Below are positions 1 to 64,000 of a DNA stretch of 64,000 bases, one piece after another (position 1 is the stretch's first letter; every line of letters begins with the position of its first letter). The position numbers and the translations under genes are program-made. Source of the stretch: Frondihabitans sp. PhB188 (GTDB lineage Bacteria; Actinomycetota; Actinomycetes; Actinomycetales; Microbacteriaceae); the NCBI RefSeq assembly GCF_003752365.1, contig NZ_RJUO01000007.1:1-64000 (forward strand), written 5' to 3'. The notes beneath the pieces were generated by a model. It made no database searches. It had not been told where the DNA came from and saw nothing but the letters and a program-made list of their open reading frames with translations.

Positions 1-147
1 GCGAAAAAGAATTCGGGTCAGTGTCGCTGAGGGGGCAACATCGCCGGTGGGGGAGTGAACACGATCCTACGTGTCCCCCTAAGTGCTGACACCCGATCGG
101 GGACTTCCAGAACGGGGCACGAGCGCAACCTGCGTGTGCGAGGGGGT

Positions 148-250
148 CCTTTCACGACGAACGACCAGAACCGGTCCACTTCTGTCCGGGTTACCGGTCG
201 AAGCCTTCGTCGGCCATCTCGGTCGTCCACACCAGAAGACCCCACCGCTC
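148..250 (-). pseudogene. Remnant copy of a membrane-protein/HNH-endonuclease gene junction
   Basis: These 103 bases align without gaps, at about 85% identity counted by eye, with 3507-3609, where a membrane-protein gene ends and an HNH endonuclease gene begins. On the minus strand the copy still encodes the membrane protein's tail (RWGLLVWTTEMADEGFDR, then stop) and the endonuclease's first residues (TRTEVDRFWSFVVKGP), after which similarity stops. The overlapping GTGA stop/start of the intact copy is GTAA here, so the second gene has lost its start codon. It is a relic of a duplicated module. No other gene is recognised in positions 1-493. Confidence 0.7.
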
Positions 251-493
251 GTGACCCTGGCTCGTGTGGCCGGCTGTCCGCGTCAACGCCACGTGCTCAC
301 CCGCAGCCTCGTGATCGACAGGCTCACCCCTGCCGCCACTTCTAGGTCACGCCGGCTTCGCATGGCCCCCATCCGCCATTCGCGCCGTGGTGACCGTGCG
401 TGACGTGACCGCAGCACAATAATGCGAGCAGTGTCGGCCGCGAACGAGCGGCCCGCTAGCGGTGGGGAAGAGGCGCCGGTTCGGATCGGTCCT

Positions 494-1453
494 CTAGCGC
501 CCGGGTGCGGTGCCGGCGGTGGGGGTGGTGCTGGTGTCGACCCGGGCGGCGAGGGCGACTTTGTATCCGGTGGTAACGCTCCCGGTCACGGTGGCCAGTT
601 GTAGGACGCCGGAGTCGTCGCTGAAGACGTTGTCCGTGGCGAGGCTCACCTGGGCCAGGTTCTGGCTGGAGCCAGCATAGTTCGACAGGGCGTACACCTT
701 GTCGCACACCCCGGCGGGCAGGGCGACCTGGGACGTGGCGATCGCGGTGGTGGAGTCGGTGATCGCCGCCGCTTTCGGGTACACCTCGAAGTGGATGTGC
801 GGCCACCGGCCCGTGTAGCAGGCCGGGAAGATTGACGTGAAGGTGACGGCGCCGTCGGAGTCAGCAACCTGCACACCGCGAAGGTAGGTTTCCTCGGTGA
901 TGCCGTCGGAGTACATCGAGTACCCGCCGGCGGCGTCGCAATGCCACACATACACGGCAACACCCTCGAACGGCACGTCGCCGTTCGCCTGATCGAGGAT
1001 CGTCAGCGTGAGTGTCATCGGCACACCCGAAGCGGTGGCGCCACCGCCAAGGCTTGACCGGATTTCGCTACGGATAATCCCGGAGCGCTCGAGCACGTCG
1101 GCGCCGTTGGACCCGTCTCCCGGGTACGGGCCCGCAGTCTCATCCGGGATTTCGCCTGCGGGCACCGTGACCGACGCATCCGCGGTCGCAGACGACGTGG
1201 GCGCGGGTGTCACTGTTGCTGTCCCAGTGGCGGACGCTGTCGGGGTTGTCGTGCCGGTCGCTGTCGTGCACGCAGCCAGAGTCGCAGCCCCCAGTCCCAG
1301 GCCCAAAATGCTCAGCGCACCGCGCCTACTGACCAGGGTTCCCAGGTCGAAAGCGATGCCCTGATCGACAACCTCCTCATTAGTGCGCGTCAGAAGACGC
1401 CCCTCATAGAAAGGTCCGTCGGGGGTGTGGTCGGGTTCAGGGATACGGGTCAT
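494..1453 (-). CDS. Intradiol ring-cleavage dioxygenase-like Tat lipoprotein
   Basis: A 319-residue protein of the intradiol (catechol/protocatechuate 3,4-) dioxygenase fold. The likely non-haem Fe(III) ligands are Y178 (DAAGGYSMYS), Y213 (ACYTGR), H219 and H221 (RWPHIHFEVY); the family entry motif DETAGPYP is at 104-111. The N-terminus has a twin-arginine motif (SRRGAL, residues 42-47) and a lipobox ending in C62, so it should be exported folded by Tat and anchored outside the membrane, followed by a Thr/Ala-rich linker. The start at 1453 is chosen because GAGAAGG lies 5 bases upstream; a longer frame to 1594 has no ribosome site. The ring-cleavage substrate cannot be told from the sequence. 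It stands alone with no aromatic-pathway neighbours. Confidence 0.88.
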   Translation of the reverse strand: MTRIPEPDHTPDGPFYEGRLLTRTNEEVVDQGIAFDLGTLVSRRGALSILGLGLGAATLAACTTATGTTTPTASATGTATVTPAPTSSATADASVTVPAGEIPDETAGPYPGDGSNGADVLERSGIIRSEIRSSLGGGATASGVPMTLTLTILDQANGDVPFEGVAVYVWHCDAAGGYSMYSDGITEETYLRGVQVADSDGAVTFTSIFPACYTGRWPHIHFEVYPKAAAITDSTTAIATSQVALPAGVCDKVYALSNYAGSSQNLAQVSLATDNVFSDDSGVLQLATVTGSVTTGYKVALAARVDTSTTPTAGTAPGR

Positions 1454-1718
1454 GGTCACCTTCTCGTCTTGGCCAAGACCCCGAGCATCACCAGACAAGC
1501 TTTCGAACACCAATGAGAAAGCCGTGAGATATCGGCCACAGGCAAACGCAACCAAGCACGTACAGAGCCACGCTGACACGCATCGACTCTGCATGGCTGC
1601 GATCAGGACGTGAACCGGGTGGTGCCACGGTCAGGACGGTTCAGGACACCACCCGGCATGTGCATTCTCTCAGCTATGTCGCCCCCGGTGTTCCGTCTCC
1701 TCGGTGGTCAGGAACGGA

Positions 1719-1946
1719 TCATGCACTCAAATCCGAACCCAGAACGGCCGCGCCCGCTTCTGCAAAGAAGTCCGCGTAACAGGGTCCGTTGTCACCTTGA
1801 TAGGAGAGGCGGGATCGTTCCTGCAGAGACCCCGCCACACTCAACCGGTCGCTCCGTTCCTGCGGGAAGGAACTGCGACCATACCGTTTCGGGTAAGGGT
1901 GGATGCGTACCGGTGTGGCGCCGGGAGCGCGGAGATAGCTGCTCAT
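1719..1946 (-). CDS. Small unrecognised protein, third of three coupled ORFs
   Basis: A 75-residue frame (begins MSSYLRAPGATPVRIHP) whose ATG overlaps the stop of the preceding 27-codon frame (ATGA at 1943-1946). I do not recognise it. The C-terminal part contains an acidic and alanine-rich segment (CYADFFAEAGAAVLG). The case for its being real is only the chain of stop/start overlaps with two upstream ORFs. Confidence 0.35.
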   Translation of the reverse strand: MSSYLRAPGATPVRIHPYPKRYGRSSFPQERSDRLSVAGSLQERSRLSYQGDNGPCYADFFAEAGAAVLGSDLSA

Positions 1947-2026
1947 ACGGCGTTTGCGTCGATCAGATCGTTCAACTCGGCCACGCTGAGAGGCTGCGTG
2001 TCCGCGGAAGCGAACTCGGGGCTCAC
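1943..2026 (-). CDS. Very small ORF, second of three coupled ORFs
   Basis: A 27-codon frame starting at GTG (2024-2026) that overlaps the TGA of the upstream membrane-peptide frame (GTGA) and ends in a TGA overlapping the next ATG. It encodes SPEFASADTQPLSVAELNDL and a short tail, a plausible short helix. It could be a coupling leader rather than a functional peptide. Confidence 0.3.
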   Translation of the reverse strand: MSPEFASADTQPLSVAELNDLIDANAV

Positions 2027-2178
2027 GCGATCACCTCTAGCCACGCGAGAGCTGCGGCGATGATCACAGTCGAGGCTGACAGCGTCGACACTGCGACAAC
2101 CCACAGCGTGTGTTCCCGATGTACCTGGCGGACTTCGGTAAAGGGCGAGGACACTTTTTCGGCACGCGAAAGCGTCAT
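2023..2178 (-). CDS. Small single-pass membrane protein, first of three coupled ORFs
   Basis: A 51-residue frame with a charged N-terminus (MTLSRAEKVSSPFTEVRQ) and one clear membrane span (about residues 24-46, LWVVAVSTLSASTVIIAAAL). Its stop overlaps the GTG of the next frame. No strong ribosome site precedes it. Function unknown. Confidence 0.4.
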   Translation of the reverse strand: MTLSRAEKVSSPFTEVRQVHREHTLWVVAVSTLSASTVIIAAALAWLEVIA

Positions 2179-2487
2179 GAGTTCAACTCGTTTCTGGCCC
2201 CTGCGAGCCTGGGATCAAACGGTGGAGCAAACGGTTCCGCCGTGAATCGGGACCAGGTCATCGCCGTGAATCGAAGACTTGTTCTCATTATGAGCCAGGA
2301 GGCTAGAAAATCTAATGATGTCTGGAAGGTGGTCGTTTTGCGGATGCCAGCCCCGCGGTCGTGACCCGGTCAGACGGAGACGAGGCCGTAAGCGGCTGAG
2401 GACGCGGACGTAGGTGCAAGACTTCCGTGACGGATTCGAGAGGCGCCAAGCACCCAGTCGTGGAACCAACTCCCGTGAGGCCTACGA
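2179..2487. other. Gap without a supported gene
   Basis: Open frames occur on both strands but have no start signals, recognisable motifs or coupling. I see no repeat or terminator here. Confidence 0.5.
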
Positions 2488-2649
2488 ATGAGAACCCAGA
2501 AGGCAAGCAGCAGCTACCTGACCAGCACGACTCTCGCCTCCGGCGGCGACGTCGACGCCCTCCTGGAACACTCCGTCGGGTCTAAGAAGGACATCATCGA
2601 TGTTGCCGTGATGGCTCTGTCGGCGAGGAGAACGAGCCCCTCAGACTGA
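2488..2649 (+). CDS. Small unrecognised ORF (53 residues)
   Basis: ATG preceded by GTGAGG 6 bases upstream. The product ends with a helical, basic stretch (GSKKDIIDVAVMALSARR) faintly like the helices of small DNA-binding antitoxins, but no ribbon-helix-helix signature is complete and no toxin partner is adjacent. It may be a truncated gene. Confidence 0.3.
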   Translation: MRTQKASSSYLTSTTLASGGDVDALLEHSVGSKKDIIDVAVMALSARRTSPSD

Positions 2650-2724
2650 GATTGGCACGTCTCCCCCGGCTCACATCAACCGCCAATAATATTTATTATG
2701 TCATGTGATGGTGCCAGGCCCGGT

Positions 2725-2991
2725 TTAGGGTACGACTGGCCCGGTGACGAGGTCAAGGAACTGCTGCCACTCCCTATCGGTCTCGTCCGCGGTATGACAG
2801 GTCGCGAGCCAAGCCCGCTGCATGGGTAGGCCTTCGAGTTTTAGGTCGAGAGCGAGCGTGAAGACGACACCGTTCTGATCGCCACCGCGGGTGACGATGG
2901 GGGCGACGGATGTGATGTGGTCGGGGTTGATCCAGAGCCGGGCATCGCCGGGCCGGCCATCTCGGTCCGGAAGCGGGATCAAACGCACCAT
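2725..2991 (-). CDS. Conserved hypothetical protein, paralogue of the gene at 5035-5304
   Basis: An 88-residue protein (begins MVRLIPLPDRDGRPGDARLW). It matches the protein at 5035-5304 along its whole length: both share RLIPLPD-DGRPGD-RLWINP-HI, then LKLEG-P--RAWL, then a C-terminal W-x-x-F(L)DxV segment. I do not know its function; the central part alternates hydrophobic residues like a small beta-sheet domain. The start at 2991 is supported by TACGGT placed 6 bases before ATG, the leaderless promoter pattern common in this window; an upstream in-frame start at 3009 is less likely. Confidence 0.7.
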   Translation of the reverse strand: MVRLIPLPDRDGRPGDARLWINPDHITSVAPIVTRGGDQNGVVFTLALDLKLEGLPMQRAWLATCHTADETDREWQQFLDLVTGPVVP

Positions 2992-3070
2992 GCCCTGACC
3001 GTAGAGCACGACCAGGCGGAGTACCGGTTGGAGAACCTCGAGCGTTAGGTGTCGGAGTTGCCTGTCGAGT

Positions 3071-3553
3071 CTAGAAGAGGCGGGGGTGGGTGGTTTCGAC
3101 GCCGAGGAGGGCGGCGCTGATCAGTTCTGGTTGCCATCCGTGTTCGAGGATCACGGTGCGGAGATCGAGGGAGCGCTGTACTCGGACCTGCCTGGGCAGG
3201 TCGCTAAGGCGCAAGGTGGCGCGGTTGCGGTAGCGGCCGCGTTGGGCGCGGTCGAGCATGTTCTCCCGATGCGTCCCCGGCGCCACATGCGACACCTCCA
3301 TGTCCGCGGAGGCGTGGACGCAGATGGGGATGTCGCAGGAATGCAGCAGCAGAGTTGATGAGGGAAGCGGCTCCCCCGTGGCGAGCTCGTATGCGTATCG
3401 TTGCGGCCGGACCGCCAGCTGCCCACGGTCCCGCTTGACCCAGAACCGGCCATACCCGTCGTCGGAAATCGCACCGGTCCAAAACCAACAATCATCCCGT
3501 TCCGGACCTTTGACGACAAACGACCAAAACCGTTCCAGTTCGCTGCGGGTCAC
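3071..3553 (-). CDS. HNH endonuclease
   Basis: A 160-residue HNH-family nuclease of the phage or plasmid type that begins with a DxCWxWTG-x-GYGRF motif (residues 20-38). The nuclease core follows: H71-S-C73, C78 with H80, H89, then H95-x-x-N98-M. The paired cysteines would hold a structural zinc and the histidines and asparagine form the metal-dependent cleavage site. It starts at GTG, overlapping the stop of the upstream membrane-protein gene (GTGA), so it is probably translationally coupled. The first 100 bases of this gene pair are duplicated at 148-250. Such genes often act as homing or packaging nucleases; its role here is not evident. Confidence 0.85.
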   Translation of the reverse strand: MTRSELERFWSFVVKGPERDDCWFWTGAISDDGYGRFWVKRDRGQLAVRPQRYAYELATGEPLPSSTLLLHSCDIPICVHASADMEVSHVAPGTHRENMLDRAQRGRYRNRATLRLSDLPRQVRVQRSLDLRTVILEHGWQPELISAALLGVETTHPRLF

Positions 3554-3945
3554 CGGTCAAATCCTTCGTCGGCCATCGCCGTGGTCCACACCAAAAGACC
3601 CCACCGCTCAACGATGCGAAGAGCCCTGGGGCGAGTCCGGGTCAACGCCATGTGATCGGCGACGTCATCTGTGTGAGGCGAAAGCTCGCACTGGTACACG
3701 ACACCTTGATGAAGGACAAACGAGTCGCACCGGGTCACCCGCCCACCGTACGACGCAGACCGCAAAATACGCCCCGACACCGCCACGGGCGAAGGGCCCA
3801 CCAGGCATGCCGCAACATCTTTGCTGACCTTCCATATCCAGAAGAAAGCGAGCGGGACCGCGAAGCTCACCCCCAGAGCGACGACAAGCCCACCCACTTG
3901 GACGACACCGTTACGACTGCTCGTCACCACCTGCACCCACACCAC
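3550..3945 (-). CDS. Single-span membrane protein of unknown function
   Basis: A 131-residue protein with one strong membrane span near the N-terminus (residues about 16-38, GGLVVALGVSFAVPLAFFWIW), then a soluble domain with two cysteines (C73, C90) and a conserved tail ending ADEGFDR. It overlaps the HNH endonuclease start by 4 bases. The tail is preserved in the relic at 148-250, so the two genes were duplicated together. The GTG start at 3945 has no clear ribosome site and is uncertain. No family recognised. Confidence 0.5.
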   Translation of the reverse strand: MVWVQVVTSSRNGVVQVGGLVVALGVSFAVPLAFFWIWKVSKDVAACLVGPSPVAVSGRILRSASYGGRVTRCDSFVLHQGVVYQCELSPHTDDVADHMALTRTRPRALRIVERWGLLVWTTAMADEGFDR

Positions 3946-4242
3946 CGCGTCGACAACAACGGCAATCCCCAGGGCGATGAGTTGTTAGCACCGCTGCGGT
4001 CTCGGCGCGTCGGGAACTGTTCACCCAGCAATGGCAGCCACGGGGTCACCATCCATGTTGGCGTTCTCAGGGACATGGATGACGTCCCGATAGGTGTCGA
4101 ACCACGGCACGCGGGTGACCCCGGGGCCCGCCGTCGGCCGAAGTCTTCATGCCCACACACTGAGGCACACCCGCTGCCCGCATCACGGTCGGGGTGTGGC
4201 AGGCAGTCCTGCCCTGGACTGCGTGCCCTCTACAGTCGAGTT

Positions 4243-4908
4243 ATGGCGACAGAGCCCAGACCGCGGGCTGCGGTGTACATCGACGGGTTCAACCTGTACC
4301 GGCGGGTCCTCGAAAACGAGCCCGCCCTGAAGTGGCTCGACATTGCCCAGATGAGCGACCTTCTTCTCCCAGGCTTCGACGTCGTCCGGGTCCGGTACTT
4401 CACCGCCCGGATCAAAGCGACCACCGGCACCGACCCGCACTCCCCCGCCAGGCAACAGGCTTACCTCCGCGCCCTGGACACCATCCCCCGGGTCAGCATC
4501 CACGAAGGCACCTACCGAATCGACAAACGGTGGATGCCCGAACACCCCGTCCGTGTTGACGCCGACGGGAAAATCGTCACCGTGCAGGTGCGGAAAACGG
4601 AAGAGAAAGGCTCCGACGTGAACCTTGCCGCGCGCATGCTCGTCGACGCGTTCAAAGACGCCGCGGACGTGTTCTTTCTGCTGTCCAACGATTCCGACTT
4701 CTCGGACGCGTTTGGGCTTGTCCGCACCGAAGCGGGAAAGAAGATTGGCCTCATCTCGCCAACGGACAGGCCCTCGAAGTCACTTCTGGCGACAGCACCT
4801 GACCACGTGCGCACCATCCGGCATGGCCTCCTTGCCGCTAGCCAGCTGCCCGACATGCTCACCGACATGCATGGCCGTATCCACCGGCCGGCCGCGTGGC
4901 CGAAATAG
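4243..4908 (+). CDS. NYN-domain (PIN-like) nuclease family protein
   Basis: A 221-residue NYN-domain protein, a PIN-like RNase fold. Acidic catalytic-site residues are visible: D14 in VYIDGFN, D125 in EKGSDVNLA, and D150/D152 in LSNDSDF. The last block (GKKIGLISP) is the typical C-terminal strand. It probably cleaves RNA using Mg or Mn; the target is unknown. ATG at 4243 is chosen because TACAGT sits exactly 6 bases upstream, indicating a leaderless transcript; an open frame extending upstream to 3652 has no family similarity. A strong terminator follows directly. Confidence 0.85.
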   Translation: MATEPRPRAAVYIDGFNLYRRVLENEPALKWLDIAQMSDLLLPGFDVVRVRYFTARIKATTGTDPHSPARQQAYLRALDTIPRVSIHEGTYRIDKRWMPEHPVRVDADGKIVTVQVRKTEEKGSDVNLAARMLVDAFKDAADVFFLLSNDSDFSDAFGLVRTEAGKKIGLISPTDRPSKSLLATAPDHVRTIRHGLLAASQLPDMLTDMHGRIHRPAAWPK

Positions 4909-4910
4909 CG

Positions 4911-4936
4911 GAGGCCCCGCCTTCCGGCGGGGCCTC
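4911..4936 (+). terminator. Rho-independent-type hairpin after the NYN gene
   Basis: Perfect 11-bp stem (GAGGCCCCGCC / GGCGGGGCCTC) with a TTCC tetraloop, two bases after the NYN stop codon. No T-run follows, as is usual for actinobacterial terminators. Confidence 0.85.
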
Positions 4937-5034
4937 GCGCCCGGTAGCCGAAGCATCCGGGGGTGTACCACAAGGCTACCAACCCTAGGCGCGCCAGCGC
5001 CACCATCCAGACCCGGGCATCACGGTGCGCCCGC

Positions 5035-5304
5035 CTACAGCTCTTGAGGGCGGCCGAGGACCTGGTCCAGGAACCCCTGCCAGATGGTCTCGGCCCCAGC
5101 CTGGCCGGTGGCTTCCCCCAGCCAGGCCCGCATCGTGGGAACGCCCTCCAACTTCAGCTCGACTGCGACCACGAGCACGTCACCGCGTTTGTTTTGGGTT
5201 CTGCTGATGATGGGTGCTGCGGTGACGATGTGGTTCGGGTTGATCCACAACCGTGAATCCCCCGGGCGGCCATCCTTGTCGGGAAGGGGGATCAGACGCG
5301 GCAT
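5035..5304 (-). CDS. Conserved hypothetical protein, paralogue of the gene at 2725-2991
   Basis: An 89-residue protein (begins MPRLIPLPDKDGRPGDSRLW) colinear with its paralogue at 2725-2991; conserved blocks are LIPLPD-DGRPGD, LWINP-HI, LKLEG-P and RAWL. The start is set by TAGGTT 6 bases upstream of ATG, again a leaderless arrangement. Function unknown. Two copies 2.3 kb apart on the same strand point to local duplication. Confidence 0.72.
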   Translation of the reverse strand: MPRLIPLPDKDGRPGDSRLWINPNHIVTAAPIISRTQNKRGDVLVVAVELKLEGVPTMRAWLGEATGQAGAETIWQGFLDQVLGRPQEL

Positions 5305-5356
5305 ACCGGCAACCTACGACACGCATACGCACTCCCTGCCACCGACCGGCCGGGGG

Positions 5357-6784
5357 TTAGCGGGCGAATGCCGCCCGGGCTAGCGGCACCGACACCGGTT
5401 CCGCCTCACCCGGACGTGGGTAGTGCGAGGTAATGAGGACGCCGGTGGATGCCCATTCCAGGACCAGCCTGGTCACCTCCGCCCTCTGGAACGCCGTACT
5501 CCCGTCGATGCGTGCCCCGGTCCTTGTCTGCCAGCCCGCGATCCCGGCGAGGGCGCTGAGGGTGGCCCCGAACTGGTCGGCACCCGGGAGGATGTCTGCC
5601 CCGATCAGCAACAGCCCGAGGACCCCGATCTCCCGGTCGGCGATCCCTCGTTCCACCGGCAGGCGGGAAGCAATGTGCTCCCAGAGCACCTGGGGGTCAC
5701 GGCGCGCTTTCCTGCCCGCCAACGTCAACACCAGCCGGCCGCCGCTTTTCCAGGTCAACCCCAAAGCGGTGGCGGCTTCCCGGAGGGCTGCCAGCGGAGG
5801 AATGTCGATTTCACGGCTGCTTGCCCCCACCCACACGTTCTCCGGGTCGGCCACGGCCATCACCTCGGCCACGGTTGCCGGGGGCAGGTAGCCGGCCGCG
5901 GTCAGGGTGACACCTTCCTGACCGACCCCGTCCAGGAGCCCCTGAATGACATGGGTCCCGCGCACCATCACCTCACGGGTGACCGGTTCGGCGGTGTCCC
6001 GGGTGGTGTCGGCGAGGAACCCGGCCAGGTGAAGGCGCGCATCCGTCCCTAACCGGGACATGATCCCGGCCAACACCACCGGTGCTGCGTTCCCCAACTG
6101 ATGTTCCTCGAACCGTCCCAGTGCTGCTCGTGCCCGGGCGTCACGGTCAAGAGCCTTGTTGGTGTCGTCCGCACCGAACGTGTCCGGCCTGCCCGTCCGG
6201 CCTGTCCATTCCAGGGCCTCGACCATGTCCGGGTGTCGCCACTGGGCAGGCTGGTGGAGGGCTTTGAGGAGGTCTTCGTAGGACTCGATCCCGCCCACGT
6301 TCTCCGGGGGTGCTAACCGCTCCCCCGCAAGGCACCGCACCGCCCGGTCCTCTGAGGCACGAGCGCTGATGTCTTCCAGGGTGAGGACGTGTTCCCAGGA
6401 GTCCCCGAAATCGTAGAGATACTCCACCGTCTCCCCGACGCTTCGCAGTACCCGGTCAAGGCGCACCGTGTCCTCCGGGACCGCACCCGGGTCGGGTTCC
6501 GCATACGGGTCACAAGGGTCGTAGACCACCACGGCCGGGCGACCCGGGACGGTATCGAAAGTGAACTGGTGCAGGTGAGAGTTCGTCCACCCCATCACCG
6601 TCTGCAACACCTGATGCAACTCATCAAGCCGCAGATCCGACGGGCACCGGAACCGCCGCCACACAGGCGGTACCGACCCGACCAACTCCACCCGGATCGT
6701 GAACGACGACGAAAACCCCGCACGCACCCCCGACCGGCCAGCTGGGCTGTCCTTCGGGACAGGGTGCAGGTGAGGGGTGACCAT
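5357..6784 (-). CDS. Plasmid pRiA4b ORF-3 family protein
   Basis: A 475-residue protein. Residues about 25-200 form the pRiA4b ORF-3-like domain: FTIRVELVGSVPPVWRRF, LDELHQVLQ-VMGW-NSHLHQF, and YLYDFGDSWEHVLTLE. The family is widespread on plasmids and mobile elements and was first seen in an Agrobacterium plasmid; its biochemical role is not established. The remaining ~270 residues are helical and unrecognised, with a basic stretch (LTLAGRKARRDP) in the middle. The start is supported by TACACT 7 bases before the ATG, another leaderless pattern. No operon partner is evident. Confidence 0.85.
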   Translation of the reverse strand: MVTPHLHPVPKDSPAGRSGVRAGFSSSFTIRVELVGSVPPVWRRFRCPSDLRLDELHQVLQTVMGWTNSHLHQFTFDTVPGRPAVVVYDPCDPYAEPDPGAVPEDTVRLDRVLRSVGETVEYLYDFGDSWEHVLTLEDISARASEDRAVRCLAGERLAPPENVGGIESYEDLLKALHQPAQWRHPDMVEALEWTGRTGRPDTFGADDTNKALDRDARARAALGRFEEHQLGNAAPVVLAGIMSRLGTDARLHLAGFLADTTRDTAEPVTREVMVRGTHVIQGLLDGVGQEGVTLTAAGYLPPATVAEVMAVADPENVWVGASSREIDIPPLAALREAATALGLTWKSGGRLVLTLAGRKARRDPQVLWEHIASRLPVERGIADREIGVLGLLLIGADILPGADQFGATLSALAGIAGWQTRTGARIDGSTAFQRAEVTRLVLEWASTGVLITSHYPRPGEAEPVSVPLARAAFAR

Positions 6785-6881
6785 AACCGCCAGTGTAAAG
6801 AAACCCGGACGTCACGGATCCTGTCGAGGGGAGCGCGAGGGGCCAGCCCCTCGCCCCGGCCAGCCAGGCCGGGGCTGCCCC

Positions 6882-7484
6882 TTAGCCCTCGGGAATGTGC
6901 CGGGTCAGCTCCGCGGTGAGCTGCTGCACGGCGTACCAGCGGGCGTGGGCCGCGTCGCCATCGGCCGCCGTGTAGTCGCCGTATCCGGCTTGGTGCTCGA
7001 AGTCCTCGTGTCCGCGCTGGGCCAGGTCAACCAGCTCGGCCACCGCGGCGCGCGTCTCCGCGACATCGTGCGCGGTGGAGGCGACGAGCTGCACATCGTC
7101 GGCGTCACCCTCCCAGAACAGGTCGAGGACCGCGGAGCGGATCTTCTCGACGTCGACGCCGATAGCCCTGGCGGGGAACGAGACCGTAACCGTGACGCTG
7201 TGCACGGGGGCGGCCTCGTCGGCCTCTCCCCCGGTGTTCTCGCCCGTGGCGTACTGGTGTCCCCAGGCGAGACCGACGACGGGTACGGGCTGGCCGGTCA
7301 CGGCCTGGGCTGCCTGGTGGGTGTCCTGGCCCGGGTGCGGTGCACGGGTGCAGCTCCACTCGACCCCGGCGACGTCGTACGTCGTCGCGCCGCACGTCGT
7401 CGCGCTGCTGCTGAGGTCGAGGGCGGGGGCCTCGGGGTCGATCCCCTGGCCGATAGTGTCGGGGCGCTGATAGCTGATAATCAC
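6882..7484 (-). CDS. Unrecognised protein in the ArdC gene cluster
   Basis: A 200-residue acidic protein. GTG at 7484 is chosen because GGAGGGAAGGAACT lies immediately upstream. The sequence holds a weak beta-strand segment (SVTVTVSFPARAIGVDV) and a helical C-terminal half (VAETRAAVAELVDLAQRG), with no motif I can name. It follows the ArdC-like gene by 61 bases on the same strand, as in plasmid or integrative-element accessory operons. Confidence 0.6.
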   Translation of the reverse strand: MIISYQRPDTIGQGIDPEAPALDLSSSATTCGATTYDVAGVEWSCTRAPHPGQDTHQAAQAVTGQPVPVVGLAWGHQYATGENTGGEADEAAPVHSVTVTVSFPARAIGVDVEKIRSAVLDLFWEGDADDVQLVASTAHDVAETRAAVAELVDLAQRGHEDFEHQAGYGDYTAADGDAAHARWYAVQQLTAELTRHIPEG

Positions 7485-7545
7485 AGTTCCTTCCCTCCTC
7501 GGGGTGGGGAGGGGCGGCCGTGGCCGCCCCTCCTGGGTCAATGGG

Positions 7546-8466
7546 TTAGGCGGCGTCTTCGGCGTCGTCGGTGGCGTCCTCCTCGGGGGTGAGGATTCCG
7601 GCGATCTGGTGCGCGGTGCGGAGCACCCGCGCGGCGGTGGATTTGATCAGCTCGGTATCCCCGTCCGCCCACCCGGCGATATAGCCCACCGAATAGGCGG
7701 CGGTGTCGAACCCGACCATTCCCGCGACGACATAGGCGACGCTCTCGGCCTCGGTCTCCATCAGCCCGCGGTGTGCGGCGTATTCCTCGATGTCCTCGGT
7801 GTGCTCCAAGAGGACGTGCGCGAGTTCGTGAATAGTCGTTTTCGCGGCCTGCTCGGGCGAGAGGGATTCGTCAATCACGACAGTCATCGTCTCGGGGCGC
7901 GTCACCCCGTTCATGGTCCCGGGGAGGCTAGAACGCTCAACCGTCCAGCCAGTCTCGGTGAGGTAGGCGCTGAGGGCGTCCACGATGCCGTGATCCTTAG
8001 GCCCGGTGAGCTGGGCGGTGATGGTGCCGGGGTCGCCCTGCTCGGGGTCGATCAATTCCGTCTGTCCGATATCGAAAACCGACAGGATGGGGAAGCGGGC
8101 AATTCGCTTTTCGACTTCGTCGCCGTTCTCGTCCTCTTCGGTCACCTTTTTGGTCGAGTACCCGAAAATGCGGATGCCCTTCTCTCCCTTCCGAACCTGA
8201 CGGTTGAGGCTCTGCCACTTGCAGAAACCGGCAACCCGGGAGGCGTCCTCTCGCTGGCTGAGAATTAAGAGGAGGTTATTAATCGAGTACGCGTGGAACG
8301 ACTGCGCGAAGTCGAGAAAGGCGGTCCAGCGGGCCGAATCGCGGAGGGCTTCAACCTGCTCGCTGATGGAGTTGTGGAGGGCTTCGGCCTGGGCTTTCTT
8401 CTCCTCGATCGTCTTAGCGGGCGTGCGGGTGGTGGTCTTCTTGGTGGGGGTGGCGGTGGTGGTCAT
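7546..8466 (-). CDS. ArdC-like antirestriction protein with metallopeptidase motif
   Basis: A 306-residue protein with an N-terminal ArdC-type single-stranded-DNA-binding region (residues about 30-105, including the SINNLLLIL and VRKGEKGIRI blocks) and a C-terminal zinc-peptidase-like domain. The zinc motif HELAH is at 213-217, with an acidic METEAES helix at about 236-242 supplying a third ligand. ArdC-type proteins are carried by conjugative plasmids and protect incoming DNA from host restriction. The start at 8466 follows AGGAGCAGAAGCC. The C-terminus is very acidic (EEDATDDAEDAA). Its presence indicates an integrated plasmid or conjugative element. Confidence 0.85.
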   Translation of the reverse strand: MTTTATPTKKTTTRTPAKTIEEKKAQAEALHNSISEQVEALRDSARWTAFLDFAQSFHAYSINNLLLILSQREDASRVAGFCKWQSLNRQVRKGEKGIRIFGYSTKKVTEEDENGDEVEKRIARFPILSVFDIGQTELIDPEQGDPGTITAQLTGPKDHGIVDALSAYLTETGWTVERSSLPGTMNGVTRPETMTVVIDESLSPEQAAKTTIHELAHVLLEHTEDIEEYAAHRGLMETEAESVAYVVAGMVGFDTAAYSVGYIAGWADGDTELIKSTAARVLRTAHQIAGILTPEEDATDDAEDAA

Positions 8467-8544
8467 GGCTTCTGCTCCTGGTCTTGATCGGTGAGGATGG
8501 AAGGCGGGAGGGGGCAATTAGTGGTTGTCCCCTCCCACCTGCTG

Positions 8545-8751
8545 TCACTCCTCGCGGGTGCGGGTGAGGGTGTCCACGAACGTCACGAGTTCCGGGCCGG
8601 TGATCGTGGCCGTGTGGGCGAGTTCCCACCCGTTCCGCGCGAACGTCGCAAGGTCGCTATCGCGCTCTCCCAACTTGCGGAGCTGGCGCTGCAACGCCCC
8701 CTCTCCGACGACCGGAACGAACGTGGTCACGGTGGTGATCTGCTGACTCAT
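8545..8751 (-). CDS. Small unrecognised protein upstream of the ArdC gene
   Basis: A 68-residue protein (begins MSQQITTVTTFVPVVGEG) with a strong purine-rich ribosome site (GAGGAAGAGC) before ATG 8751. A central WELAHTATIT strand segment suggests a small alpha-beta fold. It is the first gene of the minus-strand set 8545-6882. Function unknown. Confidence 0.55.
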   Translation of the reverse strand: MSQQITTVTTFVPVVGEGALQRQLRKLGERDSDLATFARNGWELAHTATITGPELVTFVDTLTRTREE

Positions 8752-9195
8752 GTGCTCTTCCTCTTCCCTCTCGTTCTTTTTGCCGTGATTCTCAATCAGG
8801 TTTGTCAAGCCGAAACTGGCGTTCGAGTTGGTCCTGACTGTCACTCCCTCCCCCACGTCTTTTTCGCCTGGAAGGTACGAAGTACCGGCAGGGCCGCAGG
8901 CGGGAGGGCAACCCGCAGGGTGGCGGAGGGAGATTGTTGGCGCGAAATAAGGGAGCGCAGCGACCGCGTGCCAGGAATGTCGGAGGAGACAGCGGCTTGC
9001 CGCTTGCGTGGACGGCGGAGGCCCGTATGCTGCCGAAGGCTTCCAGGCGAAAAAGCGCGCAGCGCAGCAACACGGCGCAGGCCGCAGGCCGACGACCGCT
9101 AGTCCTTCATGGTTCTCATGGCGGCGCGGTCGACCTCGCCAATGGCACGCCTTCTGGCGCTAGTGCCGGGACACGGTTGTCGCTAAGTTCGGCTT
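8752..9195. other. Intergenic region between plasmid-like cluster and small membrane genes
   Basis: No gene is supported. The minus-strand side carries TTGACA near 8808-8813, a possible -35 element for the 8545-8751 gene, without a good -10 at the right distance. The other end holds TAAGTT at 9184-9189, serving the next gene. Confidence 0.4.
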
Positions 9196-9333
9196 ATGGA
9201 TACGACGACAGCAAAGGTTCTGACGGTCGTCGTGGGTCTCTTCAGCCTTGCCTTCCTCATCGTCGGAATCGGTCTGCTGTTTAGCCATAAGAGCGTGCTG
9301 CTTGGAGTGATCAGCCTGCGCTTCTTGTTCTGA
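9196..9333 (+). CDS. Small single-span membrane protein (45 residues)
   Basis: Frame MDTTTAKVLTVVVGLFSLAF and onward, with one membrane span (residues about 8-30) and a basic SHK turn. TAAGTT lies 6 bases before the ATG, the leaderless pattern. Function unknown; it precedes another small membrane protein by 26 bases. Confidence 0.5.
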   Translation: MDTTTAKVLTVVVGLFSLAFLIVGIGLLFSHKSVLLGVISLRFLF

Positions 9334-9359
9334 CTCAGGTTGTAACGCAGACTGGGCCT

Positions 9360-9578
9360 GTGACTCCGAACGATCCAGCTATTGCTCGAGTCCGCCGGTT
9401 CGTTCGGGTGCTTGCCTGGGTCGCCCTACCTGTTGGGCTAGTAGCTCTTGCAACAGGCATTCTCCAAGCCATCCGGGGTCAGGGCAGTGGCTACGTCACC
9501 GTTGCGCTTGGTGTTGTTCTCCTCGCCATGAGCATCATTTTCTTCCGTGTCCTCAAAGCGGTGCGGGGACGCGAATAA
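9360..9578 (+). CDS. Small two-span membrane protein (72 residues)
   Basis: Starts at GTG 9360 and has two membrane spans (about residues 17-37 and 45-63), separated by a short GQGSGY loop, and a basic tail (KAVRGRE). Unknown family. It may form a two-gene unit with the preceding 45-residue membrane peptide. Confidence 0.5.
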   Translation: MTPNDPAIARVRRFVRVLAWVALPVGLVALATGILQAIRGQGSGYVTVALGVVLLAMSIIFFRVLKAVRGRE

Positions 9579-9651
9579 CTGGTCTCTGCCGACCCCCTGA
9601 AGGGGATTGTCACTCGGGTCATACCCGGGCCTGTCAGCTTGATTCCCGTCC

Positions 9652-10869
9652 TCATGAGGCAGATAACCAGGAGTGTTCGCCCGGCCGACGGCGTAGCGTC
9701 GAAGTTCTGTCTGCTTGGGAGGCGGACTCGCCAGGAATTGCTGTCGGGTCGAAGGTTGTCTGGTCTCGGAAGATGGCCCAGATGACGTTGATCCGCCGCC
9801 GGGCGAGGGCAATGAGGGCTTGCTTGTGCGATTTACCCTCGCGCCGTTTCCGTTCATAGAACGATTTAGAGGCTGGGCAGGTTCTGGCGGCAATGAATGC
9901 GGCTTGGAAGCAGGCGTTTAAGAGCCGCCGGTCGTAACGTCTCGGGCGGTGGTGATTGCCGGAGATCTTCCCGGAATCGCGGGGAACCGGGGCGAGGCCG
10001 GCGAAGCTCGCAAGCCGATCGGGGCTCTCGAAGGCGGCGAGGTCTGTGCCCACGGCCGCGAGGAAGTCGGCTGCCAGCCGTGGGCCGAACCCGGGCACCG
10101 TCATCAGCGGTGCCGCGAGTTGGTTGTCCTTGAGCGCTGTGTCCATCTCTGCTTCGACTTCCGCGAGCTCATCGCGGATGCGGAGGAGGTCGTGGGCGTA
10201 ACGGCTCACGATGCGGGCGGCCGCGGCCTCACCTGTGACGACGGCGGTCTGCTCGTTGGCTGCACTGACGGCAACCGCGGCCAAGGTCGCCGACTTCCAG
10301 CAGTCCTGGCTCTTCAACCAGGTTGCCAGCCGTCGCTCCCCCATCCGGCGGATGGCGGCGGGGGTCTGATACTTGGTCAGCAGCACCAGCGGTCCGCGTG
10401 TGGTCGCGTAATTGAACGCGGCCTCGAGTGACGGGAAATAGTGGGCCATCAGAGCGCGGAGGCGGTTCACTGCGCGGGTGCGGTCGTGCACAAGGTCCTC
10501 ACGCCGGGCAGAGAACAGTCGCAGCTCGACGGTGACTTCTTCCGGTTGGCGCATGAGGTTCACGTCACGTCGGATGCGGGCCTGGTCGGCGATGATGACG
10601 GCGTCTTTCGCGTCGGTCTTGGCCTCGCCCCGGTACGCGCCGGAGGCATGGTGGATGGCGCGGCCGGAGATGTAATGCAGAGGCTGCTTATGGCTACCAA
10701 GCAGCGATTGCAGCAGCCCGGTCCCGCCGTGGTTGAGGTCTGTCGTCCAGGAGACCTCTGTTCCGCCCGGCAGGCCCGCGACGTCTCCCATCAGGGTCAA
10801 AATCTCGGTTTCTCGATTCTTGAATCGTCGGGACAGGATCTTGGTTCCATTGCCGTCGATGACGACTTG
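9652..10869 (-). pseudogene. IS110-family transposase, 5'-truncated
   Basis: Most of an IS110 transposase: the RuvC-like half with GEAKTDAKDAVI-AD, a linking helical region, and the C-terminal Transposase_20 half (VPGFGPRLAADFLAAVGT, LASFAGLAPVPRDSGK, the LNACFQAAF helix). The frame has no ATG or GTG in the first part and its N-terminus begins directly at VVIDGNGTKIL. The expected first strand with the leading catalytic aspartate (GxDxGKxxH) is absent. Just upstream the sequence switches to the FG-GAP gene on the other strand. The copy is therefore broken at its 5' end and probably inactive. The other end of the element is not delimited by a visible repeat. Confidence 0.8.
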
Positions 10870-10925
10870 TTCGTTCAGAAACCGTCGGGGCTTCAGCTGA
10901 TGACAGTTTCGGGTCGGCAGTCGAT

Positions 10926-11879
10926 GTGTCGGGGAACGGTGACACGATTGTTGTCGGCGCCTCTAACTACGGTGCAGGCACTGGCGCCGTCTACGTCTTT
11001 CAGCGAACGAGTGCCGCGAGCTGGGCAGAATCGGCTCGCCTCAACGCACCGGCCGGCGCGAATGCTGGCGCGTTCGGTAATTCTGTCGCCATTTCGGACG
11101 ACGGGACGAAAATTCTCGCAGGTGCGCCGGCTGGCGGAACGACTACTCAAGGCGGTGCCGCCTATTACGTCCTCATTAGCGGCACGTGGACGTTGAAGAC
11201 CGTGGTCGCGGGTGGCTCCGCGAGTGCTCTAGGGGGTCAGTCGGTAGCCCTCTCGGCCGACGGCACCCGGGCAGCTGTCGGTGCACCCCAATACAAGGCG
11301 GCTGGCTCCTCGACGGTCAGCGGCCGCGTCTACTCCTACACCGCGACAACCACGGGTCTGACGACCCTTGCATCGATTGTGGACCCCTCAACTGCAACCA
11401 CGGTATCCAGTGGCCCTGGTTTTGGCGGTGGCGCCTTGTCCTTCACGGCCGATAACAACGGCCTTCTCGCGGCAGCTCCATACGCCGCGACCGCCGCCGG
11501 TGCCACTTCGGTGGGAGGAATGGCCTACTACTACCGCTATTCGACCTCGTGGACGAGGTCGGCGACGTTCAGCCTGACGAATACAACGAACGCCCGCCTT
11601 GGTTACTCGGGAGCGATCTCGCCTGATGGCAACCGCATCATCCTCGGTGCGCCCTACTACGCCGCAACGGCCGGCGGGCGGGAATTCATCTCGGAGAAAT
11701 CCGGCTCCACGTGGGGTGTACTCACAACCATTGGTCCCTTGGGGAACAACAGCACCAGTTCCCGCGTCGGGATCTCGAGCGCGTTCGGCACGAACTCACG
11801 TCTCGTGATTGGTGGCAACATGCAGAAAAACAGCGACGGAATCGTGACCGGGTTGGCGTACCTCGTCGACATTTCCTAG
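10926..11879 (+). CDS. FG-GAP repeat (beta-propeller) protein, probably 5'-truncated
   Basis: A 317-residue frame of FG-GAP/integrin-alpha-type propeller repeats: (F)GNSVAISDDGTKILAGAP, GQSVALSADGTRAAVGAP and GYSGAISPDGNRIILGAP, each about 60 residues apart. These domains are usually extracellular and bind ligands or glycans. In the same frame upstream of GTG 10926 lies more repeat sequence (VGASADDSFGSAVDVSGNGD) that ends in the IS110 junction, so the signal peptide and first repeats have been lost. A bidirectional terminator follows the stop. Without the N-terminus the protein is unlikely to be exported. Confidence 0.75.
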   Translation: MSGNGDTIVVGASNYGAGTGAVYVFQRTSAASWAESARLNAPAGANAGAFGNSVAISDDGTKILAGAPAGGTTTQGGAAYYVLISGTWTLKTVVAGGSASALGGQSVALSADGTRAAVGAPQYKAAGSSTVSGRVYSYTATTTGLTTLASIVDPSTATTVSSGPGFGGGALSFTADNNGLLAAAPYAATAAGATSVGGMAYYYRYSTSWTRSATFSLTNTTNARLGYSGAISPDGNRIILGAPYYAATAGGREFISEKSGSTWGVLTTIGPLGNNSTSSRVGISSAFGTNSRLVIGGNMQKNSDGIVTGLAYLVDIS

Positions 11880-11891
11880 GGGAGAAAGCGT

Positions 11892-11923
11892 AAGAGGGGC
11901 CGGAGAAATGTCCGGCCCCTCTT
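11892..11923. terminator. Bidirectional terminator between convergent genes
   Basis: 13-bp perfect stem (AAGAGGGGCCGGA / TCCGGCCCCTCTT) with a GAAATG loop and T-rich flank on the plus strand. It serves the FG-GAP gene ending at 11879 and the convergent gene ending at 11925. Confidence 0.9.
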
Positions 11924-11924
11924 T

Positions 11925-12539
11925 TCACGCCGTTGCGTCGAGCCTTCTACTCGGCGCAGCCTCCTCTTCAGCCCCATAGGGAGACCACGCGTTGGCGGTG
12001 GCCCAGGCCCTGGCCTGCTCCAGGCTGGAAGGTAGATCAGCGAGCACGCTTTTCAGAGTCGTGAGCAGTTGCTCTCGGTCGCTTTGGGTCGTTCCTGCCG
12101 CAGCTTGAGAGTCTCCTCCTTTGAGGAGAAACGGTGCACTTCCGTCGCCCATGTCGATGATGGCTGCGTACTCGGTGACGTTCCCGTTCTGCGTGACGTT
12201 CTGGATCATCGGCGAGCCATCGGGGGGGATCGCCCCTTGGACATGACCTCCCGCAGCGACAATGGCATCGAAGTCAGGAAGCCCCTCTGTCGTCATTGGA
12301 ACCTTGGCATGGGATAAGGCTGCGGCCGCAGAAATGAGCCCGCCAGCGTCCGTTGAGGCCACAGAAAGCCGCGTCGCCCCGGTCAGAAAGCTTTCAGCGG
12401 CATCGGCCGAGATACCTGTCGACAGAACGAAGCTGTTTAAGTCGAACGGTTGACTGGCTGCAGGATTGGCTCTGGCTGCACCGCTCGAGACTGTTCGCGC
12501 CGTCAGCGCCGAAGCGGCGGATACTCCCGAGACAGTCAT
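11925..12539 (-). CDS. Unrecognised secreted protein
   Basis: A 204-residue frame counted from ATG 12539. The N-terminus is Ala/Ser/Thr rich (MTVSGVSAASALTARTVSSG), and the region upstream in frame adds RLLRPIVLG, which would complete a signal peptide. No ATG, GTG or TTG exists further upstream, but an ATT codon at 12567-12569 has GAGGGGG 8 bases before it, so initiation at ATT with a full signal peptide is possible. The mature part contains a YAAIIDMGDGSAPFLLKGG strand segment. No family recognised. Confidence 0.55.
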   Translation of the reverse strand: MTVSGVSAASALTARTVSSGAARANPAASQPFDLNSFVLSTGISADAAESFLTGATRLSVASTDAGGLISAAAALSHAKVPMTTEGLPDFDAIVAAGGHVQGAIPPDGSPMIQNVTQNGNVTEYAAIIDMGDGSAPFLLKGGDSQAAAGTTQSDREQLLTTLKSVLADLPSSLEQARAWATANAWSPYGAEEEAAPSRRLDATA

Positions 12540-12729
12540 ACCTAGAACAATCGGCCTGAGCAGCCGAATCGTTAGATCCCCCTCTGCCTGTGGCTCGACG
12601 ACCCGTGCGGTGAGGTAGGCCGTGGGGTATGAATCTGCGGAGCTACCAGAAGGCTGGCTGAACCGCCGTTACAGGTAGCAATGATTTTTCGTAGATGTGA
12701 CGGCGCAACCGGTGCCATTCGGCGGATAT

Positions 12730-13677
12730 TTAGACAATTTCGAGTGAGGCGTACGCGCTTTCGAAAAGTTTCTTCCCTCCGACGACTTCGAATTTTTGGA
12801 GGCAGTAGAGGCGCCAAATTTTGACCCATAGGGAGTCCTCGGGGCGAAGGTAGGCGACGGTGAGTCCTAGGCCGGCTGCGCTTTCGTGGGAGATCATTTG
12901 GCCGTGAGATTGCCATTTCTGGGTATCGCTGAGGTCTTTTGCTGCTTGTTCCGCGGCAGCCTTGTTTCGCAGCATGCCTTGGAAGAGAAGGTCGGCCGCG
13001 ATTGACTTCGACCGAGTCGTCATGCGTTCAAGTTTCCGCACTGTCGCCGGCTCCATTTTGGAGAGCATCAACCGCGCAACGGGATCGTGCGGTTCTTCTC
13101 GAAGTCGGGCGGAGTGGGTGGCATAGGCATCGAGGTAGCTTTGGGCGGACAGCAGGCTGTTGTGTCCGTTGGAGTCGGGAAGAAGCACCTGGGGGTCGAT
13201 GGCGCCGAGCTCTGAGGTGTCACTCATAACGACTTCGTCGGCGCCGAGAGCGATCAGGGTGCCGGCGCTTTTGGCGTAGTCAGGAACTATGACTCTGAGG
13301 TGGGCGTTGCCGACTTTTTTCCGGACCAGCATGATGAGCTTCTCGGCTGCGTCAATGTCGCCTCCCGGGGACTGGAGGAGCACATCGATAGCCGTTCCTG
13401 GCGGGATGTTATGGAGCAGGTCGACAACGCTGAGAGTGTCGAAGCGATCGACCTGCTGGTCGTCATCGGCAACGTAGCAGATCAGGGTTGCCCCCGTTTC
13501 TTTCTCGATCTCTCGAATGAGCGCCTGCCTGGCGTACCGGGGCGCATGGTTGGCCTCATAAAAGGGAGTGCGCGTGGGTCTTTTCGTTTCTTGGGTTGCT
13601 GGCGTCGGTTCGTACGATTCGGCGCCTTCGGGCTCGCTTGTGGTCGTCACGTGCGTGGTTCCGTTCTTTCGACCCAT
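12730..13677 (-). CDS. SDH-type (SppA/ClpP-fold) serine protease of the ubiquitin-like operon
   Basis: A 315-residue member of the serine dehydrogenase proteinase family, a ClpP/crotonase-fold Ser-Lys type peptidase. Visible are the substrate-loop motif QSPGGDIDAAEKL (about 102-114), the nucleophile S137 in VPDYAKSAGTLIALGADEVVM, and ELGAIDPQ (about 156-163). A 40-residue low-complexity Thr/Glu/Pro N-terminus precedes the domain and no signal peptide is seen, so it is cytoplasmic. Start ATG 13677; an open frame to 13968 has no similarity. The gene overlaps the DUF6527 gene by 31 bases and is the last of five co-directional genes. It may degrade or process targets marked by the ubiquitin-like protein; this is inferred from context only. 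Confidence 0.82.
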   Translation of the reverse strand: MGRKNGTTHVTTTSEPEGAESYEPTPATQETKRPTRTPFYEANHAPRYARQALIREIEKETGATLICYVADDDQQVDRFDTLSVVDLLHNIPPGTAIDVLLQSPGGDIDAAEKLIMLVRKKVGNAHLRVIVPDYAKSAGTLIALGADEVVMSDTSELGAIDPQVLLPDSNGHNSLLSAQSYLDAYATHSARLREEPHDPVARLMLSKMEPATVRKLERMTTRSKSIAADLLFQGMLRNKAAAEQAAKDLSDTQKWQSHGQMISHESAAGLGLTVAYLRPEDSLWVKIWRLYCLQKFEVVGGKKLFESAYASLEIV

Positions 13678-13994
13678 CGGATTCGGCCGTCGTGAACAAC
13701 GTAATGGCAGTGTCTGCCAGGGCTGCGCTCGTCGACGCTCGGACGAAGTGACAGAGGATTTGATTGGTCGATCTTCCAGAGGGGCCTGGTTTCGGGGTTC
13801 AGGTTCACCATGACTCGGTGGTGCCCGGAACACGGGCAATCGAAGACCAGCCACTTGGCGTTCCCACCGGCTTGGACAAGGACGGCTGTCTTGGGTGCGA
13901 GGGTGTCGTTCACGTCGAGGACGGATCTGACTTCCGTGGTGATCTTCCACCGGTAAGGGAGCCGCCAACCGAAGAATTTTCTTAAGAGGTCCAA
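13647..13994 (-). CDS. DUF6527 family protein
   Basis: A 115-residue protein with the DUF6527 pattern: a FDCPCSGHHRVMVNL block (C53, C55, H58, H59), RPLWKI, LSLRPSV, and a closing CHYVVHDGRIRWV (C96, H97). The cysteine/histidine set suggests a zinc site. I infer TTG at 13994 as the start, since no ATG or GTG is available and GGGG lies 5 bases upstream. It overlaps the end of the JAB-E1 gene by 13 bases and the protease gene by 31, which marks it as an integral part of the operon. DUF6527 genes are known neighbours of prokaryotic E2/ThiF/JAB loci; their role is unknown. Confidence 0.78.
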   Translation of the reverse strand: MDLLRKFFGWRLPYRWKITTEVRSVLDVNDTLAPKTAVLVQAGGNAKWLVFDCPCSGHHRVMVNLNPETRPLWKIDQSNPLSLRPSVDERSPGRHCHYVVHDGRIRWVERTEPRT

Positions 13995-15352
13995 TTGAGC
14001 CCCAAGAACATTTCGTCGTCGTACTGGATTGTCGCGGCCGGGTCGCAATAGTGGCCGGTCTTGGCGTCCGCGTGAGTGGCCCGAATGTCTCGGTCGTGAA
14101 TGCGCAGAATAACCTCGGAAGGTGCCGGTGGTTCGCCGTAGCCGATCAGACGCTCGAGCAGTTCGTTGACGGCCGTGGCGGCGACGAAGGTTGTGAAAGC
14201 GACGACGGCCGGTTCCACTCCGGGAAGCGCGGGGGCATAACCCTCCTTTTCGAGGGTTCGCTGTTCGTCCCGCGATCGTGTCTCCGCCGCGGCGAGGGCA
14301 AGGTCGACGCGGTTGCGGCAGATGAGGCAAGGTGCCGAGGGGTGCAAGGTGGTGACTCGGCCGAAGATGCCGGTGATGAGGTCGTGTTCGTTCGCGTCCA
14401 GCTGGACGCCGCAGTCGATGACGGGTGTCAGGTAGTAGTAGGGAATCCTGGACAGGCGAAGGCGTCCGGCATTGTCGTCCGTGCAGCCGAAGATGATGTC
14501 CGCATCTAAGAGCGCTTCGGCGTGCTGAAGAGCAGTGATGGCACCGAAACGCCGGTCGACTACTAGGTCGGGGGCGATGGCTTGAAGGTGGTCGCCGAGG
14601 ACGTCGATTTTGCGTTTGCCGACGTCGCCCGGTGTGGAGCCGTACACGCGGGTGACGTTGGAGTCAGACAGAGTGTCAGGGTCGATCAGGATCAGGTGTC
14701 GAACACCGAGGCGTACCAGCTGCTCGGCCGTGGCGGAGCCAGTCCCCCCGGCTCCAACGACAGCGACGGTGAGATCCGAAAGAAGCGCCTGAATCTCTGT
14801 CCCGAACGCTCGAATGTTGCGGTCAAAAAGAGCCGGGACCGACGGAAAGGCGGAATCGGCACTTCGGTGAAAGAGGAACCGGTCGCCGACCGAGACGAGG
14901 TACTCAATCGGGCTGACTTCTTCGCCGTCGAGGTGCCCGGTGAAGGTCAGATGCCCGTCTACGTGGCTGAGGACAATGGCACCATACTGCCCTGACCCTG
15001 TTCGGGCTGCGAAGACATCTTTGAGGGATGCGTCGACGATGTGGTCGTGGGTGCTGAGGCGGGGGGATGCGCCCTCGCCGGGGTGGGTGTGAAGCCACAG
15101 GGCAACGTTGCCGGTTTTCTCGGCCCGGCCGAGGGCATGCATGTAGCCCTCGGAGAGAATTTCTAAGGCGTCCTCGTCCCGTCGGACATACGCCTCGTCG
15201 GGGACCTCGTGGATCTCGGTCACGAGGAGGCGTATGCCCGACGCGGTGGCAACATGCCGCGCGAGGACAACGGCTCCTGTTTCGAGGGTTCCCTGCGCCA
15301 AGACGAGAAGCCTGTCGGCGTGTTCTTGGCGCATGACCAGTGAGGTCTTCAT
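13982..15352 (-). CDS. JAB deubiquitinase-like / E1 (ThiF) activating enzyme fusion
   Basis: A 456-residue fusion. Residues 1-160 are a JAB/MPN metalloprotease: E24, H88-x-H90-P and S100-x-x-D103 are the zinc and catalytic residues. Residues about 180-456 are an E1/ThiF adenylation domain: nucleotide loop G200-A-G-G-T-G205, LIDPD at 222-226, FGCTDD at 288-293, and a zinc-type C342-L-I-C345 pair. One polypeptide would thus both activate a ubiquitin-like C-terminus with ATP and cleave ubiquitin-like conjugates or precursors. ATG 15352 overlaps the E2-like gene's stop (ATGA). Known relatives sit in bacterial ubiquitin-like conjugation operons linked to phage defence. Confidence 0.92.
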   Translation of the reverse strand: MKTSLVMRQEHADRLLVLAQGTLETGAVVLARHVATASGIRLLVTEIHEVPDEAYVRRDEDALEILSEGYMHALGRAEKTGNVALWLHTHPGEGASPRLSTHDHIVDASLKDVFAARTGSGQYGAIVLSHVDGHLTFTGHLDGEEVSPIEYLVSVGDRFLFHRSADSAFPSVPALFDRNIRAFGTEIQALLSDLTVAVVGAGGTGSATAEQLVRLGVRHLILIDPDTLSDSNVTRVYGSTPGDVGKRKIDVLGDHLQAIAPDLVVDRRFGAITALQHAEALLDADIIFGCTDDNAGRLRLSRIPYYYLTPVIDCGVQLDANEHDLITGIFGRVTTLHPSAPCLICRNRVDLALAAAETRSRDEQRTLEKEGYAPALPGVEPAVVAFTTFVAATAVNELLERLIGYGEPPAPSEVILRIHDRDIRATHADAKTGHYCDPAATIQYDDEMFLGLNWTS

Positions 15353-15732
15353 AGTTCTCCTGCGGTTGTGAGTTCGGTTCTGAGAAGACGGATGTAGCTT
15401 TCGAGCCCGTCGATACCGGATTGCCATTGGGTCGCGTCGAGATGCCGTGACCAGCGTTGCCAGGTTCTGCCGTCGTGAATCTCCACCTGCTCGGTCGCGG
15501 TGATCACTCGTCCGTCCGCTTTGGCGAGGTGTGGGATGAGCCACCACATGTCGGGGGCGGTGTCGGGGTAGGTCGGGGCCAGACGGAACAGAACGTTGGC
15601 TGTTTCTGCGTTCAACCCTGGGGGGAGAACGAAGCCGATGAGTTCTACGTTGAGGGTCCCGGCTTCCTCGAAAACGCGGTGATTGATCCCGGCGGTTTCG
15701 AGGAAGTCGGTGTCAGTGGCAGGCAGTTTCAC
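15349..15732 (-). CDS. Prokaryotic E2 family E protein (no cysteine)
   Basis: A 127-residue UBC-fold protein of the prokaryotic E2 family E type. Family hallmarks are GFVLPPGLN, the LAPTYPDTAPDMWW strand-loop (E2-like YPxxxP), and the WQRWSRHLD motif that precedes the last helices. There is not one cysteine in the protein, so it cannot form a classical E2 thioester; the RH of WQRWSRH occupies the conserved position. Start GTG 15732 lies 5 bases after the ubiquitin-like gene's stop. It overlaps the JAB-E1 gene by 4 bases. It probably works as a scaffold or a noncanonical transferase between the E1 and the ubiquitin-like protein. Confidence 0.85.
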   Translation of the reverse strand: MKLPATDTDFLETAGINHRVFEEAGTLNVELIGFVLPPGLNAETANVLFRLAPTYPDTAPDMWWLIPHLAKADGRVITATEQVEIHDGRTWQRWSRHLDATQWQSGIDGLESYIRLLRTELTTAGEL

Positions 15733-15737
15733 GAGTG

Positions 15738-16214
15738 CTACTGACGGTTGAGGTTGGATCCGGGGTTGATGCGGCCCGGGGCGGTGAAGAAGCGGATACC
15801 GGCGTGCAGTTCGATGACGTCTTCGTCCTGCACTTTGACGTCGCGCTTGTCGGGGACGTCGAGCCACAGGTCCCTGTCGGCGGCGACGTCGGGCGAGGGG
15901 ACGACGCGAAGCTCGGCACCGGCCATCTTGCGTTTGAAGACCTCGTACTCGTGCCGGTCGATCTTGATAGTGACGGACGGGATCTCGGTGAAGAATCGCA
16001 TCCCGTCACGGATCTCGATGGTCTCGGCGTGCTCGAGGAGCCGGTCCTGTTCGTCGAGGATGTCCAGCCAGAGGTTCTTATCGGCCGGAACGTGAGGGTT
16101 GGGCAGATGACGCAAAGCATCGACAGTGGTCATACCTGCCTTCGTCGTGAAGGAGGTCCCGTCGATGAAGATGGTGACGAGGGAATCGGGGTGGTTGTTC
16201 TCGGTGCTGTTCAC
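15738..16214 (-). CDS. Tandem ubiquitin-like (multiubiquitin) protein
   Basis: A 158-residue protein of two beta-grasp repeats (about 11-78 and 80-145). Shared features are the opening strand (VTIFIDGTSF / VTIKIDRHEY), A-A-D--LWLD, D-IE---GIRFFT. This is the multi-ubiquitin family. The C-terminus is PGSNLNRQ with no Gly-Gly, so activation by the E1 would need either trimming or a noncanonical chemistry. GTG 16214 is the start, with GGAAAATC before it. First gene of the operon E2-(JAB-E1)-DUF6527-protease, divergent from a ribbon-helix-helix gene. Confidence 0.88.
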   Translation of the reverse strand: MNSTENNHPDSLVTIFIDGTSFTTKAGMTTVDALRHLPNPHVPADKNLWLDILDEQDRLLEHAETIEIRDGMRFFTEIPSVTIKIDRHEYEVFKRKMAGAELRVVPSPDVAADRDLWLDVPDKRDVKVQDEDVIELHAGIRFFTAPGRINPGSNLNRQ

Positions 16215-16309
16215 GATTTTCCAATCGATCGAAGGTGGTTGATTGGTATCACGGTATCACATCACCACGGTGGTTGACCACCAAGTCGTGGACGGAGCAT
16301 AATCGAGGT
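16215..16309. promoter_or_regulatory. Divergent promoter/operator of the ubiquitin-like operon
   Basis: Contains GGTGGTTGA twice (16234-16242, 16269-16277), the tandem octamer GGTATCAC (16245-16252 and 16253-16260), and the inverted pair GGTGG/CCACC (16270-16282). Toward the regulator gene: TTGACC (16274-16279), 18-base spacer, CATAAT (16298-16303), then ATG 6 bases on, so the mRNA is leaderless. The repeats overlap this promoter and are candidate binding sites for the ribbon-helix-helix protein. Confidence 0.65.
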
Positions 16310-16513
16310 ATGCCTACGCAGAAAGCAATGACGATTCGCCTCTCCGCAGAACAAGCGGACCAACTGGAAACAGTCGCGAACGTGGAAAACCAGCCCGTGT
16401 CCGAAGTGATTCGGGCAGCGATCAGCGGTCATATCGAGAGTCGACGAAACGACGCGACATTCCAGGCCGGCCTAAAAGAGCGCATCGAACGAGCCAAAGG
16501 GCTCCTTCAGTAG
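16310..16513 (+). CDS. Ribbon-helix-helix (CopG/Arc-like) DNA-binding protein
   Basis: A 67-residue protein: basic strand MTIRLSAEQADQLETVA, then helix 2 (NQPVSEVIRAAISGHIE) with the typical SEVIR turn, and a charged C-terminal helix. Such proteins dimerise and bind repeated operators, often as antitoxins or autorepressors. No toxin gene is adjacent. It is divergent from the ubiquitin-like operon across a repeat-rich 95-base spacer, so it is the obvious candidate regulator of that operon. A terminator follows 13 bases after its stop. Confidence 0.82.
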   Translation: MPTQKAMTIRLSAEQADQLETVANVENQPVSEVIRAAISGHIESRRNDATFQAGLKERIERAKGLLQ

Positions 16514-16526
16514 AACGTTGCAACCC

Positions 16527-16559
16527 AAGGGCTCCGACGCGAATAGCGGCGGAGCCCTT
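16527..16559 (+). terminator. Terminator of the ribbon-helix-helix gene
   Basis: 10-bp stem AAGGGCTCCG / CGGAGCCCTT with a 13-base loop, followed by CTTATT. Confidence 0.8.
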
Positions 16560-16683
16560 CTTATTGCTTCATTTCTCGGGCAGCCGGGCACTAGTGGCCC
16601 GAGATCTCGGCTGGCTGGAATACGTGCGGTTCGCCCAGCTTTGACTTGCCTCGCTGCGTGGAGCTGCGTAGGATTGCAATTGC

Positions 16684-16716
16684 AGACCCGCCCCACATTC
16701 GTGGATAGGCGGGTCT
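16684..16716 (-). terminator. Terminator of the DUF3800 gene
   Basis: 9-bp stem AGACCCGCC / GGCGGGTCT. The arm nearest the gene overlaps the DUF3800 stop codon at 16715-16717. Confidence 0.7.
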
Positions 16717-17404
16717 AGCTGTTTAACGGCTGCGGTTCCCCGAATGGATCCGACCCGGACAAGAACGCCGCGTACCACTCCCATGCGAACTCGTTGCGGG
16801 GGTGCCGATCAACGTGGCAGTAAGCGATGTACGCCACGAGGTCCGCCATTTGGGTCCACTGAGAACGTTTCGAGTCGTGGAACATGGGGTCTTCGATGAG
16901 CCGTCGAGTGTCCAGCTTGAGGCCTCGATGGGCGTCGAAATAGGACGGCTCGGTTCCGTTCCCGTCCATACCTACAAGCGCAAAAGAATCCTGCTCGAGA
17001 AGCTCTTCGTCCCAACGGTTGACGAGTGCTTCATAGACACGGCCCCGCTCCGCCGAGTAGTCCTTACCGCGCAGGTTCGTGTGCCGGCACACGGCCCCAA
17101 CTTGGATGTCTGGGCAGTCTCGGAGGACCGCGAGACATTTCTCCGCCACTAGTCGACCGAGATCTTTCTTCAACTCGACCGGATCGACGGAGAGATTGCC
17201 GCGACCATTGATGTAGTCCGTGGCGTGTAATTCCTGCGATGGCGGAATGCGATGGTCTTCCCAGAGTTGCTTTCGGAACTCAAGCCACGTCCGAAGGGCC
17301 CGTCGCCATCCTTCGGGTGTCGTTTCCACCCACCCATAAACAATCCACCCGAAACGGTCGCTGCCGGAGTCGTCCACGTACAGCAGCCGGTCGAGAGATC
17401 CCAT
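16715..17404 (-). CDS. DUF3800 family protein
   Basis: A 229-residue DUF3800 protein: N-terminal LLYVDDSGSDRFGWIVYGWV (acidic DDSG motif), ELHATDY in the middle, D-NGTE at about 148, and the C-terminal DSKRSQWTQMADLVAYIAYC helix with D-x-QADL-type residues. The family has an RNase-H-like fold and is common in mobile and defence-associated DNA, but its activity is unproven. TAGCCT lies 6 bases before ATG 17404, so transcription is probably leaderless. It is not on the same transcript as the ubiquitin-like operon. Confidence 0.85.
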   Translation of the reverse strand: MGSLDRLLYVDDSGSDRFGWIVYGWVETTPEGWRRALRTWLEFRKQLWEDHRIPPSQELHATDYINGRGNLSVDPVELKKDLGRLVAEKCLAVLRDCPDIQVGAVCRHTNLRGKDYSAERGRVYEALVNRWDEELLEQDSFALVGMDGNGTEPSYFDAHRGLKLDTRRLIEDPMFHDSKRSQWTQMADLVAYIAYCHVDRHPRNEFAWEWYAAFLSGSDPFGEPQPLNS

Positions 17405-17492
17405 ACGTAAAGGCTAGGGGTGTTTCCCGGCTAACTTTCAGACCCCCTCCCCGTGCACCAGACCACGAGCCACTTAGCTTTTCCTAACCGGT

Positions 17493-18143
17493 CTACCGGG
17501 GACGGATCTGGTCGACGTCTTCTTCGTTCCATTTCTTGGCAGCTCGAAGTTGGCGCCTCCGCAAAATCCATGTGACCACAACTGTTCTCGCCTCACCGCT
17601 CGTCACTCGCATTCCTTCGACGAGTGACACCACCTTCATGCCCGCGGCGCGTTGTTGAGCGCGCGACTTCCTTCTCCGCTCGCCGGCCACACCCACGATG
17701 AGAACACCAAGAACCCCAAGGCCAAGAAGGGTAACTCCGACAATGTCGTCGCTGTTGTGACGTGCGGGACTTTCGCCCGATGCCTTGTTCAGGATGAACG
17801 CGCCTGTCGAAATTAGGAAGACGGCGTAGGCAGCGATGATCACGACAGTCGACGTGGACAGTCCATGGCGGAGAGCGCGTACGGAGAAATCGGCGGCACC
17901 CAGCCGGACTACCCGCTGAAGATCGCGAATTTGCTCCTCATGCTTCGCTCTCGCATTCGTCGAATCCAAACCGGTTTCGGTACCCCCCAGATCAATCGAT
18001 TCGAGGAGCGTGATCATTCGTCCTGCCCGCTCTGCCTGGTCTGCCTGTCTCCGGCCGCTGCTGTCTCGGACATAAACGACGACGCTCCACGCCAAGGCCA
18101 GTAGACCTACACCCGCGGATACCCAAGGCCCAACACCTGCCAT
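17493..18143 (-). CDS. Three-span membrane protein formerly coupled to a recombinase gene
   Basis: A 216-residue protein with an N-terminal span (about 5-25), a helical coiled segment with heptad-like charge (about 30-75), two more spans (about 98-118 and 135-153), and a strongly basic cytoplasmic tail (RRRQLRAAKKW). No family recognised. ATG 18143 once overlapped the TGA of the upstream recombinase gene (TGATG); the IS21 element now lies between them, which may have cut its transcription. Confidence 0.6.
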   Translation of the reverse strand: MAGVGPWVSAGVGLLALAWSVVVYVRDSSGRRQADQAERAGRMITLLESIDLGGTETGLDSTNARAKHEEQIRDLQRVVRLGAADFSVRALRHGLSTSTVVIIAAYAVFLISTGAFILNKASGESPARHNSDDIVGVTLLGLGVLGVLIVGVAGERRRKSRAQQRAAGMKVVSLVEGMRVTSGEARTVVVTWILRRRQLRAAKKWNEEDVDQIRPR

Positions 18144-18158
18144 CAGAGCCTCTTAGCT

Positions 18159-18163
18159 ACTGC
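18159..18163. repeat. Target-site duplication of IS21, left copy
   Basis: ACTGC directly before the element; the identical pentamer lies at 20307-20311 directly after it. Confidence 0.85.
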
Positions 18164-18226
18164 TGTCAGTGACGGTCGAAAACCGTGCAGTTCTGCCGCT
18201 TCAAAAGTGAGCAGCTGCTTGTTTGT

Positions 18227-20235
<2,009 letters not shown>

Positions 20236-20290
20236 CCATCCAATCGTGGATTGAAGTGCTCACTTTTCGACCGTCACAACTGCTCAGTTT

Positions 20291-20953
20291 TCAACCGTCA
20301 CCGACAACTGCCGCGCCCGCTCGAGGCTGATGTTCATCCGCAGGGACGCCGGCCAGGTCTGCGCCGGTTTTGTCTCTGGAGGTTCGTGGGCCGGCACCGG
20401 CGCGAAGATAGGCATAGACGGTGGCTCTGCTGACCCCGAACTGTCTGGCGAGAACCGTTTTGGGGACACCCTCCCCTCCCAATCGGCGCAACTCCGCGGC
20501 CTTCAATGCAGTGAGGGCTGGTACCCGCCCGGCGTACACTTTCCGCTTCTTAGCCAGAGCGATTCCCTCGCGTTGCCGCTCTCGAATGAGCGACCGCTCG
20601 AATTCCGCGAAAGCACCCATGACATGCAAAAGAAATGTCGCGGCCGCATTGTCGTCCCCGGTGAAGGTCAGGCCCTCCTTCACGAACTCGACCCGGACGC
20701 CCTTGGCCGTCAGCCGGCCGATGATCTGCTTCAAGTCGTCGAGGTTTCGCGCCAGGCGATCCATCGAGTGCACAAGCACCGTGTCACCCTCCCGAACAAA
20801 ACCGACCAGCTCCTCCAGCCGCGGACGATTTTTCTGATCTTTTCCGGACGCTTTTTCGGAATAGGTCTTATCGACGGCGACTCCGTCCAGCTGCCGGACG
20901 GTGTTCTGATCGAGGGTGCTCACGCGGACGTACCCGACTCGTTGACCTGCCAT
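20291..20953 (-). CDS. Serine recombinase (resolvase/invertase), last codons replaced by IS21
   Basis: A 220-residue resolvase-family serine recombinase. The catalytic serine is in VGYVRVSTLDQN (S10), and the DRLARN motif and FAEFERSLIRERQREG helix are intact. A C-terminal helix-turn-helix (VLARQFGVSRATVYAYL) is complete. The last residues VGDG and the stop come from the IS21 end; joining the flanks without the element gives AKRL and stop instead. Because only four residues beyond the DNA-binding domain changed, the enzyme may still work. ATG 20953 has AGGAAGGC upstream. A candidate recombination site lies just upstream at 20974-21044. Confidence 0.88.
   Translation of the reverse strand: MAGQRVGYVRVSTLDQNTVRQLDGVAVDKTYSEKASGKDQKNRPRLEELVGFVREGDTVLVHSMDRLARNLDDLKQIIGRLTAKGVRVEFVKEGLTFTGDDNAAATFLLHVMGAFAEFERSLIRERQREGIALAKKRKVYAGRVPALTALKAAELRRLGGEGVPKTVLARQFGVSRATVYAYLRAGAGPRTSRDKTGADLAGVPADEHQPRAGAAVVGDG
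20307..20311. repeat. Target-site duplication of IS21, right copy
   Basis: ACTGC directly after the element, matching 18159-18163. Confidence 0.85.
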
Positions 20954-20973
20954 GGGTGCCTTCCTGGCCACCT

Positions 20974-21044
20974 GTGTCTAGATAAGGTCTTAAAGGCGCC
21001 AGGAATTAGTGTCTAACAGCTTAATATTGACCCTAGTTAGACAC
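20974..21044. repeat. Candidate res/recombination site upstream of the serine recombinase
   Basis: Three copies of a GTGTCTA core: direct at 20974-20980, direct as GTGTCTAAC at 21009-21017, and inverted as GTTAGACAC at 21036-21044. Repeated and inverted sites just upstream of a resolvase gene are typical of res sites. The spacing is suggestive, not proof. Confidence 0.5.
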
Positions 21045-21211
21045 GCTGGGCAGGTCATGCTTTACGCCTGGTTGGGGTATACCCCAGATAGCCGCAGGCT
21101 CGAACTGGTCAAAAGGATGCTGTCTTACCTAAACAGATCTGATAGATCACATTTTATATACTGAAGCGCTGTGCGTGCACGATCGACAAGCAAAAGAGCA
21201 CGCGACAGGTG

Positions 21212-21682
21212 TTAATTCTTAACCGCAAAGAAAGGCTTAGATTGCGGAAGAAACGTGAGAACTACCGCCGTAATGGCGGCTGCAACCGCCAGGGCGCCTA
21301 CTCCGTTGTAGGACCCAACACCACTGAGAGAAAAGACAGCAACGACTAGCAGAACAATTCGTGCCCAATTTTTACCCCGCCGCATCGGGAAGCTGATGAG
21401 CACAAATGTGATGAAAATTAGGGCTGTAATGGCGATCCCAGCCAACAGGCCGGCGCCTGCAAAAGACTGAGCTTGACTCGTTCCAACCCCTTGCGTGATT
21501 CGCCCTACTTGCTTCTTGGCAGCGAGAAGGTCTGTCCCGTAAGAAGCGATTGAGATTACAAGTACCCCTAAATGGAGAGCAGCTGAGGCCAAGAATAGCC
21601 AGAAAGCTAAGACAACGCTTCTGGGAACCCTAGTTAGCGGCGAAGGCAAGGAGGGTCCTGCTTCTCCGTACTGGTTTGTCAT
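21212..21682 (-). CDS. Four-span membrane protein, possible immunity partner of the RHS protein
   Basis: A 156-residue protein with four membrane spans (about 21-43, 70-93, 104-121, 125-141) and a RRGKNWARIVLLVVAVFSL motif. A paralogue lies at 43206-43726, sharing AFWL-L--AALH/VHL, -G-NWARIVL, and AVLT-L-P at the end. It follows the RHS-repeat gene and the DUF4190 gene on the same strand, the place where immunity genes for polymorphic toxins sit. I infer but cannot show an immunity role. Start ATG 21682. Confidence 0.6.
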   Translation of the reverse strand: MTNQYGEAGPSLPSPLTRVPRSVVLAFWLFLASAALHLGVLVISIASYGTDLLAAKKQVGRITQGVGTSQAQSFAGAGLLAGIAITALIFITFVLISFPMRRGKNWARIVLLVVAVFSLSGVGSYNGVGALAVAAAITAVVLTFLPQSKPFFAVKN

Positions 21683-21707
21683 GACGTGAGCCAATTCTGA
21701 TTGCTCA

Positions 21708-21950
21708 CTAGGTATGGGGCCCGGAGTTAACGGTGGCGAAGAGGACGGCACCGAGGAGGAAAAGACCAATTTCTACGAATCCGACGACAATTGCGGCCGT
21801 CGCCAGTCCGGTTCCTCGTTCCTGGGTTCGCCTGATTTGTGCTTTCGCCACAAAACCAAGGACGATGCCGACCCAGGAGAGTACGAAGGCAAGCACGAAG
21901 GCGGCGATGGAGAGAGAATTCCATCTGCTTTCAGCATGGGTTGTTTCCAT
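21708..21950 (-). CDS. DUF4190-type two-span membrane protein
   Basis: An 80-residue protein with the DUF4190 layout: SLSIAAFVLAFVLSWVGIVL, a small loop with AKAQIRRT---GTGLA, and a second span AAIVVGFVEIGLFLLGAVLF. ATG 21950 follows GAGAAACAGC. It lies 35 bases downstream of the RHS gene stop and is likely co-transcribed with it and with the next membrane-protein gene. Role unknown; an immunity function against the RHS C-terminus is possible. Confidence 0.7.
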   Translation of the reverse strand: METTHAESRWNSLSIAAFVLAFVLSWVGIVLGFVAKAQIRRTQERGTGLATAAIVVGFVEIGLFLLGAVLFATVNSGPHT

Positions 21951-21985
21951 TAGCTGTTTCTCAATCCTTTTGACAGTTCGCGGCG

Positions 21986-24900
21986 CTAGAAGACCCTACT
22001 GAAATCTGCCTCTACGCCGCAGCCCTCTTCGGCTCCATAGCTGGCTCCGAATCCCTCCGATCCTTCGCCACCTTGCGGGTAGGTGGCGGTCGCTATTTCA
22101 CCGAAGACGCCGAGAGGCCCATCTGCGGAGGTGCAGCTTGCACCTGAACCAATTCCGTAAGGGTCCTCTTCTTCGGAGTCTCTTGAGACGTGGTAGGAGG
22201 CTCCCTCCTCTCCGCCCAAGCCAAGCGTGATCGTTCCTCCCTGCTGGCCATCCGCTGCAACGTTCTGGTTGTACCCGACGCAGATGATGTCGCAGAACTC
22301 ACCTCCGTAGGACGTAACGGCTCCTGAAGAGTCGCTGCCGTTAATAGGGTCGTCGCTGGCATAGAGGTACTGATTTTGGGATTGACCGGAGGGGTCGACT
22401 TGGGTGAAGCGGCCGACTGTGGGGTCGTAGTAGCGAGCCCCCAGTTTGTAGAGGCTGGAGCCAGAGTCAAAGTAGCCGCCAATATAGCGAAGCGGGTTTG
22501 CCGCGACGACTGCGTTATTCGCGGCCGTGCCGTTCGTCGTGCTTGCTCGCAGTTCGCCGTAGGGAGAGTACGAATAGCCACCCGTGTAGCTACCGGTGGA
22601 GCTGAACAAGCCGATGACCGAACCCAGGGCGTCCTTGACGTAGTAATACGTGCCGGAGCCCGTTCGTTCCGAAATGAGGTCTCCAGAGGGGGCGCGGGTG
22701 TAGGCAGTTGTTGCAGATCCTTGAGTTTCGGTGGAAAGCCCAAGTGCGCTGCCTGTGTAGCTGGAAGATGGGGTGCTTCGCGATAGTTGGCTTGAGTTGC
22801 CTTGGGCGAAATCTGTTAGCGACTCGCTACCGATACTGCTGATGGCGTCACGGTCGTTGGGCGCCTGAGCTTGGCCAGTAATGCCGTCGGTCGTCTGGTC
22901 GCCGTTGGCGTCATACGCCCACGTGCCGGTGTCCGCACTCGTGCTGGTGATCTCGTCCCCAGCGTTGTACTTATACGTGACGGTTCCGGCGGTCGCCCCC
23001 GTAGAACCAGATCGAATTTCGGAAGTCCGGTTTCCGTCGGCATCATAGGCATAAGCCCATGAGGCAGTCTGGGTGCTGCCGCTCTTCTCCACCGCGGACT
23101 TGAGCCGGCCGAGGGTGTCGTACGTGTAGGACGTGACGGCACCTGCGGTGACACCGGTGATTGCGGTACTGGTCATGGACTGGATCTGCGTACGGTCGGC
23201 TGTCAGGCCGCTGCCGCCGGCGACCGTGTAGGAGTAGCTGAGGCTGTCCTTGACGGCGTTTGTCGAGTCGGTGGCGACGATCGAGATCGGGCGGCCCGAC
23301 GCATCGGGCTTGGTGGTGATCTTTGCGCCGCCGGGGAAGGTGCGGGTGAGTTCGAAACCGTTCGCGTTGTAGGTGTACTGGATGCAGCCGGAATTCGCGG
23401 CGGGAACACCCGACGCCGGGCAGGAGCCGCCCGGTTCAGTGGTGCTGTGGAGGGTGTTGTCGCCGTTGTAGGTGTAGTTGACGGTGCCGGACGTGTCGGT
23501 GTAGCTGAGGACGTTTCCGACCTCGTCATACGTGTACGACTCGGACGCGGTGCCGGGGCCGGTCTGGGACAGGGTGCGGCCGATGGCGTCGTAGGTCAGC
23601 GTCTCCGGGGTCTGCTGGGTGGAGTCGGTTGTCGTCTGCGGCAGGCCGTTGGCGTAGTAAGACACCTGGACGGTGGAGCCGTCTTGGTAGGTGGTCTGGC
23701 TCAGCTGGTCTCGGACGGTGTACGTGTACGTGGTCGTCTGGCCCTTGTTGTCTTTCACCGTCAGGAGGCGGCCGAGAGAGTCATAGTTGAGGTACTGCAC
23801 CTGCCCGATCGAGGACGGCGGAGTGACCTGGGTCAGGTTGCCGTTGGAGTCGTACGTGTAGTGCGTGACGCCGGCGTTGCCGTTGGTAGCCGTGCACACC
23901 TGGCCAGCAACACCGCCGCAAATGCTGCCCGTGGAATCCTCGTAGGTCTTCGTCACCGGGGTGACACCGGTTCCTCCGCTGGTGGAGTCCTTCTCAGAAG
24001 TCATGTTCCCGGCGGTGTCGTACGTGAATGCCTGCTTGTCGTTTGCCGCGTCCGTGGAGCACTTAGGCAGGTTCACGTTCCCGGTCTGGGTCGTGGTGCA
24101 CGAGCTGCTGGATGAGTATGAGGCGGTCGAGCCGGCACCGGTGGGGATGTTGACCGACGTTTGGTTGTTCAGGGAGTCGTATTTCGCCGTGGTCTGATTC
24201 CCCGGGGAGCCCCCAAGGGCGTCGGTGGTGGAGGTGACGTTGTCGTTGGTGTCATAACCCGCGGAGTGCTTCTGGCCGAGCGCATCCGTGGCGGAGAGCT
24301 CGTTGCCGGCGGCGTTCAGGGCGTAGGTGGTGGTGTGGTTGTTGCCGTCCGTCATCGTCGCGGACAAGGATCCGTACGTGTAGGTGCGGGAGCTGACCAG
24401 GGTCGACGGGGAAGATGCCAGCGCGACCTTGATCGAGGTGATGCGGGAGGAGGTGTCGTACCCGAAGGTGATCAGTTCGTCGCCACCTTGTGCGCCGGAG
24501 ACCTGAGCGGTCGCGATCCGCCCGGAGGAGTCGTAGGTGTAGTTCTCGATGACATTCCCGGGCTTGGTGACCCGGGAGAGCTGGCCTGCTGAGTTGCTGT
24601 CGTACTGCCAATCCCGGCCCGCGGAGTCATCCACGTGCGTAATCAACGAGGGGGTGTTTCCGGACCAGGAGACGGTGAATTGGCGGCCGGCCGCGTTCGT
24701 AATGGTGGAGACCTGGTTGGAGGAGTTGTAGGCGTAGTGATTGCCCGTGCCGTTCCGGTCGGTGTCGGAGGTGATGTACCCGTTTGAGGAGAACGAAAGC
24801 TTCTCCCCACCCTGGTTGTACTGAAGGACATACATCGCCGTCGTCGACGCGTCGTTTTCGGTCAGGGTGGCATTGAACCCGGTGGGTGCCGTCCACGTCG

Positions 24901-25483
24901 TGCCGGATTTCGTGAACTTCGGGGTAATGCCGGTCGGGCCATTGAACGCGGCCGTGGTACCGCTGACTCGAAGGCCGAAGTCCACCTGGCTCAGCGTGGA
25001 CGACCATCCCCCGCCGTAGGAACCAGCCGCGGTGGACAGGCCGTTGTAGAAACGGTCGTTGCGAAGATCAAGGCCCGGGCCGGACAGAGAACCATCCGAT
25101 GCGGTCAGGAGCAGGTTTCCGTTGGCCAGGTTCACCTGCGCCACGAGGTCGGGCGACAGATCGTCCTTGTCGAACGCGAAGTAAGGCAGCGAACCGAGAC
25201 CCGGGGCCGCGGCGGTCGTTCCCGACGGCGCCGAGAGAGGCTGGGCAACAGCGGCAGACTTCTTCGTCCCGCTCCCTGTTGCGTTGACCGGGGTCTGGGG
25301 AGCCCATGGCGTCGTCGGGGCATTTGCCGCAGGAATCGCGTGCTGATCAGCGGACGAAGGTGGCGTGAACACGGTGTTCCAGGCATCCCCAGTGGCTGCT
25401 TGCGCGACGGCTGGTGTTCCTACGAGCGCCGCTGTGAGGAGCGCCGATCCTGCGATGAGTGAAGTGATGGCACGTCTGCGCAC
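21986..25483 (-). CDS. Secreted RHS/YD-repeat protein with variable C-terminus
   Basis: A 1165-residue protein. The N-terminus is a Sec signal peptide (RRRAITSLIAGSALLTAALV, cleavage near AQA). Most of the chain is YD/RHS repeats of the G-x-x-x-x-x-Y-x-Y-D type (for example YDSLGRLLTVKDNKG, YDEVGNVLSY), ending in the RHS core YKLGARYYDPTVGRFTQVDPSG. The last ~95 residues (from SDSSGAVTSYGGEFCD) are Gly/Glu rich with four cysteines and match no toxin family I know. RHS shells carry C-terminal toxins that are exchanged by recombination. GTG 25483 has AGGGG upstream. Two small membrane-protein genes follow. Confidence 0.9.
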   Translation of the reverse strand: MRRRAITSLIAGSALLTAALVGTPAVAQAATGDAWNTVFTPPSSADQHAIPAANAPTTPWAPQTPVNATGSGTKKSAAVAQPLSAPSGTTAAAPGLGSLPYFAFDKDDLSPDLVAQVNLANGNLLLTASDGSLSGPGLDLRNDRFYNGLSTAAGSYGGGWSSTLSQVDFGLRVSGTTAAFNGPTGITPKFTKSGTTWTAPTGFNATLTENDASTTAMYVLQYNQGGEKLSFSSNGYITSDTDRNGTGNHYAYNSSNQVSTITNAAGRQFTVSWSGNTPSLITHVDDSAGRDWQYDSNSAGQLSRVTKPGNVIENYTYDSSGRIATAQVSGAQGGDELITFGYDTSSRITSIKVALASSPSTLVSSRTYTYGSLSATMTDGNNHTTTYALNAAGNELSATDALGQKHSAGYDTNDNVTSTTDALGGSPGNQTTAKYDSLNNQTSVNIPTGAGSTASYSSSSSCTTTQTGNVNLPKCSTDAANDKQAFTYDTAGNMTSEKDSTSGGTGVTPVTKTYEDSTGSICGGVAGQVCTATNGNAGVTHYTYDSNGNLTQVTPPSSIGQVQYLNYDSLGRLLTVKDNKGQTTTYTYTVRDQLSQTTYQDGSTVQVSYYANGLPQTTTDSTQQTPETLTYDAIGRTLSQTGPGTASESYTYDEVGNVLSYTDTSGTVNYTYNGDNTLHSTTEPGGSCPASGVPAANSGCIQYTYNANGFELTRTFPGGAKITTKPDASGRPISIVATDSTNAVKDSLSYSYTVAGGSGLTADRTQIQSMTSTAITGVTAGAVTSYTYDTLGRLKSAVEKSGSTQTASWAYAYDADGNRTSEIRSGSTGATAGTVTYKYNAGDEITSTSADTGTWAYDANGDQTTDGITGQAQAPNDRDAISSIGSESLTDFAQGNSSQLSRSTPSSSYTGSALGLSTETQGSATTAYTRAPSGDLISERTGSGTYYYVKDALGSVIGLFSSTGSYTGGYSYSPYGELRASTTNGTAANNAVVAANPLRYIGGYFDSGSSLYKLGARYYDPTVGRFTQVDPSGQSQNQYLYASDDPINGSDSSGAVTSYGGEFCDIICVGYNQNVAADGQQGGTITLGLGGEEGASYHVSRDSEEEDPYGIGSGASCTSADGPLGVFGEIATATYPQGGEGSEGFGASYGAEEGCGVEADFSRVF

Positions 25484-25684
25484 GAGAACCCCTGTGTTCG
25501 ACCCCGGATGCCCCCAAATCTGGTGGGCCGAGGTGAATCTAAGCGACGCTCACACCCGTGAACAAGTACTTCTACTCAAAGTGATAGTGAAGCTACGAAC
25601 CGACCGCACACTGGCTGCCCGATGAGTGAACAAGAGGTGGGGGAATTCTGGGCAGACCGCTTCGGAGGGGCTTACTTTCGACCC

Positions 25685-25954
25685 ATGGGCGCGAAGAAAA
25701 CCAAAGAGATAAAGATGCTGACCCCAACCCAGGTCGACATCTTGAAGCACCTCGCGCGAGACGAAAGCTACGACACCGTCGCCGAAAAACTCGACATGAC
25801 GCCCAACGGGGTCCGGTACCACCTCGCCCGAATCCGCGACCTGCTCCACATCAACGGCGTCCCGGCAATCATCGCCCTCGCGATCGTTGCCGGGATCCTG
25901 ACCTACAACCAATGGCCCGTCGAATCCACCGGCGAACTCTTCATCGACCTCTAA
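25685..25954 (+). CDS. LuxR-type helix-turn-helix protein with a membrane span
   Basis: An 89-residue protein. The LuxR/GerE helix-turn-helix occupies most of it (LTPTQVDILKHLARDESYDT through NGVRYHLARIRDLL) with no receiver domain. A hydrophobic stretch follows (VPAIIALAIVAGILT), which could be a membrane span or the terminal helix. ATG 25685 is chosen because TACTTT lies exactly 6 bases upstream (leaderless); an in-frame ATG at 25622 lacks any signal. Divergent from the RHS gene, so a candidate regulator of it. Confidence 0.7.
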   Translation: MGAKKTKEIKMLTPTQVDILKHLARDESYDTVAEKLDMTPNGVRYHLARIRDLLHINGVPAIIALAIVAGILTYNQWPVESTGELFIDL

Positions 25955-26762
25955 CGCATCCACGGGCAAGGTTGCCGCTTCGCTCTACGTGCGTGCGGGG
26001 CTACACGGGCCTTCGCGTACCCAATCGTAGACACTGACACCGTTGGTCACCGTGCGCCCTGACACCGTCACGGAGCAATCACTGAGCACCGCCACTTAGC
26101 GACCAACTACACACCCTGCCGAGTCGGTCTTCCTGGCCGCCTCAATAACGGTGCCGGCCTTACATTGATTTCGGACACGAGATCTGAGAAGACCACTCCC
26201 CCGGATCTGAAGGACACAACCGCGTCCAGTTGACGGCGTCCGAAACCGATCGATTTCGAGAACAACACCAGTCCCGAATGAGGCACCCTGCCCGGGCCGT
26301 TTTGAGGGACGGGTATGTCGGAATTCTCGACCCTGAATTTCTGGGCCAATCGGCAAGGTTCGTCCTCGCCGACCCGTGTCTCGGTGGACGACCGTCTATC
26401 GGGGAGTCACAAACGATCGATTTTGAGAATTGCTGAGTGCGAGATGGGCGCGAGGTCAATTCATCGATCGCGGTTCCTCCGGCCGCTTGAGTCGAGGCAG
26501 AAGGTGATCTCCCTGATCTTCACTCGATCCGCGGTTGGTTTTGCCGGCATGAATAGAGACGTAGCTTTTGGCCCATTCGTGGCTTATCGTCGAGGTGTCA
26601 AGCTGGTTACTTGACGTTCGTTGGCGATGAAGCCATGAGCCTCCGTTTTTCCTGATCCGAGACGGACGCGCATCCTTCACGTCGCCAATGTGTGCCCCTG
26701 TGACCTCTGTCGCAGGGGCACTTCCCGTTGAAGGGCAGCATCGGGGCCGTGGTTTCCGCGGG
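25955..26762. other. 808 bases without a supported gene
   Basis: Several open frames occur on both strands but none has a start signal or family motif. The decamer CGATCGATTT occurs at 26248 and 26416. I see no terminator or mobile-element end. It may be decayed coding DNA. Confidence 0.45.
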
Positions 26763-27824
26763 TCAGCTGCAGCGGACAGCGGCGAGGCCGAGGAGCGCGG
26801 TGACCGTGATCTGGGTACTGGTGGTCGAGGTGGCGCTCCAGGATGCGGGTGTCGCGGTGAGGTTGGTGCGGACTTGGATCGGCCACGTCGTGCCGAGGTT
26901 CAATAACTGGCTGGCACTGATTCGGGCTGTGCGGCCAGTCCCGGGACTGCTGGCCAGGACGGTGCCACCGCTGATCACGTCGAACGAGTTGGCTGCCACG
27001 TCGGTGTAGGTCCAACTGATGGTGGCCGTGGAGTCGGGGTTATTGGTGCAGGTCACCCCGGTGGGTGCAGTCGCCGTGGCCGCCGTAAAGACGGCCTGTG
27101 GGGGGCGGGTCGTGCCGGCAAAGGCGGCAGCGTGCGCTTTCTCGGGAATAAGGGCCGCGACGATGATTAGGGCGCAGGCAAGGACACTGGCACGGCGAAA
27201 TAAGCGGCGCGGTTGTCTTGATGGGTTCTGGGCCGTGGAATCGGTGGTGCATCCTTGGTTCCAGATCGCGCACCGTAAGGTTTTGTCGGTGCGGGTGAGG
27301 ATCCCCGCTGCGAGAAGTGCGATGCCGACAAGCAGCGTGGCGGGCCAGGCACCGGTGCGGAGCCACAGGATCGGCAACCCTAGGTAAGGCACCCGGAGGT
27401 AGCCGACACCGTGAACTGTCTTGAGGTCGACGGCGGATGAGTCTGCGGTGGGGTTGGCGTCTCCTTTGGTGGTGATCATCCCGGTGGCGGCGGGTTGCAG
27501 GTAGCGGTGCAGGCGCAGCCGGCCGGCATGGTCGGGGTCATCAAACAGAAGCACCTGACCGGGATGCAGTTGCGGGGTCGCCACGGGGCGGGCGACGACG
27601 ATATCTCCGGGGTGGAGGCGGGGCATCATGGACCCGGTCATTACCGTGGTCGGTTCCCACCCGAGCGCCGTGGGGGCTGCAGCCCAAAACAGCATTCCTA
27701 CCGTGGCCGCCAGAACGGTGCGGGCAAGGAGCGCCACGACCACCCGGCCCCAATCCGGCAACGGCCGAGAAACGTTTCCGGCGCCTCGGCCGAGGAGCGT
27801 AGAGGTCACGTCAATGGCAGACAC
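26763..27824 (-). CDS. SipW-like signal peptidase I with C-terminal fibronectin-like extension
   Basis: A 353-residue protein. Residues about 25-170 are an ER/SipW-type signal peptidase: an N-terminal span, VMTGSMMPRLHPGDIV with catalytic S65, H106 in LRLHRYL in place of the bacterial lysine, and D122 in TTKGDANPT. Spans flank this domain, and residues about 245-340 resemble a fibronectin type III module (TGVTCTNNPDSTATISWTYT). An extracellular extension fused to SipW is unusual. GTG 27824 lies just downstream of the TasA-like gene. It should process the SipW-type signal peptide of that neighbour outside the membrane. Confidence 0.82.
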   Translation of the reverse strand: MSAIDVTSTLLGRGAGNVSRPLPDWGRVVVALLARTVLAATVGMLFWAAAPTALGWEPTTVMTGSMMPRLHPGDIVVARPVATPQLHPGQVLLFDDPDHAGRLRLHRYLQPAATGMITTKGDANPTADSSAVDLKTVHGVGYLRVPYLGLPILWLRTGAWPATLLVGIALLAAGILTRTDKTLRCAIWNQGCTTDSTAQNPSRQPRRLFRRASVLACALIIVAALIPEKAHAAAFAGTTRPPQAVFTAATATAPTGVTCTNNPDSTATISWTYTDVAANSFDVISGGTVLASSPGTGRTARISASQLLNLGTTWPIQVRTNLTATPASWSATSTTSTQITVTALLGLAAVRCS

Positions 27825-27851
27825 GATTTCGAAGACGTTAAGGTGCTGGGG

Positions 27852-28463
27852 TTAGCTGTTCTGGGCTTCCCATGTCAGCCCCAGAGATGCTGTTCCCCCC
27901 TGGGCACTGTTGGGTGTGGAAGCAGCGAGGCTGTAGGTGATCCGGTACACGCGGGTCTCTGGTGCGGTCCCGGTCGGGGTCCAGGAACCAAGCCCGGTGG
28001 CGTACCCGGTGTTGGCGGTCCCGAGTGCGGCGAGGGTGCCGGCGAATAGTGACGGGGTTGTCGCCAGCGGGGTGAACCCGGTGCACGACCCGAACCCGCC
28101 CCCTGTCCCCTGCTCGATCGACACGGACAGGTACGACGACAACGCATTCGTCGTTGCAGTGTTCGTGGCGTACAGCTTCACCGCCGACGGCAACGAACCC
28201 GTCGATGTCACCGCAATGCAGTTCGCACCCGTGAGCCCGGGTTTCAGCCCCGTGACGGTGAACAGGGCGGCGTTCGCGTCATCGTCGGTCAACGCTACCG
28301 ATCCTGCCGACCAGTTGCTGGCGGCGTTGGACGTGGTGGCCGAGAACGCCGCATACGACGCATTCGACACCGCGATGCCTGATACGGCAAGAGCTGCGGG
28401 GATGGCTAACCACGCCGTCAGCTTGGCGGTACGAGGGGTGACACGAGGCAACGAGAAATGCAT
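27852..28463 (-). CDS. TasA/camelysin-like secreted protein with SipW-type signal peptide
   Basis: A 203-residue protein. The basic N-terminus is followed by a span (AWLAIPAALAVSGIAVSNAS) and the family hallmark YAAFSATTSNAASNWSAGSVAL-DDD, as in TasA/camelysin proteins cleaved by SipW. The mature domain is a predicted beta-sandwich with two cysteines (CIAV, SCTGF). In Bacillus such proteins form biofilm fibres or act as envelope proteins. The gene precedes the SipW-like peptidase by 27 bases on the same strand. AGGATC just before ATG 28463 is the likely ribosome site. Confidence 0.82.
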   Translation of the reverse strand: MHFSLPRVTPRTAKLTAWLAIPAALAVSGIAVSNASYAAFSATTSNAASNWSAGSVALTDDDANAALFTVTGLKPGLTGANCIAVTSTGSLPSAVKLYATNTATTNALSSYLSVSIEQGTGGGFGSCTGFTPLATTPSLFAGTLAALGTANTGYATGLGSWTPTGTAPETRVYRITYSLAASTPNSAQGGTASLGLTWEAQNS

Positions 28464-29185
28464 GATCCTGATCCTGACTTTGAGGTGTGATGAACGCGCG
28501 GGTTAGACGCGTGCCAAAGAAAGGACAGGGGTGAAATGTCGGCTTCCTCGACGGCTCGACCACGATAAAGAGGGCGGAAGCGACAATACAAGACCCCCAA
28601 TGGTGGGTCGCACCCTGGCGACCCCACACCAGTGCACTCTTGGCGCAGTTCCGGCCTGTGGAGAAGTCAAGCCCCGTCCCAAAGGCGCCAACCTCCGTAC
28701 CGTGAAGTGCGCTGCCCTACCGGACTCCCTACCCCGGAAGGTGCAGTGTGGCCAGCCTCTCCGGAGGGGCTGGTCACGTCACAGCAAATGCTCAACACTT
28801 CGCCTCGGAAAGTGGCCTCAAGCGCGGCAACAGCTTCAGGTTCTTCTGTCTAGCTCTTTTCCGAACTGTTCTGTTTGGCTAGTGTTCATATGTTCCGGGG
28901 GTTGGATCAGGGTCGCCGGGCCGGGTGTGGGGTCGTTCGGGTCGACCCCACACCCCAACTCCCCCCGTCAATCCCCCCCCAAACACTCCACCGGGGCACT
29001 CCGTCCGCACGTACCCTGGAGTTGTTGAGGAGAGCTCGTCCAGGACGCACCCGTGTGCGGCCCACGTCACCAAACCGGTGACAGTACTTGAGCTATGGCA
29101 CAGTGCGTGGGTGTTACCCGCACCCGCCCGGCCCAGACCCCGCCACCGGCACCACCTGGGCTCTCACCCCTGAGAGCAAAACCCC
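28464..29185. other. 722 bases without a supported gene
   Basis: No coding frame here has a convincing start or motif. The sequence becomes C-rich around 28945-29000 and contains a TAGTGT box at 28878 with no credible frame behind it. It separates the divergent TasA-like and DUF7882 genes and presumably holds their promoters. Confidence 0.45.
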
Positions 29186-29605
29186 ATGGGATACATCGTC
29201 TACGACGGCGAAGTCCTCGAATTCAAAGTCGAAGACCGCCTCCTCGCCCACCTCCAAATCGTCATCGTCAACAAATTCCGCCGCAACGAATCCCTGATGT
29301 TCTCCTGGCGAGAACCCGCCGAAACCGGCGACGGACGAGCGACCGTGTGGCTCTCCCCCAACATCGGGCTCCGCTTCAAATTCGCCGGCGGCCGGACCCC
29401 GGACATCAACCCCACCTGGCTTGCTGCGCTTTACAGTGCCGCCGACTCCGGACGCGGCCTCTACGCCGTCAATGAACCCACCCGAGACCCCACCACGCAA
29501 CTGTCCGGAACCAGCGGCGACGCCGTCGACTGGGGTAAGGACCGCACCCCACCCGTCCACCCCAGAAGTGCAAGGCCCCTCGCCGGGGAACAGGCACAGC
29601 CCTAA
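29186..29605 (+). CDS. DUF7882-type protein (small Microbacteriaceae family)
   Basis: A 139-residue protein: MGYIVYDGEVLEFKVEDRLL, then HLQIVIVNKFRRNESLMFSW, WLSPNIGLRFKFAG and INPTWLAALYSAADSGRGLY. These blocks define a small family common in Microbacteriaceae, sometimes mis-named ATP-dependent ligase; its function is unknown. The last ~35 residues are low-complexity and probably disordered. ATG 29186. Confidence 0.78.
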   Translation: MGYIVYDGEVLEFKVEDRLLAHLQIVIVNKFRRNESLMFSWREPAETGDGRATVWLSPNIGLRFKFAGGRTPDINPTWLAALYSAADSGRGLYAVNEPTRDPTTQLSGTSGDAVDWGKDRTPPVHPRSARPLAGEQAQP

Positions 29606-30053
29606 GCTTTCCCATAGTCGGCTGGTTACCGGCAATGGCTGTGTCTTGTTGCCCGTGCCTCTGATTCGGCGCCGGCGCAGGTCCAGCCGCGTGGCTCTCG
29701 CCCTTAACCCCGGCAGGAGCCACGCACCCCCGACTGCCACAGCGGCACAGCGGCACGCCCTGTCAGAGTCTGCCGGGCACGCGCATTTGGCACTCCTGCG
29801 GGGCACATGTCGGCGGCATATATCCGAGAACGCCGGGGCGTAGGTATCCGGAGAATCATGTCGGCAACCGTTGCCCTGAAGCACGCCCGCCCGATGGACC
29901 TGGCCAGCTGATAACTCCGGCTGATGACAGATGATCAGGGCCTTTGACAGGCGCATTTCGGGACGAATCCATTTATGTCAACCGGGGGATCGCCTTTCCT
30001 GGAACCCAATATGTTTGTCGAGTCCCTTGACGAACCTGAAGGGATCCCGGCCG
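29606..30053. other. 448 bases without a supported gene
   Basis: Short CAGCGGCA repeats at about 29738-29756, otherwise nothing recognised. The leader and promoter of the downstream histidine kinase must lie here. Confidence 0.4.
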
Positions 30054-31304
30054 ATGAACTATCGCCACCCCCGGCCCACCACCGGCATTGCACCTCGAGA
30101 AGGTGCGATCACCTTGTCCCGCCGATCGGCGATCAGCCGCGCTCTCCTGGAGACCGTGTTCGCCCGCAGTTTCGGGGCAGTTTGCCTCATCTTCGGGCTA
30201 CAGGCGCTCCCTTTCGCGTTCGAAGGTCAACCTGCGATGAACCAGGCATGGGCCTGGATCATCGGCCTCGCCCTTTTCGGCTCCCTCCTGCTGGTGACCA
30301 TTGCCGCAGCCACGCTCGGGCCGACCCTCCCGGCCGCCGGAGCCCTCTCCACCGTGTACGCAGCCGTCATCATTTCCTGGCCCTTCGCCGCCCAAAATCT
30401 CACCCAAGTGCAGCCCCATGTGCCGTGGCCCTGGTATCTGTGCAACGTCGCCATGGCCGCAGCCGCCCTGGCCTTCACCCCACGGTGGGCCACGCTCTAC
30501 ATCCTCGGTCTCGCCACCGCCTACACCCTCGTTCGTCTTACCCCTCCGGGCGGACATGCCACGCTCCTGCATGCGATCCTCGACAGCGGATACACCCTGA
30601 TCCTTGGTGTCGCGACACTCGTCATTGTGTCGCTCCTAAGGCAAGCGACAACGTCTGTTGACCGCGCCCAAAGGGCCGCCACCCGCCGTTATGCGGAGAC
30701 AGTCAAAGCGCACCGCAACGAAGTGGAACGCCTCCGCATAGACGCGCTCCTGCACGACGGCGTCCTCACCACATTCCTCCTCGCAGGGGAACACGACTCA
30801 CCCGTTGACCCGGCGATCGCGGTCAACATGGCCAAGAATGCCCTCGCCGAGATCACCGTCACCCATACCCTGGACGACGCCGAAAAAACGGCCGCCAGAC
30901 GCACCGCACTTCGAGCACGATTCGACACCGCGATCACTGAATTCGGAACCGCGGTTGAGCTGCACACCGAAGGACTCGACGGACACGCCGTCCCTGCCGA
31001 TGTTGTCGACGACCTCTACGCCGCGACCATGCAAGCCCTCATGAACAGCATCCAGCACGCCGGCCCAGTCTCCATCACCCGCCGCATCACCGTCACCTGG
31101 CACAGCACCACCCTCACCATCACGATCAGCGACAACGGCCAAGGCTTCGACCCAACCCAGGCCACCGACCGCCTTGGCGTTCGCACGTCCATCATCGAAC
31201 GAACCCGCAACGCCGGCGGAACCGCACACATCACCTCCAGCCCCGGAAACGGAACAACCATCACCCTCACCTGGTCACCCCCACAGAGTCTCGAAAAACT
31301 ATAG
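30054..31304 (+). CDS. Orphan sensor histidine kinase
   Basis: A 416-residue membrane kinase. Six spans occupy about residues 35-198, followed by a helical linker. The probable phosphoacceptor is H234 in ALLHDGVLTTFL. The ATPase domain has an N-box N331 (LMNSIQHAGPVS), G1 box D360-NGQG364 and G2 SSPGNGTT (about 395-402). ATG 30054 follows GAAGGGATCCC. No response regulator is adjacent. The same LLHD-V-L, N-box and RLGVR-SI blocks recur in the 752-residue protein at 45760, so the two are paralogues. Signal unknown. Confidence 0.85.
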   Translation: MNYRHPRPTTGIAPREGAITLSRRSAISRALLETVFARSFGAVCLIFGLQALPFAFEGQPAMNQAWAWIIGLALFGSLLLVTIAAATLGPTLPAAGALSTVYAAVIISWPFAAQNLTQVQPHVPWPWYLCNVAMAAAALAFTPRWATLYILGLATAYTLVRLTPPGGHATLLHAILDSGYTLILGVATLVIVSLLRQATTSVDRAQRAATRRYAETVKAHRNEVERLRIDALLHDGVLTTFLLAGEHDSPVDPAIAVNMAKNALAEITVTHTLDDAEKTAARRTALRARFDTAITEFGTAVELHTEGLDGHAVPADVVDDLYAATMQALMNSIQHAGPVSITRRITVTWHSTTLTITISDNGQGFDPTQATDRLGVRTSIIERTRNAGGTAHITSSPGNGTTITLTWSPPQSLEKL

Positions 31305-31381
31305 ATTTTTGAGGCGTCTCACGCGCCTGTAGCCCCCGGCCAATTGGGGCGGACCAATCACTCCGTGCATCAGCGGCAGTA

Positions 31382-31948
31382 CTACAGGACGCCGAGGTGG
31401 TCGACGAGGATTCGCGACCCGACCAGGACGAGCACGACACCGCCGACGATCTCGGCGGGTCGGCCGAATCGGGCGCCCACTCGGCGTCCTATCGCCACCC
31501 CGGCCAGGGCGAACACGAAGGTGACCGCTCCGATGAGGGCCACGGCTCCGCCGATGGAGACGGGGACGAATGCGAACGAGACACCTACGGCGAGGGCGTC
31601 AATGCTCGTGGCCAGCCCAAGGAGCAGGAGTTCGCGCATCCCGATCCTGTCGGTGTCCTTCTCGTGGTCGTCCTGACCTCGCACGGCCTCCCAGATCATT
31701 TTGCCGCCGATGAGCAGGAGCAGCCCGAATGCGATCCAGTGGTCGAAGCTGCTGATGTAGCGGGCGAACTGGCTGCCGAGGAACCAGCCGATGAGGGGCA
31801 TGACGGCCTGGAAGACGCCGAAGACGGCCGCGATGACGAGCGCCTGGGAGAGCCGGAAGTGCCGGAGGTGCAGGCCTTTGGTGAGGGCGACCGCGAAGGC
31901 GTCGGCGGAGACGCCGACGGCGATGAGGACGAGCGTGATGGGGGACAT
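31382..31948 (-). CDS. mntP: Manganese efflux pump MntP
   Basis: A 188-residue MntP protein with six membrane spans. Family motifs include GVSADAFAVALTKGL in span 1 and LLLGLATSIDALAVGVSFAF in span 4, the paired acidic SxDA motifs of Mn export. The start at 31948 is preceded by AAAGGCCGCACC. Upstream, a yybP-ykoY riboswitch (32012-32140) shows that the gene is induced by excess Mn2+. Single-gene transcript. Confidence 0.95.
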   Translation of the reverse strand: MSPITLVLIAVGVSADAFAVALTKGLHLRHFRLSQALVIAAVFGVFQAVMPLIGWFLGSQFARYISSFDHWIAFGLLLLIGGKMIWEAVRGQDDHEKDTDRIGMRELLLLGLATSIDALAVGVSFAFVPVSIGGAVALIGAVTFVFALAGVAIGRRVGARFGRPAEIVGGVVLVLVGSRILVDHLGVL

Positions 31949-32011
31949 GGTGCGGCCTTTCGGAAGCGAGGCCGAACGCACGTGAGGAAGGGGGTTCGGC
32001 CGGGACAGGAA

Positions 32012-32140
32012 CCGAAGGTCTCGCTCGCCCGACCCGCTTCTCGAAGCAGTGTCGGGAGGAACGCCGGGTGCAGATACACCAGTATGTCGACGGACCGTTG
32101 GGCCCTTTCGGGCCGTGGGAGCTACTCCCCTTCGCCGACC
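32012..32140 (-). promoter_or_regulatory. yybP-ykoY manganese riboswitch
   Basis: In the mntP 5' leader on the minus strand. The consensus core GGGGAGTAGC is at 32130-32121, the ACATACTGG-type segment at about 32088-32079, and the closing GCGAGACCTTCGG at about 32024-32012. The two conserved loops form the Mn2+ site in this class. Mn2+ binding is expected to free the mntP ribosome site or prevent termination. Confidence 0.88.
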
Positions 32141-32423
32141 ATCATGCCAGGTCGGGCTGGCGACGAAGATCGATTCCATCTTCGATAGCTGTTCGATGGA
32201 ACCAATCCCACTCTGCCGTCTCGGAAAACTAAAGGTTTTCGGACGTCTCAGGTCGCGGTTCACCCGCTCAGAACATGCCTGAAGAGCCAGGGGTCGTCGT
32301 GTCTCGAGAAGTCGTTCCCGCAGCTCGATGGGCCTGGCATGGTCACCCCGGACTTTACGAGACAGGGATAGATCATTACTCGCCGGAGGCGTTCGCGCCG
32401 GCAGCACCAAATTCTCGGAGTTC

Positions 32424-33041
32424 TTAATCCCGGGGTGGGGTGGCGGGAATGTTGCAGGTCGGGTCGAGGGCGGTGCGGATGAATGCTTCGACCATGGCCG
32501 CTCTCCGGGTCGGGGTGCTGTGTGCCACGAGTGAATAAATACTGAGACTGTCGATCAGGGCCACGAACAGTTCTGCGACCAAATGCGGGTCACGGGTTCT
32601 GAATTCACCATTAGTCACGCCCACGGTGATGATGCCCGCCACGAATTCGACCCACAGGGTTGTGCTTTCTCGTGCCACTTTCGCAACGACGGGGTTCCGG
32701 CGTCCCACACTCCACCCGTCTGCCCAGATCCAATCTTCCCTAGTGTGTTCCCCGGCAAAGAGGTCATCGGTCAGGTACTGAAGCGCTGCTCGAGCGGTGG
32801 TGAGAGTGTTCACGTGGGCGCGTGCTGCGGCGAGTTCGTCGGCGGCGATGTCCCGGAACATGCGCGCCGCCAGCGCTGGCATTGACGGTTCCTGCCGAGC
32901 AATAACGGCCGGTTCAAGCCCGGTCTGGGCCACGACACGACGCAACGTCACCGCCGGCAGGCCCGCGTCGAACGCGATCGCCTTCGCCGCCTTGTCGATA
33001 CGACCGGCCACCGGCAGGTTCGGGTCCTCGTGAATACGCAC
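32424..33041 (-). CDS. TetR-family transcriptional regulator
   Basis: A 205-residue TetR regulator. The N-terminal helix-turn-helix is IDKAAKAIAFDAGLPAVTLR followed by a VVAQTGLEPAVIARQ recognition helix, shorter and more degenerate than usual. The C-terminal ligand domain contains DWIWADGWSVGRRNPVVAK and ends at residue 205. GTG 33041 has TAAGTT 6 bases upstream, so the transcript is probably leaderless. No adjacent pump or enzyme gene identifies its target. Confidence 0.8.
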   Translation of the reverse strand: MRIHEDPNLPVAGRIDKAAKAIAFDAGLPAVTLRRVVAQTGLEPAVIARQEPSMPALAARMFRDIAADELAAARAHVNTLTTARAALQYLTDDLFAGEHTREDWIWADGWSVGRRNPVVAKVARESTTLWVEFVAGIITVGVTNGEFRTRDPHLVAELFVALIDSLSIYSLVAHSTPTRRAAMVEAFIRTALDPTCNIPATPPRD

Positions 33042-33323
33042 GCCTTGAACTTACGTAGCCGTGTCGACTTCGACTAGAACCCCAACCGGGTGCCCCTCAG
33101 CTCACACACGTTCCCCGGGACGCGTAATCGTTCCGGATGATGCACTCAGCATGGGCAGAAACACCCGCACCCCACCTGGGAGCCTTGCCCCGCTCATTGG
33201 AAGCGGCTCGAGTTTGGGACGCTATCCGCCCGGGACGCCCGCATTCGACCATGACGACGGAGCGTCGTGGACTCCCAGTAGTGGGGACAAGACCCCGCTG
33301 GGGCCGCCTTCTAGCATGTGAGG

Positions 33324-33584
33324 ATGGATCAGAACCCGACAGGTGTCCCTCACCAGGAACCCACCGCAACCGCCACCCCGCGCCCGCAGCCCGACACGGG
33401 AAATTCCGCACTTGGGGCGCTGGGGTTGGAGCAGCATCTGGCGACGCTGGTCACGATTTTAGGCGGACATATCTTCGGCGCCACCGGGTGGCAACAGACC
33501 CTCACCTCCTGGTCGGAGAACCCCCACATCCGATTCGAGGAGATAGAAGCCAACCTCCTGCAGCTACTCGCCTGCGACAACTGA
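33324..33584 (+). CDS. Small unrecognised protein (86 residues)
   Basis: Pro/Thr-rich N-terminus, then a helical region ALGALGLEQHLATLVTILGG and FGATGWQQTLTSW, ending LLQLLACDN. TAGCAT lies 6 bases before ATG 33324 (leaderless pattern), which is the main support. Function unknown. Confidence 0.5.
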   Translation: MDQNPTGVPHQEPTATATPRPQPDTGNSALGALGLEQHLATLVTILGGHIFGATGWQQTLTSWSENPHIRFEEIEANLLQLLACDN

Positions 33585-33762
33585 ATCTCGCCTACCTCCC
33601 ACAAAGCCATTCCCGTCGGCCCCTGAGCGTGACCGCCAAGATGACCGCGATCCTGTTGCGCCCTCCCCGGCGCGGTTACGCTTGTGATGCCGGGGGGTGG
33701 TACCCCAGGCGAAGGCCCGCTTTATGTGGATGCTTCTGATCTGGCGCCCGTGGGGCGTGGCC

Positions 33763-33794
33763 GCGGGGTCTCCCGCCCGGGCGGGAGACCCCGC
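33763..33794. repeat. 32-base perfect palindrome
   Basis: GCGGGGTCTCCCGCC, two central bases CG, then the exact reverse complement. It is longer than needed for a terminator and no gene ends nearby on either strand. Confidence 0.8.
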
Positions 33795-33881
33795 ACTCAC
33801 CTCACAGCGTGGAGCCCCTTCCTACCCGGCTGCCGCGCGCCTGTTTCTTTTGGCCAGGAGACAGAGGAGTGCTCCTGGTCT

Positions 33882-33918
33882 GATGGGGTGGCGCGGCTCG
33901 GGACCGCTCCACCCCATC
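33882..33918. repeat. 10-bp stem inverted repeat
   Basis: GATGGGGTGG pairs with CCACCCCATC across a 17-base loop. No gene ends nearby. Confidence 0.7.
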
Positions 33919-34048
33919 AACACCGACGCACGCTCAACAAGGATCACCCTCAGCAGCCGCGCGCGGCTGAGGCACATCCCAACACCCCACACGCAAAAAG
34001 CCGGGGTCCAAGACCACACTTACCGACCTCACCCATAAAATCGGTCGA

Positions 34049-34180
34049 ATGAGGCGCCGCCAGAAGAACCCCTATGGGCCGCCGCGACAACCCGGAACAC
34101 CTCGCGTCATTTATGTCGCGGTCGGCATCCTGGCCGTGGCCACGATCACGCTCGTCGTCCTCGCCGCCCTCCACGGCTGA
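34049..34180 (+). CDS. Small single-span membrane protein (43 residues)
   Basis: Basic, proline-rich cytoplasmic N-terminus (MRRRQKNPYGPPRQPGTPRV) then one span (VAVGILAVATITLVVLAALH) at the very C-terminus. TAAAAT lies 7 bases before the ATG. Too short for most gene finders but with good membrane-protein character. Function unknown. Confidence 0.55.
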   Translation: MRRRQKNPYGPPRQPGTPRVIYVAVGILAVATITLVVLAALHG

Positions 34181-34603
34181 CAGTCCCAACGGCAAAATCC
34201 CGAACGCGCCACCTCGAGGTGGAACCAGTGAACCGACGCCATTCCTGTCCTCAACCAAGAAAATGGCCCGGCCTTCGGGTCACGAGCCGGGCCGAGCCGA
34301 CCAGGCCACGACAGAACAGTGAAAGCCGCACCCAGCCCAACCGACGGTACCCATCCTGAGTGAAAACCGTCCGATCCGCGCCCGTTGATCTTGCCCGCTG
34401 CTCGTCACCCAACCGGCTTTTCACGAGGGGCCTCGTTCGGTGATCTGGGCAGCATTGGTTGTGGAGCGTTACACGTCAGGCACCTTAAGGCCCTACGACC
34501 CTTCTCACTCCAGCTCCCCCTTCTGGGGAATGACAGCAGGACCCGGTGGTGGTTGAGTCAGGGTGAAGCGGACCATGGATGGTCCCCAGATACGGAGTAC
34601 CTG
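34181..34603. other. Leader region of the first MarR gene
   Basis: No gene is supported. It contains the 34265-34293 hairpin and a second inverted pair ACCATGGATGGT at 34572-34583 just before the MarR gene. Confidence 0.4.
34265..34293 (-). terminator. Hairpin with T-rich flank on the minus strand
   Basis: 8-bp stem GGCCCGGC / GCCGGGCC with a 13-base loop. Read on the minus strand it is followed by ATTTTCTT, like a terminator, but no minus-strand gene is known upstream. Confidence 0.5.
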
Positions 34604-35089
34604 ATGACCACGACGGTCAACACCACACCCAACCCCACAACCAAGGTCGCGTCCCCATCTCCCGGACACATCGGGAATTCGCTCGCGACTATTCGTAGCG
34701 CTCTCTTCGCGTTCGATCACGCGCACCGCGTCTTCCTCGACGCTGCCGCCCAGCAGCTCGGGGTGGGAACAACGGACCTAGACGCTCTCCTGCAACTCGC
34801 CCAAGACGAACCCGTCACCCCGGGACAGCTACGCGCCCACCTGCAACTCACCACCGGCGCAATCACCGCCGTCACCGACCGACTCGACGCCGCCGGGTAC
34901 CTCACCCGCCTGCAACACCCCACCGACCGGCGCAGCCTGCTCCTCGTCCTCACCCCAACCGGCCGGAACGCCGTCAACCATGTTCTCCACCAATACGAGA
35001 CAACACTCACTGCCCTCCCCGAAAAACCGGCAATGATCCAGCAGCTCACCACGCTGACTTCCGCCGTCCTCCACGCCAGCAAGGCCTAA
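34604..35089 (+). CDS. MarR-family transcriptional regulator
   Basis: A 161-residue winged-helix regulator: helix LDALLQLAQDEPVTPGQLRA, recognition helix TTGAITAVTDRLDAAGYLTR, wing HPTDRRSLLLVLTPTG, and a C-terminal dimer helix. ATG 34604 has GGAG 8 bases upstream. The Asp-Arg-Arg of the wing is the usual MarR signature. A second MarR protein is at 36177; both sit among small membrane-protein genes. Ligand and targets unknown. Confidence 0.88.
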   Translation: MTTTVNTTPNPTTKVASPSPGHIGNSLATIRSALFAFDHAHRVFLDAAAQQLGVGTTDLDALLQLAQDEPVTPGQLRAHLQLTTGAITAVTDRLDAAGYLTRLQHPTDRRSLLLVLTPTGRNAVNHVLHQYETTLTALPEKPAMIQQLTTLTSAVLHASKA

Positions 35090-35203
35090 CACCCCTCTCC
35101 CTCTGACGTCGGTCCACTGGGCTCGGCGTGACGACACGACTCTGAGGTCCACGACCCTGGCCGCCTCCAGGACAAGGATGGGCGTACCAATCCAGGGGGC
35201 AGT

Positions 35204-35482
35204 GTGGAACCGATCGACCTTGACGACGCGCAACTGCCACGTATCAACGGGCAACACACCCTTGTCCGGCTAAACGGCCGCGTCTACCGGGTTCGAAACG
35301 CCCGTGCCGGCGTGTGGGAGATCACCGAAACCCTCGGCAGCATCCTCATCGGCCATGGACACCTCCACACCACCGGTACCACCTATCAGATCGTTACTCC
35401 CACCAGCCAGGGTCCAAAACATCCGCGGTGGCAGCACGTCGCGAGGGAACACCTCACCGTACGCAAAGACCTCAAACGGTAA
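35204..35482 (+). CDS. Small unrecognised protein (92 residues)
   Basis: GTG 35204 is preceded by AGGGGGCAGT. The product begins with an acidic stretch (MEPIDLDDAQLPRINGQHTL), then a beta-rich centre (VRLNGRVYRVRNARAGVWEI) and a basic C-terminus (REHLTVRKDLKR). No family recognised. Confidence 0.55.
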   Translation: MEPIDLDDAQLPRINGQHTLVRLNGRVYRVRNARAGVWEITETLGSILIGHGHLHTTGTTYQIVTPTSQGPKHPRWQHVAREHLTVRKDLKR

Positions 35483-35607
35483 AAGGCTCCCCCACCCGGT
35501 ACCCGATCCCTTCCGGGTCTAGCACGGAATTGGAAAGGCCAGGCGTGGCGGCTTGCGTGACTGTCGCATAGAGCCGCCCCGTTCTGGGGCATGACAATAC
35601 AACCAAG

Positions 35608-35838
35608 ATGGCGTTTCATAAAGACACTCCATTACGGAGAATCTCGACCGTCAACCTATTTGCCCGTGGAGGCGTCACCGTGCTCATCGCCCTCGTTAGT
35701 CTCGTTCTCCTGCTCGCTGCCACGACAACGACTGTGATTCTTGCCCGTAAGAATTCGACGACTGGGCCGGTCCAGGACAGCAGCGAAAGGCTCCGGGCTC
35801 TTCGCGAAACCCACCGCCGTTCTCTCCAGGCCCGCTAA
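35608..35838 (+). CDS. Small single-span membrane protein (76 residues)
   Basis: Cytoplasmic basic N-terminus, one span (GVTVLIALVSLVLLLAATTT), and a charged C-terminal helix rich in Ser/Arg. ATG 35608 without a strong ribosome site. Ends 5 bases before the next membrane-protein gene, so the two may be co-transcribed. Confidence 0.5.
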   Translation: MAFHKDTPLRRISTVNLFARGGVTVLIALVSLVLLLAATTTTVILARKNSTTGPVQDSSERLRALRETHRRSLQAR

Positions 35839-35843
35839 CTCTT

Positions 35844-36113
35844 ATGGCCCGAACAGTCCCGCCCACCCGTTGGGCATGCCGGTGCATCGACGCCGCAGGA
35901 TTCACCCTGCTGCTGACGGGCGCGGCTCTCTTCGTCAACGGCGAGGCTGCCGGCGTCTTCCTTCTCACCGCCGGTTTTCTTGTATGGCCGACGGAATGGG
36001 CCACCAAAACCAGGCTTCGGAAGCGTGCAGCATCTTCTGCGCCAAGGCCCGCCCCGCGGTCGATCCCATTGCCCGCCGCCACACCTACCCTGTGGGTCCA
36101 AGAACACGTTTAG
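35844..36113 (+). CDS. Small two-span membrane protein (89 residues)
   Basis: Spans AGFTLLLTGAALFVNG and AAGVFLLTAGFLVWP are separated by a two-residue turn, followed by a basic proline-rich tail. Starts 5 bases after the preceding gene. Function unknown. Confidence 0.5.
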   Translation: MARTVPPTRWACRCIDAAGFTLLLTGAALFVNGEAAGVFLLTAGFLVWPTEWATKTRLRKRAASSAPRPAPRSIPLPAATPTLWVQEHV

Positions 36114-36176
36114 GTTTCGTTCGGTTAATGAAGGTCGACCGTTTGAGGAACGAGCAGCTGCGTGGAAGGATCAACC

Positions 36177-36641
36177 ATGACCGCCCACCCCGATGACTCC
36201 TACGAGGCAGTCGCTCCCCTGTCTCAAACATTGCACCGCCTCGATGAAGCCCACCGCAGATTCCGGAGCCACGTCGCGAGAAGCCTCGCGATGACGCCAG
36301 CCGAGCTCACCGCCCTGCTAGTGATCGCAGTCACCCCCGGCATCAGCCCGAGCAGCCTTGCTGCCGACTTGGCAACGTCGGACGGAAACACGGCGGCACT
36401 CATCGACGGCCTCGAGGACGCCGGCTTGCTGCACCGCGTCCCCAGCAGCACCCAACCCCACCTCGTCACTCTTGACCTCACGGACGACGGACAACACACC
36501 CTTGTGAAGATGCGCACCGCGTACCGGACTGTCCTCGGCCAGGCAGACACCGACGGGTCATTGACCGCGATCCTCCCGCAACTCGACAACATCACCACCA
36601 CCCTGAACATGGCAGCGAAAAACGGGTACCCGACCCTTTGA
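36177..36641 (+). CDS. MarR-family transcriptional regulator (second)
   Basis: A 154-residue regulator with MTPAELTALLVIAVTPGISP, the recognition helix TSDGNTAALIDGLEDAGLLH and a wing PSSTQPHLVTLDLTDDG in which the usual D-R-R/K is missing, so DNA contacts in the wing may differ. GGAAGGATC precedes ATG 36177. It lies 83 bases upstream of a lipoprotein gene on the same strand and may control it. Confidence 0.8.
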   Translation: MTAHPDDSYEAVAPLSQTLHRLDEAHRRFRSHVARSLAMTPAELTALLVIAVTPGISPSSLAADLATSDGNTAALIDGLEDAGLLHRVPSSTQPHLVTLDLTDDGQHTLVKMRTAYRTVLGQADTDGSLTAILPQLDNITTTLNMAAKNGYPTL

Positions 36642-36724
36642 CTGGTCACGCGACATGTCAGCCTTCGGTGATCCAGTACTGTTCGAGCAGATCATTAGCG
36701 GCACAGCAACTATCCAGGGGGATC

Positions 36725-37195
36725 ATGAAAACCAAAGCCACCATTGCCCTTATTAGCATCGCCAGTATCGGCGTCCTCGCCGGGTGTTCCAGCACCACCA
36801 TCAACGACCCGGCGCCGGTGAAAGTCCCAAGCGTCGCCGGCCATCTGAGTAAAACCCCAGACGACGCACCCACATTCACCGACCTTAGCCAGAAACCGTT
36901 CATCGCCGACGGGATCGGCACAAGCACCATCCCCTTCACCACACGAGCGGGAACGAAAAGCATCAGCGTGTTTGTCGCCTGCGCAACTTCCAGCACCTAC
37001 GCTTTCGCGGTACTCGCGTCGAACAAAAAGATCACGGGCGGATCCGGCGACGACTGCCAAGGCGCTAACCTCAGCGGCTACGGAAAGAACCTGACCGCGG
37101 ATGACAAGCCGACCTCACTCAGCGTCACCGTCACCGCAAAGACCCCGTTCGAAATCACCGTCTACGAAAGCGGCGACCCACTTCCCCCAAGCTAA
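36725..37195 (+). CDS. Putative lipoprotein
   Basis: A 156-residue protein with a lipoprotein signal peptide (MKTKATIALISIASIGVLAG, then CSS; lipobox LAGC). The mature part is a beta-rich domain with two further cysteines (ACATSS, DDCQG) that could form a disulphide. GGGGGATC precedes ATG 36725. Family not recognised; surface anchored. Confidence 0.72.
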   Translation: MKTKATIALISIASIGVLAGCSSTTINDPAPVKVPSVAGHLSKTPDDAPTFTDLSQKPFIADGIGTSTIPFTTRAGTKSISVFVACATSSTYAFAVLASNKKITGGSGDDCQGANLSGYGKNLTADDKPTSLSVTVTAKTPFEITVYESGDPLPPS

Positions 37196-37377
37196 ACCCA
37201 GGACTCAGAGACGGATGGCCCGCACAACCGTAATTCCAGGGCACGACCACTTATGCCTCTGCGAATCCGACCCAGCTGCCCCTGCGACGCACCCGAAAGC
37301 TACCGGGTAACTGAGCTGCAAGCCTTTGCATCAATACGCCCCATACGGACGGTCTTGTACGGCAGAAACTGCCGAGC

Positions 37378-37866
37378 TCATGGAGTGATCTTGACGTACC
37401 GGTACCAATCTCGGGAATCAGGGTCGCCGACAATGAGATCCAGCTCCAAATGGCCCCCTGTCGTGGTGACCGCCCACATGCAGTCGTCAGTGTCCGGGGT
37501 GACACGACACACGGTGCCGTCATTCGAGCCGTCTTGCCTGTGCTGAATTATCCACCCATCGGTTCGGTCAATTTTTCGCGCCGACGCGTCCAGTTCAGAG
37601 ATGGCACCGCGTAAGGGAACGTCATGGAGGTGGACGGTTCCGTCAGCGGCGAATGTGATCTTGCCATCGTGGCGGGACGACCATGTGCCAATCATGTCGG
37701 CTTCGGCTACCGGAGTCTTGACGAACCCGGCAGCTTGATTTGCCAACAGAACTGCCGCGAAAGCGACAAAGCCCAGGGCAGCAACCGAGATAATCCCTCC
37801 CACACCTATGCTCACGATGGCAAGTATTCGCAATGGCCGTGCCCACTTCTGCCCCACCGTGCTCAC
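37378..37866 (-). CDS. Membrane-anchored protein with lipocalin-like extracellular part
   Basis: A 162-residue protein with an N-terminal span (ILAIVSIGVGGIISVAALGF extended to about residue 42) and an outer domain beginning MIGTWSSRHDGKITFAADGT, a GTW--- pattern typical of small beta-barrel stress or lipocalin-like domains, with two cysteines (TVCRV, DDCMW). GTG 37866 has AAGGG directly upstream. Function unknown. Confidence 0.6.
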   Translation of the reverse strand: MSTVGQKWARPLRILAIVSIGVGGIISVAALGFVAFAAVLLANQAAGFVKTPVAEADMIGTWSSRHDGKITFAADGTVHLHDVPLRGAISELDASARKIDRTDGWIIQHRQDGSNDGTVCRVTPDTDDCMWAVTTTGGHLELDLIVGDPDSRDWYRYVKITP

Positions 37867-38134
37867 CCCTTGATTCCTCGTCTAGCCGAGACTCCCACAG
37901 ACGGTTGCCCCACCCAAGATCCCCACACGAGGCACGCCCACGGCTTCACCACTCCGGAAGGAGGATCGGTGTTGCCGAGCAGCAGAATCGGCGGGTCAAC
38001 AAACCCCGTCCTTTAGGCCAACTCAGAGAGGAAGCCAGGACGCCCTGAACAGGAACATGAACCCGATTGCTGCGCCACTGGACAGCGACATCGTTTGACC
38101 ACACCTGGCCGGTCCAAACGTCACGACAGTGCTC

Positions 38135-38724
38135 TCACGCCCGCTCACGCTCGAGCGCCCGGGCACGCCGGCAAAACGTCGACCGAGACAAACCCAGATC
38201 CCGAAGAACACCCGCAGCAGCCTCTCCCCCATCGATCAACTGCAAGGCATTTCGAATCGGCCGATCCGACACCTTCTGCGGACGACCACCAAGGTCCCCA
38301 CCAGCCGTTCGCCGCTTCGCAACGGAGTCCGTAATACGCTCCCGTTTAATGTCGAGCTCCATCTGCGCCAACGCCGACATCACCGTGAACACCATCGACC
38401 CCATTGGCGTCGACGTGTCCACGTCCGCTCCCCCCAGGTTCAACACCCGAAGACCTGCCGACCGCGACCTCAGTCCCTCAGCAAAATCGAGCATGTTCTG
38501 CGTTGACCGGCCAAGACGATCAAGAGTGGTGACCACCAGAGTGTCACCGTCATGGATCGCGTCGAGGGCACGATCAAAGGCCGGCCGAGACGCTCGAGCG
38601 CCGGACACACCATGGTCGACACAGAGGTCATCGCGTCGGACGCCGGAGGTAAGGAGGTCCGCTTCTTGCCGGTCAGTTTCTTACTGCTTCGTCGACACCG
38701 TGCGTACCCAATCAGCTTGCCCAC
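38135..38724 (-). pseudogene. Inactivated serine recombinase (resolvase/invertase)
   Basis: An almost complete resolvase broken at the front. GTG 38724 starts GKLIGYAR, then one base is missing near 38699-38702, so the catalytic VSTKQ continues in a different frame, and an in-frame TAA follows at 38681-38683 (STKQ, stop, ETDRQEADLL). The rest is intact: GVSGARASRPAFDRAL, TLDRLGRS, FTVMSALAQMELDIKRERI, and a C-terminal helix-turn-helix (VLRDLGLSRSTFCRRARA). The 157-residue frame from 38608 lacks the catalytic serine. A repeat-rich site lies just upstream (38732-38880). Confidence 0.88.
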
Positions 38725-38731
38725 GATGGAC

Positions 38732-38880
38732 CTCCACGTGTCCCAAAACCAACGATGAACACGCAAACTCAAGCAGAGGCTTTTGGGACATAGATTTGGG
38801 AACTTCGACGTGGCGGAATTCCGGACTTAGCTCGGGTCTCGAAGTCGAGACCGTGGGACATCCCATATCCCTAGGGATAT
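38732..38880. repeat. Recombination-site-like cluster of inverted repeats, with left copy of a 21-bp repeat
   Basis: Includes the 21-bp motif CTCCACGTGTCCCA(A/T)AACCA-A (38732-38752), repeated with one mismatch at 45380-45400. Also the inverted pair TGTCCCAAAA (38739-38748) / TTTTGGGACA (38781-38790), the palindromes GGTCTCGA-TCGAGACC (38835-38852), TGGGACATCCCA (38854-38865) and ATATCCCTAGGGATAT (38865-38880). It lies immediately upstream of the broken recombinase, as res sites do. Confidence 0.65.
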
Positions 38881-39217
38881 GAGACGCAAAAGTCGGTTGC
38901 AGTTAGCCCCCGGTCACCGTGCGTCGTCACCGTGCGGGGTAAACGTGCGTCCGCGTGCCTATGGCGGTCTCACTCGAAGCCCTTGAGGATTAAAGAGCGA
39001 GGGTCTTTCCCCTCCGCACGGGATGAAGGCTCGGGCGAGACTAGGTTGATCCCACTCTTGGCCCGGCTCGAACGGGCTGCCTCCCCCCTCCCAAACTCGG
39101 CCGGGCCCTGTGGGCGGGTTGCCGGCTAGGGCAAGTCGAAAACACCTTAGTCCGGGCACGGACGGCATCCCCAAGCGACCACTGCATTCTCGAGTCTGGG
39201 CATGACAGCATCAGCTG
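38881..39217. other. 337 bases without a supported gene
   Basis: Contains GTCACCGTGCG twice (about 38914-38937) and a GCCCGGC-type inverted pair near 39060. No coding frame is supported. Confidence 0.4.
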
Positions 39218-39574
39218 ATGGACGTCATGACGGCTGGTCAGCTCGGCCTCACCAAGGATGAGATGCACGTGTTGAAAGCTGGCGTCGGTGAATGGTGGGG
39301 ATCAGCACGAGCCGACGACAGCCACGCAAGCGCGCTGGGCTATTCCTCGGCTGCACTCATGGAGAGCGACCTGGAGTATCTATGGACGGCCGTCAACGGT
39401 CCGGCGGCGCTACCAATCGACGCGTGGGCCCGAGTAATCGCATCGACTCGACTCGTGTCGACGGACAGAAACGCATCGGGGGAAGATTGGCCCTCGGTCA
39501 CTGGCTTCGATCAAATTGAAACCGACGAGCTGCTCGCCTCCGTCGAAGCAAGAATTCAAGCCCACCGCCAATAG
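39218..39574 (+). CDS. Unrecognised 118-residue soluble protein
   Basis: An acidic, helical protein (MDVMTAGQLGLTKDEMHVLK, then VGEWWGSARADDSHASALGY, DLEYLWTAVNG and an Asp/Glu-rich C-terminus). CAGCAT lies 6 bases before ATG 39218, close to the leaderless pattern. Its size and acidity would suit an immunity protein, but there is no family match to prove it. Confidence 0.55.
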   Translation: MDVMTAGQLGLTKDEMHVLKAGVGEWWGSARADDSHASALGYSSAALMESDLEYLWTAVNGPAALPIDAWARVIASTRLVSTDRNASGEDWPSVTGFDQIETDELLASVEARIQAHRQ

Positions 39575-39633
39575 ACGATGCACGTAGGACGTTCCCCTCC
39601 GACCGACGGCTCTCAAAGACGCGAGGACTACCT

Positions 39634-39852
39634 TTGCCTTCAATGAAGCCGCCTCGTCAGAAGACGCCTCTTAGCCGCCGCACTCGCGGGATACTTCTCC
39701 TTGTGATCGGCGCTCTCTTCACGGCTTTCGGCGTTGTTCAACTCACGCTCGGCACCCACAGGGTGCTTGGTGGTCCCGGGCATGCCCCGCTACCCTTCGG
39801 CATCTTCTTCATCGTCATGGGTGTGATTTTTCTGGCGCGAAGAACGCCCTGA
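39634..39852 (+). CDS. Small two-span membrane protein (72 residues)
   Basis: Spans GILLLVIGALFTAFGVVQLTL and LPFGIFFIVMGVIFLA with a GTHRVLGGPGHAP loop. TTG 39634 has GAGGA 6 bases upstream; ATG 39643 is the alternative. Function unknown. Confidence 0.5.
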   Translation: MPSMKPPRQKTPLSRRTRGILLLVIGALFTAFGVVQLTLGTHRVLGGPGHAPLPFGIFFIVMGVIFLARRTP

Positions 39853-39994
39853 CCGGTGATGTCATCGAACCGAGCTCCCTCGCGTACCGGGCACGTTAAA
39901 GGTCCGGCGTACGTGCGGGCCGGAAGGACTTCCACATACGGATCACTGCCACCCACCCTTTGATGCAACCTGCACGCGAGCCTAGGATTCGCTC

Positions 39995-40183
39995 ATGACG
40001 AAGCCGACCACCAAACTTCTCCTCATGGCGCTCATTGGTTTGCTGCTAATGGCCGTAGGCATCGTTGTTCTAGTCGTCTCACCGTCCGTGGGAGAGGCAT
40101 GGAGCGGCCTCCTGCTCGCGGTTGGGGCGGCGGCGGCAGCCGTTGGCATTGTTCAGGCGATACGGACTCGGCACCGTTCATAG
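39995..40183 (+). CDS. Small two-span membrane protein (62 residues)
   Basis: Basic start (MTKPTTK), spans LLLMALIGLLLMAVGIVVLV and GLLLAVGAAAAAVGIVQAI, basic tail RTRHRS. It has the best promoter in the array: TTGATG (39960-39965), 17-base spacer, TAGGAT (39983-39988), then ATG 6 bases on, so the mRNA is leaderless. Function unknown. Confidence 0.6.
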   Translation: MTKPTTKLLLMALIGLLLMAVGIVVLVVSPSVGEAWSGLLLAVGAAAAAVGIVQAIRTRHRS

Positions 40184-40354
40184 ATCCGGCGACTGACCTT
40201 GACGCAAATCTCGTCCTTCGAGCCCCCGGGGCATAGCGGCAATTCGACTCCTCGACGAACGACTTACCGTCGACGTCACGGCGGCGGCAAGACCCTTGTG
40301 CTTGGCTCACCTCAGGGCGGCTAGCCTGCGTTTTCAAAAAGGGAAGTCAAACTC

Positions 40355-40459
40355 ATGGGTGCATCCGTGCTTGGTTCGTACTGGTGGATTGTTCTCGTGG
40401 TCATCGCGGCCATCGTCGGCTACGCGATCTACAACTCAATCAAACACACGGACCGATAA
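40355..40459 (+). CDS. Very small membrane peptide (34 residues)
   Basis: MGASVLGSYWWIVLVVIAAI then VGYAIYNSIKHTDR: a single span with a short basic tail. GGGAAG lies 8 bases upstream of ATG 40355. Such peptides often act in complexes or as type-I-toxin-like peptides; no antisense RNA is evident. Confidence 0.5.
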   Translation: MGASVLGSYWWIVLVVIAAIVGYAIYNSIKHTDR

Positions 40460-40498
40460 CACCTGCGTCCCCTTGGCGCCGGAGGGAGGCCCACACCC

Positions 40499-40945
40499 AT
40501 GACGGCAGAATCAGAAGTAATCCTGGCTCCTCGTTCGATCCGCGTCCTGAACTTCTGTATTTTCGTTTTCTTGGTGATGATCTGTGTATTCATCGCGGTC
40601 TATCCGCCGATCCGTGTCGTGCAAACAGTGATCGCCGGCGTGGCCGCAGCAGTCGCCCTCACTGCTTCGATCAGGGTCCTTCGGTCTGGCTATGTGCTCA
40701 CCCCGTCCACTCTCAGAGTCAGAGGGCTGCTCGTCACATCATCAATCCCCAAGCATGAGATCGCCTCGTTTCCCACGGCCGGCGTCGTCGAGCGTCACGA
40801 CCATTGGGGTGGGACGACAAATGTCGGCACGGTGATGTTTCGCGAGGATCGACTCGGACGTCAGGAACGCCAGATCGCCCTCAGTCGACTACGAGCATGG
40901 CTTGCTACAAGCGCCACTGGCGAACCGGGGGATCCACCAAGCTAG
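40499..40945 (+). CDS. Two-span membrane protein with PH-like domain
   Basis: A 148-residue protein. Two spans (about 16-36 and 43-60) sit at the N-terminus, then a beta-rich cytosolic domain RSGYVLTPSTLRVRGLLVTS, SIPKHEIASFP resembling bacterial PH (YdbS-like) domains. A strong GGAGGGAGG precedes ATG 40499. A second protein of the same layout follows at 41034. Role unknown. Confidence 0.6.
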   Translation: MTAESEVILAPRSIRVLNFCIFVFLVMICVFIAVYPPIRVVQTVIAGVAAAVALTASIRVLRSGYVLTPSTLRVRGLLVTSSIPKHEIASFPTAGVVERHDHWGGTTNVGTVMFREDRLGRQERQIALSRLRAWLATSATGEPGDPPS

Positions 40946-41033
40946 AGGCAGCCAAGGCAAAAGCTAGTTCCGGCCACCGCCGCCAGTCTCCCTTCGCCAG
41001 GAGCAAAGACAACGGCAATGACGAGGGAGTTGG

Positions 41034-41519
41034 GTGGCACTCGTGAACACAGATAGCGGGGTCCCCGTGCCAGATATCGTCCTGGAGCAGCTTCGCTTCA
41101 CGAAGTGGGTCGGTGTCGGAGGCAGCGTCGTCATCGCCCTGGCCGGGGTGATGTTTCTCTGGGCCGGAACAACCATCTCACCCGGCTGGCCCTGGTATGC
41201 CTTCGGCATCATCGCCATAGCTTTCGGAATCGTTGCAACCATTCGCACTCCCCGGGCACGAGTCACCCTGAGCGACGACCACATGACTGTCTTCGGCCAG
41301 TTCTGGTCCCGGACCGTGCCACGGCGTGCAATCACATCGATCACGCCATGGCCATTCATCAAATGGACCGACTCTCACGGACGCAAACACTCCACCCCGG
41401 TCACCGTCCTCAACGCGCGAGGGGCGCTACCCAAATTCGCTCAGCACGCACTCGACGGTCGACGAACTCTGCACAAGTGGGCGGGCGTCGGCGGCGACTA
41501 CCTCGACGACGCACGCTAA
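41034..41519 (+). CDS. Two-span membrane protein with PH-like domain (second)
   Basis: A 161-residue protein, spans about 28-48 and 53-70, followed by RVTLSDDHMTVFGQFWSRTV, PRRAITSITPW: the same spans-then-PH-like order as the 40499 gene, although sequence similarity is low. GTG 41034 or GTG 41043 could be the start; GAGGGAG lies upstream. Function unknown. Confidence 0.58.
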   Translation: MALVNTDSGVPVPDIVLEQLRFTKWVGVGGSVVIALAGVMFLWAGTTISPGWPWYAFGIIAIAFGIVATIRTPRARVTLSDDHMTVFGQFWSRTVPRRAITSITPWPFIKWTDSHGRKHSTPVTVLNARGALPKFAQHALDGRRTLHKWAGVGGDYLDDAR

Positions 41520-41764
41520 CCGTTCCTCTGCGATCGCCGCCCAGGCCGCGCGGTAGCCGTCTGTCTTACGGGCGCCGAAGTGAATGAACTTAAGCCTCAA
41601 TTTGATTGCGCTCGTTCACTAATACAAGGCCCTGATGCGACTCGCTTATAGGTGGAGCCTGCCAGCCTCCGACTCTTCGCCGGCCAGTAGTTGTGCTGTC
41701 TCGTCTAGGGCGAGCAGCAAGCGAGCTGGTGGGCTGTCGTATCTACGATCATGGGGTCTGACAT

Positions 41765-42274
41765 CTACAGATGTAGGTGAACCGGATCGGTGACGTTCCC
41801 GTGGTCGCACCCATCGTCTGTGTCGGCGGAATGCCACGCCAGTTGGTACCTCTTCCGAGCAAGAACCTTTCCCAACGTGTTCTTTGCAGTGACCGTGATC
41901 GCTGCCGGTTCAGCTGTTCCCACGTCGAACACCCATACGCGCGGCCTGCTGCTTGAGAAATCGAGGAAGACCGGCACGAAGGTGGCATTCGCAGTGCCCG
42001 CGGAGCCCGAAGAGCTTTGGGATGCCGGGCCGGGGCCAGGCGTTGCTTCCCCTGTGCGAGGCGCCGTCACGCACGGCTCGTCGCTGGCGCACACCTGCAA
42101 CACAGCAACATCGGTGGCGTTGCCGGATATTTTCACCGTGACCGTCGGAGCCACCGCGTACGCCGCACACCCCGTGACCTGTTGGAAACCGTGCGTTGCC
42201 GCCGCGATCACCACCATGATGGCCGCGGCTGCTAACCCCACCCCTACAAGCGGCGCCACTCCCCCAGGCTTCAT
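41765..42274 (-). CDS. Unrecognised exported protein
   Basis: A 169-residue protein with an N-terminal span or signal (APLVGVGLAAAAIMVVIAAA), two cysteines near the start of the mature part, a Gly/Pro/Ser linker, and a beta-rich C-terminal domain (VPVFLDFSSSRPRVWVFDVG, ITVTAKNTLGKVLARKRY) ending in His-rich HGNVTDPVHLHL. CAGGAT lies 6 bases before ATG 42274. No family recognised. Confidence 0.6.
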   Translation of the reverse strand: MKPGGVAPLVGVGLAAAAIMVVIAAATHGFQQVTGCAAYAVAPTVTVKISGNATDVAVLQVCASDEPCVTAPRTGEATPGPGPASQSSSGSAGTANATFVPVFLDFSSSRPRVWVFDVGTAEPAAITVTAKNTLGKVLARKRYQLAWHSADTDDGCDHGNVTDPVHLHL

Positions 42275-42417
42275 ATCCCGATCCTGACACGTCCTACCGG
42301 ACAGGACTCTAACAATCCCGCATCACAAGCCCCGGCCCGTGCCTGTAGTGGTGCTCAGCCGGAACTCACGTGTTCCACTAGAAGAGAGGAACAGCCCTGG
42401 GAGAGGAGACGACCTAC

Positions 42418-42717
42418 GTGACGACTTTCTTTTCCGTACACAGCGACCAGAAGCAAGTATGGATTGCAGCTCAAGAAGGAAGCGGCGATCATCACGTCCT
42501 CGTCTGGGTGGCAAACGACGGCACATGGCGACGGAACATCGGCCTTGAGCAAGACTTCTACGCCTTTGTACGTGACCTCATTTTTCAAGAAATATCTTCC
42601 CAGGATTCAATCACTCGGCTTCCAACTTGGCCCGAACTTGATCGCGAGAAGGCCGCGTGGCTGCTCACTCTTCTCCAGCAGGAGCAGCCTGTTAGCTCTG
42701 CTGAACTCGGCTTATAG
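42418..42717 (+). CDS. Unrecognised 99-residue protein
   Basis: GTG 42418 with GGGAGAGGAG upstream. The product starts with a beta-hairpin-like MTTFFSVHSDQKQVWIAAQE and continues helical (QDFYAFVRDLIFQEI, EKAAWLLTLLQQEQ). The size and acidic character again resemble an immunity protein; no family match. Confidence 0.55.
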   Translation: MTTFFSVHSDQKQVWIAAQEGSGDHHVLVWVANDGTWRRNIGLEQDFYAFVRDLIFQEISSQDSITRLPTWPELDREKAAWLLTLLQQEQPVSSAELGL

Positions 42718-42837
42718 AAGGGCAAAGAAGCCGAAGTGCTGGTGTGCGAACTGCGCTCGCCTACGGGAAGCCGTTTCGACAGATAGTCTCGGCGAATGCT
42801 GGTGCTGTGCAGGCTCATGGGAAGGGAAAGCCAAGTG

Positions 42838-43035
42838 ATGAATGACGCGTCCGAGTTTTGCGGCTCGACCATTGATCTGCCCGACCTGCATGTCGTCACG
42901 TGTGGTGCGCCAGCCGGGTTAGTACATGAAGAACGTCAAGGATCCGTGCCCCGCGCCGACGGGACAGGGGCCAGCATTGTGTTCTGGTCCGCCCAGGAAT
43001 TCCGAGTCGAAACCGTTTCATTCCCTAACGACTAG
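42838..43035 (+). CDS. Unrecognised 65-residue protein
   Basis: ATG 42838 with GGGAAAG upstream. Sequence MNDASEFCGSTIDLPDLHVV, then VTCGAPAGLVHEER and SIVFWSAQEFRVETVSF. Probably a small beta-rich protein; unknown family. Confidence 0.45.
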   Translation: MNDASEFCGSTIDLPDLHVVTCGAPAGLVHEERQGSVPRADGTGASIVFWSAQEFRVETVSFPND

Positions 43036-43205
43036 CACTTCCTGACGATCCGGCAGACACCGTTTCCGTGCCGTAAGAGGTTCGGCTTGCGGGCACCTTG
43101 CGGTGCCACCAATCTGAGCGACCAGATGGGTAGTGTCAGCCGTAGCGAATCGAGACACATCGAGTCCACCGCGCACCGGCTCGCCAAAGCGCACTCGTCG
43201 CTTCT

Positions 43206-43726
43206 ATGCATGGCCCTAATCCGCCGCCGACGTTGGAGAAGAACTGTCTAGACCATTCAAAAACTCGCAACCACGCGTCATCGCAATCGCATTCTGGTTG
43301 TACCTCTTAGCCGCCCTAGTGCATCTGGCAGCTGAAATCGTAGTGGCCGCGAATGTCCGGGAGCTCATTGCAGACACCAACGCCGACGTCGCTCAACGGG
43401 GACAAACGAGCAGCGTCGTCGACCAGGTTGAAGCGTTAACTACGCCCTTGATCATGGGTGGGCTCGTCCTAGGCTTGCTATTAGTCGCGGGACTAGTTGT
43501 CTTTGACCTCTTCATGCGGCAGGGCGCGAATTGGGCTCGGATCGTTCTGATTGCCCTCACCGTTCTCTCGCTGGGCAGCATCACTCACACCCATGGGCTG
43601 GGAACACTGTTCGCTGCTATTTCGGTCACCGCCGCCGTCCTTACAGTCCTGCGACCGTCGAGTACGTATTTCCGCGCTACAAGTGCACAGCTAGGAACCG
43701 AACCCCACTCGGCACCGGGACCTTAA
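43206..43726 (+). pseudogene. Membrane protein, paralogue of 21212-21682, with an N-terminal frameshift
   Basis: The C-terminal 142 codons (from TTG 43298) encode the four-span protein VHLAAEIVVAANVRELIADT through GANWARIVLIALTVLSL, matching the protein beside the RHS gene. Upstream in the same frame homology continues (SRPFKNSQPRVIAIAFWL) but without any start codon. An ATG at 43206 (MHGPNPPPTLEK) is one frame away; a single missing base near 43241-43245 would join them. It is either a fresh pseudogene or a sequencing error. Confidence 0.65.
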
Positions 43727-43848
43727 CCGCCCTCGAGCTCGAAGTCCGACAAAGCCTTGCTTCACATCACGCGCCGTTTGCTACCTCGGGGCCCCGCACG
43801 GATGAGCCAAACTCGATATAGCCATCCGTGTGCTCGCAGAGGGTTCGG

Positions 43849-44322
43849 CTAAGGAATCGTGGGCTCCAGCTCGATGGTGGTCAGAGCCGAAATTGGCATT
43901 TCCACTATGAGGAGTGGGTATTGGCGATAGTCGACCGGCCAGGTGGCCGCGAAGCTTTCGAAGTGTTTCCGGACGGCCGGCACTTGTGTTCCGTCGATGG
44001 TTAGCGCGGCTTCGATTTCGTGGGTTGCGGCAGCCCGTTCCTCGATGTCATCGAAGAATTCTCTGCCAATATTTGTGCCGAGGAACGCCGCAAGACGGTC
44101 ATCCGTCAGGCACTTGAACAGCGACGCGATGCGCGAACTCTGGTAGTCGGTGACGCGTCCGTGGAAAACGACATGGTCGACCTGAACTGCCAAGAGAGCC
44201 CCGTTTCGGGCGCCCACCCAGCAGTGCATCCGGTCGCCAGATGAGTGCACCTCGACGTCCTCGATCCAACCAACAGCCCGGTAAGGCGTCGGGAGCGATG
44301 CATCCGATATCAATTTGTCCAT
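43849..44322 (-). CDS. Unrecognised 157-residue soluble protein
   Basis: ATG 44322 follows GGGGGACTCAACC; the upstream ATG at 44337 is less well placed. The protein is acidic with alternating strands (GWIEDVEVHSSGDRMHCWVG, ALLAVQVDHVVFHGR) and helices (DRLAAFLGTNIGREFFDDIE). No family recognised; it fits the general look of immunity-type proteins in this array. Confidence 0.55.
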   Translation of the reverse strand: MDKLISDASLPTPYRAVGWIEDVEVHSSGDRMHCWVGARNGALLAVQVDHVVFHGRVTDYQSSRIASLFKCLTDDRLAAFLGTNIGREFFDDIEERAAATHEIEAALTIDGTQVPAVRKHFESFAATWPVDYRQYPLLIVEMPISALTTIELEPTIP

Positions 44323-44501
44323 GGTTGAGTCCCCCATCGCAGGATCGCCGCGTCATTTCGCTCTAGCCGGAAAAACCATTGTCCGTTGGGCGTTCCCTCC
44401 CGACGGCCGGCCAGGCTGCGCAGAAGCCGTTCTTTACTGGACTCGATGCGCATGGGCAATAAAAAAAAACCCCTGGCTCTCAGCATCAGACAGCTAGGCG
44501 T

Positions 44502-44714
44502 TCACCTTCGCCGACGGAGGAAGGCTCGTGCGGCCAGGAACCAGAGATAAGCCACGCCTGCCAGGAGGACACAGCTTAAAGGTCGAACAGGGAATCCCCC
44601 GGCTGTGGTTTGAGTGCCGAACGGTGTGAAGATTCCGAGCAAACAGAGGATGAGAATGAAAAGGCCTACAAAAAAGACGGGCCAGGGTTGAGGCCGGTTC
44701 TGCTGATCGCTCAA
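44502..44714 (-). CDS. Small two-span membrane protein (70 residues)
   Basis: Spans WPVFFVGLFILILCLLGIF and LSCVLLAGVAYLWFLAA, polar N-terminus, and a basic tail (RAFLRRRR). TTG 44714 is the start, with AAGGGAA upstream. Function unknown. Confidence 0.5.
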   Translation of the reverse strand: MSDQQNRPQPWPVFFVGLFILILCLLGIFTPFGTQTTAGGFPVRPLSCVLLAGVAYLWFLAARAFLRRRR

Positions 44715-44894
44715 AGCAGTTCCCTTTCATCGAACGGAGCGATCCTAGACCTGACTCGGGCCGTCGCCTGAGAGGGGGTTCGGTCACTGCTCTCCGACGT
44801 ACGTCATAAAAGGCTCGAGCCGCACGCTGAGGGTTCCTGCACGCTTCTATCCAGACTTTTCCTGCCCGGGCATCTGCCCGGATACCTTTGAGGT

Positions 44895-45338
44895 ATGCCC
44901 GCCTGGACAACCAAGGAGACCTTTGGGAACCCCATCGACTTCGACATAGCTCGCAACGGCTTCCACCTCACAATCTCCGACCGCGATCAACGGGAGCACA
45001 CACTTACGTGGCTCCAAGATCACGGGTATCGACTCGTCCGCTTCGACGCCAGTCTGTGGGCCGACGAGCCCGACATGCTTACTGAAATCGGAACAGCGCT
45101 GGACTTCCCGGATTACTACGGCGTGAACCTCGATGCTCTCAACGATTGCCTGAGCGATGTGGCCGAACACGATTACGGCTGGAAGGGGGACGAGATCGGA
45201 CTTGTTTTGGTAGTGACCGCTTTTGAAGCATTCCACAGGGTGGCTCCGAAAGCGGCGTCCTCTTTACTAAGTATTCTCGCCGGCCAGAGTCTCTACGCCG
45301 CCTTGTTCGGGAACCGAATTTTGACCATCACTTCCTGA
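44895..45338 (+). CDS. Barstar-family RNase inhibitor
   Basis: A 147-residue barstar-like protein. The barstar hallmark FPDYYGVNLDALNDCLSDV (about 75-93) is complete, and the C-terminal strand VLVVTAFEAFH (about 105-115) follows. Barstars bind the active site of barnase-type RNases and are common immunity proteins for RNase toxins. No barnase-like gene is nearby, so it is an orphan immunity gene. TACCTT lies 6 bases before ATG 44895. It is the last gene before the right copy of the 21-bp repeat. Confidence 0.85.
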   Translation: MPAWTTKETFGNPIDFDIARNGFHLTISDRDQREHTLTWLQDHGYRLVRFDASLWADEPDMLTEIGTALDFPDYYGVNLDALNDCLSDVAEHDYGWKGDEIGLVLVVTAFEAFHRVAPKAASSLLSILAGQSLYAALFGNRILTITS

Positions 45339-45379
45339 TCCCGGACTCCTAAGCACGATTAAAATTCACTTTCACGCAG

Positions 45380-45400
45380 CTCCACGTGTCCCATAACCAA
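45380..45400. repeat. Right copy of the 21-bp repeat
   Basis: Twenty of 21 bases match 38732-38752, in the same orientation; the mismatch is A to T in the middle. The two copies enclose the 6.6-kb small-gene array. Confidence 0.7.
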
Positions 45401-45642
45401 AGTGTGCCAAAACGCATGGGAATTAGGAGCGTCGGAGCTAGGTAGGCCTGTTCCTGCTGGGCTGGCGGCCAGTTCCACGCCGCCCGCGTCGGTGTCGAGC
45501 TGGAGTCTTAGACCGCGTCTCGAAGGGCATCTAAGAAGCCAATCCCGACTCTAGATCGACATTCTGACGGTCCATACCTAACGTCCATTTGAGGCACTCC
45601 TCAACTAATTACGCCTGCCTGGTCAAACGGAATGGGATGAGT

Positions 45643-45659
45643 CGGGGCCTGAGGCCCCG
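45643..45659 (+). terminator. Rho-independent-type terminator
   Basis: 7-bp stem CGGGGCC / GGCCCCG with a TGA loop, followed by TTTT. The nearest plus-strand gene upstream is the barstar gene, 305 bases away. Confidence 0.7.
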
Positions 45660-45759
45660 TTTTGGGTGTAGATGCCGAATGTCTCCGGCCCTAGCGTTTT
45701 GAAAAAGGACTATGCCGCATCCAGCCGGCCAGAAGTGACGAATAGGGGGAATCGGTTCG

Positions 45760-48018
45760 ATGCCGTTCACCCTTTCCACGATCCCGCCGCATTCTGATGG
45801 TGAAGGCTCGCTCTGCCTTGGTGTCGAACGCGGCGTCGTTGCCATCATCAGCGTCGTAGGGGTTCTCCTGGCGCTCCTCGCCGTCCCCGATTTCCTCCAC
45901 GATCACCTACCCACAACGGCCGCGTGGATGCTGGAGTCTCTCGTGTTTGGGGTGCTTCAGATAGCGGCGCCTCCGCTCGCGCTGGCGAAAAGGGCAGCTC
46001 CTGCGGCTGTGTGGCTATGGGTTTCGGTTGGCGCGAACGTGGCCCTCCTCTTGTTCGAGCCCTTCATTCTCAAAGACCCTTTGCCTGATGGGGCAACGCC
46101 ATGGTTGCTATCCATGACCTTGATCGGGTTCGGTTGCGTAGCCGTCGCCGAGAAACGCCCGCGTCGTGCCGCGGTGATCAGCCTTGGCATAACGGCTGCG
46201 CTCACCGCCGTTTACGCGGGCCGGATACCGGCCAGTCACAGCGTCATCGATGGGGTGGGCTTCGCCCTGTTGTCGTGCAGTCTCGTCGCGGGGATGAAGG
46301 TCCTCCGGGCTCGAGCTGACCGGGCCGACAAAGTTGAACACAAAGCTCAACTCTCATTCGAAGCCAAGAACCGGCACGAGGCTCTGGAGAAAGAACGCAC
46401 CGCCACGGACTCGCTCCTGCATGATTCTGTCCTCGCAACACTTCTCTCCGCCGCCGGCGGCGAAACCCCGGGCCGCGCCCACAGCATGGCCGCTTCAGCG
46501 CTGCAGATCATTTCGGACACCGATGACCACCCGGTCATGCACGCCCCCACCGTGAAGTGGCAGGACGCAGTCGCGAAACGACGGCACGAGTGGGACATGT
46601 TCCGCCCACACGCACTCATTGACCTGTCGGCTGAACTCGACGTTGTGTTGCCACCAGCGTCGGCGGACGCACTCCTTGCCGCTGCCCTTCAAGCGCTGAC
46701 CAACAGTGTCACCCACGCCGGCCCCGTGTCCCGCCGCACCGCCACCGCCACGGTGTTGCCCGACGGCGGAGTTGAGATCACAGTTTCCGACAACGGGAAA
46801 GGGTTCAACGCCTCCGCAATTTCCGAAGAACGCCTCGGGGTGCGGGTATCAATTCTGGAAAACGTTCACCAAGCCGGAGGCGCAGCTCACATCCGATCCG
46901 TCCCGGGCGAGGGCACAACCGTCACCCTGCGCTGGCAACCCCCGACACGCTCGCCCTCCCCCGACGATAACGCCAAACCACCGCGCATTGCTCTCATCCC
47001 ACAACACCAGATGCTCCGCATCCTGTCGGCGGTAATGATCATGGCGATCCTGACCGCGATCTCCGAAACAGCATTGTTCTCCCGCGCCGTCGGCCCCCTG
47101 ATCGCCGCCGGTATTGGGCTCATTCTGCTGCCAGCCCTCCTCCGAGGCGCAAAAACAGGGACCATGAGTGGCCGAACCGCATGGGGCATCGCCACCGGCG
47201 GCATCCTCCTGTGCTGCACCGCCACCATCGGCCTTAACCCCCACAAGGTCGATGCCGGATCGATCTACTGGTACACCTGCGGCATCCTCGCCGGAGCCGT
47301 CATCGTCTGGACCACCGGCCACCGCGCCCCACCTATCGTTACCGTCGCCTTCCAGCTCACCCAGATCACTCTGTGGGCTGGGCCCACCGGGGCCATCCGG
47401 TTAGGGTTTGCCGCGGAGATCGTCCTCGTCATTGCGGGCCTCATGATGCGGCGCGCCATCCAACGCGTCAGCGCCGCCGCCGATATCTCCGCCGCCACCC
47501 AACGAACCCTCACCCTCCACCAGGCACAGCTGGACGCATTTCACCTCGAGCGCCGAGCCCGCCTGCACCACACCCGCACCGACGCCGCCCCCATGCTCCG
47601 CCACATCATCGACCAGCACGGCGTCCTCGATCAGGCAAGCCGGACCGAGTGCCGTGTCCTTGAACAAGCGCTGCGCGATGAAATTCGTGGACGACACCTG
47701 TTGAACCCGACCATGCGCGACGCCATCTCCGCCCACAGGCGTCGGGGAGCCCACGTTCAAGTCCTCGACGACGGCGGACTCGACAACTACGACCCCGACA
47801 CCCTGAACGTGCTCATCGACAACGCCGCCTCACAAATCGAACCATTGCACTCAGCCCGCATCGTCCTCCGCACGGGAAGCCTTGACACCGACACCGCCAT
47901 CACAATCGTTGCCTCCACCCCCGACGAAACTGCCGCCGCCCTAGGCCTCGATGACGATGACGACGTCGACCTCTGGGTCACCATCCCCCGCCCAGCCCAA
48001 GTCACGCTCGCCGCATAA
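45760..48018 (+). CDS. Double histidine-kinase-like membrane protein
   Basis: A 752-residue protein. Residues about 25-180 hold membrane spans, then a linker with phosphoacceptor-like H221 (SLLHDSVLATLL), an N-box (QALTNSVTHAGPVS), G1 D344-NGKG and G2 PGEGTT: a full kinase half like the protein at 30054. A second half repeats the plan: five spans (about 418-545), a linker with RRARLHHTRTDAAPML, and NVLIDNAASQIEPLHSARIV, but without the G1 glycines, so it looks non-catalytic. AGGGGGAATC precedes ATG 45760. No response regulator is adjacent. It may be an intramolecular kinase/pseudokinase pair. Confidence 0.8.
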   Translation: MPFTLSTIPPHSDGEGSLCLGVERGVVAIISVVGVLLALLAVPDFLHDHLPTTAAWMLESLVFGVLQIAAPPLALAKRAAPAAVWLWVSVGANVALLLFEPFILKDPLPDGATPWLLSMTLIGFGCVAVAEKRPRRAAVISLGITAALTAVYAGRIPASHSVIDGVGFALLSCSLVAGMKVLRARADRADKVEHKAQLSFEAKNRHEALEKERTATDSLLHDSVLATLLSAAGGETPGRAHSMAASALQIISDTDDHPVMHAPTVKWQDAVAKRRHEWDMFRPHALIDLSAELDVVLPPASADALLAAALQALTNSVTHAGPVSRRTATATVLPDGGVEITVSDNGKGFNASAISEERLGVRVSILENVHQAGGAAHIRSVPGEGTTVTLRWQPPTRSPSPDDNAKPPRIALIPQHQMLRILSAVMIMAILTAISETALFSRAVGPLIAAGIGLILLPALLRGAKTGTMSGRTAWGIATGGILLCCTATIGLNPHKVDAGSIYWYTCGILAGAVIVWTTGHRAPPIVTVAFQLTQITLWAGPTGAIRLGFAAEIVLVIAGLMMRRAIQRVSAAADISAATQRTLTLHQAQLDAFHLERRARLHHTRTDAAPMLRHIIDQHGVLDQASRTECRVLEQALRDEIRGRHLLNPTMRDAISAHRRRGAHVQVLDDGGLDNYDPDTLNVLIDNAASQIEPLHSARIVLRTGSLDTDTAITIVASTPDETAAALGLDDDDDVDLWVTIPRPAQVTLAA

Positions 48019-48267
48019 ACACCCACGGCCCCTCCCACACGAAGACACCCGCTAGGCACCTCAATACGAGCCCGCACCTGACAGTGGTCTCGTGGCTGCT
48101 GAACTCGCCACGCCATCTCTAGGCCCTCACGCGGATCTGACGCAAATCAGGCCGATCGAACCTAGAGCGGCACTAGCTTCACTCATCCACAATGCCGCGT
48201 TGGGCTGTACCCCAGAGCGACACCAGGTCCAAGCCAGAGGGCGAAGGGGGGCACGTTTGTCGCCCGC

Positions 48268-48908
48268 TCAGTAGGAAAGTATTCGCCCGGGTAAACGCTC
48301 GCTGGGCAACTTGCTCGGCCGCTCGAGGTAGATACGGCCTCGCCGGGCGCTCGTGGGCCCATGAGGGAGCCCCCGACGGCGACGCAAACTGGAGGAACGC
48401 CGACGCCGAGGGCCCGTGAGGTGGATGCAGTTCTCGACGTCGATCGTGATCGTTCCGTCGAAGGGCCCGTTGACGGAGTCGCGGTGGAGCAGACTGGCCC
48501 GGTTAACGAGATCCCCCTCTTCTCCGCCCCGGACGACGATCGCGCGCAGCCGCAAGCCGCTTCCGGCCCCCTCGTGCGAGACGAGGATTCGAGCAATCAG
48601 GCGGCCGATCCGGCCGAAACCGTAGAGGACAACGTCGGTGACGAGAAGCTCCGACCGGGGCGAATCGATGATCTCGGCGAGCTCGACCTCGAGGAAGGCG
48701 GCAAGGTCCGCTCCGGCCGGTCGTCCGCGGAACGAGTTCACCAACGCTGCCGCGTCGATCGCGGCGGGGCGGAGTTCGAGCGCGGACATCTTCGTTCTTC
48801 AGCCGACGACCGTGGATCGAGGTCACGACGCTATGGTTGCGGTAAAACGCCCCGATCAGCGGAATCATCGCCTCCGCGATCTCCTTTGGCCGCTCAATCT
48901 GTCCGTTT
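48268..48908 (-). pseudogene. gap: Glyceraldehyde-3-phosphate dehydrogenase remnant
   Basis: N-terminal part of the large actinobacterial GAPDH type: EIAEAMIPLIGAFYRNHSVV, then after a one-base shift near 48787-48793 SALELRPAAIDAAALVNSF and the nucleotide fold VVLYGFGRIGRLIARIL, AIVVRGGEEGDLV, DSVNGPFDGTITID. The frame then runs into unrelated residues and stops. There is no start codon in frame upstream, and the catalytic Cys domain (over half the protein) is missing. It adjoins the PEPCK gene by 17 bases. A clear gene relic. Confidence 0.85.
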
Positions 48909-48925
48909 ATGACCTCCGACGAAGC

Positions 48926-50770
48926 TCATCGGAGTTCCTCGAGACGACCGCGGAGTTGCGCGAGGCGGCTGCTCATCTCGAGCGGCAGACGCTCGCCGAA
49001 GGTCGCGAACAGACGGTCGATCTGATCTGTCTCGGCTAGCCACAACTCCGGGTCCACGTCGAAGAGATCGACGAGGTCGGCGTCTTCGAGGCCGAGGCCG
49101 GCGACGTCCAGGGCTCCAGTGCGAGGGAGGCCGCCGAGCGGTGTCCAGTCGACGGCCGCCGCCCCCTGCAGGCGATCGACGATCCACTCGACGACACGGA
49201 TGTTGTCGCCGAAGCCCGGCCAGACGTACTTCCCGGCCGCGTTCTTTTTGAACCAGTTGACGCGGAAGATCCGTGGCGCGTTCTCGCCGAGGGCTTCGCC
49301 GATGCGCAACCAGTGTGTCCAGTGGTCGGCCATGTTGTAGCCGCAGAACGGCAGCATCGCGAATGGGTCGTGGCGCAGGATCCCGACGGGCCCCTCAGCC
49401 GCCGCGGTCTGCTCGCTCGAAGTGGTCGCTCCGAAGAAGACCCCGTGCTCCCAGTCCTCCGCCTCGGCGACGAGGGGCACGTTCGTGGCGCGACGACCGC
49501 CGAAGACGATCGCGTCGATCGGGACGCCGTCCCGGCTGTCCCAGTCGTCCGAGATCGTCGGGCACTGGTCGGCCGCGACCGTGAAGCGAGCGTTCGGATG
49601 GGCGGCCGGCGTGCCGGTCTCCGGCGTCCAGGCCTTACCCTGCCAATCGATCAGGTTTCTGGGCGCCTCGGGCGTGAGCCCCTCCCACCACACATCCCCC
49701 TCGCGCGTCAGAGCGACGTTGGTGAAAATCGTGCCCGAGCGAATGGTCGAGATGGCGGCCGGGTTCGTGTCCGCGCCGGTGCCGGGGGCCACCCCGAAGA
49801 AGCCCGCCTCGGGATTGATCGCCCAGAGGCGACCGTCCTCGCCGCGGCGGAGCCAGGCGATATCGTCGCCGATGGTCTCCACGATCCAACCGGGTCGTGT
49901 GGGCGACATCATCGCGAAGTTCGTCTTGCCGCACGCCGATGGGAACGCCGCGGCGAGGTGGTAAGTGTGGCCGTCGGGGCTGGTGACCTTGATGAGGAGC
50001 ATGTGCTCGGCGAGCCAGCCTTCCTCGTGAGCCATCGACGACGCGATGCGGAGGGCGAAGCATTTCTTGGCCAGGAGGGCGTTGCCGCCGTAACCCGAGC
50101 CGTAAGACCAGATCTCCCGGGTCTCCGGGAAGTGGGCGATGATCTTCGTCTCGTTGGACGGCCACGCGACGTCAGGTAGGCGGGCCCCTGACGGCGTGCA
50201 TAGGGGCATGCCGACCGTGTGCAGTGCGGGGACCCAGCGAGCACCGGCGTCGATCTCGTGGAGGATGGGGCGGCCCATGCGGGTCATGATCCTGGTCGAC
50301 ACGACGACGTAGGGCGAGTCGGTGAGCTGGACGCCGATCTGCGAGATCGCGCCCCCCAGGGGCCCCATGGAGAATGGGACGACGTAGAGGGTTCGCCCGC
50401 TCATGCTCCCCGTGAATCGTGCGTCGAGTTCGCGCCGCATCTCGTTTGGTGCACGCCAGTTGTTCGTCGGCCCGGCGTCCTCCTGATCGGCCGAGCAGAT
50501 GAAGGTGCGGTCTTCGACGCGGGCCACGTCCGACGGAGTACTGCGGGCGAGGTAGCTGTCGGGGCGAAGATCATGGTTAAGGGCGATGAGCGCGCCCGAG
50601 GCCGTCATCTCGGCGAGGAGACGCGCGCGTTCCTCCTCGGAGCCGTCGCACCAAAGGATGACGTCGGGCTGCGTGAGCGCGGCGAAATTCGCGACCCAGG
50701 CGTCGAGCGCTGCCCGGCCGGTGTGCGCTGCTTCCTCGGTGGCGAAGTCGGTGAGAACGGTGTCGGTCAT
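48926..50770 (-). CDS. pckG: GTP-dependent phosphoenolpyruvate carboxykinase
   Basis: A 614-residue enzyme of normal length for the GTP type. Key motifs: the P-loop-like [13 protein letters not shown], substrate loop [39 protein letters not shown], and [10 protein letters not shown]. It converts oxaloacetate and GTP to PEP and CO2, the first committed step of gluconeogenesis. GAGG lies 6 bases before ATG 50770. It is placed between a GAPDH relic and the sugar-kinase/transketolase genes, which is unusual; a housekeeping copy probably lies elsewhere. Expression is likely tied to the inositol genes. Confidence 0.96.
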
Positions 50771-50798
50771 GGGAGCCTCGTCTGATCGGTGGAGCGGG

Positions 50799-51839
50799 TC
50801 AGTGACGGATCAACCCGGGGGTCGACCGCTTCGTTCGAAGAGTGATGTCGGGAAGATCGGCGAGGCGGCTCGGTGTCGCCGCGGCGACCTGCACTGTCAG
50901 CGCGCCCCAGGAGGCCGCTCGTCGGAGGCCGGCGTGGTGCTCCGCGGGCTGCCCCGCGCAGACACTGAGGTAGCCGGCAAGAGCGGCGTCGCCGGCGCCC
51001 GTCGTGTTGACGGCGTCGACGACGGCCGAAGAGACTGCGATGACGTCGTCGTCCGGGCCGATTCGGAGGAGGCCGGCAGAACCGAGACTGACGAGCACGG
51101 TGCGCACTCCGAGCCGTTGGACCTCCTGCGCTGCGCGGACGATCTCGTCGTGGGTCGTGAGCGACCTGCCGACGAGTTCCGCTAGCTCCTCCAGGTTCGG
51201 CTTGATCAGGTCGACCGGCTGCAGAGGCTGGAGCGCGGCACGGAGGAACGGCCCCGCCGTGTCGACGGCGACCATCACCCCGCTCGTGTGTGCGGCCGTG
51301 ACGAGTGGCAGGAGGTCGACGGTCGTGCCTGTCCCCTCGTCGAGAGGCAGAGCCCCCGCGAGGACCAGCCAGCTCGCGCCGATTTCCTGGAGGGCACGGA
51401 CAGTGGCGACACAGAGCATCTCCCACTCGTCGGACGAAAGGGCTTGCGGCGCCTGGTTCACATTCGTCGTCGTACCATCCGACGTGATCAGGACGGCGTT
51501 GGTTCTGGTCGGCTTGCGGACCGGGACCGGCCGGAAGCACGAGCGGTCCGGGTCGTCGCCGACCAGACCGTCCCGCTCGCATGGCCGAAGGGGGAACACG
51601 GCCCGGGTCACAGCTCCCCCGAGCCGAAGGCAACGGCTGATGTTGATGCCCTTTCCTGCAAGGAACGCTGCGGTGGAGATGGCGCGGTTCACTCCGCCCA
51701 CCTCGAGACCGTCGAGTTGGTACACGCGGTCGACGGTCGGCGCCGGGGTCAGCGTCACGACCCTGCTTCGACCGACACGCTGACCACCGACACGCTGAAC
51801 ATCGGCGACGAGGTTCAGCTCGTCGATCAGCGAGATCAT
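50799..51839 (-). CDS. PfkB-family sugar kinase (1-phosphofructokinase-like)
   Basis: A 346-residue ribokinase/PfkB-family kinase: [34 protein letters not shown], an ATP-side segment [15 protein letters not shown], and the [14 protein letters not shown] motif with the catalytic Asp in GAGD. The opening TPAPTVDR block is closest to 1-phosphofructokinase and tagatose kinases, not to IolC. It starts at ATG 51839, overlapping the transketolase stop (ATGA), with a ~27-residue N-terminal extension. It may phosphorylate an inositol-derived or pentulose intermediate. Confidence 0.85.
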
Positions 51840-52777
51840 GCCGGTGCGAGGACTTCGAGTCCGGCTAGGACCCGGGCCGCGACCTTCTCGGCGGAGAGCC
51901 CGTACTTCTCGAGCAGGAAGTCGTTCGGCCCGGATTCGGCCCAGCCATCGGCGAGTCCGATGCGGTCGAGGCGGGCGCCGAGCCCGCGGGACGTCACGAC
52001 TTCGCTGACCAGGTCGCCGAGGCCGCCCACGACGGAGTGCTCTTCGACGGTGAAGATTTGGCGGGCGTCGCCGATCAGCGCGGAGAGCGCGTCGGTGTCG
52101 ACGGGTTTGAGCGTGGGTAGGTGGACATGGGCGAAGGAGCGCCCCTGTGCCCGCAGCTGGTCGAGGGCGTCGACCGTGCGCGATGTCTGAACGCCCGTGG
52201 AGACGACGACAGCGTCGTTTCCCTCCGCCAGCGAGACAGGTGCGCCCATGACGAATTCGTATGTCTCGTCGAAAACCTCGGTCACGGCGTCGCGAGCGAG
52301 GCGCAGGTACACCGGCCCGTCGTAGTTGGCGGCCCACTCGATGACCGCCCGGAGCTCGTGCTCGTCGGCGGGAGCCAGGACGGTCATGTTCGGCAGAGCG
52401 CGCATGACGGCGAGGTCTTCGAGATCCTGATGTGTCTTGCCACTGGCTCCGTTGAGGAGCCCGGAGTAAGCCGCCGCGAGACGGACCGGCGCTTTGGTCT
52501 GCGACACCAGCATGCGGACCTGGTCAAGGGCGCGGTTGGTCAGGAAGACGCCGAACGACGACAGCCAGGGACGGAAACCGAGCGTGCTCATCCCGAACGC
52601 CATACCCACCATGTTTTGTTCGGCGATTCCGGCCTGGATGAATCGATCGGGGTGCGCCTCGGCGAAGATATCCGCGCGTGTGGAGCTGGCGAGGTCGCCG
52701 TCGATGACGAGGATGCGGTCATCCGTCTCGGCCAGCTTCGTGAGGGTCTCGCCCCACACGACTCGTTGTGCCTTCAT
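51836..52777 (-). CDS. Transketolase C-terminal subunit
   Basis: A 313-residue protein equal to the pyrimidine-binding and C-terminal domains of transketolase: RFIQAGIAEQNMVGMAFGMS (with the thiamin-pyrimidine Glu), RLAAAYSGLLNGASGKTHQD, and the C-terminal domain VVVSTGVQTSRTVDALDQL. Only together with the N-terminal subunit (52774-53682, 4-base overlap) does it make a complete two-carbon transfer enzyme. Split transketolases are often dedicated to a catabolic pathway, such as apulose-4-phosphate cleavage. Confidence 0.93.
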   Translation of the reverse strand: MKAQRVVWGETLTKLAETDDRILVIDGDLASSTRADIFAEAHPDRFIQAGIAEQNMVGMAFGMSTLGFRPWLSSFGVFLTNRALDQVRMLVSQTKAPVRLAAAYSGLLNGASGKTHQDLEDLAVMRALPNMTVLAPADEHELRAVIEWAANYDGPVYLRLARDAVTEVFDETYEFVMGAPVSLAEGNDAVVVSTGVQTSRTVDALDQLRAQGRSFAHVHLPTLKPVDTDALSALIGDARQIFTVEEHSVVGGLGDLVSEVVTSRGLGARLDRIGLADGWAESGPNDFLLEKYGLSAEKVAARVLAGLEVLAPA

Positions 52778-53682
52778 GCCAGGGCCTCCGCTTTGTCGGT
52801 GTCACTGATGTCGATGGCGTCGCCAAGTTCGTGGCGCGCGGTGGCGAGCTGCTCGGGCGTCGGGACGCCGTTGTGCCATTTGAATGTGGCCTGCGTGTAG
52901 GAGAGCCCGTACCCCTTGATCGTGCTGGCGATGATCGCCGTCGGCTTGCCCGAGGCGCCGCGGTACGACTCGGCCTCGTCGTAGGCGGCCAGGATCTCGC
53001 CGTAGTCGTGCCCGTCGATCTCGATGGTGTTCCAGCCGAATCCGCGGAACACGGCGGGGAGGTCGACGTGGCCCATCGGCTCGCTCCGGTCGAAGCGGTC
53101 GGTGGCCGAGGCCGGCCAGCCGTACTGCTGGAGTCCGTTGAGGTCGACGATGGCGGTCAGGTTGTCGAGACCGTACCGAGGGGCGCAGATGACGGTCTCC
53201 CAGACCATGCCCTCTTCGATCTCGCCGTCGCCGAGGACAACCCAGGTGTGGAAGTCCTTTCCGAGCTTCTTGGCAGCGATGGCCATGCCCGAGGCTGCCG
53301 ATAGACCCTGACCGAGCGAGCCCGTCGAGGAGTCGACGCCGGGCGTCAGCTTCATGTCGGGGTGCCCTTGAAGACGGGAGTCGCCGTGGTCGAACGTGGC
53401 GAGTTCTTCGACGGGAAAGTATCCGCGGAGCGCGAGGACCGAGTACAGGCCGATGGCGCAGTGCCCCTTCGACAGGATGAAACGGTCACGATCGGGGTTC
53501 GCCGGTTCGGCAGGATCGATGTTCATCTGGTGGAAATACAGCGCGACCATGAGGTCCATGGCGGACAATGGCCCACCCACGTGCCCAGCCTTGCTGGAGG
53601 TCACCGTCTCGATGACCTTCAGTCGCCCTTGGCGTGCGATCGCCGCCAATTCTTCGACGTTCTTCGCGTCATTGCGATTCAC
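52774..53682 (-). CDS. Transketolase N-terminal subunit
   Basis: A 302-residue protein equal to the thiamin-diphosphate-binding domain: SSKAGHVGGPLSAMDLMVAL, RFILSKGHCAIGLYSVLAL, GSLGQGLSAASGMAIAAK, VVLGDGEIEEGMVWETV and IVDLNGLQQYG (GDG...N Mg/ThDP motif). GTG 53682 has AAGGAG 5 bases upstream. First gene of the transcript continuing to the C-terminal subunit and the PfkB kinase. It is divergent from the two IclR genes. Confidence 0.94.
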   Translation of the reverse strand: MNRNDAKNVEELAAIARQGRLKVIETVTSSKAGHVGGPLSAMDLMVALYFHQMNIDPAEPANPDRDRFILSKGHCAIGLYSVLALRGYFPVEELATFDHGDSRLQGHPDMKLTPGVDSSTGSLGQGLSAASGMAIAAKKLGKDFHTWVVLGDGEIEEGMVWETVICAPRYGLDNLTAIVDLNGLQQYGWPASATDRFDRSEPMGHVDLPAVFRGFGWNTIEIDGHDYGEILAAYDEAESYRGASGKPTAIIASTIKGYGLSYTQATFKWHNGVPTPEQLATARHELGDAIDISDTDKAEALA

Positions 53683-53830
53683 TATCGCTCCTTCTGCTCA
53701 CAACCCGTGGTCTTACTTCGGTCACTACGATCAATCTATCGCGCAGTGAACGGTGTGTCTATTACGTGAGATAAACAAGCCGTACGATCTCTTGATCTTG
53801 AGAGTGTCCACCCTGTGAGAAGATGACCGG
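53683..53830. promoter_or_regulatory. Divergent promoter region of the transketolase and IclR genes
   Basis: 148 bases between divergent starts, the expected site for IclR binding. TTCACTG (in the reverse sense near 53740) also occurs in the 59708-59788 spacer in front of iolB. I can see no single clear palindrome. Confidence 0.45.
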
Positions 53831-54628
53831 ATGAGCGAAGAGGTCGACATCGACGACGGCCGCGACATCATGTCAAAGGCCGGCGCCGTCGTCGCAGCTC
53901 TCGAGACGGCGGGCGAACTGACCGCCGCGCAACTCGCGGAACTGGTCGACGAACCCGTCAGCTCGACCTACCGTCTGTTGCAGAACCTCGCGACGATCGG
54001 GTGGATCGAACCAGGATCATCCCGGGGCCGCTTCCGACTCGGCGTCTTCTTCATCCGCGTGGGCGCTCAGCTCGAAGACAGCATCGACGTCCGCCGGGCC
54101 GCACTCCCCGAACTCCGGAAGCTTCGCGGCGAAACCGGCTGGACGAGCTTTCTCTGCTACAGGCGAGGCAGGCGAGGCGTCTGCGTGGAACGGATCGACG
54201 GCTCGAACGTCCGCTCCCTCGCCATGCAGATCGGCGACTCTCTCCCTCTCTACGCGGGCGCCGCCCCCCAAGCCCTTTTCGCGTTCCTGCCCCAGGCGGA
54301 GCAGCATGCGCTTCTCGATTCTTTCCAGGCCGATCGCGAGCCGCGTCGATTCCCCGTGCCGTCGCGCGACCTTCTCGAACGCACCCTCGAGAAGACCCGG
54401 GACCACGGCTACGCCCGATCGGTCGAGGACGTCACCCTGGGCATCGCAGCGTTCGCCACGCCCGTCTTCAACCACCGCGGCGAGCTGGCGGCGGCGATCT
54501 CGGTTAGCGGCCTGGCGAATTCCCTCCTCGCCGACGAGCCGCGCATCGTCAGACTCCTTCGAGAAGCCGCGGCGACCACCAGCGCCCGCCTGGGCTTCCT
54601 GGAAGGGGCAGCGGTTGCCGCCTCGTAA
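53831..54628 (+). CDS. IclR-family transcriptional regulator (first)
   Basis: A 265-residue IclR regulator. The winged helix is ALETAGELTAAQLAELVDEP with recognition helix VSSTYRLLQNLATIGWI; the effector domain contains GWTSFLCYRRGRRGVCVERI, GDSLPLYAGAAPQALFAFLP and GIAAFATPVFNHRGELAAAI. GAGAAG precedes ATG 53831. The next IclR gene overlaps its end. Probably controls the divergent transketolase genes and perhaps the whole locus. Confidence 0.92.
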   Translation: MSEEVDIDDGRDIMSKAGAVVAALETAGELTAAQLAELVDEPVSSTYRLLQNLATIGWIEPGSSRGRFRLGVFFIRVGAQLEDSIDVRRAALPELRKLRGETGWTSFLCYRRGRRGVCVERIDGSNVRSLAMQIGDSLPLYAGAAPQALFAFLPQAEQHALLDSFQADREPRRFPVPSRDLLERTLEKTRDHGYARSVEDVTLGIAAFATPVFNHRGELAAAISVSGLANSLLADEPRIVRLLREAAATTSARLGFLEGAAVAAS

Positions 54629-55376
54629 ACCGATTCGGGTTCTGGCGAACTCCACCGACATCATCCAGGCCCTCTCCGAGCGGGGCTCCCTGAGCCCCGC
54701 CGAACTGGCCGAGATCGTAGGCGTCCCTCGACCGACGGCGTATCGCCTGATCAGCGGGCTCAATTCGGTCGGACTTACCGAGACGGGCGCCGACTCCCGG
54801 GTCTCCCTCAACCTCCGCTGGCTCCACCTAGCGGATTCTGCACTCGCCGCCATGACGGAGTGGAACGCTTCGCGCGAGATCCTGGACGATCTGGTGGAGG
54901 CGACCGAGCAGACCGCGTTTCTCTCGGTCCCTCGCGAAAACGAAGCGGTCTGCATCGACTGGGCCCCCGGTCGCGGAATCGGCGTCTTGATTCTGAAGCC
55001 GGGCCGGACCCTGCCTTACTACGCGGGTGCTGCCGGTCGCACGATGCTCGCCTTCGGGCAGGAGTCCGAGGCGTACCTGGCAAAGGCTCCGTTTGCTCGG
55101 CTCACACCGAGCACGCTGGTGACGGCCGACGAGCTCCGCGTGGACATCGGTCGGACCCGAGTGCTCGGCTACGCATTCTCGGATGAGGACGCGACAGTGG
55201 GAATCGGGGCTCTCGGCATGCCGATCCGTTCGAGTGCCGGCCAGCTTCTCGGCTGCGTGTCCATCGGCGGACTCGCCGGCGACATGCACGCGCACCGTGA
55301 CGACTTCCTCGCGGCTCTCGGCGACGCCGCTCGTCGCCTTGCCGAGCATGCGACGACACAGGGGCGCCGGGCCTGA
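54615..55376 (+). CDS. IclR-family transcriptional regulator (second)
   Basis: A 253-residue IclR regulator with helix-turn-helix ALSERGSLSPAELAEIVGVP, RPTAYRLISGLNSVG, and effector domain ENEAVCIDWAPGRGIGV, RTLPYYAGAAGRTMLAFG, TVGIGALGMPIRSSAGQLLG. The start is TTG 54615 with GGAAGGGG 6 bases upstream, overlapping the first IclR gene by 14 bases. A GC-rich hairpin whose loop contains the stop codon terminates the transcript. Two regulators in one operon suggest hetero-oligomers or two effectors. Confidence 0.88.
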   Translation: MPPRKPIRVLANSTDIIQALSERGSLSPAELAEIVGVPRPTAYRLISGLNSVGLTETGADSRVSLNLRWLHLADSALAAMTEWNASREILDDLVEATEQTAFLSVPRENEAVCIDWAPGRGIGVLILKPGRTLPYYAGAAGRTMLAFGQESEAYLAKAPFARLTPSTLVTADELRVDIGRTRVLGYAFSDEDATVGIGALGMPIRSSAGQLLGCVSIGGLAGDMHAHRDDFLAALGDAARRLAEHATTQGRRA

Positions 55377-55391
55377 TCGGCCCGGCGCCCC
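55361..55391 (+). terminator. Terminator overlapping the second IclR stop codon
   Basis: 13-bp perfect stem GGGGCGCCGGGCC / GGCCCGGCGCCCC with a TGATC loop; the TGA stop of the IclR gene is in the loop. Confidence 0.85.
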
Positions 55392-55451
55392 TTCGCCCCT
55401 CCGCCCCGCCCGGAGGCGTGTTCACTGGCAGGCAGGCTTACGCGTCGCGCG

Positions 55452-56927
55452 TCACCAGTCGACGGCGATGTACTGGCTCTCCATGTACTCCAGCATCCCC
55501 TCGGCGCCGCCCTCGCGGCCGATGCCGGACTGCTTCATTCCGCCGAAGGGCGCCGCAGGATCGGAGACAAGACCCCGGTTGAGACCGACCATGCCCGACT
55601 CCAGCTTCTCGCTGACGCGGAGCCCGCGCCCGACGTCCTGCGTGTAAAGGTAGGACACCAACCCGTACTGCGTCGCGTTGGCGAGGCGGATCGCCTCTTC
55701 CTCCGTCTCGAAGGTGACGATCGGCGCAACCGGGCCGAAGATCTCCTCCTCGAGGATGAGCGCGTCGTTCGGCACGTCGACCAGGACCGTCGCCGGGTAG
55801 AAGTAGCCGTCACCGTCGGGCGCTGTGCCCCCGGTCAGGACGCGTGCCCCCTGAGCCGTAGCGCCGTCGACCAGGCCTGCGATGTCGTCGCGGGCCTTCG
55901 CGTTGACCATCGGGCCGAGCTGGACCGACGAGTCGTGACCCGAGCCGATGGTGAGCTTGCCCATCTCCTCCGTCAGGCGCTCTGAGAAGCGCTCGGCGAT
56001 CCCGGACTGGACGTAGAACCGGTTGGCCGCAGTGCAGGCCTCGCCGCCGTTGCGCATCTTGGCGATCATGGCGCCGCTGATGGCGGACTCCAGGTCGGCG
56101 TCGTCGAAAACGAGGAACGGGGCGTTGCCGCCGAGCTCCATCGACGAGTTGACGACGTTGTCGGCCGCCAGGCGCATGAGCGTGACGCCGACCTCGGTCG
56201 ATCCGGTGAACGACAGTTTGCGGACGCGCGGGTCGTGGACCATCTCCTCGACCACGGGCCCGCTGCGGCGACTCGTCACTACGTTCAGGACACCGGCGGG
56301 CAGGCCCGACTCCTCGAAGATCGCGGCGATCGCCAGCGCGGTCAGCGGGGTATCGCTCGCCGGCTTCAGGATCGCCGTGCACCCGGCAGCCAGGGCAGGA
56401 CCGATCTTGCGCGTTGCCATGGCCGCGGGGAAGTTCCACGGGGTGACGAGGACGGCGATGCCGATCGGGTGGTGCGTGACGAGGATCCGGTTCGCGCCCG
56501 AGGGGGCGGTCTGGAATGCTCCCGGGATCCTGACGGCCTCTTCGGCGTACCAGCGGAGGAACTCTGCCGCGTAGAGCACCTCGCCTCTCGCGTCCGCGAA
56601 GATCTTCCCGTTCTCCGCGACGATCAGCGAGGCGAGGTCGTCGGCGCGCTCGATCATCAGGTTGAACGCACTGAGCAGGATCGAGGATCGCTTGCGAGGT
56701 GCCGTCGCCGCCCAGTCCGCGGCTGCGTCGGCCGCCGCGTTCACGGCTGCTTTCGCGTCGTCGACGGTGCCGTTCGCGACACTGGTGAGAATTGAGCCGT
56801 CCGCCGGGTCGATGACGTCGAAGCGGCCGCCGTCCATCGCGTCCCTCGTGATCCCGCCGATGATGAGCCCGGTCGGGACCGCGTCGATGATCGCGGAGAT
56901 GCTCTTGGTTGTATCCGTGATGGTCAT
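55452..56927 (-). CDS. Succinate-semialdehyde dehydrogenase-type aldehyde dehydrogenase
   Basis: A 491-residue NAD(P)-dependent aldehyde dehydrogenase. Features: TPWNFPAAMATRKIGPALAA, KPASDTPLTA, NAD-site FTGSTEVGVTLMR, catalytic Glu in SMELGGNAPFLVF and catalytic Cys in NGGEACTAANRFYV. These are GabD-type, not the CoA-acylating IolA/MmsA type that normally handles malonate semialdehyde. AGGAGG lies before ATG 56927, overlapping the iolD stop. Within the inositol operon it probably oxidises a semialdehyde end product. Confidence 0.92.
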   Translation of the reverse strand: MTITDTTKSISAIIDAVPTGLIIGGITRDAMDGGRFDVIDPADGSILTSVANGTVDDAKAAVNAAADAAADWAATAPRKRSSILLSAFNLMIERADDLASLIVAENGKIFADARGEVLYAAEFLRWYAEEAVRIPGAFQTAPSGANRILVTHHPIGIAVLVTPWNFPAAMATRKIGPALAAGCTAILKPASDTPLTALAIAAIFEESGLPAGVLNVVTSRRSGPVVEEMVHDPRVRKLSFTGSTEVGVTLMRLAADNVVNSSMELGGNAPFLVFDDADLESAISGAMIAKMRNGGEACTAANRFYVQSGIAERFSERLTEEMGKLTIGSGHDSSVQLGPMVNAKARDDIAGLVDGATAQGARVLTGGTAPDGDGYFYPATVLVDVPNDALILEEEIFGPVAPIVTFETEEEAIRLANATQYGLVSYLYTQDVGRGLRVSEKLESGMVGLNRGLVSDPAAPFGGMKQSGIGREGGAEGMLEYMESQYIAVDW

Positions 56928-56936
56928 GTCGTCCTC

Positions 56937-58817
56937 CTAGAGGTAGAGCTTCTGAGCGGCTTTGTTGGTCTCGTAGACCTCGCGGGCCTGCTGGCTCGAC
57001 GGGAGGGTCGAGACCTCGGCCACGGGGACGTCCCACCAGGCGCCGGATCCGCCGAAGCGACCCTGTGCATCCACCTGGACGTAGACGACGCTGGTGCCGT
57101 CGTAGGCCTTCGCGTCGTCGAGGGTGGTGCGGAGACCTGCCGCGGTGGAGGCCGAGAAGACCTCGGCGCCGTAGCTCTTGGCGTTGGCGACGAAGTCGAC
57201 CTCAAGGCGGGCTCCGTCGTGGCGGAGGGCCTCACCGCGCTCGTTGAAGCGGGTGCCGAAGGTCTGCGATCCGAGGGTCTCGGACAGAGCGGCGATCGAG
57301 CCGAAGCCGTAGTTGTCGACGATGACCACGGTCATGTGGAGGTGCTCCTGCACGGCCGTCATGATCTCCTGCGCCATCATCAGGTACGAACCGTCGCCCA
57401 CCAGGACGAAGACGCGCCGGTCGGGGGCAGCGATCTGTGCGCCGACACCGCCGGCGACCTCGTAGCCCATGCACGAGTTGCCGTACTCCATGTCGTAGCC
57501 CTTCGGGGTGCCGGGCCTCCAGAGGCGGTGCAGGTCGCCGGGCATCGATCCGGCTGCGGCCACGACCACGTCCTCCTTGGCGGCGGCGGCATTGACGAGC
57601 CCGATCATTTCGGCCTGCGAGAGAGTCGGACCGTCGACGACTTTGATGATGCGGTCGATCTCGTCGCGCCATTCGGCGACGGCGGCTTCGGTGGACTTCC
57701 GCTCGGCTGCGGGTACGGCGTAGTCGCCGAGCAGCTCGAGGAGCTCGGTGAGCGTCTCGCGGGCGTCGCCGACGAGCGGGATCGCGGACTCTTTGAGCGC
57801 GTCGATCTCGGCGACGTTGATGTTGACGAATTTGACGTCGGGGTTCTTGAACATGGTGTTCGAGGCCGTCGTGAAGTCGGTGTAGCGGGTTCCGATCCCG
57901 ATGACGACGTCGGCCTCGTTCGCACGCGTGTTGGCGTAGGCGGAACCGGACGAGCCGAGTGCGCCGAGCGCCAGGCTGTGCCCGTGGGGCATGCTCGCCT
58001 TGCCCGCCTGGGTCACCCCGACGCCGATTCCGGTCTTCTGTGCGAAGGCCACCAAGGCGTTTGTCGCCTCGGAGTAGACGACTCCGCCACCCGCGATGAT
58101 GACCGGCTTGGACGCCGCTTTGATCACGTCGACGGCGCGCTGGAGCGCCGCCGTGTCGGCGCGGTTGCGGGCGACGTGCCAAACGCGTTTCGCGAAGAGC
58201 GACTCCGGGAAGTCGTAGGCCTCGGCCTGGACGTCCTGCGGAAGAGCGATCGTGACCGCACCGGTGTCGGCCGGGCTGGTCAGGACGCGCATGGCCTCGA
58301 GCAGTGCCGGCGCCAAAGCTTCCGGGCGGTTGATCCGGTCGAAGTAACGGGAGACGGCCCGGAACGAGTCGTTGGCCGTGACGTCCATCGCGTAGGGGTG
58401 CTCCTGCTGCTGCAGGACCGCGCCGGTCGAGCGCGTTGCGAAGGCGTCGCTCGGGAACAGCAGCACGGGGATGTGGTTGACCGTGGCGGTCCCGGCGCCG
58501 GTCACCATGTTCGTGGCACCCGGTCCGATGGACGTCGACACCGCGAGGGCGCCGAGACGGTTCTTCATCTTCGCGTAACCGGTCGCGATGTGGACCATGC
58601 CCTGCTCGTTGCGGCCCTGGAAATACCGGAACTCGTCCTGATACTGCAGGAGAGCCTGCCCGAGCCCGGCCACGTTGCCGTGGCCGAAGATGCCGAACGC
58701 TCCGCCGAAGAAGAGCTCCTCGGCGCCATCGCGCTCGACGTACTGGACCTTCAAGAATTCGACGATCGCTTGGCCGACGGTCAGTCGGCGAGTGGGAACC
58801 GTGGTGTCGTGCGCCAT
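56937..58817 (-). CDS. iolD: 3D-(3,5/4)-trihydroxycyclohexane-1,2-dione hydrolase
   Basis: A 626-residue thiamin-diphosphate enzyme of the acetolactate-synthase fold. It hydrolyses the inositol ring diketone to 5-deoxy-glucuronate. Visible are VEFLKVQYVERDGAEELFFG at the start, STSIGPGATNMVTGAG, and the GDG-type ThDP motif LVGDGSYLMMAQEIMTA with IVDNYGFGSI. ATG 58817 has AGGAAG upstream; a longer open frame overlapping iolB is not coding. Next downstream is the aldehyde dehydrogenase, 9 bases away. Confidence 0.95.
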   Translation of the reverse strand: MAHDTTVPTRRLTVGQAIVEFLKVQYVERDGAEELFFGGAFGIFGHGNVAGLGQALLQYQDEFRYFQGRNEQGMVHIATGYAKMKNRLGALAVSTSIGPGATNMVTGAGTATVNHIPVLLFPSDAFATRSTGAVLQQQEHPYAMDVTANDSFRAVSRYFDRINRPEALAPALLEAMRVLTSPADTGAVTIALPQDVQAEAYDFPESLFAKRVWHVARNRADTAALQRAVDVIKAASKPVIIAGGGVVYSEATNALVAFAQKTGIGVGVTQAGKASMPHGHSLALGALGSSGSAYANTRANEADVVIGIGTRYTDFTTASNTMFKNPDVKFVNINVAEIDALKESAIPLVGDARETLTELLELLGDYAVPAAERKSTEAAVAEWRDEIDRIIKVVDGPTLSQAEMIGLVNAAAAKEDVVVAAAGSMPGDLHRLWRPGTPKGYDMEYGNSCMGYEVAGGVGAQIAAPDRRVFVLVGDGSYLMMAQEIMTAVQEHLHMTVVIVDNYGFGSIAALSETLGSQTFGTRFNERGEALRHDGARLEVDFVANAKSYGAEVFSASTAAGLRTTLDDAKAYDGTSVVYVQVDAQGRFGGSGAWWDVPVAEVSTLPSSQQAREVYETNKAAQKLYL

Positions 58818-58861
58818 TGCAGCTTCCTGTTCTGAGTGTTCTGAGGTGTCGGAGAGACCGG

Positions 58862-59707
58862 TTAGGCGGTCGGGTACTGGGGAACGAAGGGGACACGGTC
58901 GTCGACGGCCAGGTCGTCCCACTTGGCCTGGGCGCCGGCGAAGACGGGATCCTGCCGTGCCTGGAGCGTTCGGGCGGGAGCGGGACCGGCGAGGACATTC
59001 AGGTAGTAGAGGTCTTGATCGTGCGCCGCGACCGTCGTGTGATAACCCCACGGCAGCAGGCAGATGTCGCCGTCGCGTACCGGGACGTCGAGTTCGAACG
59101 ACCGCTCCGGACTGTAGACACGCTGGAGGGCCCAGCCGTTCTCGGAGTCGCGCAGTCGGTAGTAGTAGATCTCTTCCAACTGGGCCTCGCCGTCTTCGTC
59201 GTGCTCGTGCTTGTGAGGGGGGTAGCTCGACCAGTTTCCGCCCGGGGTGTACACCTCGACGACGTGCAGGCGGTCGGCCGGGAAGTCCGGAGACATAGGA
59301 GTTGCGACCTGGCGGGTTGCCGTCCCGGCGCCACGAGCCTGCAGGGGCAGGTCGGCCGGAGTGACCAGCACCACGTCGTGCTTTTCGGTGGCGGGCGAGG
59401 TAGCGATCGCCAGTTCGGCGCCGTCTGTGGCGTTGATCGTGACGGTCGAGCCCAGCGGTACGTAGAGGGTGTGACCAAGGCCGTCGAAGACCGTCGAACG
59501 GCCGCCGAACTCGTAGGTGGTGCCGTCGACGTCCGCCGTGAAGTCGCCGGAGAGGTTGACGAGTGCGCGCTCGACGCCGTCCGAATCGAGAACGAGCTTC
59601 TCGCCGCGCTCGAAGACTCTGACCTCGAAGGTGATGAACTCCCATCCTGCGATCTCGGGGGTGATGACACCCCAGTCGTTCTTCTTCAGAACCTGCGGAT
59701 CGGTCAT
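58862..59707 (-). CDS. iolB: 5-deoxy-glucuronate isomerase
   Basis: A 281-residue IolB: N-terminal cupin TPEIAGWEFITFEVRVF, then the metal-binding C-terminal cupin SSYPPHKHEHDEDGEAQLEE with IYYYRL, DICLLPWGYHTTVAAHDQDL YYLNVLAGP. It isomerises 5-deoxy-glucuronate to 2-deoxy-5-keto-gluconate, next after IolD. AAAGGAACG precedes ATG 59707. Followed by iolD 44 bases downstream. Confidence 0.95.
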   Translation of the reverse strand: MTDPQVLKKNDWGVITPEIAGWEFITFEVRVFERGEKLVLDSDGVERALVNLSGDFTADVDGTTYEFGGRSTVFDGLGHTLYVPLGSTVTINATDGAELAIATSPATEKHDVVLVTPADLPLQARGAGTATRQVATPMSPDFPADRLHVVEVYTPGGNWSSYPPHKHEHDEDGEAQLEEIYYYRLRDSENGWALQRVYSPERSFELDVPVRDGDICLLPWGYHTTVAAHDQDLYYLNVLAGPAPARTLQARQDPVFAGAQAKWDDLAVDDRVPFVPQYPTA

Positions 59708-59788
59708 GGCGTTCCTTTCTTTGGCGGCGCCTTCGCTGGTGCCTCATTCACTGTATCGCGTTTTATCATTTACTGGACGAATGGTCCG
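59708..59788. promoter_or_regulatory. Spacer before iolB, possible internal promoter
   Basis: 81 AT-richer bases (CATTCACTGTATCGCGTTTT) between the isomerase gene and iolB, the only sizeable spacer in the iol run. It may carry a promoter for iolB-iolD-aldehyde dehydrogenase. Confidence 0.45.
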
Positions 59789-60655
59789 TTATTCAAGAAG
59801 ACTGTCGGCGCGATCGAAGCACGCGAAGGTCGTGTCGCGAGCACGAGCCAAACCGTCTCGGAGACCGAGGGCACGGAATTCCGTCGAGAGCATCTCGATA
59901 CCCCACGGACCGGCCCATCCCAGTCGACGGAGCGAGTCAATAAATCCAGGCACGTCGAACGCCCCCTCGCCCGGGAACCGTCGACGGTCGCGAGTGTCTT
60001 CGAAGAGCGTCCCCACGACCTCGGCATCGGCGTCGTTGAGCTCGACGCCGACGATCATCGAAGGAGTGAGCGCCGCCTCGAACTCCGCAAGCGCCGTCCC
60101 GGCGCGAAACACGTGCCAGTAGTCGACGAAGAGCCCTGCCGCCTCGTGATCGACCAGCCTCATCAGGTCGGCTCCCTGTGGGAGGGTGGCGATCCTGCCG
60201 AACGGAAGCGGCTCGACGCCGACGCACGCGCCGATCGATGCGGCCTCGTCCGCGAGACGGCGCAGTGGTTCGACGAAGATCCCGAGGTCTTCGGCCGGCT
60301 CGCCGAATGCCGTCCCGACCTTGATCGAGGGCGAGCGCAGCGCGCGACCCGCCTCGACCAGGAGGTCCCAGGTCGGCTTCCACGACGACTCGGCGGGGTC
60401 GAGCCACCAGTCAGAGACCAACTCGACCTCGATACGGTCGAGGCCGAGGCGATCCGCTTCGTCACGGATCGCCTGAAAACCGATCGTCTCGCGGAACACC
60501 TCGAGATCGCCCTGCGAAAAACCCAACCCCACGTAACCCGCTTCCGCGACGGCTCGAAGCCGCTCGAAGACGGGATACGGACTGACCTCCGGTACTTTCA
60601 TCGGGGCGATGCCCGCGGTCGTCCAGCAGGTCGCTATGAGATCCCGGGCGGCCAT
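59789..60655 (-). CDS. Sugar phosphate isomerase/epimerase (IolI/IolH-like TIM barrel)
   Basis: A 288-residue xylose-isomerase-like TIM-barrel protein (AP endonuclease 2 fold). Metal ligands are suggested by VELVSDWW, VGVEPLPFG (Glu), FVDYWHVFRAG (Asp, His) and GIEMLSTE (Glu). IolI and IolH relatives interconvert inososes or related keto-inositols. ATG 60655 overlaps the iolG stop by one base (TGATG), so they are coupled. Confidence 0.85.
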   Translation of the reverse strand: MAARDLIATCWTTAGIAPMKVPEVSPYPVFERLRAVAEAGYVGLGFSQGDLEVFRETIGFQAIRDEADRLGLDRIEVELVSDWWLDPAESSWKPTWDLLVEAGRALRSPSIKVGTAFGEPAEDLGIFVEPLRRLADEAASIGACVGVEPLPFGRIATLPQGADLMRLVDHEAAGLFVDYWHVFRAGTALAEFEAALTPSMIVGVELNDADAEVVGTLFEDTRDRRRFPGEGAFDVPGFIDSLRRLGWAGPWGIEMLSTEFRALGLRDGLARARDTTFACFDRADSLLE

Positions 60656-61662
60656 CAGGCCAGCTCGACCGCGACGGTGGCGCCCGATTTCGCGGACTCG
60701 GTCGCGGCGTCGGCGAGGATCAAGGCTGCTCGGCCGTCGTCGAAGCTGGGGCTGCGGAACGGCTCGCCTGCCACGCCGCGGAGGAACTCGGCGATCTCCA
60801 GACGGTATGCGTCCGCATAGCGCTCCAGGAAGAAATTCTGATAGGGAGCGAGCCCCTCGACCGACTCGGCGTTGAACGAACGCACGCTGGTCGGAGCGAT
60901 GTTGCCGGCCTGGAGCATGCCCTTCGAGCCGAAGACCTCGATTCGCTGGTCGTAGCCGAACGAAGAGTGACGCGAGTTGAGAATCGTGATCGTTTCCCCC
61001 TTAGACCCGCGCAGGATCACAGCGACACCGTCGTAGTCGCCCGCAGCCTCGATGTCGCGGCTGAAGGTGTTCGTGCCCCGGGCCGTGACCTCGACGATCT
61101 CCGGGATGAAGAAGCGAGCGATGTCGAAGTCGTGGATGGTCATGTCGCGGAAGATCCCGCCCGATACGGCGACGTAGGCGGCCGGCGGCTCGGCGGGGTC
61201 GCGACTCGTGATCGCAAGTTGCTCGATCGAGCCGATCTCGCCGGAATCGACCCGACGCTTGACCTCGTCGAAATGTGGATCGAAACGTCGGTTGAACCCC
61301 AGCACGATCGGTACCGGCGAGGCTGCGGCCTTGGCCCGCAGAGCGTCGACGCGGGCGATGTCGAGGTCGATCGGCTTCTCGCAGAGAGCGGGGATGCCTG
61401 CGTCGATGGCCGCCTCGATGAGCGCCACGTGCGTCGGGGTCGGCGACGCGATGATGACGGCGTCGACCTCGCCGGAGGCAAACACCTCGGCCGGATCGGT
61501 CGTCACCTTGCCACCGAACTCGGCCGCGGTAGCTTCCGCTCCCGCGATGAACGGGTCGGCGATCCACTCAAGGGTGGCGTTGTCGAGTGCGTTGATGCTC
61601 ATCGCGTGCACTCGGCCGATGCGGCCGGTGCCGATGAGCCCCATACGGAACTTCTGGGTCAT
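60655..61662 (-). CDS. iolG: myo-Inositol 2-dehydrogenase
   Basis: A 335-residue Gfo/Idh/MocA oxidoreductase of IolG type: Rossmann GLIGTGRIGRVHAMSI, catalytic Lys in CEKPIDLDI, GFNRRFDPHFDEVKRRVDSG, and the active-site FRDMTIHDFDIARFF (Asp and His). It oxidises myo-inositol (or a stereoisomer) to the inosose with NAD. AGGAAG lies before ATG 61662. The next gene is coupled by TGATG. Confidence 0.94.
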   Translation of the reverse strand: MTQKFRMGLIGTGRIGRVHAMSINALDNATLEWIADPFIAGAEATAAEFGGKVTTDPAEVFASGEVDAVIIASPTPTHVALIEAAIDAGIPALCEKPIDLDIARVDALRAKAAASPVPIVLGFNRRFDPHFDEVKRRVDSGEIGSIEQLAITSRDPAEPPAAYVAVSGGIFRDMTIHDFDIARFFIPEIVEVTARGTNTFSRDIEAAGDYDGVAVILRGSKGETITILNSRHSSFGYDQRIEVFGSKGMLQAGNIAPTSVRSFNAESVEGLAPYQNFFLERYADAYRLEIAEFLRGVAGEPFRSPSFDDGRAALILADAATESAKSGATVAVELA

Positions 61663-61698
61663 TTGTCTCTTCCTTGAGCGGTGGTTCGTGGGGAGTAA

Positions 61699-62754
61699 CT
61701 AGGCCAGTGAAATGCGGGTGCCGGTTGCGAACGACTCGGCGGCCGCCTCGGCGATCCGTGTCGCGACGAGACCCGAGCGTGGGGTGGTGAGGCTCGGCGC
61801 CTCGCCACGCGCCATCCGGACGAGATGGGCGGCCTCGCTCCTGAAGGCCGGCTCGAAGCGGGCCTGATAGTCGGGATACGTCGACCGTGGTGCCTCGATC
61901 CCGGGCTCGGTCGAGACCACGGCGGTGCGGGGGTCGATGCCGGAGCTCAGGGTGCCGTCGCTTCCGAAGACCTCGAGGCGGCAGTCCTGGCCCGCACCGT
62001 TCTTCCGGGTGCCGACGACAGTCGCGATCGCCCCCGAGTCGAATTCCAAGACCGCCACGGCCGTGTCCGCATCGTTGTGTTCGGCGTACACCGGCTCGTC
62101 GATGACGGAGCCGAACGCGCTGACCGAGACGACGTTCTGACCCGTCGCCCAGGGGGTCGCGTCGAAGTCGTGGATCAGCAGGTCGAACCACACGCCGCGC
62201 GACTCCGGGATGTAGCTGAGCCGGAGCGGGGTGCGATCGTTGTCGACCGCGCGCGCGACGCGAACCGGACCGATCTCGCCCGACGCGATGCGGTCGCGGA
62301 GCGCCTGATACCCGGGATCATAGCGTCGGTGGAATGCCACCATCACCGGGGTTCCGGTCGCCTCGATCTTTGTCGATAGCTCCTCGAGGGCGGCGGAGGT
62401 GAGGCACAGCGGCTTCTCGATGAGCAGCGGCGTGCCCGCCTCGGCGACCTGGAGCGCCAGGGCTGCGTGCGTGTCGGTCGACGTCGCGACCACGATCCCG
62501 TGGAGAGTCGGCAGGACGTCGTCCAATGCGTCGAGCGTCGTCGACACGACGGCGTGGGCCTCGGCCGGAGCGTGTGCCCCCGCTATCTCGGCCGGCGCTC
62601 CCGGTGCGATCGACGCGAGGACCGTCTCGTGAGCCGTGGCCAGACGCCCCGCGTCCCGTCCGATCAGGACGACCTCGTCGACCTCCGGGTTCTGCGCGAG
62701 GTTCCGGGCGTGCATGACGCCGATCTTCCCGAGGCCGTAGACGCCGACCCTCAT
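61699..62754 (-). CDS. Gfo/Idh/MocA family oxidoreductase (second inositol-type dehydrogenase)
   Basis: A 351-residue member: GVYGLGKIGVMHARNLAQNP, catalytic Lys in IEKPLCLTSAAL, AFHRRYDPGYQALRDRIASG, and the WFDLLIHDFDATPW active site. It resembles IolG but is more divergent, fitting a dehydrogenase for another inositol isomer (for example scyllo- or D-chiro-) or a keto-inositol reductase. ATG 62754 overlaps the iolE stop (ATGA). Confidence 0.92.
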   Translation of the reverse strand: MRVGVYGLGKIGVMHARNLAQNPEVDEVVLIGRDAGRLATAHETVLASIAPGAPAEIAGAHAPAEAHAVVSTTLDALDDVLPTLHGIVVATSTDTHAALALQVAEAGTPLLIEKPLCLTSAALEELSTKIEATGTPVMVAFHRRYDPGYQALRDRIASGEIGPVRVARAVDNDRTPLRLSYIPESRGVWFDLLIHDFDATPWATGQNVVSVSAFGSVIDEPVYAEHNDADTAVAVLEFDSGAIATVVGTRKNGAGQDCRLEVFGSDGTLSSGIDPRTAVVSTEPGIEAPRSTYPDYQARFEPAFRSEAAHLVRMARGEAPSLTTPRSGLVATRIAEAAAESFATGTRISLA

Positions 62755-63662
62755 ACCGTCGCCTCGCCGTCCGCCGACAGATCGTCCAGGATGCCACGGA
62801 GGTAGGTGACGCTGGCGCGGGCGTCCTCAATCGGACCCCTGCCCGCGGCGGGTTCGGTCAGCACGACCTTGTCCTGTTCGAGCACGAACCACCCGGTGTA
62901 CCCGACGCCGAGGAGACTCGCGACGATGGAGCGGATGTCAACGTCGCCCTGTCCGAGCGGGCGGTACAGCTCGTCGTCGACGATGGAGTCGAAGTAGCTC
63001 TTCTCGCCCCGCTTGACGCGCAGCATTCCCTCGGTCGACACGTCTTTGAGGTGAGTTACCGCGATCCGGTCGGCGTGCTCCGCCGCGAAGGCGACGGGGT
63101 CGACGCCGCCGATCATAAGGTGGCCGGTATCGAAGCAGAACGAGAACGTCGAGTGGTCGAGCACCTGCTGCACGTCTTCGGCCGTCTCCACGATCGTGCC
63201 GACGTGCGGGTGCAGAGCCGACGTGATCCCCTGCGCCGAGGCGACATCGCGAATGCGTTCAAGGTTGCCGAACAGGATCGACCACTCGGCGTCGGTGAGC
63301 GGTTCGCGGGTCTGATCGTAGCCGTCGATGCCCGTGATGGCTGCAACGATGAGCACCTCGGCGCCTGCTGCGGCGTAATCGGCCAGCTCGCGCTCGATGC
63401 GGGGCAGCGGGTCGACGTCGGCGCGGTGCAGGATTACGGGGACGAATGTGCCGACGGCCGTCATGCCGTATTCGCGCAGCTTCGCAGCCTTGTCGGTGGG
63501 CGCCTCCGGAAGGAAGCCGTCCGGACCCATCTCGGTTGCGGTGAAGCCGAGGCTCTTCATCTCGGTCAGGACGCGATCCGGCGTGAACTGGAAGCCCCAC
63601 TCGGCGACCTCGCTGATTCCCCAGGAGATGGGCGCGGTGGCGATCATGGCGGTCGTCGTCAT
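62751..63662 (-). CDS. iolE: Inosose dehydratase
   Basis: A 303-residue IolE: TAPISWGISEVAEWGFQFTP, GFTATEMGPDGFLPEAP, metal-binding ALHPHVGTIVET, SFCFDTGHLMIGG and HLKDVSTEGM, and a closing GWFVLEQDKV. It removes water from 2-keto-myo-inositol to give the trihydroxycyclohexane-dione for IolD. AGAAGGACAG precedes ATG 63662, and the previous gene's stop overlaps it (ATGA). Confidence 0.94.
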   Translation of the reverse strand: MTTTAMIATAPISWGISEVAEWGFQFTPDRVLTEMKSLGFTATEMGPDGFLPEAPTDKAAKLREYGMTAVGTFVPVILHRADVDPLPRIERELADYAAAGAEVLIVAAITGIDGYDQTREPLTDAEWSILFGNLERIRDVASAQGITSALHPHVGTIVETAEDVQQVLDHSTFSFCFDTGHLMIGGVDPVAFAAEHADRIAVTHLKDVSTEGMLRVKRGEKSYFDSIVDDELYRPLGQGDVDIRSIVASLLGVGYTGWFVLEQDKVVLTEPAAGRGPIEDARASVTYLRGILDDLSADGEATV

Positions 63663-64000
63663 CGTTTCTGTCCTTCTGTGGTGAGGGTGCGAGTGTTGGC
63701 GGTTGCTCCTGCGACGAGGGGCAGGTCGATCCAGGATCCCGAGGCTGCAGACTCCTCGGCGGCCGTGAGGACGCGCGCGGAGGCGACCGCGTCGTGGATG
63801 TTGGAGTTCGTCGCCTCTCCGCCGGTCACCGCGAGGAGGAACTTCGCCGCTTCGATGGTCTTGAGATCGTCATAGCCCATGCTCGTGCCCGAGGACGGCT
63901 GGAAACGAGCGAAGTCCGGGAAGTAGGCGTCCGCGACCGCGCGGATGTAACCGGTGTTCGGGCCCTCGTTGCCGAGCGCGATCTCGAGCTCGTTGAGGCG
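63659..64000 (-). CDS. Gfo/Idh/MocA family oxidoreductase, C-terminal part (cut by the window)
   Basis: The last 113 codons of an oxidoreductase; the N-terminus lies beyond position 64000. Visible blocks: LNELEIALGNEGPNTGYIRA, VADAYFPDF, GYDDLKTIEAAKFLLAVTGG and NSNIHDAVASARVL, the usual C-terminal helix pattern of sugar and inositol dehydrogenases. It overlaps the iolE start, so it belongs to the same operon. Substrate unknown. Confidence 0.9.
   Translation of the reverse strand, partial: RLNELEIALGNEGPNTGYIRAVADAYFPDFARFQPSSGTSMGYDDLKTIEAAKFLLAVTGGEATNSNIHDAVASARVLTAAEESAASGSWIDLPLVAGATANTRTLTTEGQKR

Follow-up and report, generated by a model that had tools for sequence, protein, structure and literature searches.

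A Bub-type ubiquitin-like conjugation operon with a ribbon-helix-helix regulator and an extra SDH-type protease in Frondihabitans sp. PhB188

The window analysed here, a stretch of 64,000 nucleotides (64 kb) from Frondihabitans sp. PhB188, holds five minus-strand genes between 12730 and 16214 and a divergent plus-strand gene for a ribbon-helix-helix (RHH) protein, and all reading frames are open (Table 1). The stop codon of the ubiquitin-like protein (Ubl) gene is separated by 5 bases from the GTG of the E2 gene, the E2 and E1 genes meet in an ATGA overlap, E1 overlaps the DUF6527 gene (start TTG 13994) by 13 bases, and the DUF6527 gene overlaps that of the SDH protease by 31 bases if the latter starts at ATG 13677; the alternative start, GTG 13650, gives a 4-base overlap and a protein of 306 aa. 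An earlier, sequence-only reading had described this layout and these junctions, and both were borne out when frames and overlaps were rechecked. In profile searches every one of the six proteins scored above its curated Pfam cut-off, and the expectation that the genes occur together in other genomes was confirmed by the same gene set in 18 further RHH-bearing loci, which rules out a chance arrangement.

Table 1. Genes and putative regulatory elements of the PhB188 locus, in window coordinates.
Feature	Position	Strand	Basis
SDH-type ClpP-fold serine protease, 315 aa (306 aa from GTG 13650)	12730..13677	-	PF01972
DUF6527 protein, 115 aa	13647..13994	-	PF20137; invariant Ser86, His97
JAB-E1 fusion, BubCD-like, 456 aa	13982..15352	-	ThiF PF00899, BubCD match
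E2-fold protein, BubB-like, 127 aa	15349..15732	-	Prok-E2_E PF14462
Two-repeat Ubl, BubA-like, 158 aa	15738..16214	-	Multi_ubiq PF14452, two stretches
Operator-like pair of GATACC half-sites, 8-base pitch	16245..16258	-	paired GRTAYC in relatives
Palindrome GGTGGTCAACCACC in divergent promoter	16269..16282		putative function
Ribbon-helix-helix DNA-binding protein, 67 aa	16310..16513	+	PF01402, PF19807

The Ubl scores 46 bits against Multi_ubiq (cut-off 24.5), which keeps the 158-residue protein inside the ubiquitin-like families, where it had been placed before. Its C-terminus reads FFTAPGRINPG with a conserved Gly152, followed by a tail of six residues. Gly152 is invariant across the 15 rows of Ubl profile A3, and this profile matches solved bacterial Ubls, the best being BilA (8u38, 7.3e-18); matches to SAMHD1 were rejected as noise (best E 0.12). 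The tandem form is a minority state, found in 3 of the 19 RHH-bearing loci with the PhB188 locus counted. The E2-fold protein (102 bits in Pfam) has Citrobacter BubB as its nearest solved relative in the PDB (9eae, 4.4e-8). The E1 (ThiF, 122 bits) is fused to a JAB domain, and residues 24-409 of the fusion match Citrobacter BubCD (9ea4, 3.7e-24). The JAB half alone is under the Prok-JAB cut-off (13.4 vs 25 bits), and its JAMM residues E24/H88/H90/S100/D103 are present, as are the adenylation residues G200, G205, R235, K248 and D292 of the E1; both sets are kept in 37/37 rows, in agreement with the earlier view that the zinc and nucleotide motifs are intact. C342/C345 together with H434/C436 are likely to form a zinc site; the CxxC pair is kept in PhB188 and missing from rows L042-L044 and L047. 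Tyr372 is invariant in the 37 rows. PADLOC E1-E2 models match the PhB188 E1 (best 3.3e-16); for the Ubl, E2, SDH and RHH proteins no PADLOC model matched, even with E values to 1 allowed. In a phage collection the E1 had no match at a threshold of 1e-5.

The last gene of the operon scores 58.7 bits against SDH_protease, above the Pfam cut-off and below that of the NCBIfam equivalog (75 vs 250 bits). Its model has a pLDDT of 90.6 and the fold matches PH1510, SppA and ClpP. Lys136, Ser137, Asp161 and His258 are kept in 16/16 rows, a count that omits L008, L020, L028 and the short L042.

The RHH protein passes the cut-offs of RHH_1 (23.9 vs 20.5 bits) and DUF6290 (27.4 vs 27), and 18 other loci have a homologue that faces away from their Ubl gene in the same divergent manner. 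Its start is most likely ATG 16310, since the longer start at 16235 would cross the operator-like repeats shared with the relatives. Across 18 loci (L020 omitted), paired GRTAYC is found in the divergent promoters of 10 in exact form and of 15 with at most one mismatch, against shuffle means of 0.006 and 0.108, figures that overstate the surprise because the motif was spotted by eye in the same sequences that were later counted, and the rows are related. By eye, the palindrome can be aligned to a TTGTCAA element that relatives carry. Scans for promoters and terminators did not exceed the shuffles. CapW, CapH+CapP or CapK+CapS regulators are absent from the PhB188 operon and the RHH gene stands in that place; the accessible part of a paper in EMBO J. 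2026 counts them in 219 and 59 of 544 Bub operons, so they are frequent, not universal.

In the E1 tree the PhB188 protein belongs to a clade of 17 rows with a support of 100/100. RHH and SDH genes accompany the E1 in 16 of the 17, and in the one exception a defence-type deaminase takes the place of SDH. Among the other 20 Bub rows RHH was found in none and SDH in one (SDH was judged in 19 of them, as only 410 bases extend beyond DUF6527 in L029). The 37-row tree and its counts omit L008 and L028 (both with a frame-broken E1), L036, L039 (fragment) and L041, as well as the near copies L020 (of L009) and L031 and L032 (of L030); L001-L007 were skipped in the neighbourhood survey because they are short excerpts of loci covered in another way. 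The presence of the operon is patchy (1 of 396 genomes of the order, PhB188 itself), and the GTDB scan favours close kin because it was seeded with PhB188's own E1. An IS110 transposase, IS21-type genes, ArdC and a pRiA4b ORF-3-like gene lie near the locus, and the closest E1 relatives from a named collection are plasmid-borne. The contig, of 68,660 bases, could with such relatives be a plasmid; a chromosomal mobile region is just as likely, because PEP carboxykinase and aldehyde dehydrogenase are encoded in the right part of the window.

The best explanation as a whole, which we think is probably correct, is an oxyester Bub sub-branch under RHH control, with an accessory SDH protease and a purpose directed against mobile elements. 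The steps past gene identification we infer as follows. JAB or DUF6527 would cut the last six residues off the tandem Ubl and expose Gly152, which the E1 half would adenylate with ATP. The Ubl would then pass to the E2 as an oxyester and not a thioester, with Ser95 as the likely acceptor and Tyr372 as a candidate for the E1-bound intermediate, and the E2 would put it onto target proteins. JAB, through zinc, and DUF6527, through Ser86-His97, might serve in Ubl maturation or in removal of the Ubl from targets. The SDH protease would be an accessory, for which a role as an effector alongside conjugation is more likely than one as a Ubl maturase. The RHH protein would repress both divergent promoters by way of the paired GRTAYC, with release on stress or infection, and the purpose would most likely lie in conflicts with phages or with mobile elements of another kind.

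The sequence-only reading had tied the operon to defence. The co-occurrence of the families held up; the antiphage role is something we infer from neighbourhood evidence, and according to the accessible part of the EMBO J. 2026 paper phage protection by Bub operons has not been demonstrated. As that paper leaves the question open, the operon could instead serve a stress response or the maintenance of a mobile element, which we regard as possible if somewhat doubtful. The IS110, IS21-type, ArdC and pRiA4b ORF-3-like genes nearby would suit such a role, as would the Fic-family gene that adjoins RHH in 7 of the 19 clade loci compared, and 70% of PF14452 genes adjoin potential toxin-antitoxin loci in what is accessible of a 2016 paper. 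The defence-type deaminase that replaces SDH in L018 speaks against it; together with the Fic neighbours it counts for a role in conflicts with phages or further mobile elements.

In L018, DUF6527 is followed by a gene that starts in an ATGA overlap and matches the PADLOC dCTPase (3e-141). With a defence-type deaminase at this place, the SDH slot may be meant for effectors and not for Ubl processing, a reading whose main support is this one replaced locus. That SDH is instead a Ubl maturase or deconjugase is conceivable, though we would not expect it: SDH is directly downstream of DUF6527 in 17 of the 18 other RHH loci, 18 of the 19 RHH loci encode a Ubl with a tail after the Gly, and an SDH-like gene comes after DUF6527 also in Rhizobium sp. 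T1473, whose Bub operon (row L042) is a distant one, but L028 has SDH and no tail, and trimming could fall to JAB and DUF6527, both already encoded. L018 keeps a six-residue tail without SDH, so SDH is dispensable for trimming in that locus, and as sole Ubl maturase it is disfavoured. An effector role is what we prefer.

The DUF6527 protein (64 bits in Pfam) has an all-beta AlphaFold2 model with a pLDDT of 88. In this model Ser86 and His97 appear to share one face of a hairpin, the strand boundaries being read by eye. Foldseek gave no match of the model to PDB folds at E <= 0.001, and a ribosomal match (E 2.3) was noise. Ser86 and His97 are invariant in 24 rows, and the protein may be a hydrolase acting through them, a case that is one of residue conservation because a PDB fold match is absent. 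Iyer et al. 2006 (PMC1779556) give, in the accessible part of their text, a C-x3-C...H-x2-C signature and suggest target recognition, and DUF6527 might accordingly be a metal-binding adaptor that picks targets. This is rather unlikely: rows outside the PhB188 clade keep the second Cys four residues on and the fold search at that threshold found no protease, but the PhB188 clade has lost the C-x3-C spacing and C53 is the sole invariant cysteine in the 24 rows, whereas both hydrolase residues are invariant.

The operon was called one for ubiquitin-like conjugation, with transfer among the encoded steps, and that stands, but in this E2 the transfer step cannot run through a cysteine. The PhB188 E2 has zero cysteines, so a thioester E2 is rejected and a eukaryote-like thioester hand-over is inapplicable. 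The best Cys column among the E2s reaches 16/37, and Ser95, within a WSRH motif, is the sole invariant Ser/Thr/Cys in 37/37 aligned E2s (frame-broken L028 omitted). Bub is reported, by Ye et al. in 2026, to use oxyester chemistry with functional E2s, and the conserved Ser95 would be fitting for such chemistry. That the E2-fold protein has no catalytic activity (RWD-like) and serves solely to present the Ubl, with direct conjugation by E1, is very improbable in view of those functional E2s, of Ser95 and of QRWSRH, invariant over 22 E2 rows, although Iyer et al. 2006 (PMC1779556), in the part accessible, took the Cys-less domain as inactive.

One could go further and propose a Bub sub-type in which oxyester Ubl conjugation is coupled to an exchangeable end-of-operon effector slot, usually filled by an ATPase-less ClpP-fold protease, with Ubl-tagged proteins as its substrates or activators, as a minimal tag-and-degrade immune module, and in one lineage by a nucleotide-pool deaminase, with silencing by an RHH repressor that binds paired GRTAYC and not by the DNA-damage regulators of other Bub operons; in this full form we consider it unlikely. 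The existence of bacterial Bub systems is already established, and what the sub-type offers is a good test case, not a system of a new kind. Within 3.5 kb it makes testable a Cys-less E2 working via one invariant serine, DUF6527 as a Ser-His hydrolase and a Ubl tag wired to a dedicated protease, and the last, if true, would give a compact counterpart to ubiquitin-directed proteolysis.

Among known systems, type II CBASS with Cap2 and other E1-E2 fusions have the ThiF-type E1 domain in common with PhB188, but membership was dropped as the PhB188 E1 is fused to JAB and not to E2, and a cyclase is absent from the five operon genes. The Bil (BilABCD) antiphage system has a Ubl, a Cys-bearing E2 and separate JAB and E1 proteins. 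PhB188 shares these four components and its Ubl profile matches BilA, but Bil membership was likewise dropped, the E2 being without the catalytic Cys and JAB and E1 forming one protein of 456 aa; DUF6527 is also added. The SDH, PH1510, SppA and ClpP-fold proteases share fold and the four conserved residues with the PhB188 SDH, which differs in its fixed place in a Ubl operon without an ATPase gene. The type 6e operons in the accessible part of Iyer et al. 2006 (PMC1779556) have a PolyUbl with one to three repeats, a Cys-less E2/RWD, JAB-E1 and a metal-signature protein, all common to PhB188, where DUF6527, the metal-signature protein, adjoins E1 too and the C-x3-C spacing of 2006 is lost; the same portion of text mentions neither ClpP nor a Clp or serine protease and uses 'ribbon' three times, for zinc ribbons, whereas PhB188 has SDH and RHH. 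The core of the PhB188 operon is already known as this row 6e type, now called Bub, with Ubl, Cys-less E2, JAB-E1 fusion and DUF6527 in the same order and with Citrobacter BubCD and BubB as best PDB matches of E1 and E2. The PhB188 Ubl ends in INPG and a tail, whereas many other rows stop at TTEG or continue into E2, and the RHH regulator and the SDH protease are extra. The locus is a complete, intact Bub operon of a distinct sub-branch with its own regulator and an extra protease, and its less familiar part is the well-supported E1 clade that adds RHH and SDH.

The operon in the window has the ordinary core of a bacterial ubiquitination-like (Bub) operon, and it is its accessory genes that are distinctive. 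The gene spacing and overlaps described in the sequence-only reading are borne out by the reading frames, which are all unbroken, and the profile check of the proteins also came out in its favour, each of them scoring above the curated cut-off of a Pfam family. The JAB half alone falls under the cut-off of the Pfam Prok-JAB profile, and is supported by the BubCD match of the fusion and its invariant JAMM residues. The operon is intact and compact enough for testing.

Features of the window operon, its surroundings and related loci
Feature	Position	Strand	Remark
Two-repeat ubiquitin-like protein (Ubl), 158 aa	window 15738-16214	minus	first in transcription order
E2-fold protein, 127 aa	window 15349-15732	minus	second
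JAB-E1 fusion, 456 aa	window 13982-15352	minus	third
DUF6527 protein, 115 aa	window 13647-13994	minus	fourth
SDH-type protease (SDH), 315 aa	window 12730-13677	minus	last
Ribbon-helix-helix (RHH) gene		plus	faces the five minus-strand operon genes
DUF3800 gene	window 16715-17404		directly beyond RHH
pRiA4b ORF-3-like protein; ArdC-like antirestriction protein	window 5357-8517
Plasmid-like segment	window 6828-8788		84.8% identity to Frondihabitans plasmid
IS110 transposase / IS21-type transposase and helper genes	window 9652-10800 and 18227-20235		flank operon region
Large RHS-repeat protein, 1165 aa	window 21986-25483		in the operon's region
Fic-family gene and small gene	L009:3225-4015		same place in L010, L011, L012, L024, L025, L027
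dCTPase-type deaminase	L018:7721-9307		Bub operon without SDH; RhuM-family gene next
SDH/ClpP-like gene	L042:5810-7105		after DUF6527, distant Bub operon without RHH; split over two overlapping frames

A GTDB scan seeded with the window E1 gave 26 loci and a plasmid search 148 records, 14 of which were examined; adding the window itself and four stretches, out of three genomes in the same phylum, brought the set to 45 loci. Iterated profile searches found the E1 in all 45, the Ubl and the E2 in 43 each, DUF6527 in 40, SDH in 20 and RHH in 19. In the E1 tree (37 rows) the window falls inside a clade of 17 rows with a support of 100/100, and RHH and SDH occur together in 16 of these. Outside the clade RHH is found in none of the 20 rows and an SDH-like gene in one, from a Rhizobium plasmid (L042), the SDH count excluding L029, where the sequence runs on for only 410 bases beyond DUF6527. 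SDH follows DUF6527 in 17 of the 18 other RHH loci, and lies upstream of RHH in L019. The closest E1 (62.8%) is that of a Microbacterium plasmid, L008, where E1 and SDH are in pieces, as are E2 and E1 in L028. The clade comprises Actinomycetota, Pseudomonadota (alpha and gamma), Acidobacteriota and one Geobacter MAG, and the E2 family, with the window's own genome included in each count, is present in 1/7 genomes of the genus, 1/396 of the order and 4/396 of the phylum. This broad span and sparse presence indicate that the operon moves between lineages.

In the Geobacter MAG (L018) the gene after DUF6527 begins in an ATGA overlap and matches the PADLOC dCTPase (3e-141) and Pfam dCMP_cyt_deam_1; this one locus suggests that the end slot of the operon is exchangeable. 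In 7 of the 19 clade loci compared, RHH is adjoined by a Fic-family gene together with a small one, apparently a toxin-antitoxin pair; two of the Fic proteins, when tested, hit PDC-S04, a PADLOC candidate. Together, the deaminase and the Fic neighbours suggest a defence setting. The window has no Fic-family neighbour at RHH, where DUF3800 stands instead, and on that side it has no gene cluster in common with three or more clade loci.

The zinc and nucleotide motifs of the JAB-E1 fusion, earlier read as intact in the window, are kept in 37/37 rows, both in JAB (E24, H88, H90, S100, D103) and in E1 (G200, G205, R235, K248, D285, D292). C342 (33/37) and C345 (32/37) are both missing from L042-L044 and L047, which fits a structural zinc site, to which H434 and C436 would contribute in the window clade, and not a catalytic cysteine. 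Cys290, which adjoins Asp292, is found in 36/37 rows. Tyr372 is invariant (37/37), is presumably near the crossover loop of ThiF/MoeB by sequence comparison, and could be a candidate Ubl carrier. The window E2 has no cysteine at all, and Ser95 (WSRH) is the only Ser, Thr or Cys kept in all 37 E2s, the frame-broken L028 left out. Ye et al. in 2026 reportedly found that Bub runs entirely via oxyester intermediates, and are also said to describe a novel Ser-His serine protease family in Bub operons. In DUF6527, Ser86 and His97 are invariant (24/24 rows), as is C53 alone among the cysteines; residues 81-91 and 94-101 are neighbouring strands in the model (pLDDT 88), whose register would place Ser86 and His97 on one face, and a PDB search with this model gave zero matches at E <= 0.001. 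SDH keeps Lys136, Ser137, Asp161 and His258 in 16/16 rows, and its model (pLDDT 90.6) matches PH1510, SppA and ClpP.

The Ubl ends with INPG and 1-15 further residues in 18 of the 19 RHH loci, the window included, and at INPG itself in L028. The terminus is exactly the Gly of TEG in L013, L030-L034, L037 and L038, and the frame continues into E2 in nine other loci. Such a tail would imply proteolytic maturation, for which SDH seems dispensable in L018, since this clade member has no SDH and keeps a tail of six residues. The tandem Ubl, a feature stressed in the sequence-only reading, occurs in 3/19 RHH loci; L021 has an additional separate Ubl gene. By eye, the Ubls of L024 and L025 have an apparent long, charged, coiled-coil-like N-terminal extension.

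The divergent promoter holds two GRTAYC half-sites with an 8-base pitch (window 16245-16258), exact in 10 of 18 loci; allowing one mismatch raises this to 15, and allowing two to 17 (L022 being the one without). These counts are a description and not an independent test because the motif was spotted in the same sequences. The means over 500 dinucleotide shuffles were 0.006, 0.108 and 1.39, respectively. By eye the pair is roughly at the place expected of a -10 element, downstream of a TTGTCAA-like element, a placement that would suit repression by an RHH dimer; an automatic promoter scan gave nothing exceeding chance.

DUF6527 was not found in the literature searched, a search that had Ye et al. 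2026 and Gong et al. 2025, where the clade may be reported, outside its range. Potential toxin-antitoxin loci are reported to adjoin 70% of PF14452 genes (Toxins 2016), and 544 Bub operons are counted, with CapW or CapH+CapP regulators in 219 and CapK+CapS in 59, phage protection by Bub not being demonstrated (EMBO J. 2026). The whole words ribbon, RHH and CopG are absent from the latter text as available, as are ClpP and serine protease from that of Iyer, Burroughs and Aravind (PMC1779556), whose row 6e, comprising a polyUbl, a Cys-less E2/RWD, a JAB-E1 and a metal-signature protein, has made this operon type known since 2006. The window operon belongs to type 6e, later named Bub, a name also used in a review (Essays Biochem. 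2025). Among solved structures, its JAB-E1 is closest in sequence to Citrobacter BubCD (3.7e-24) and its E2 to Citrobacter BubB (4.4e-8).
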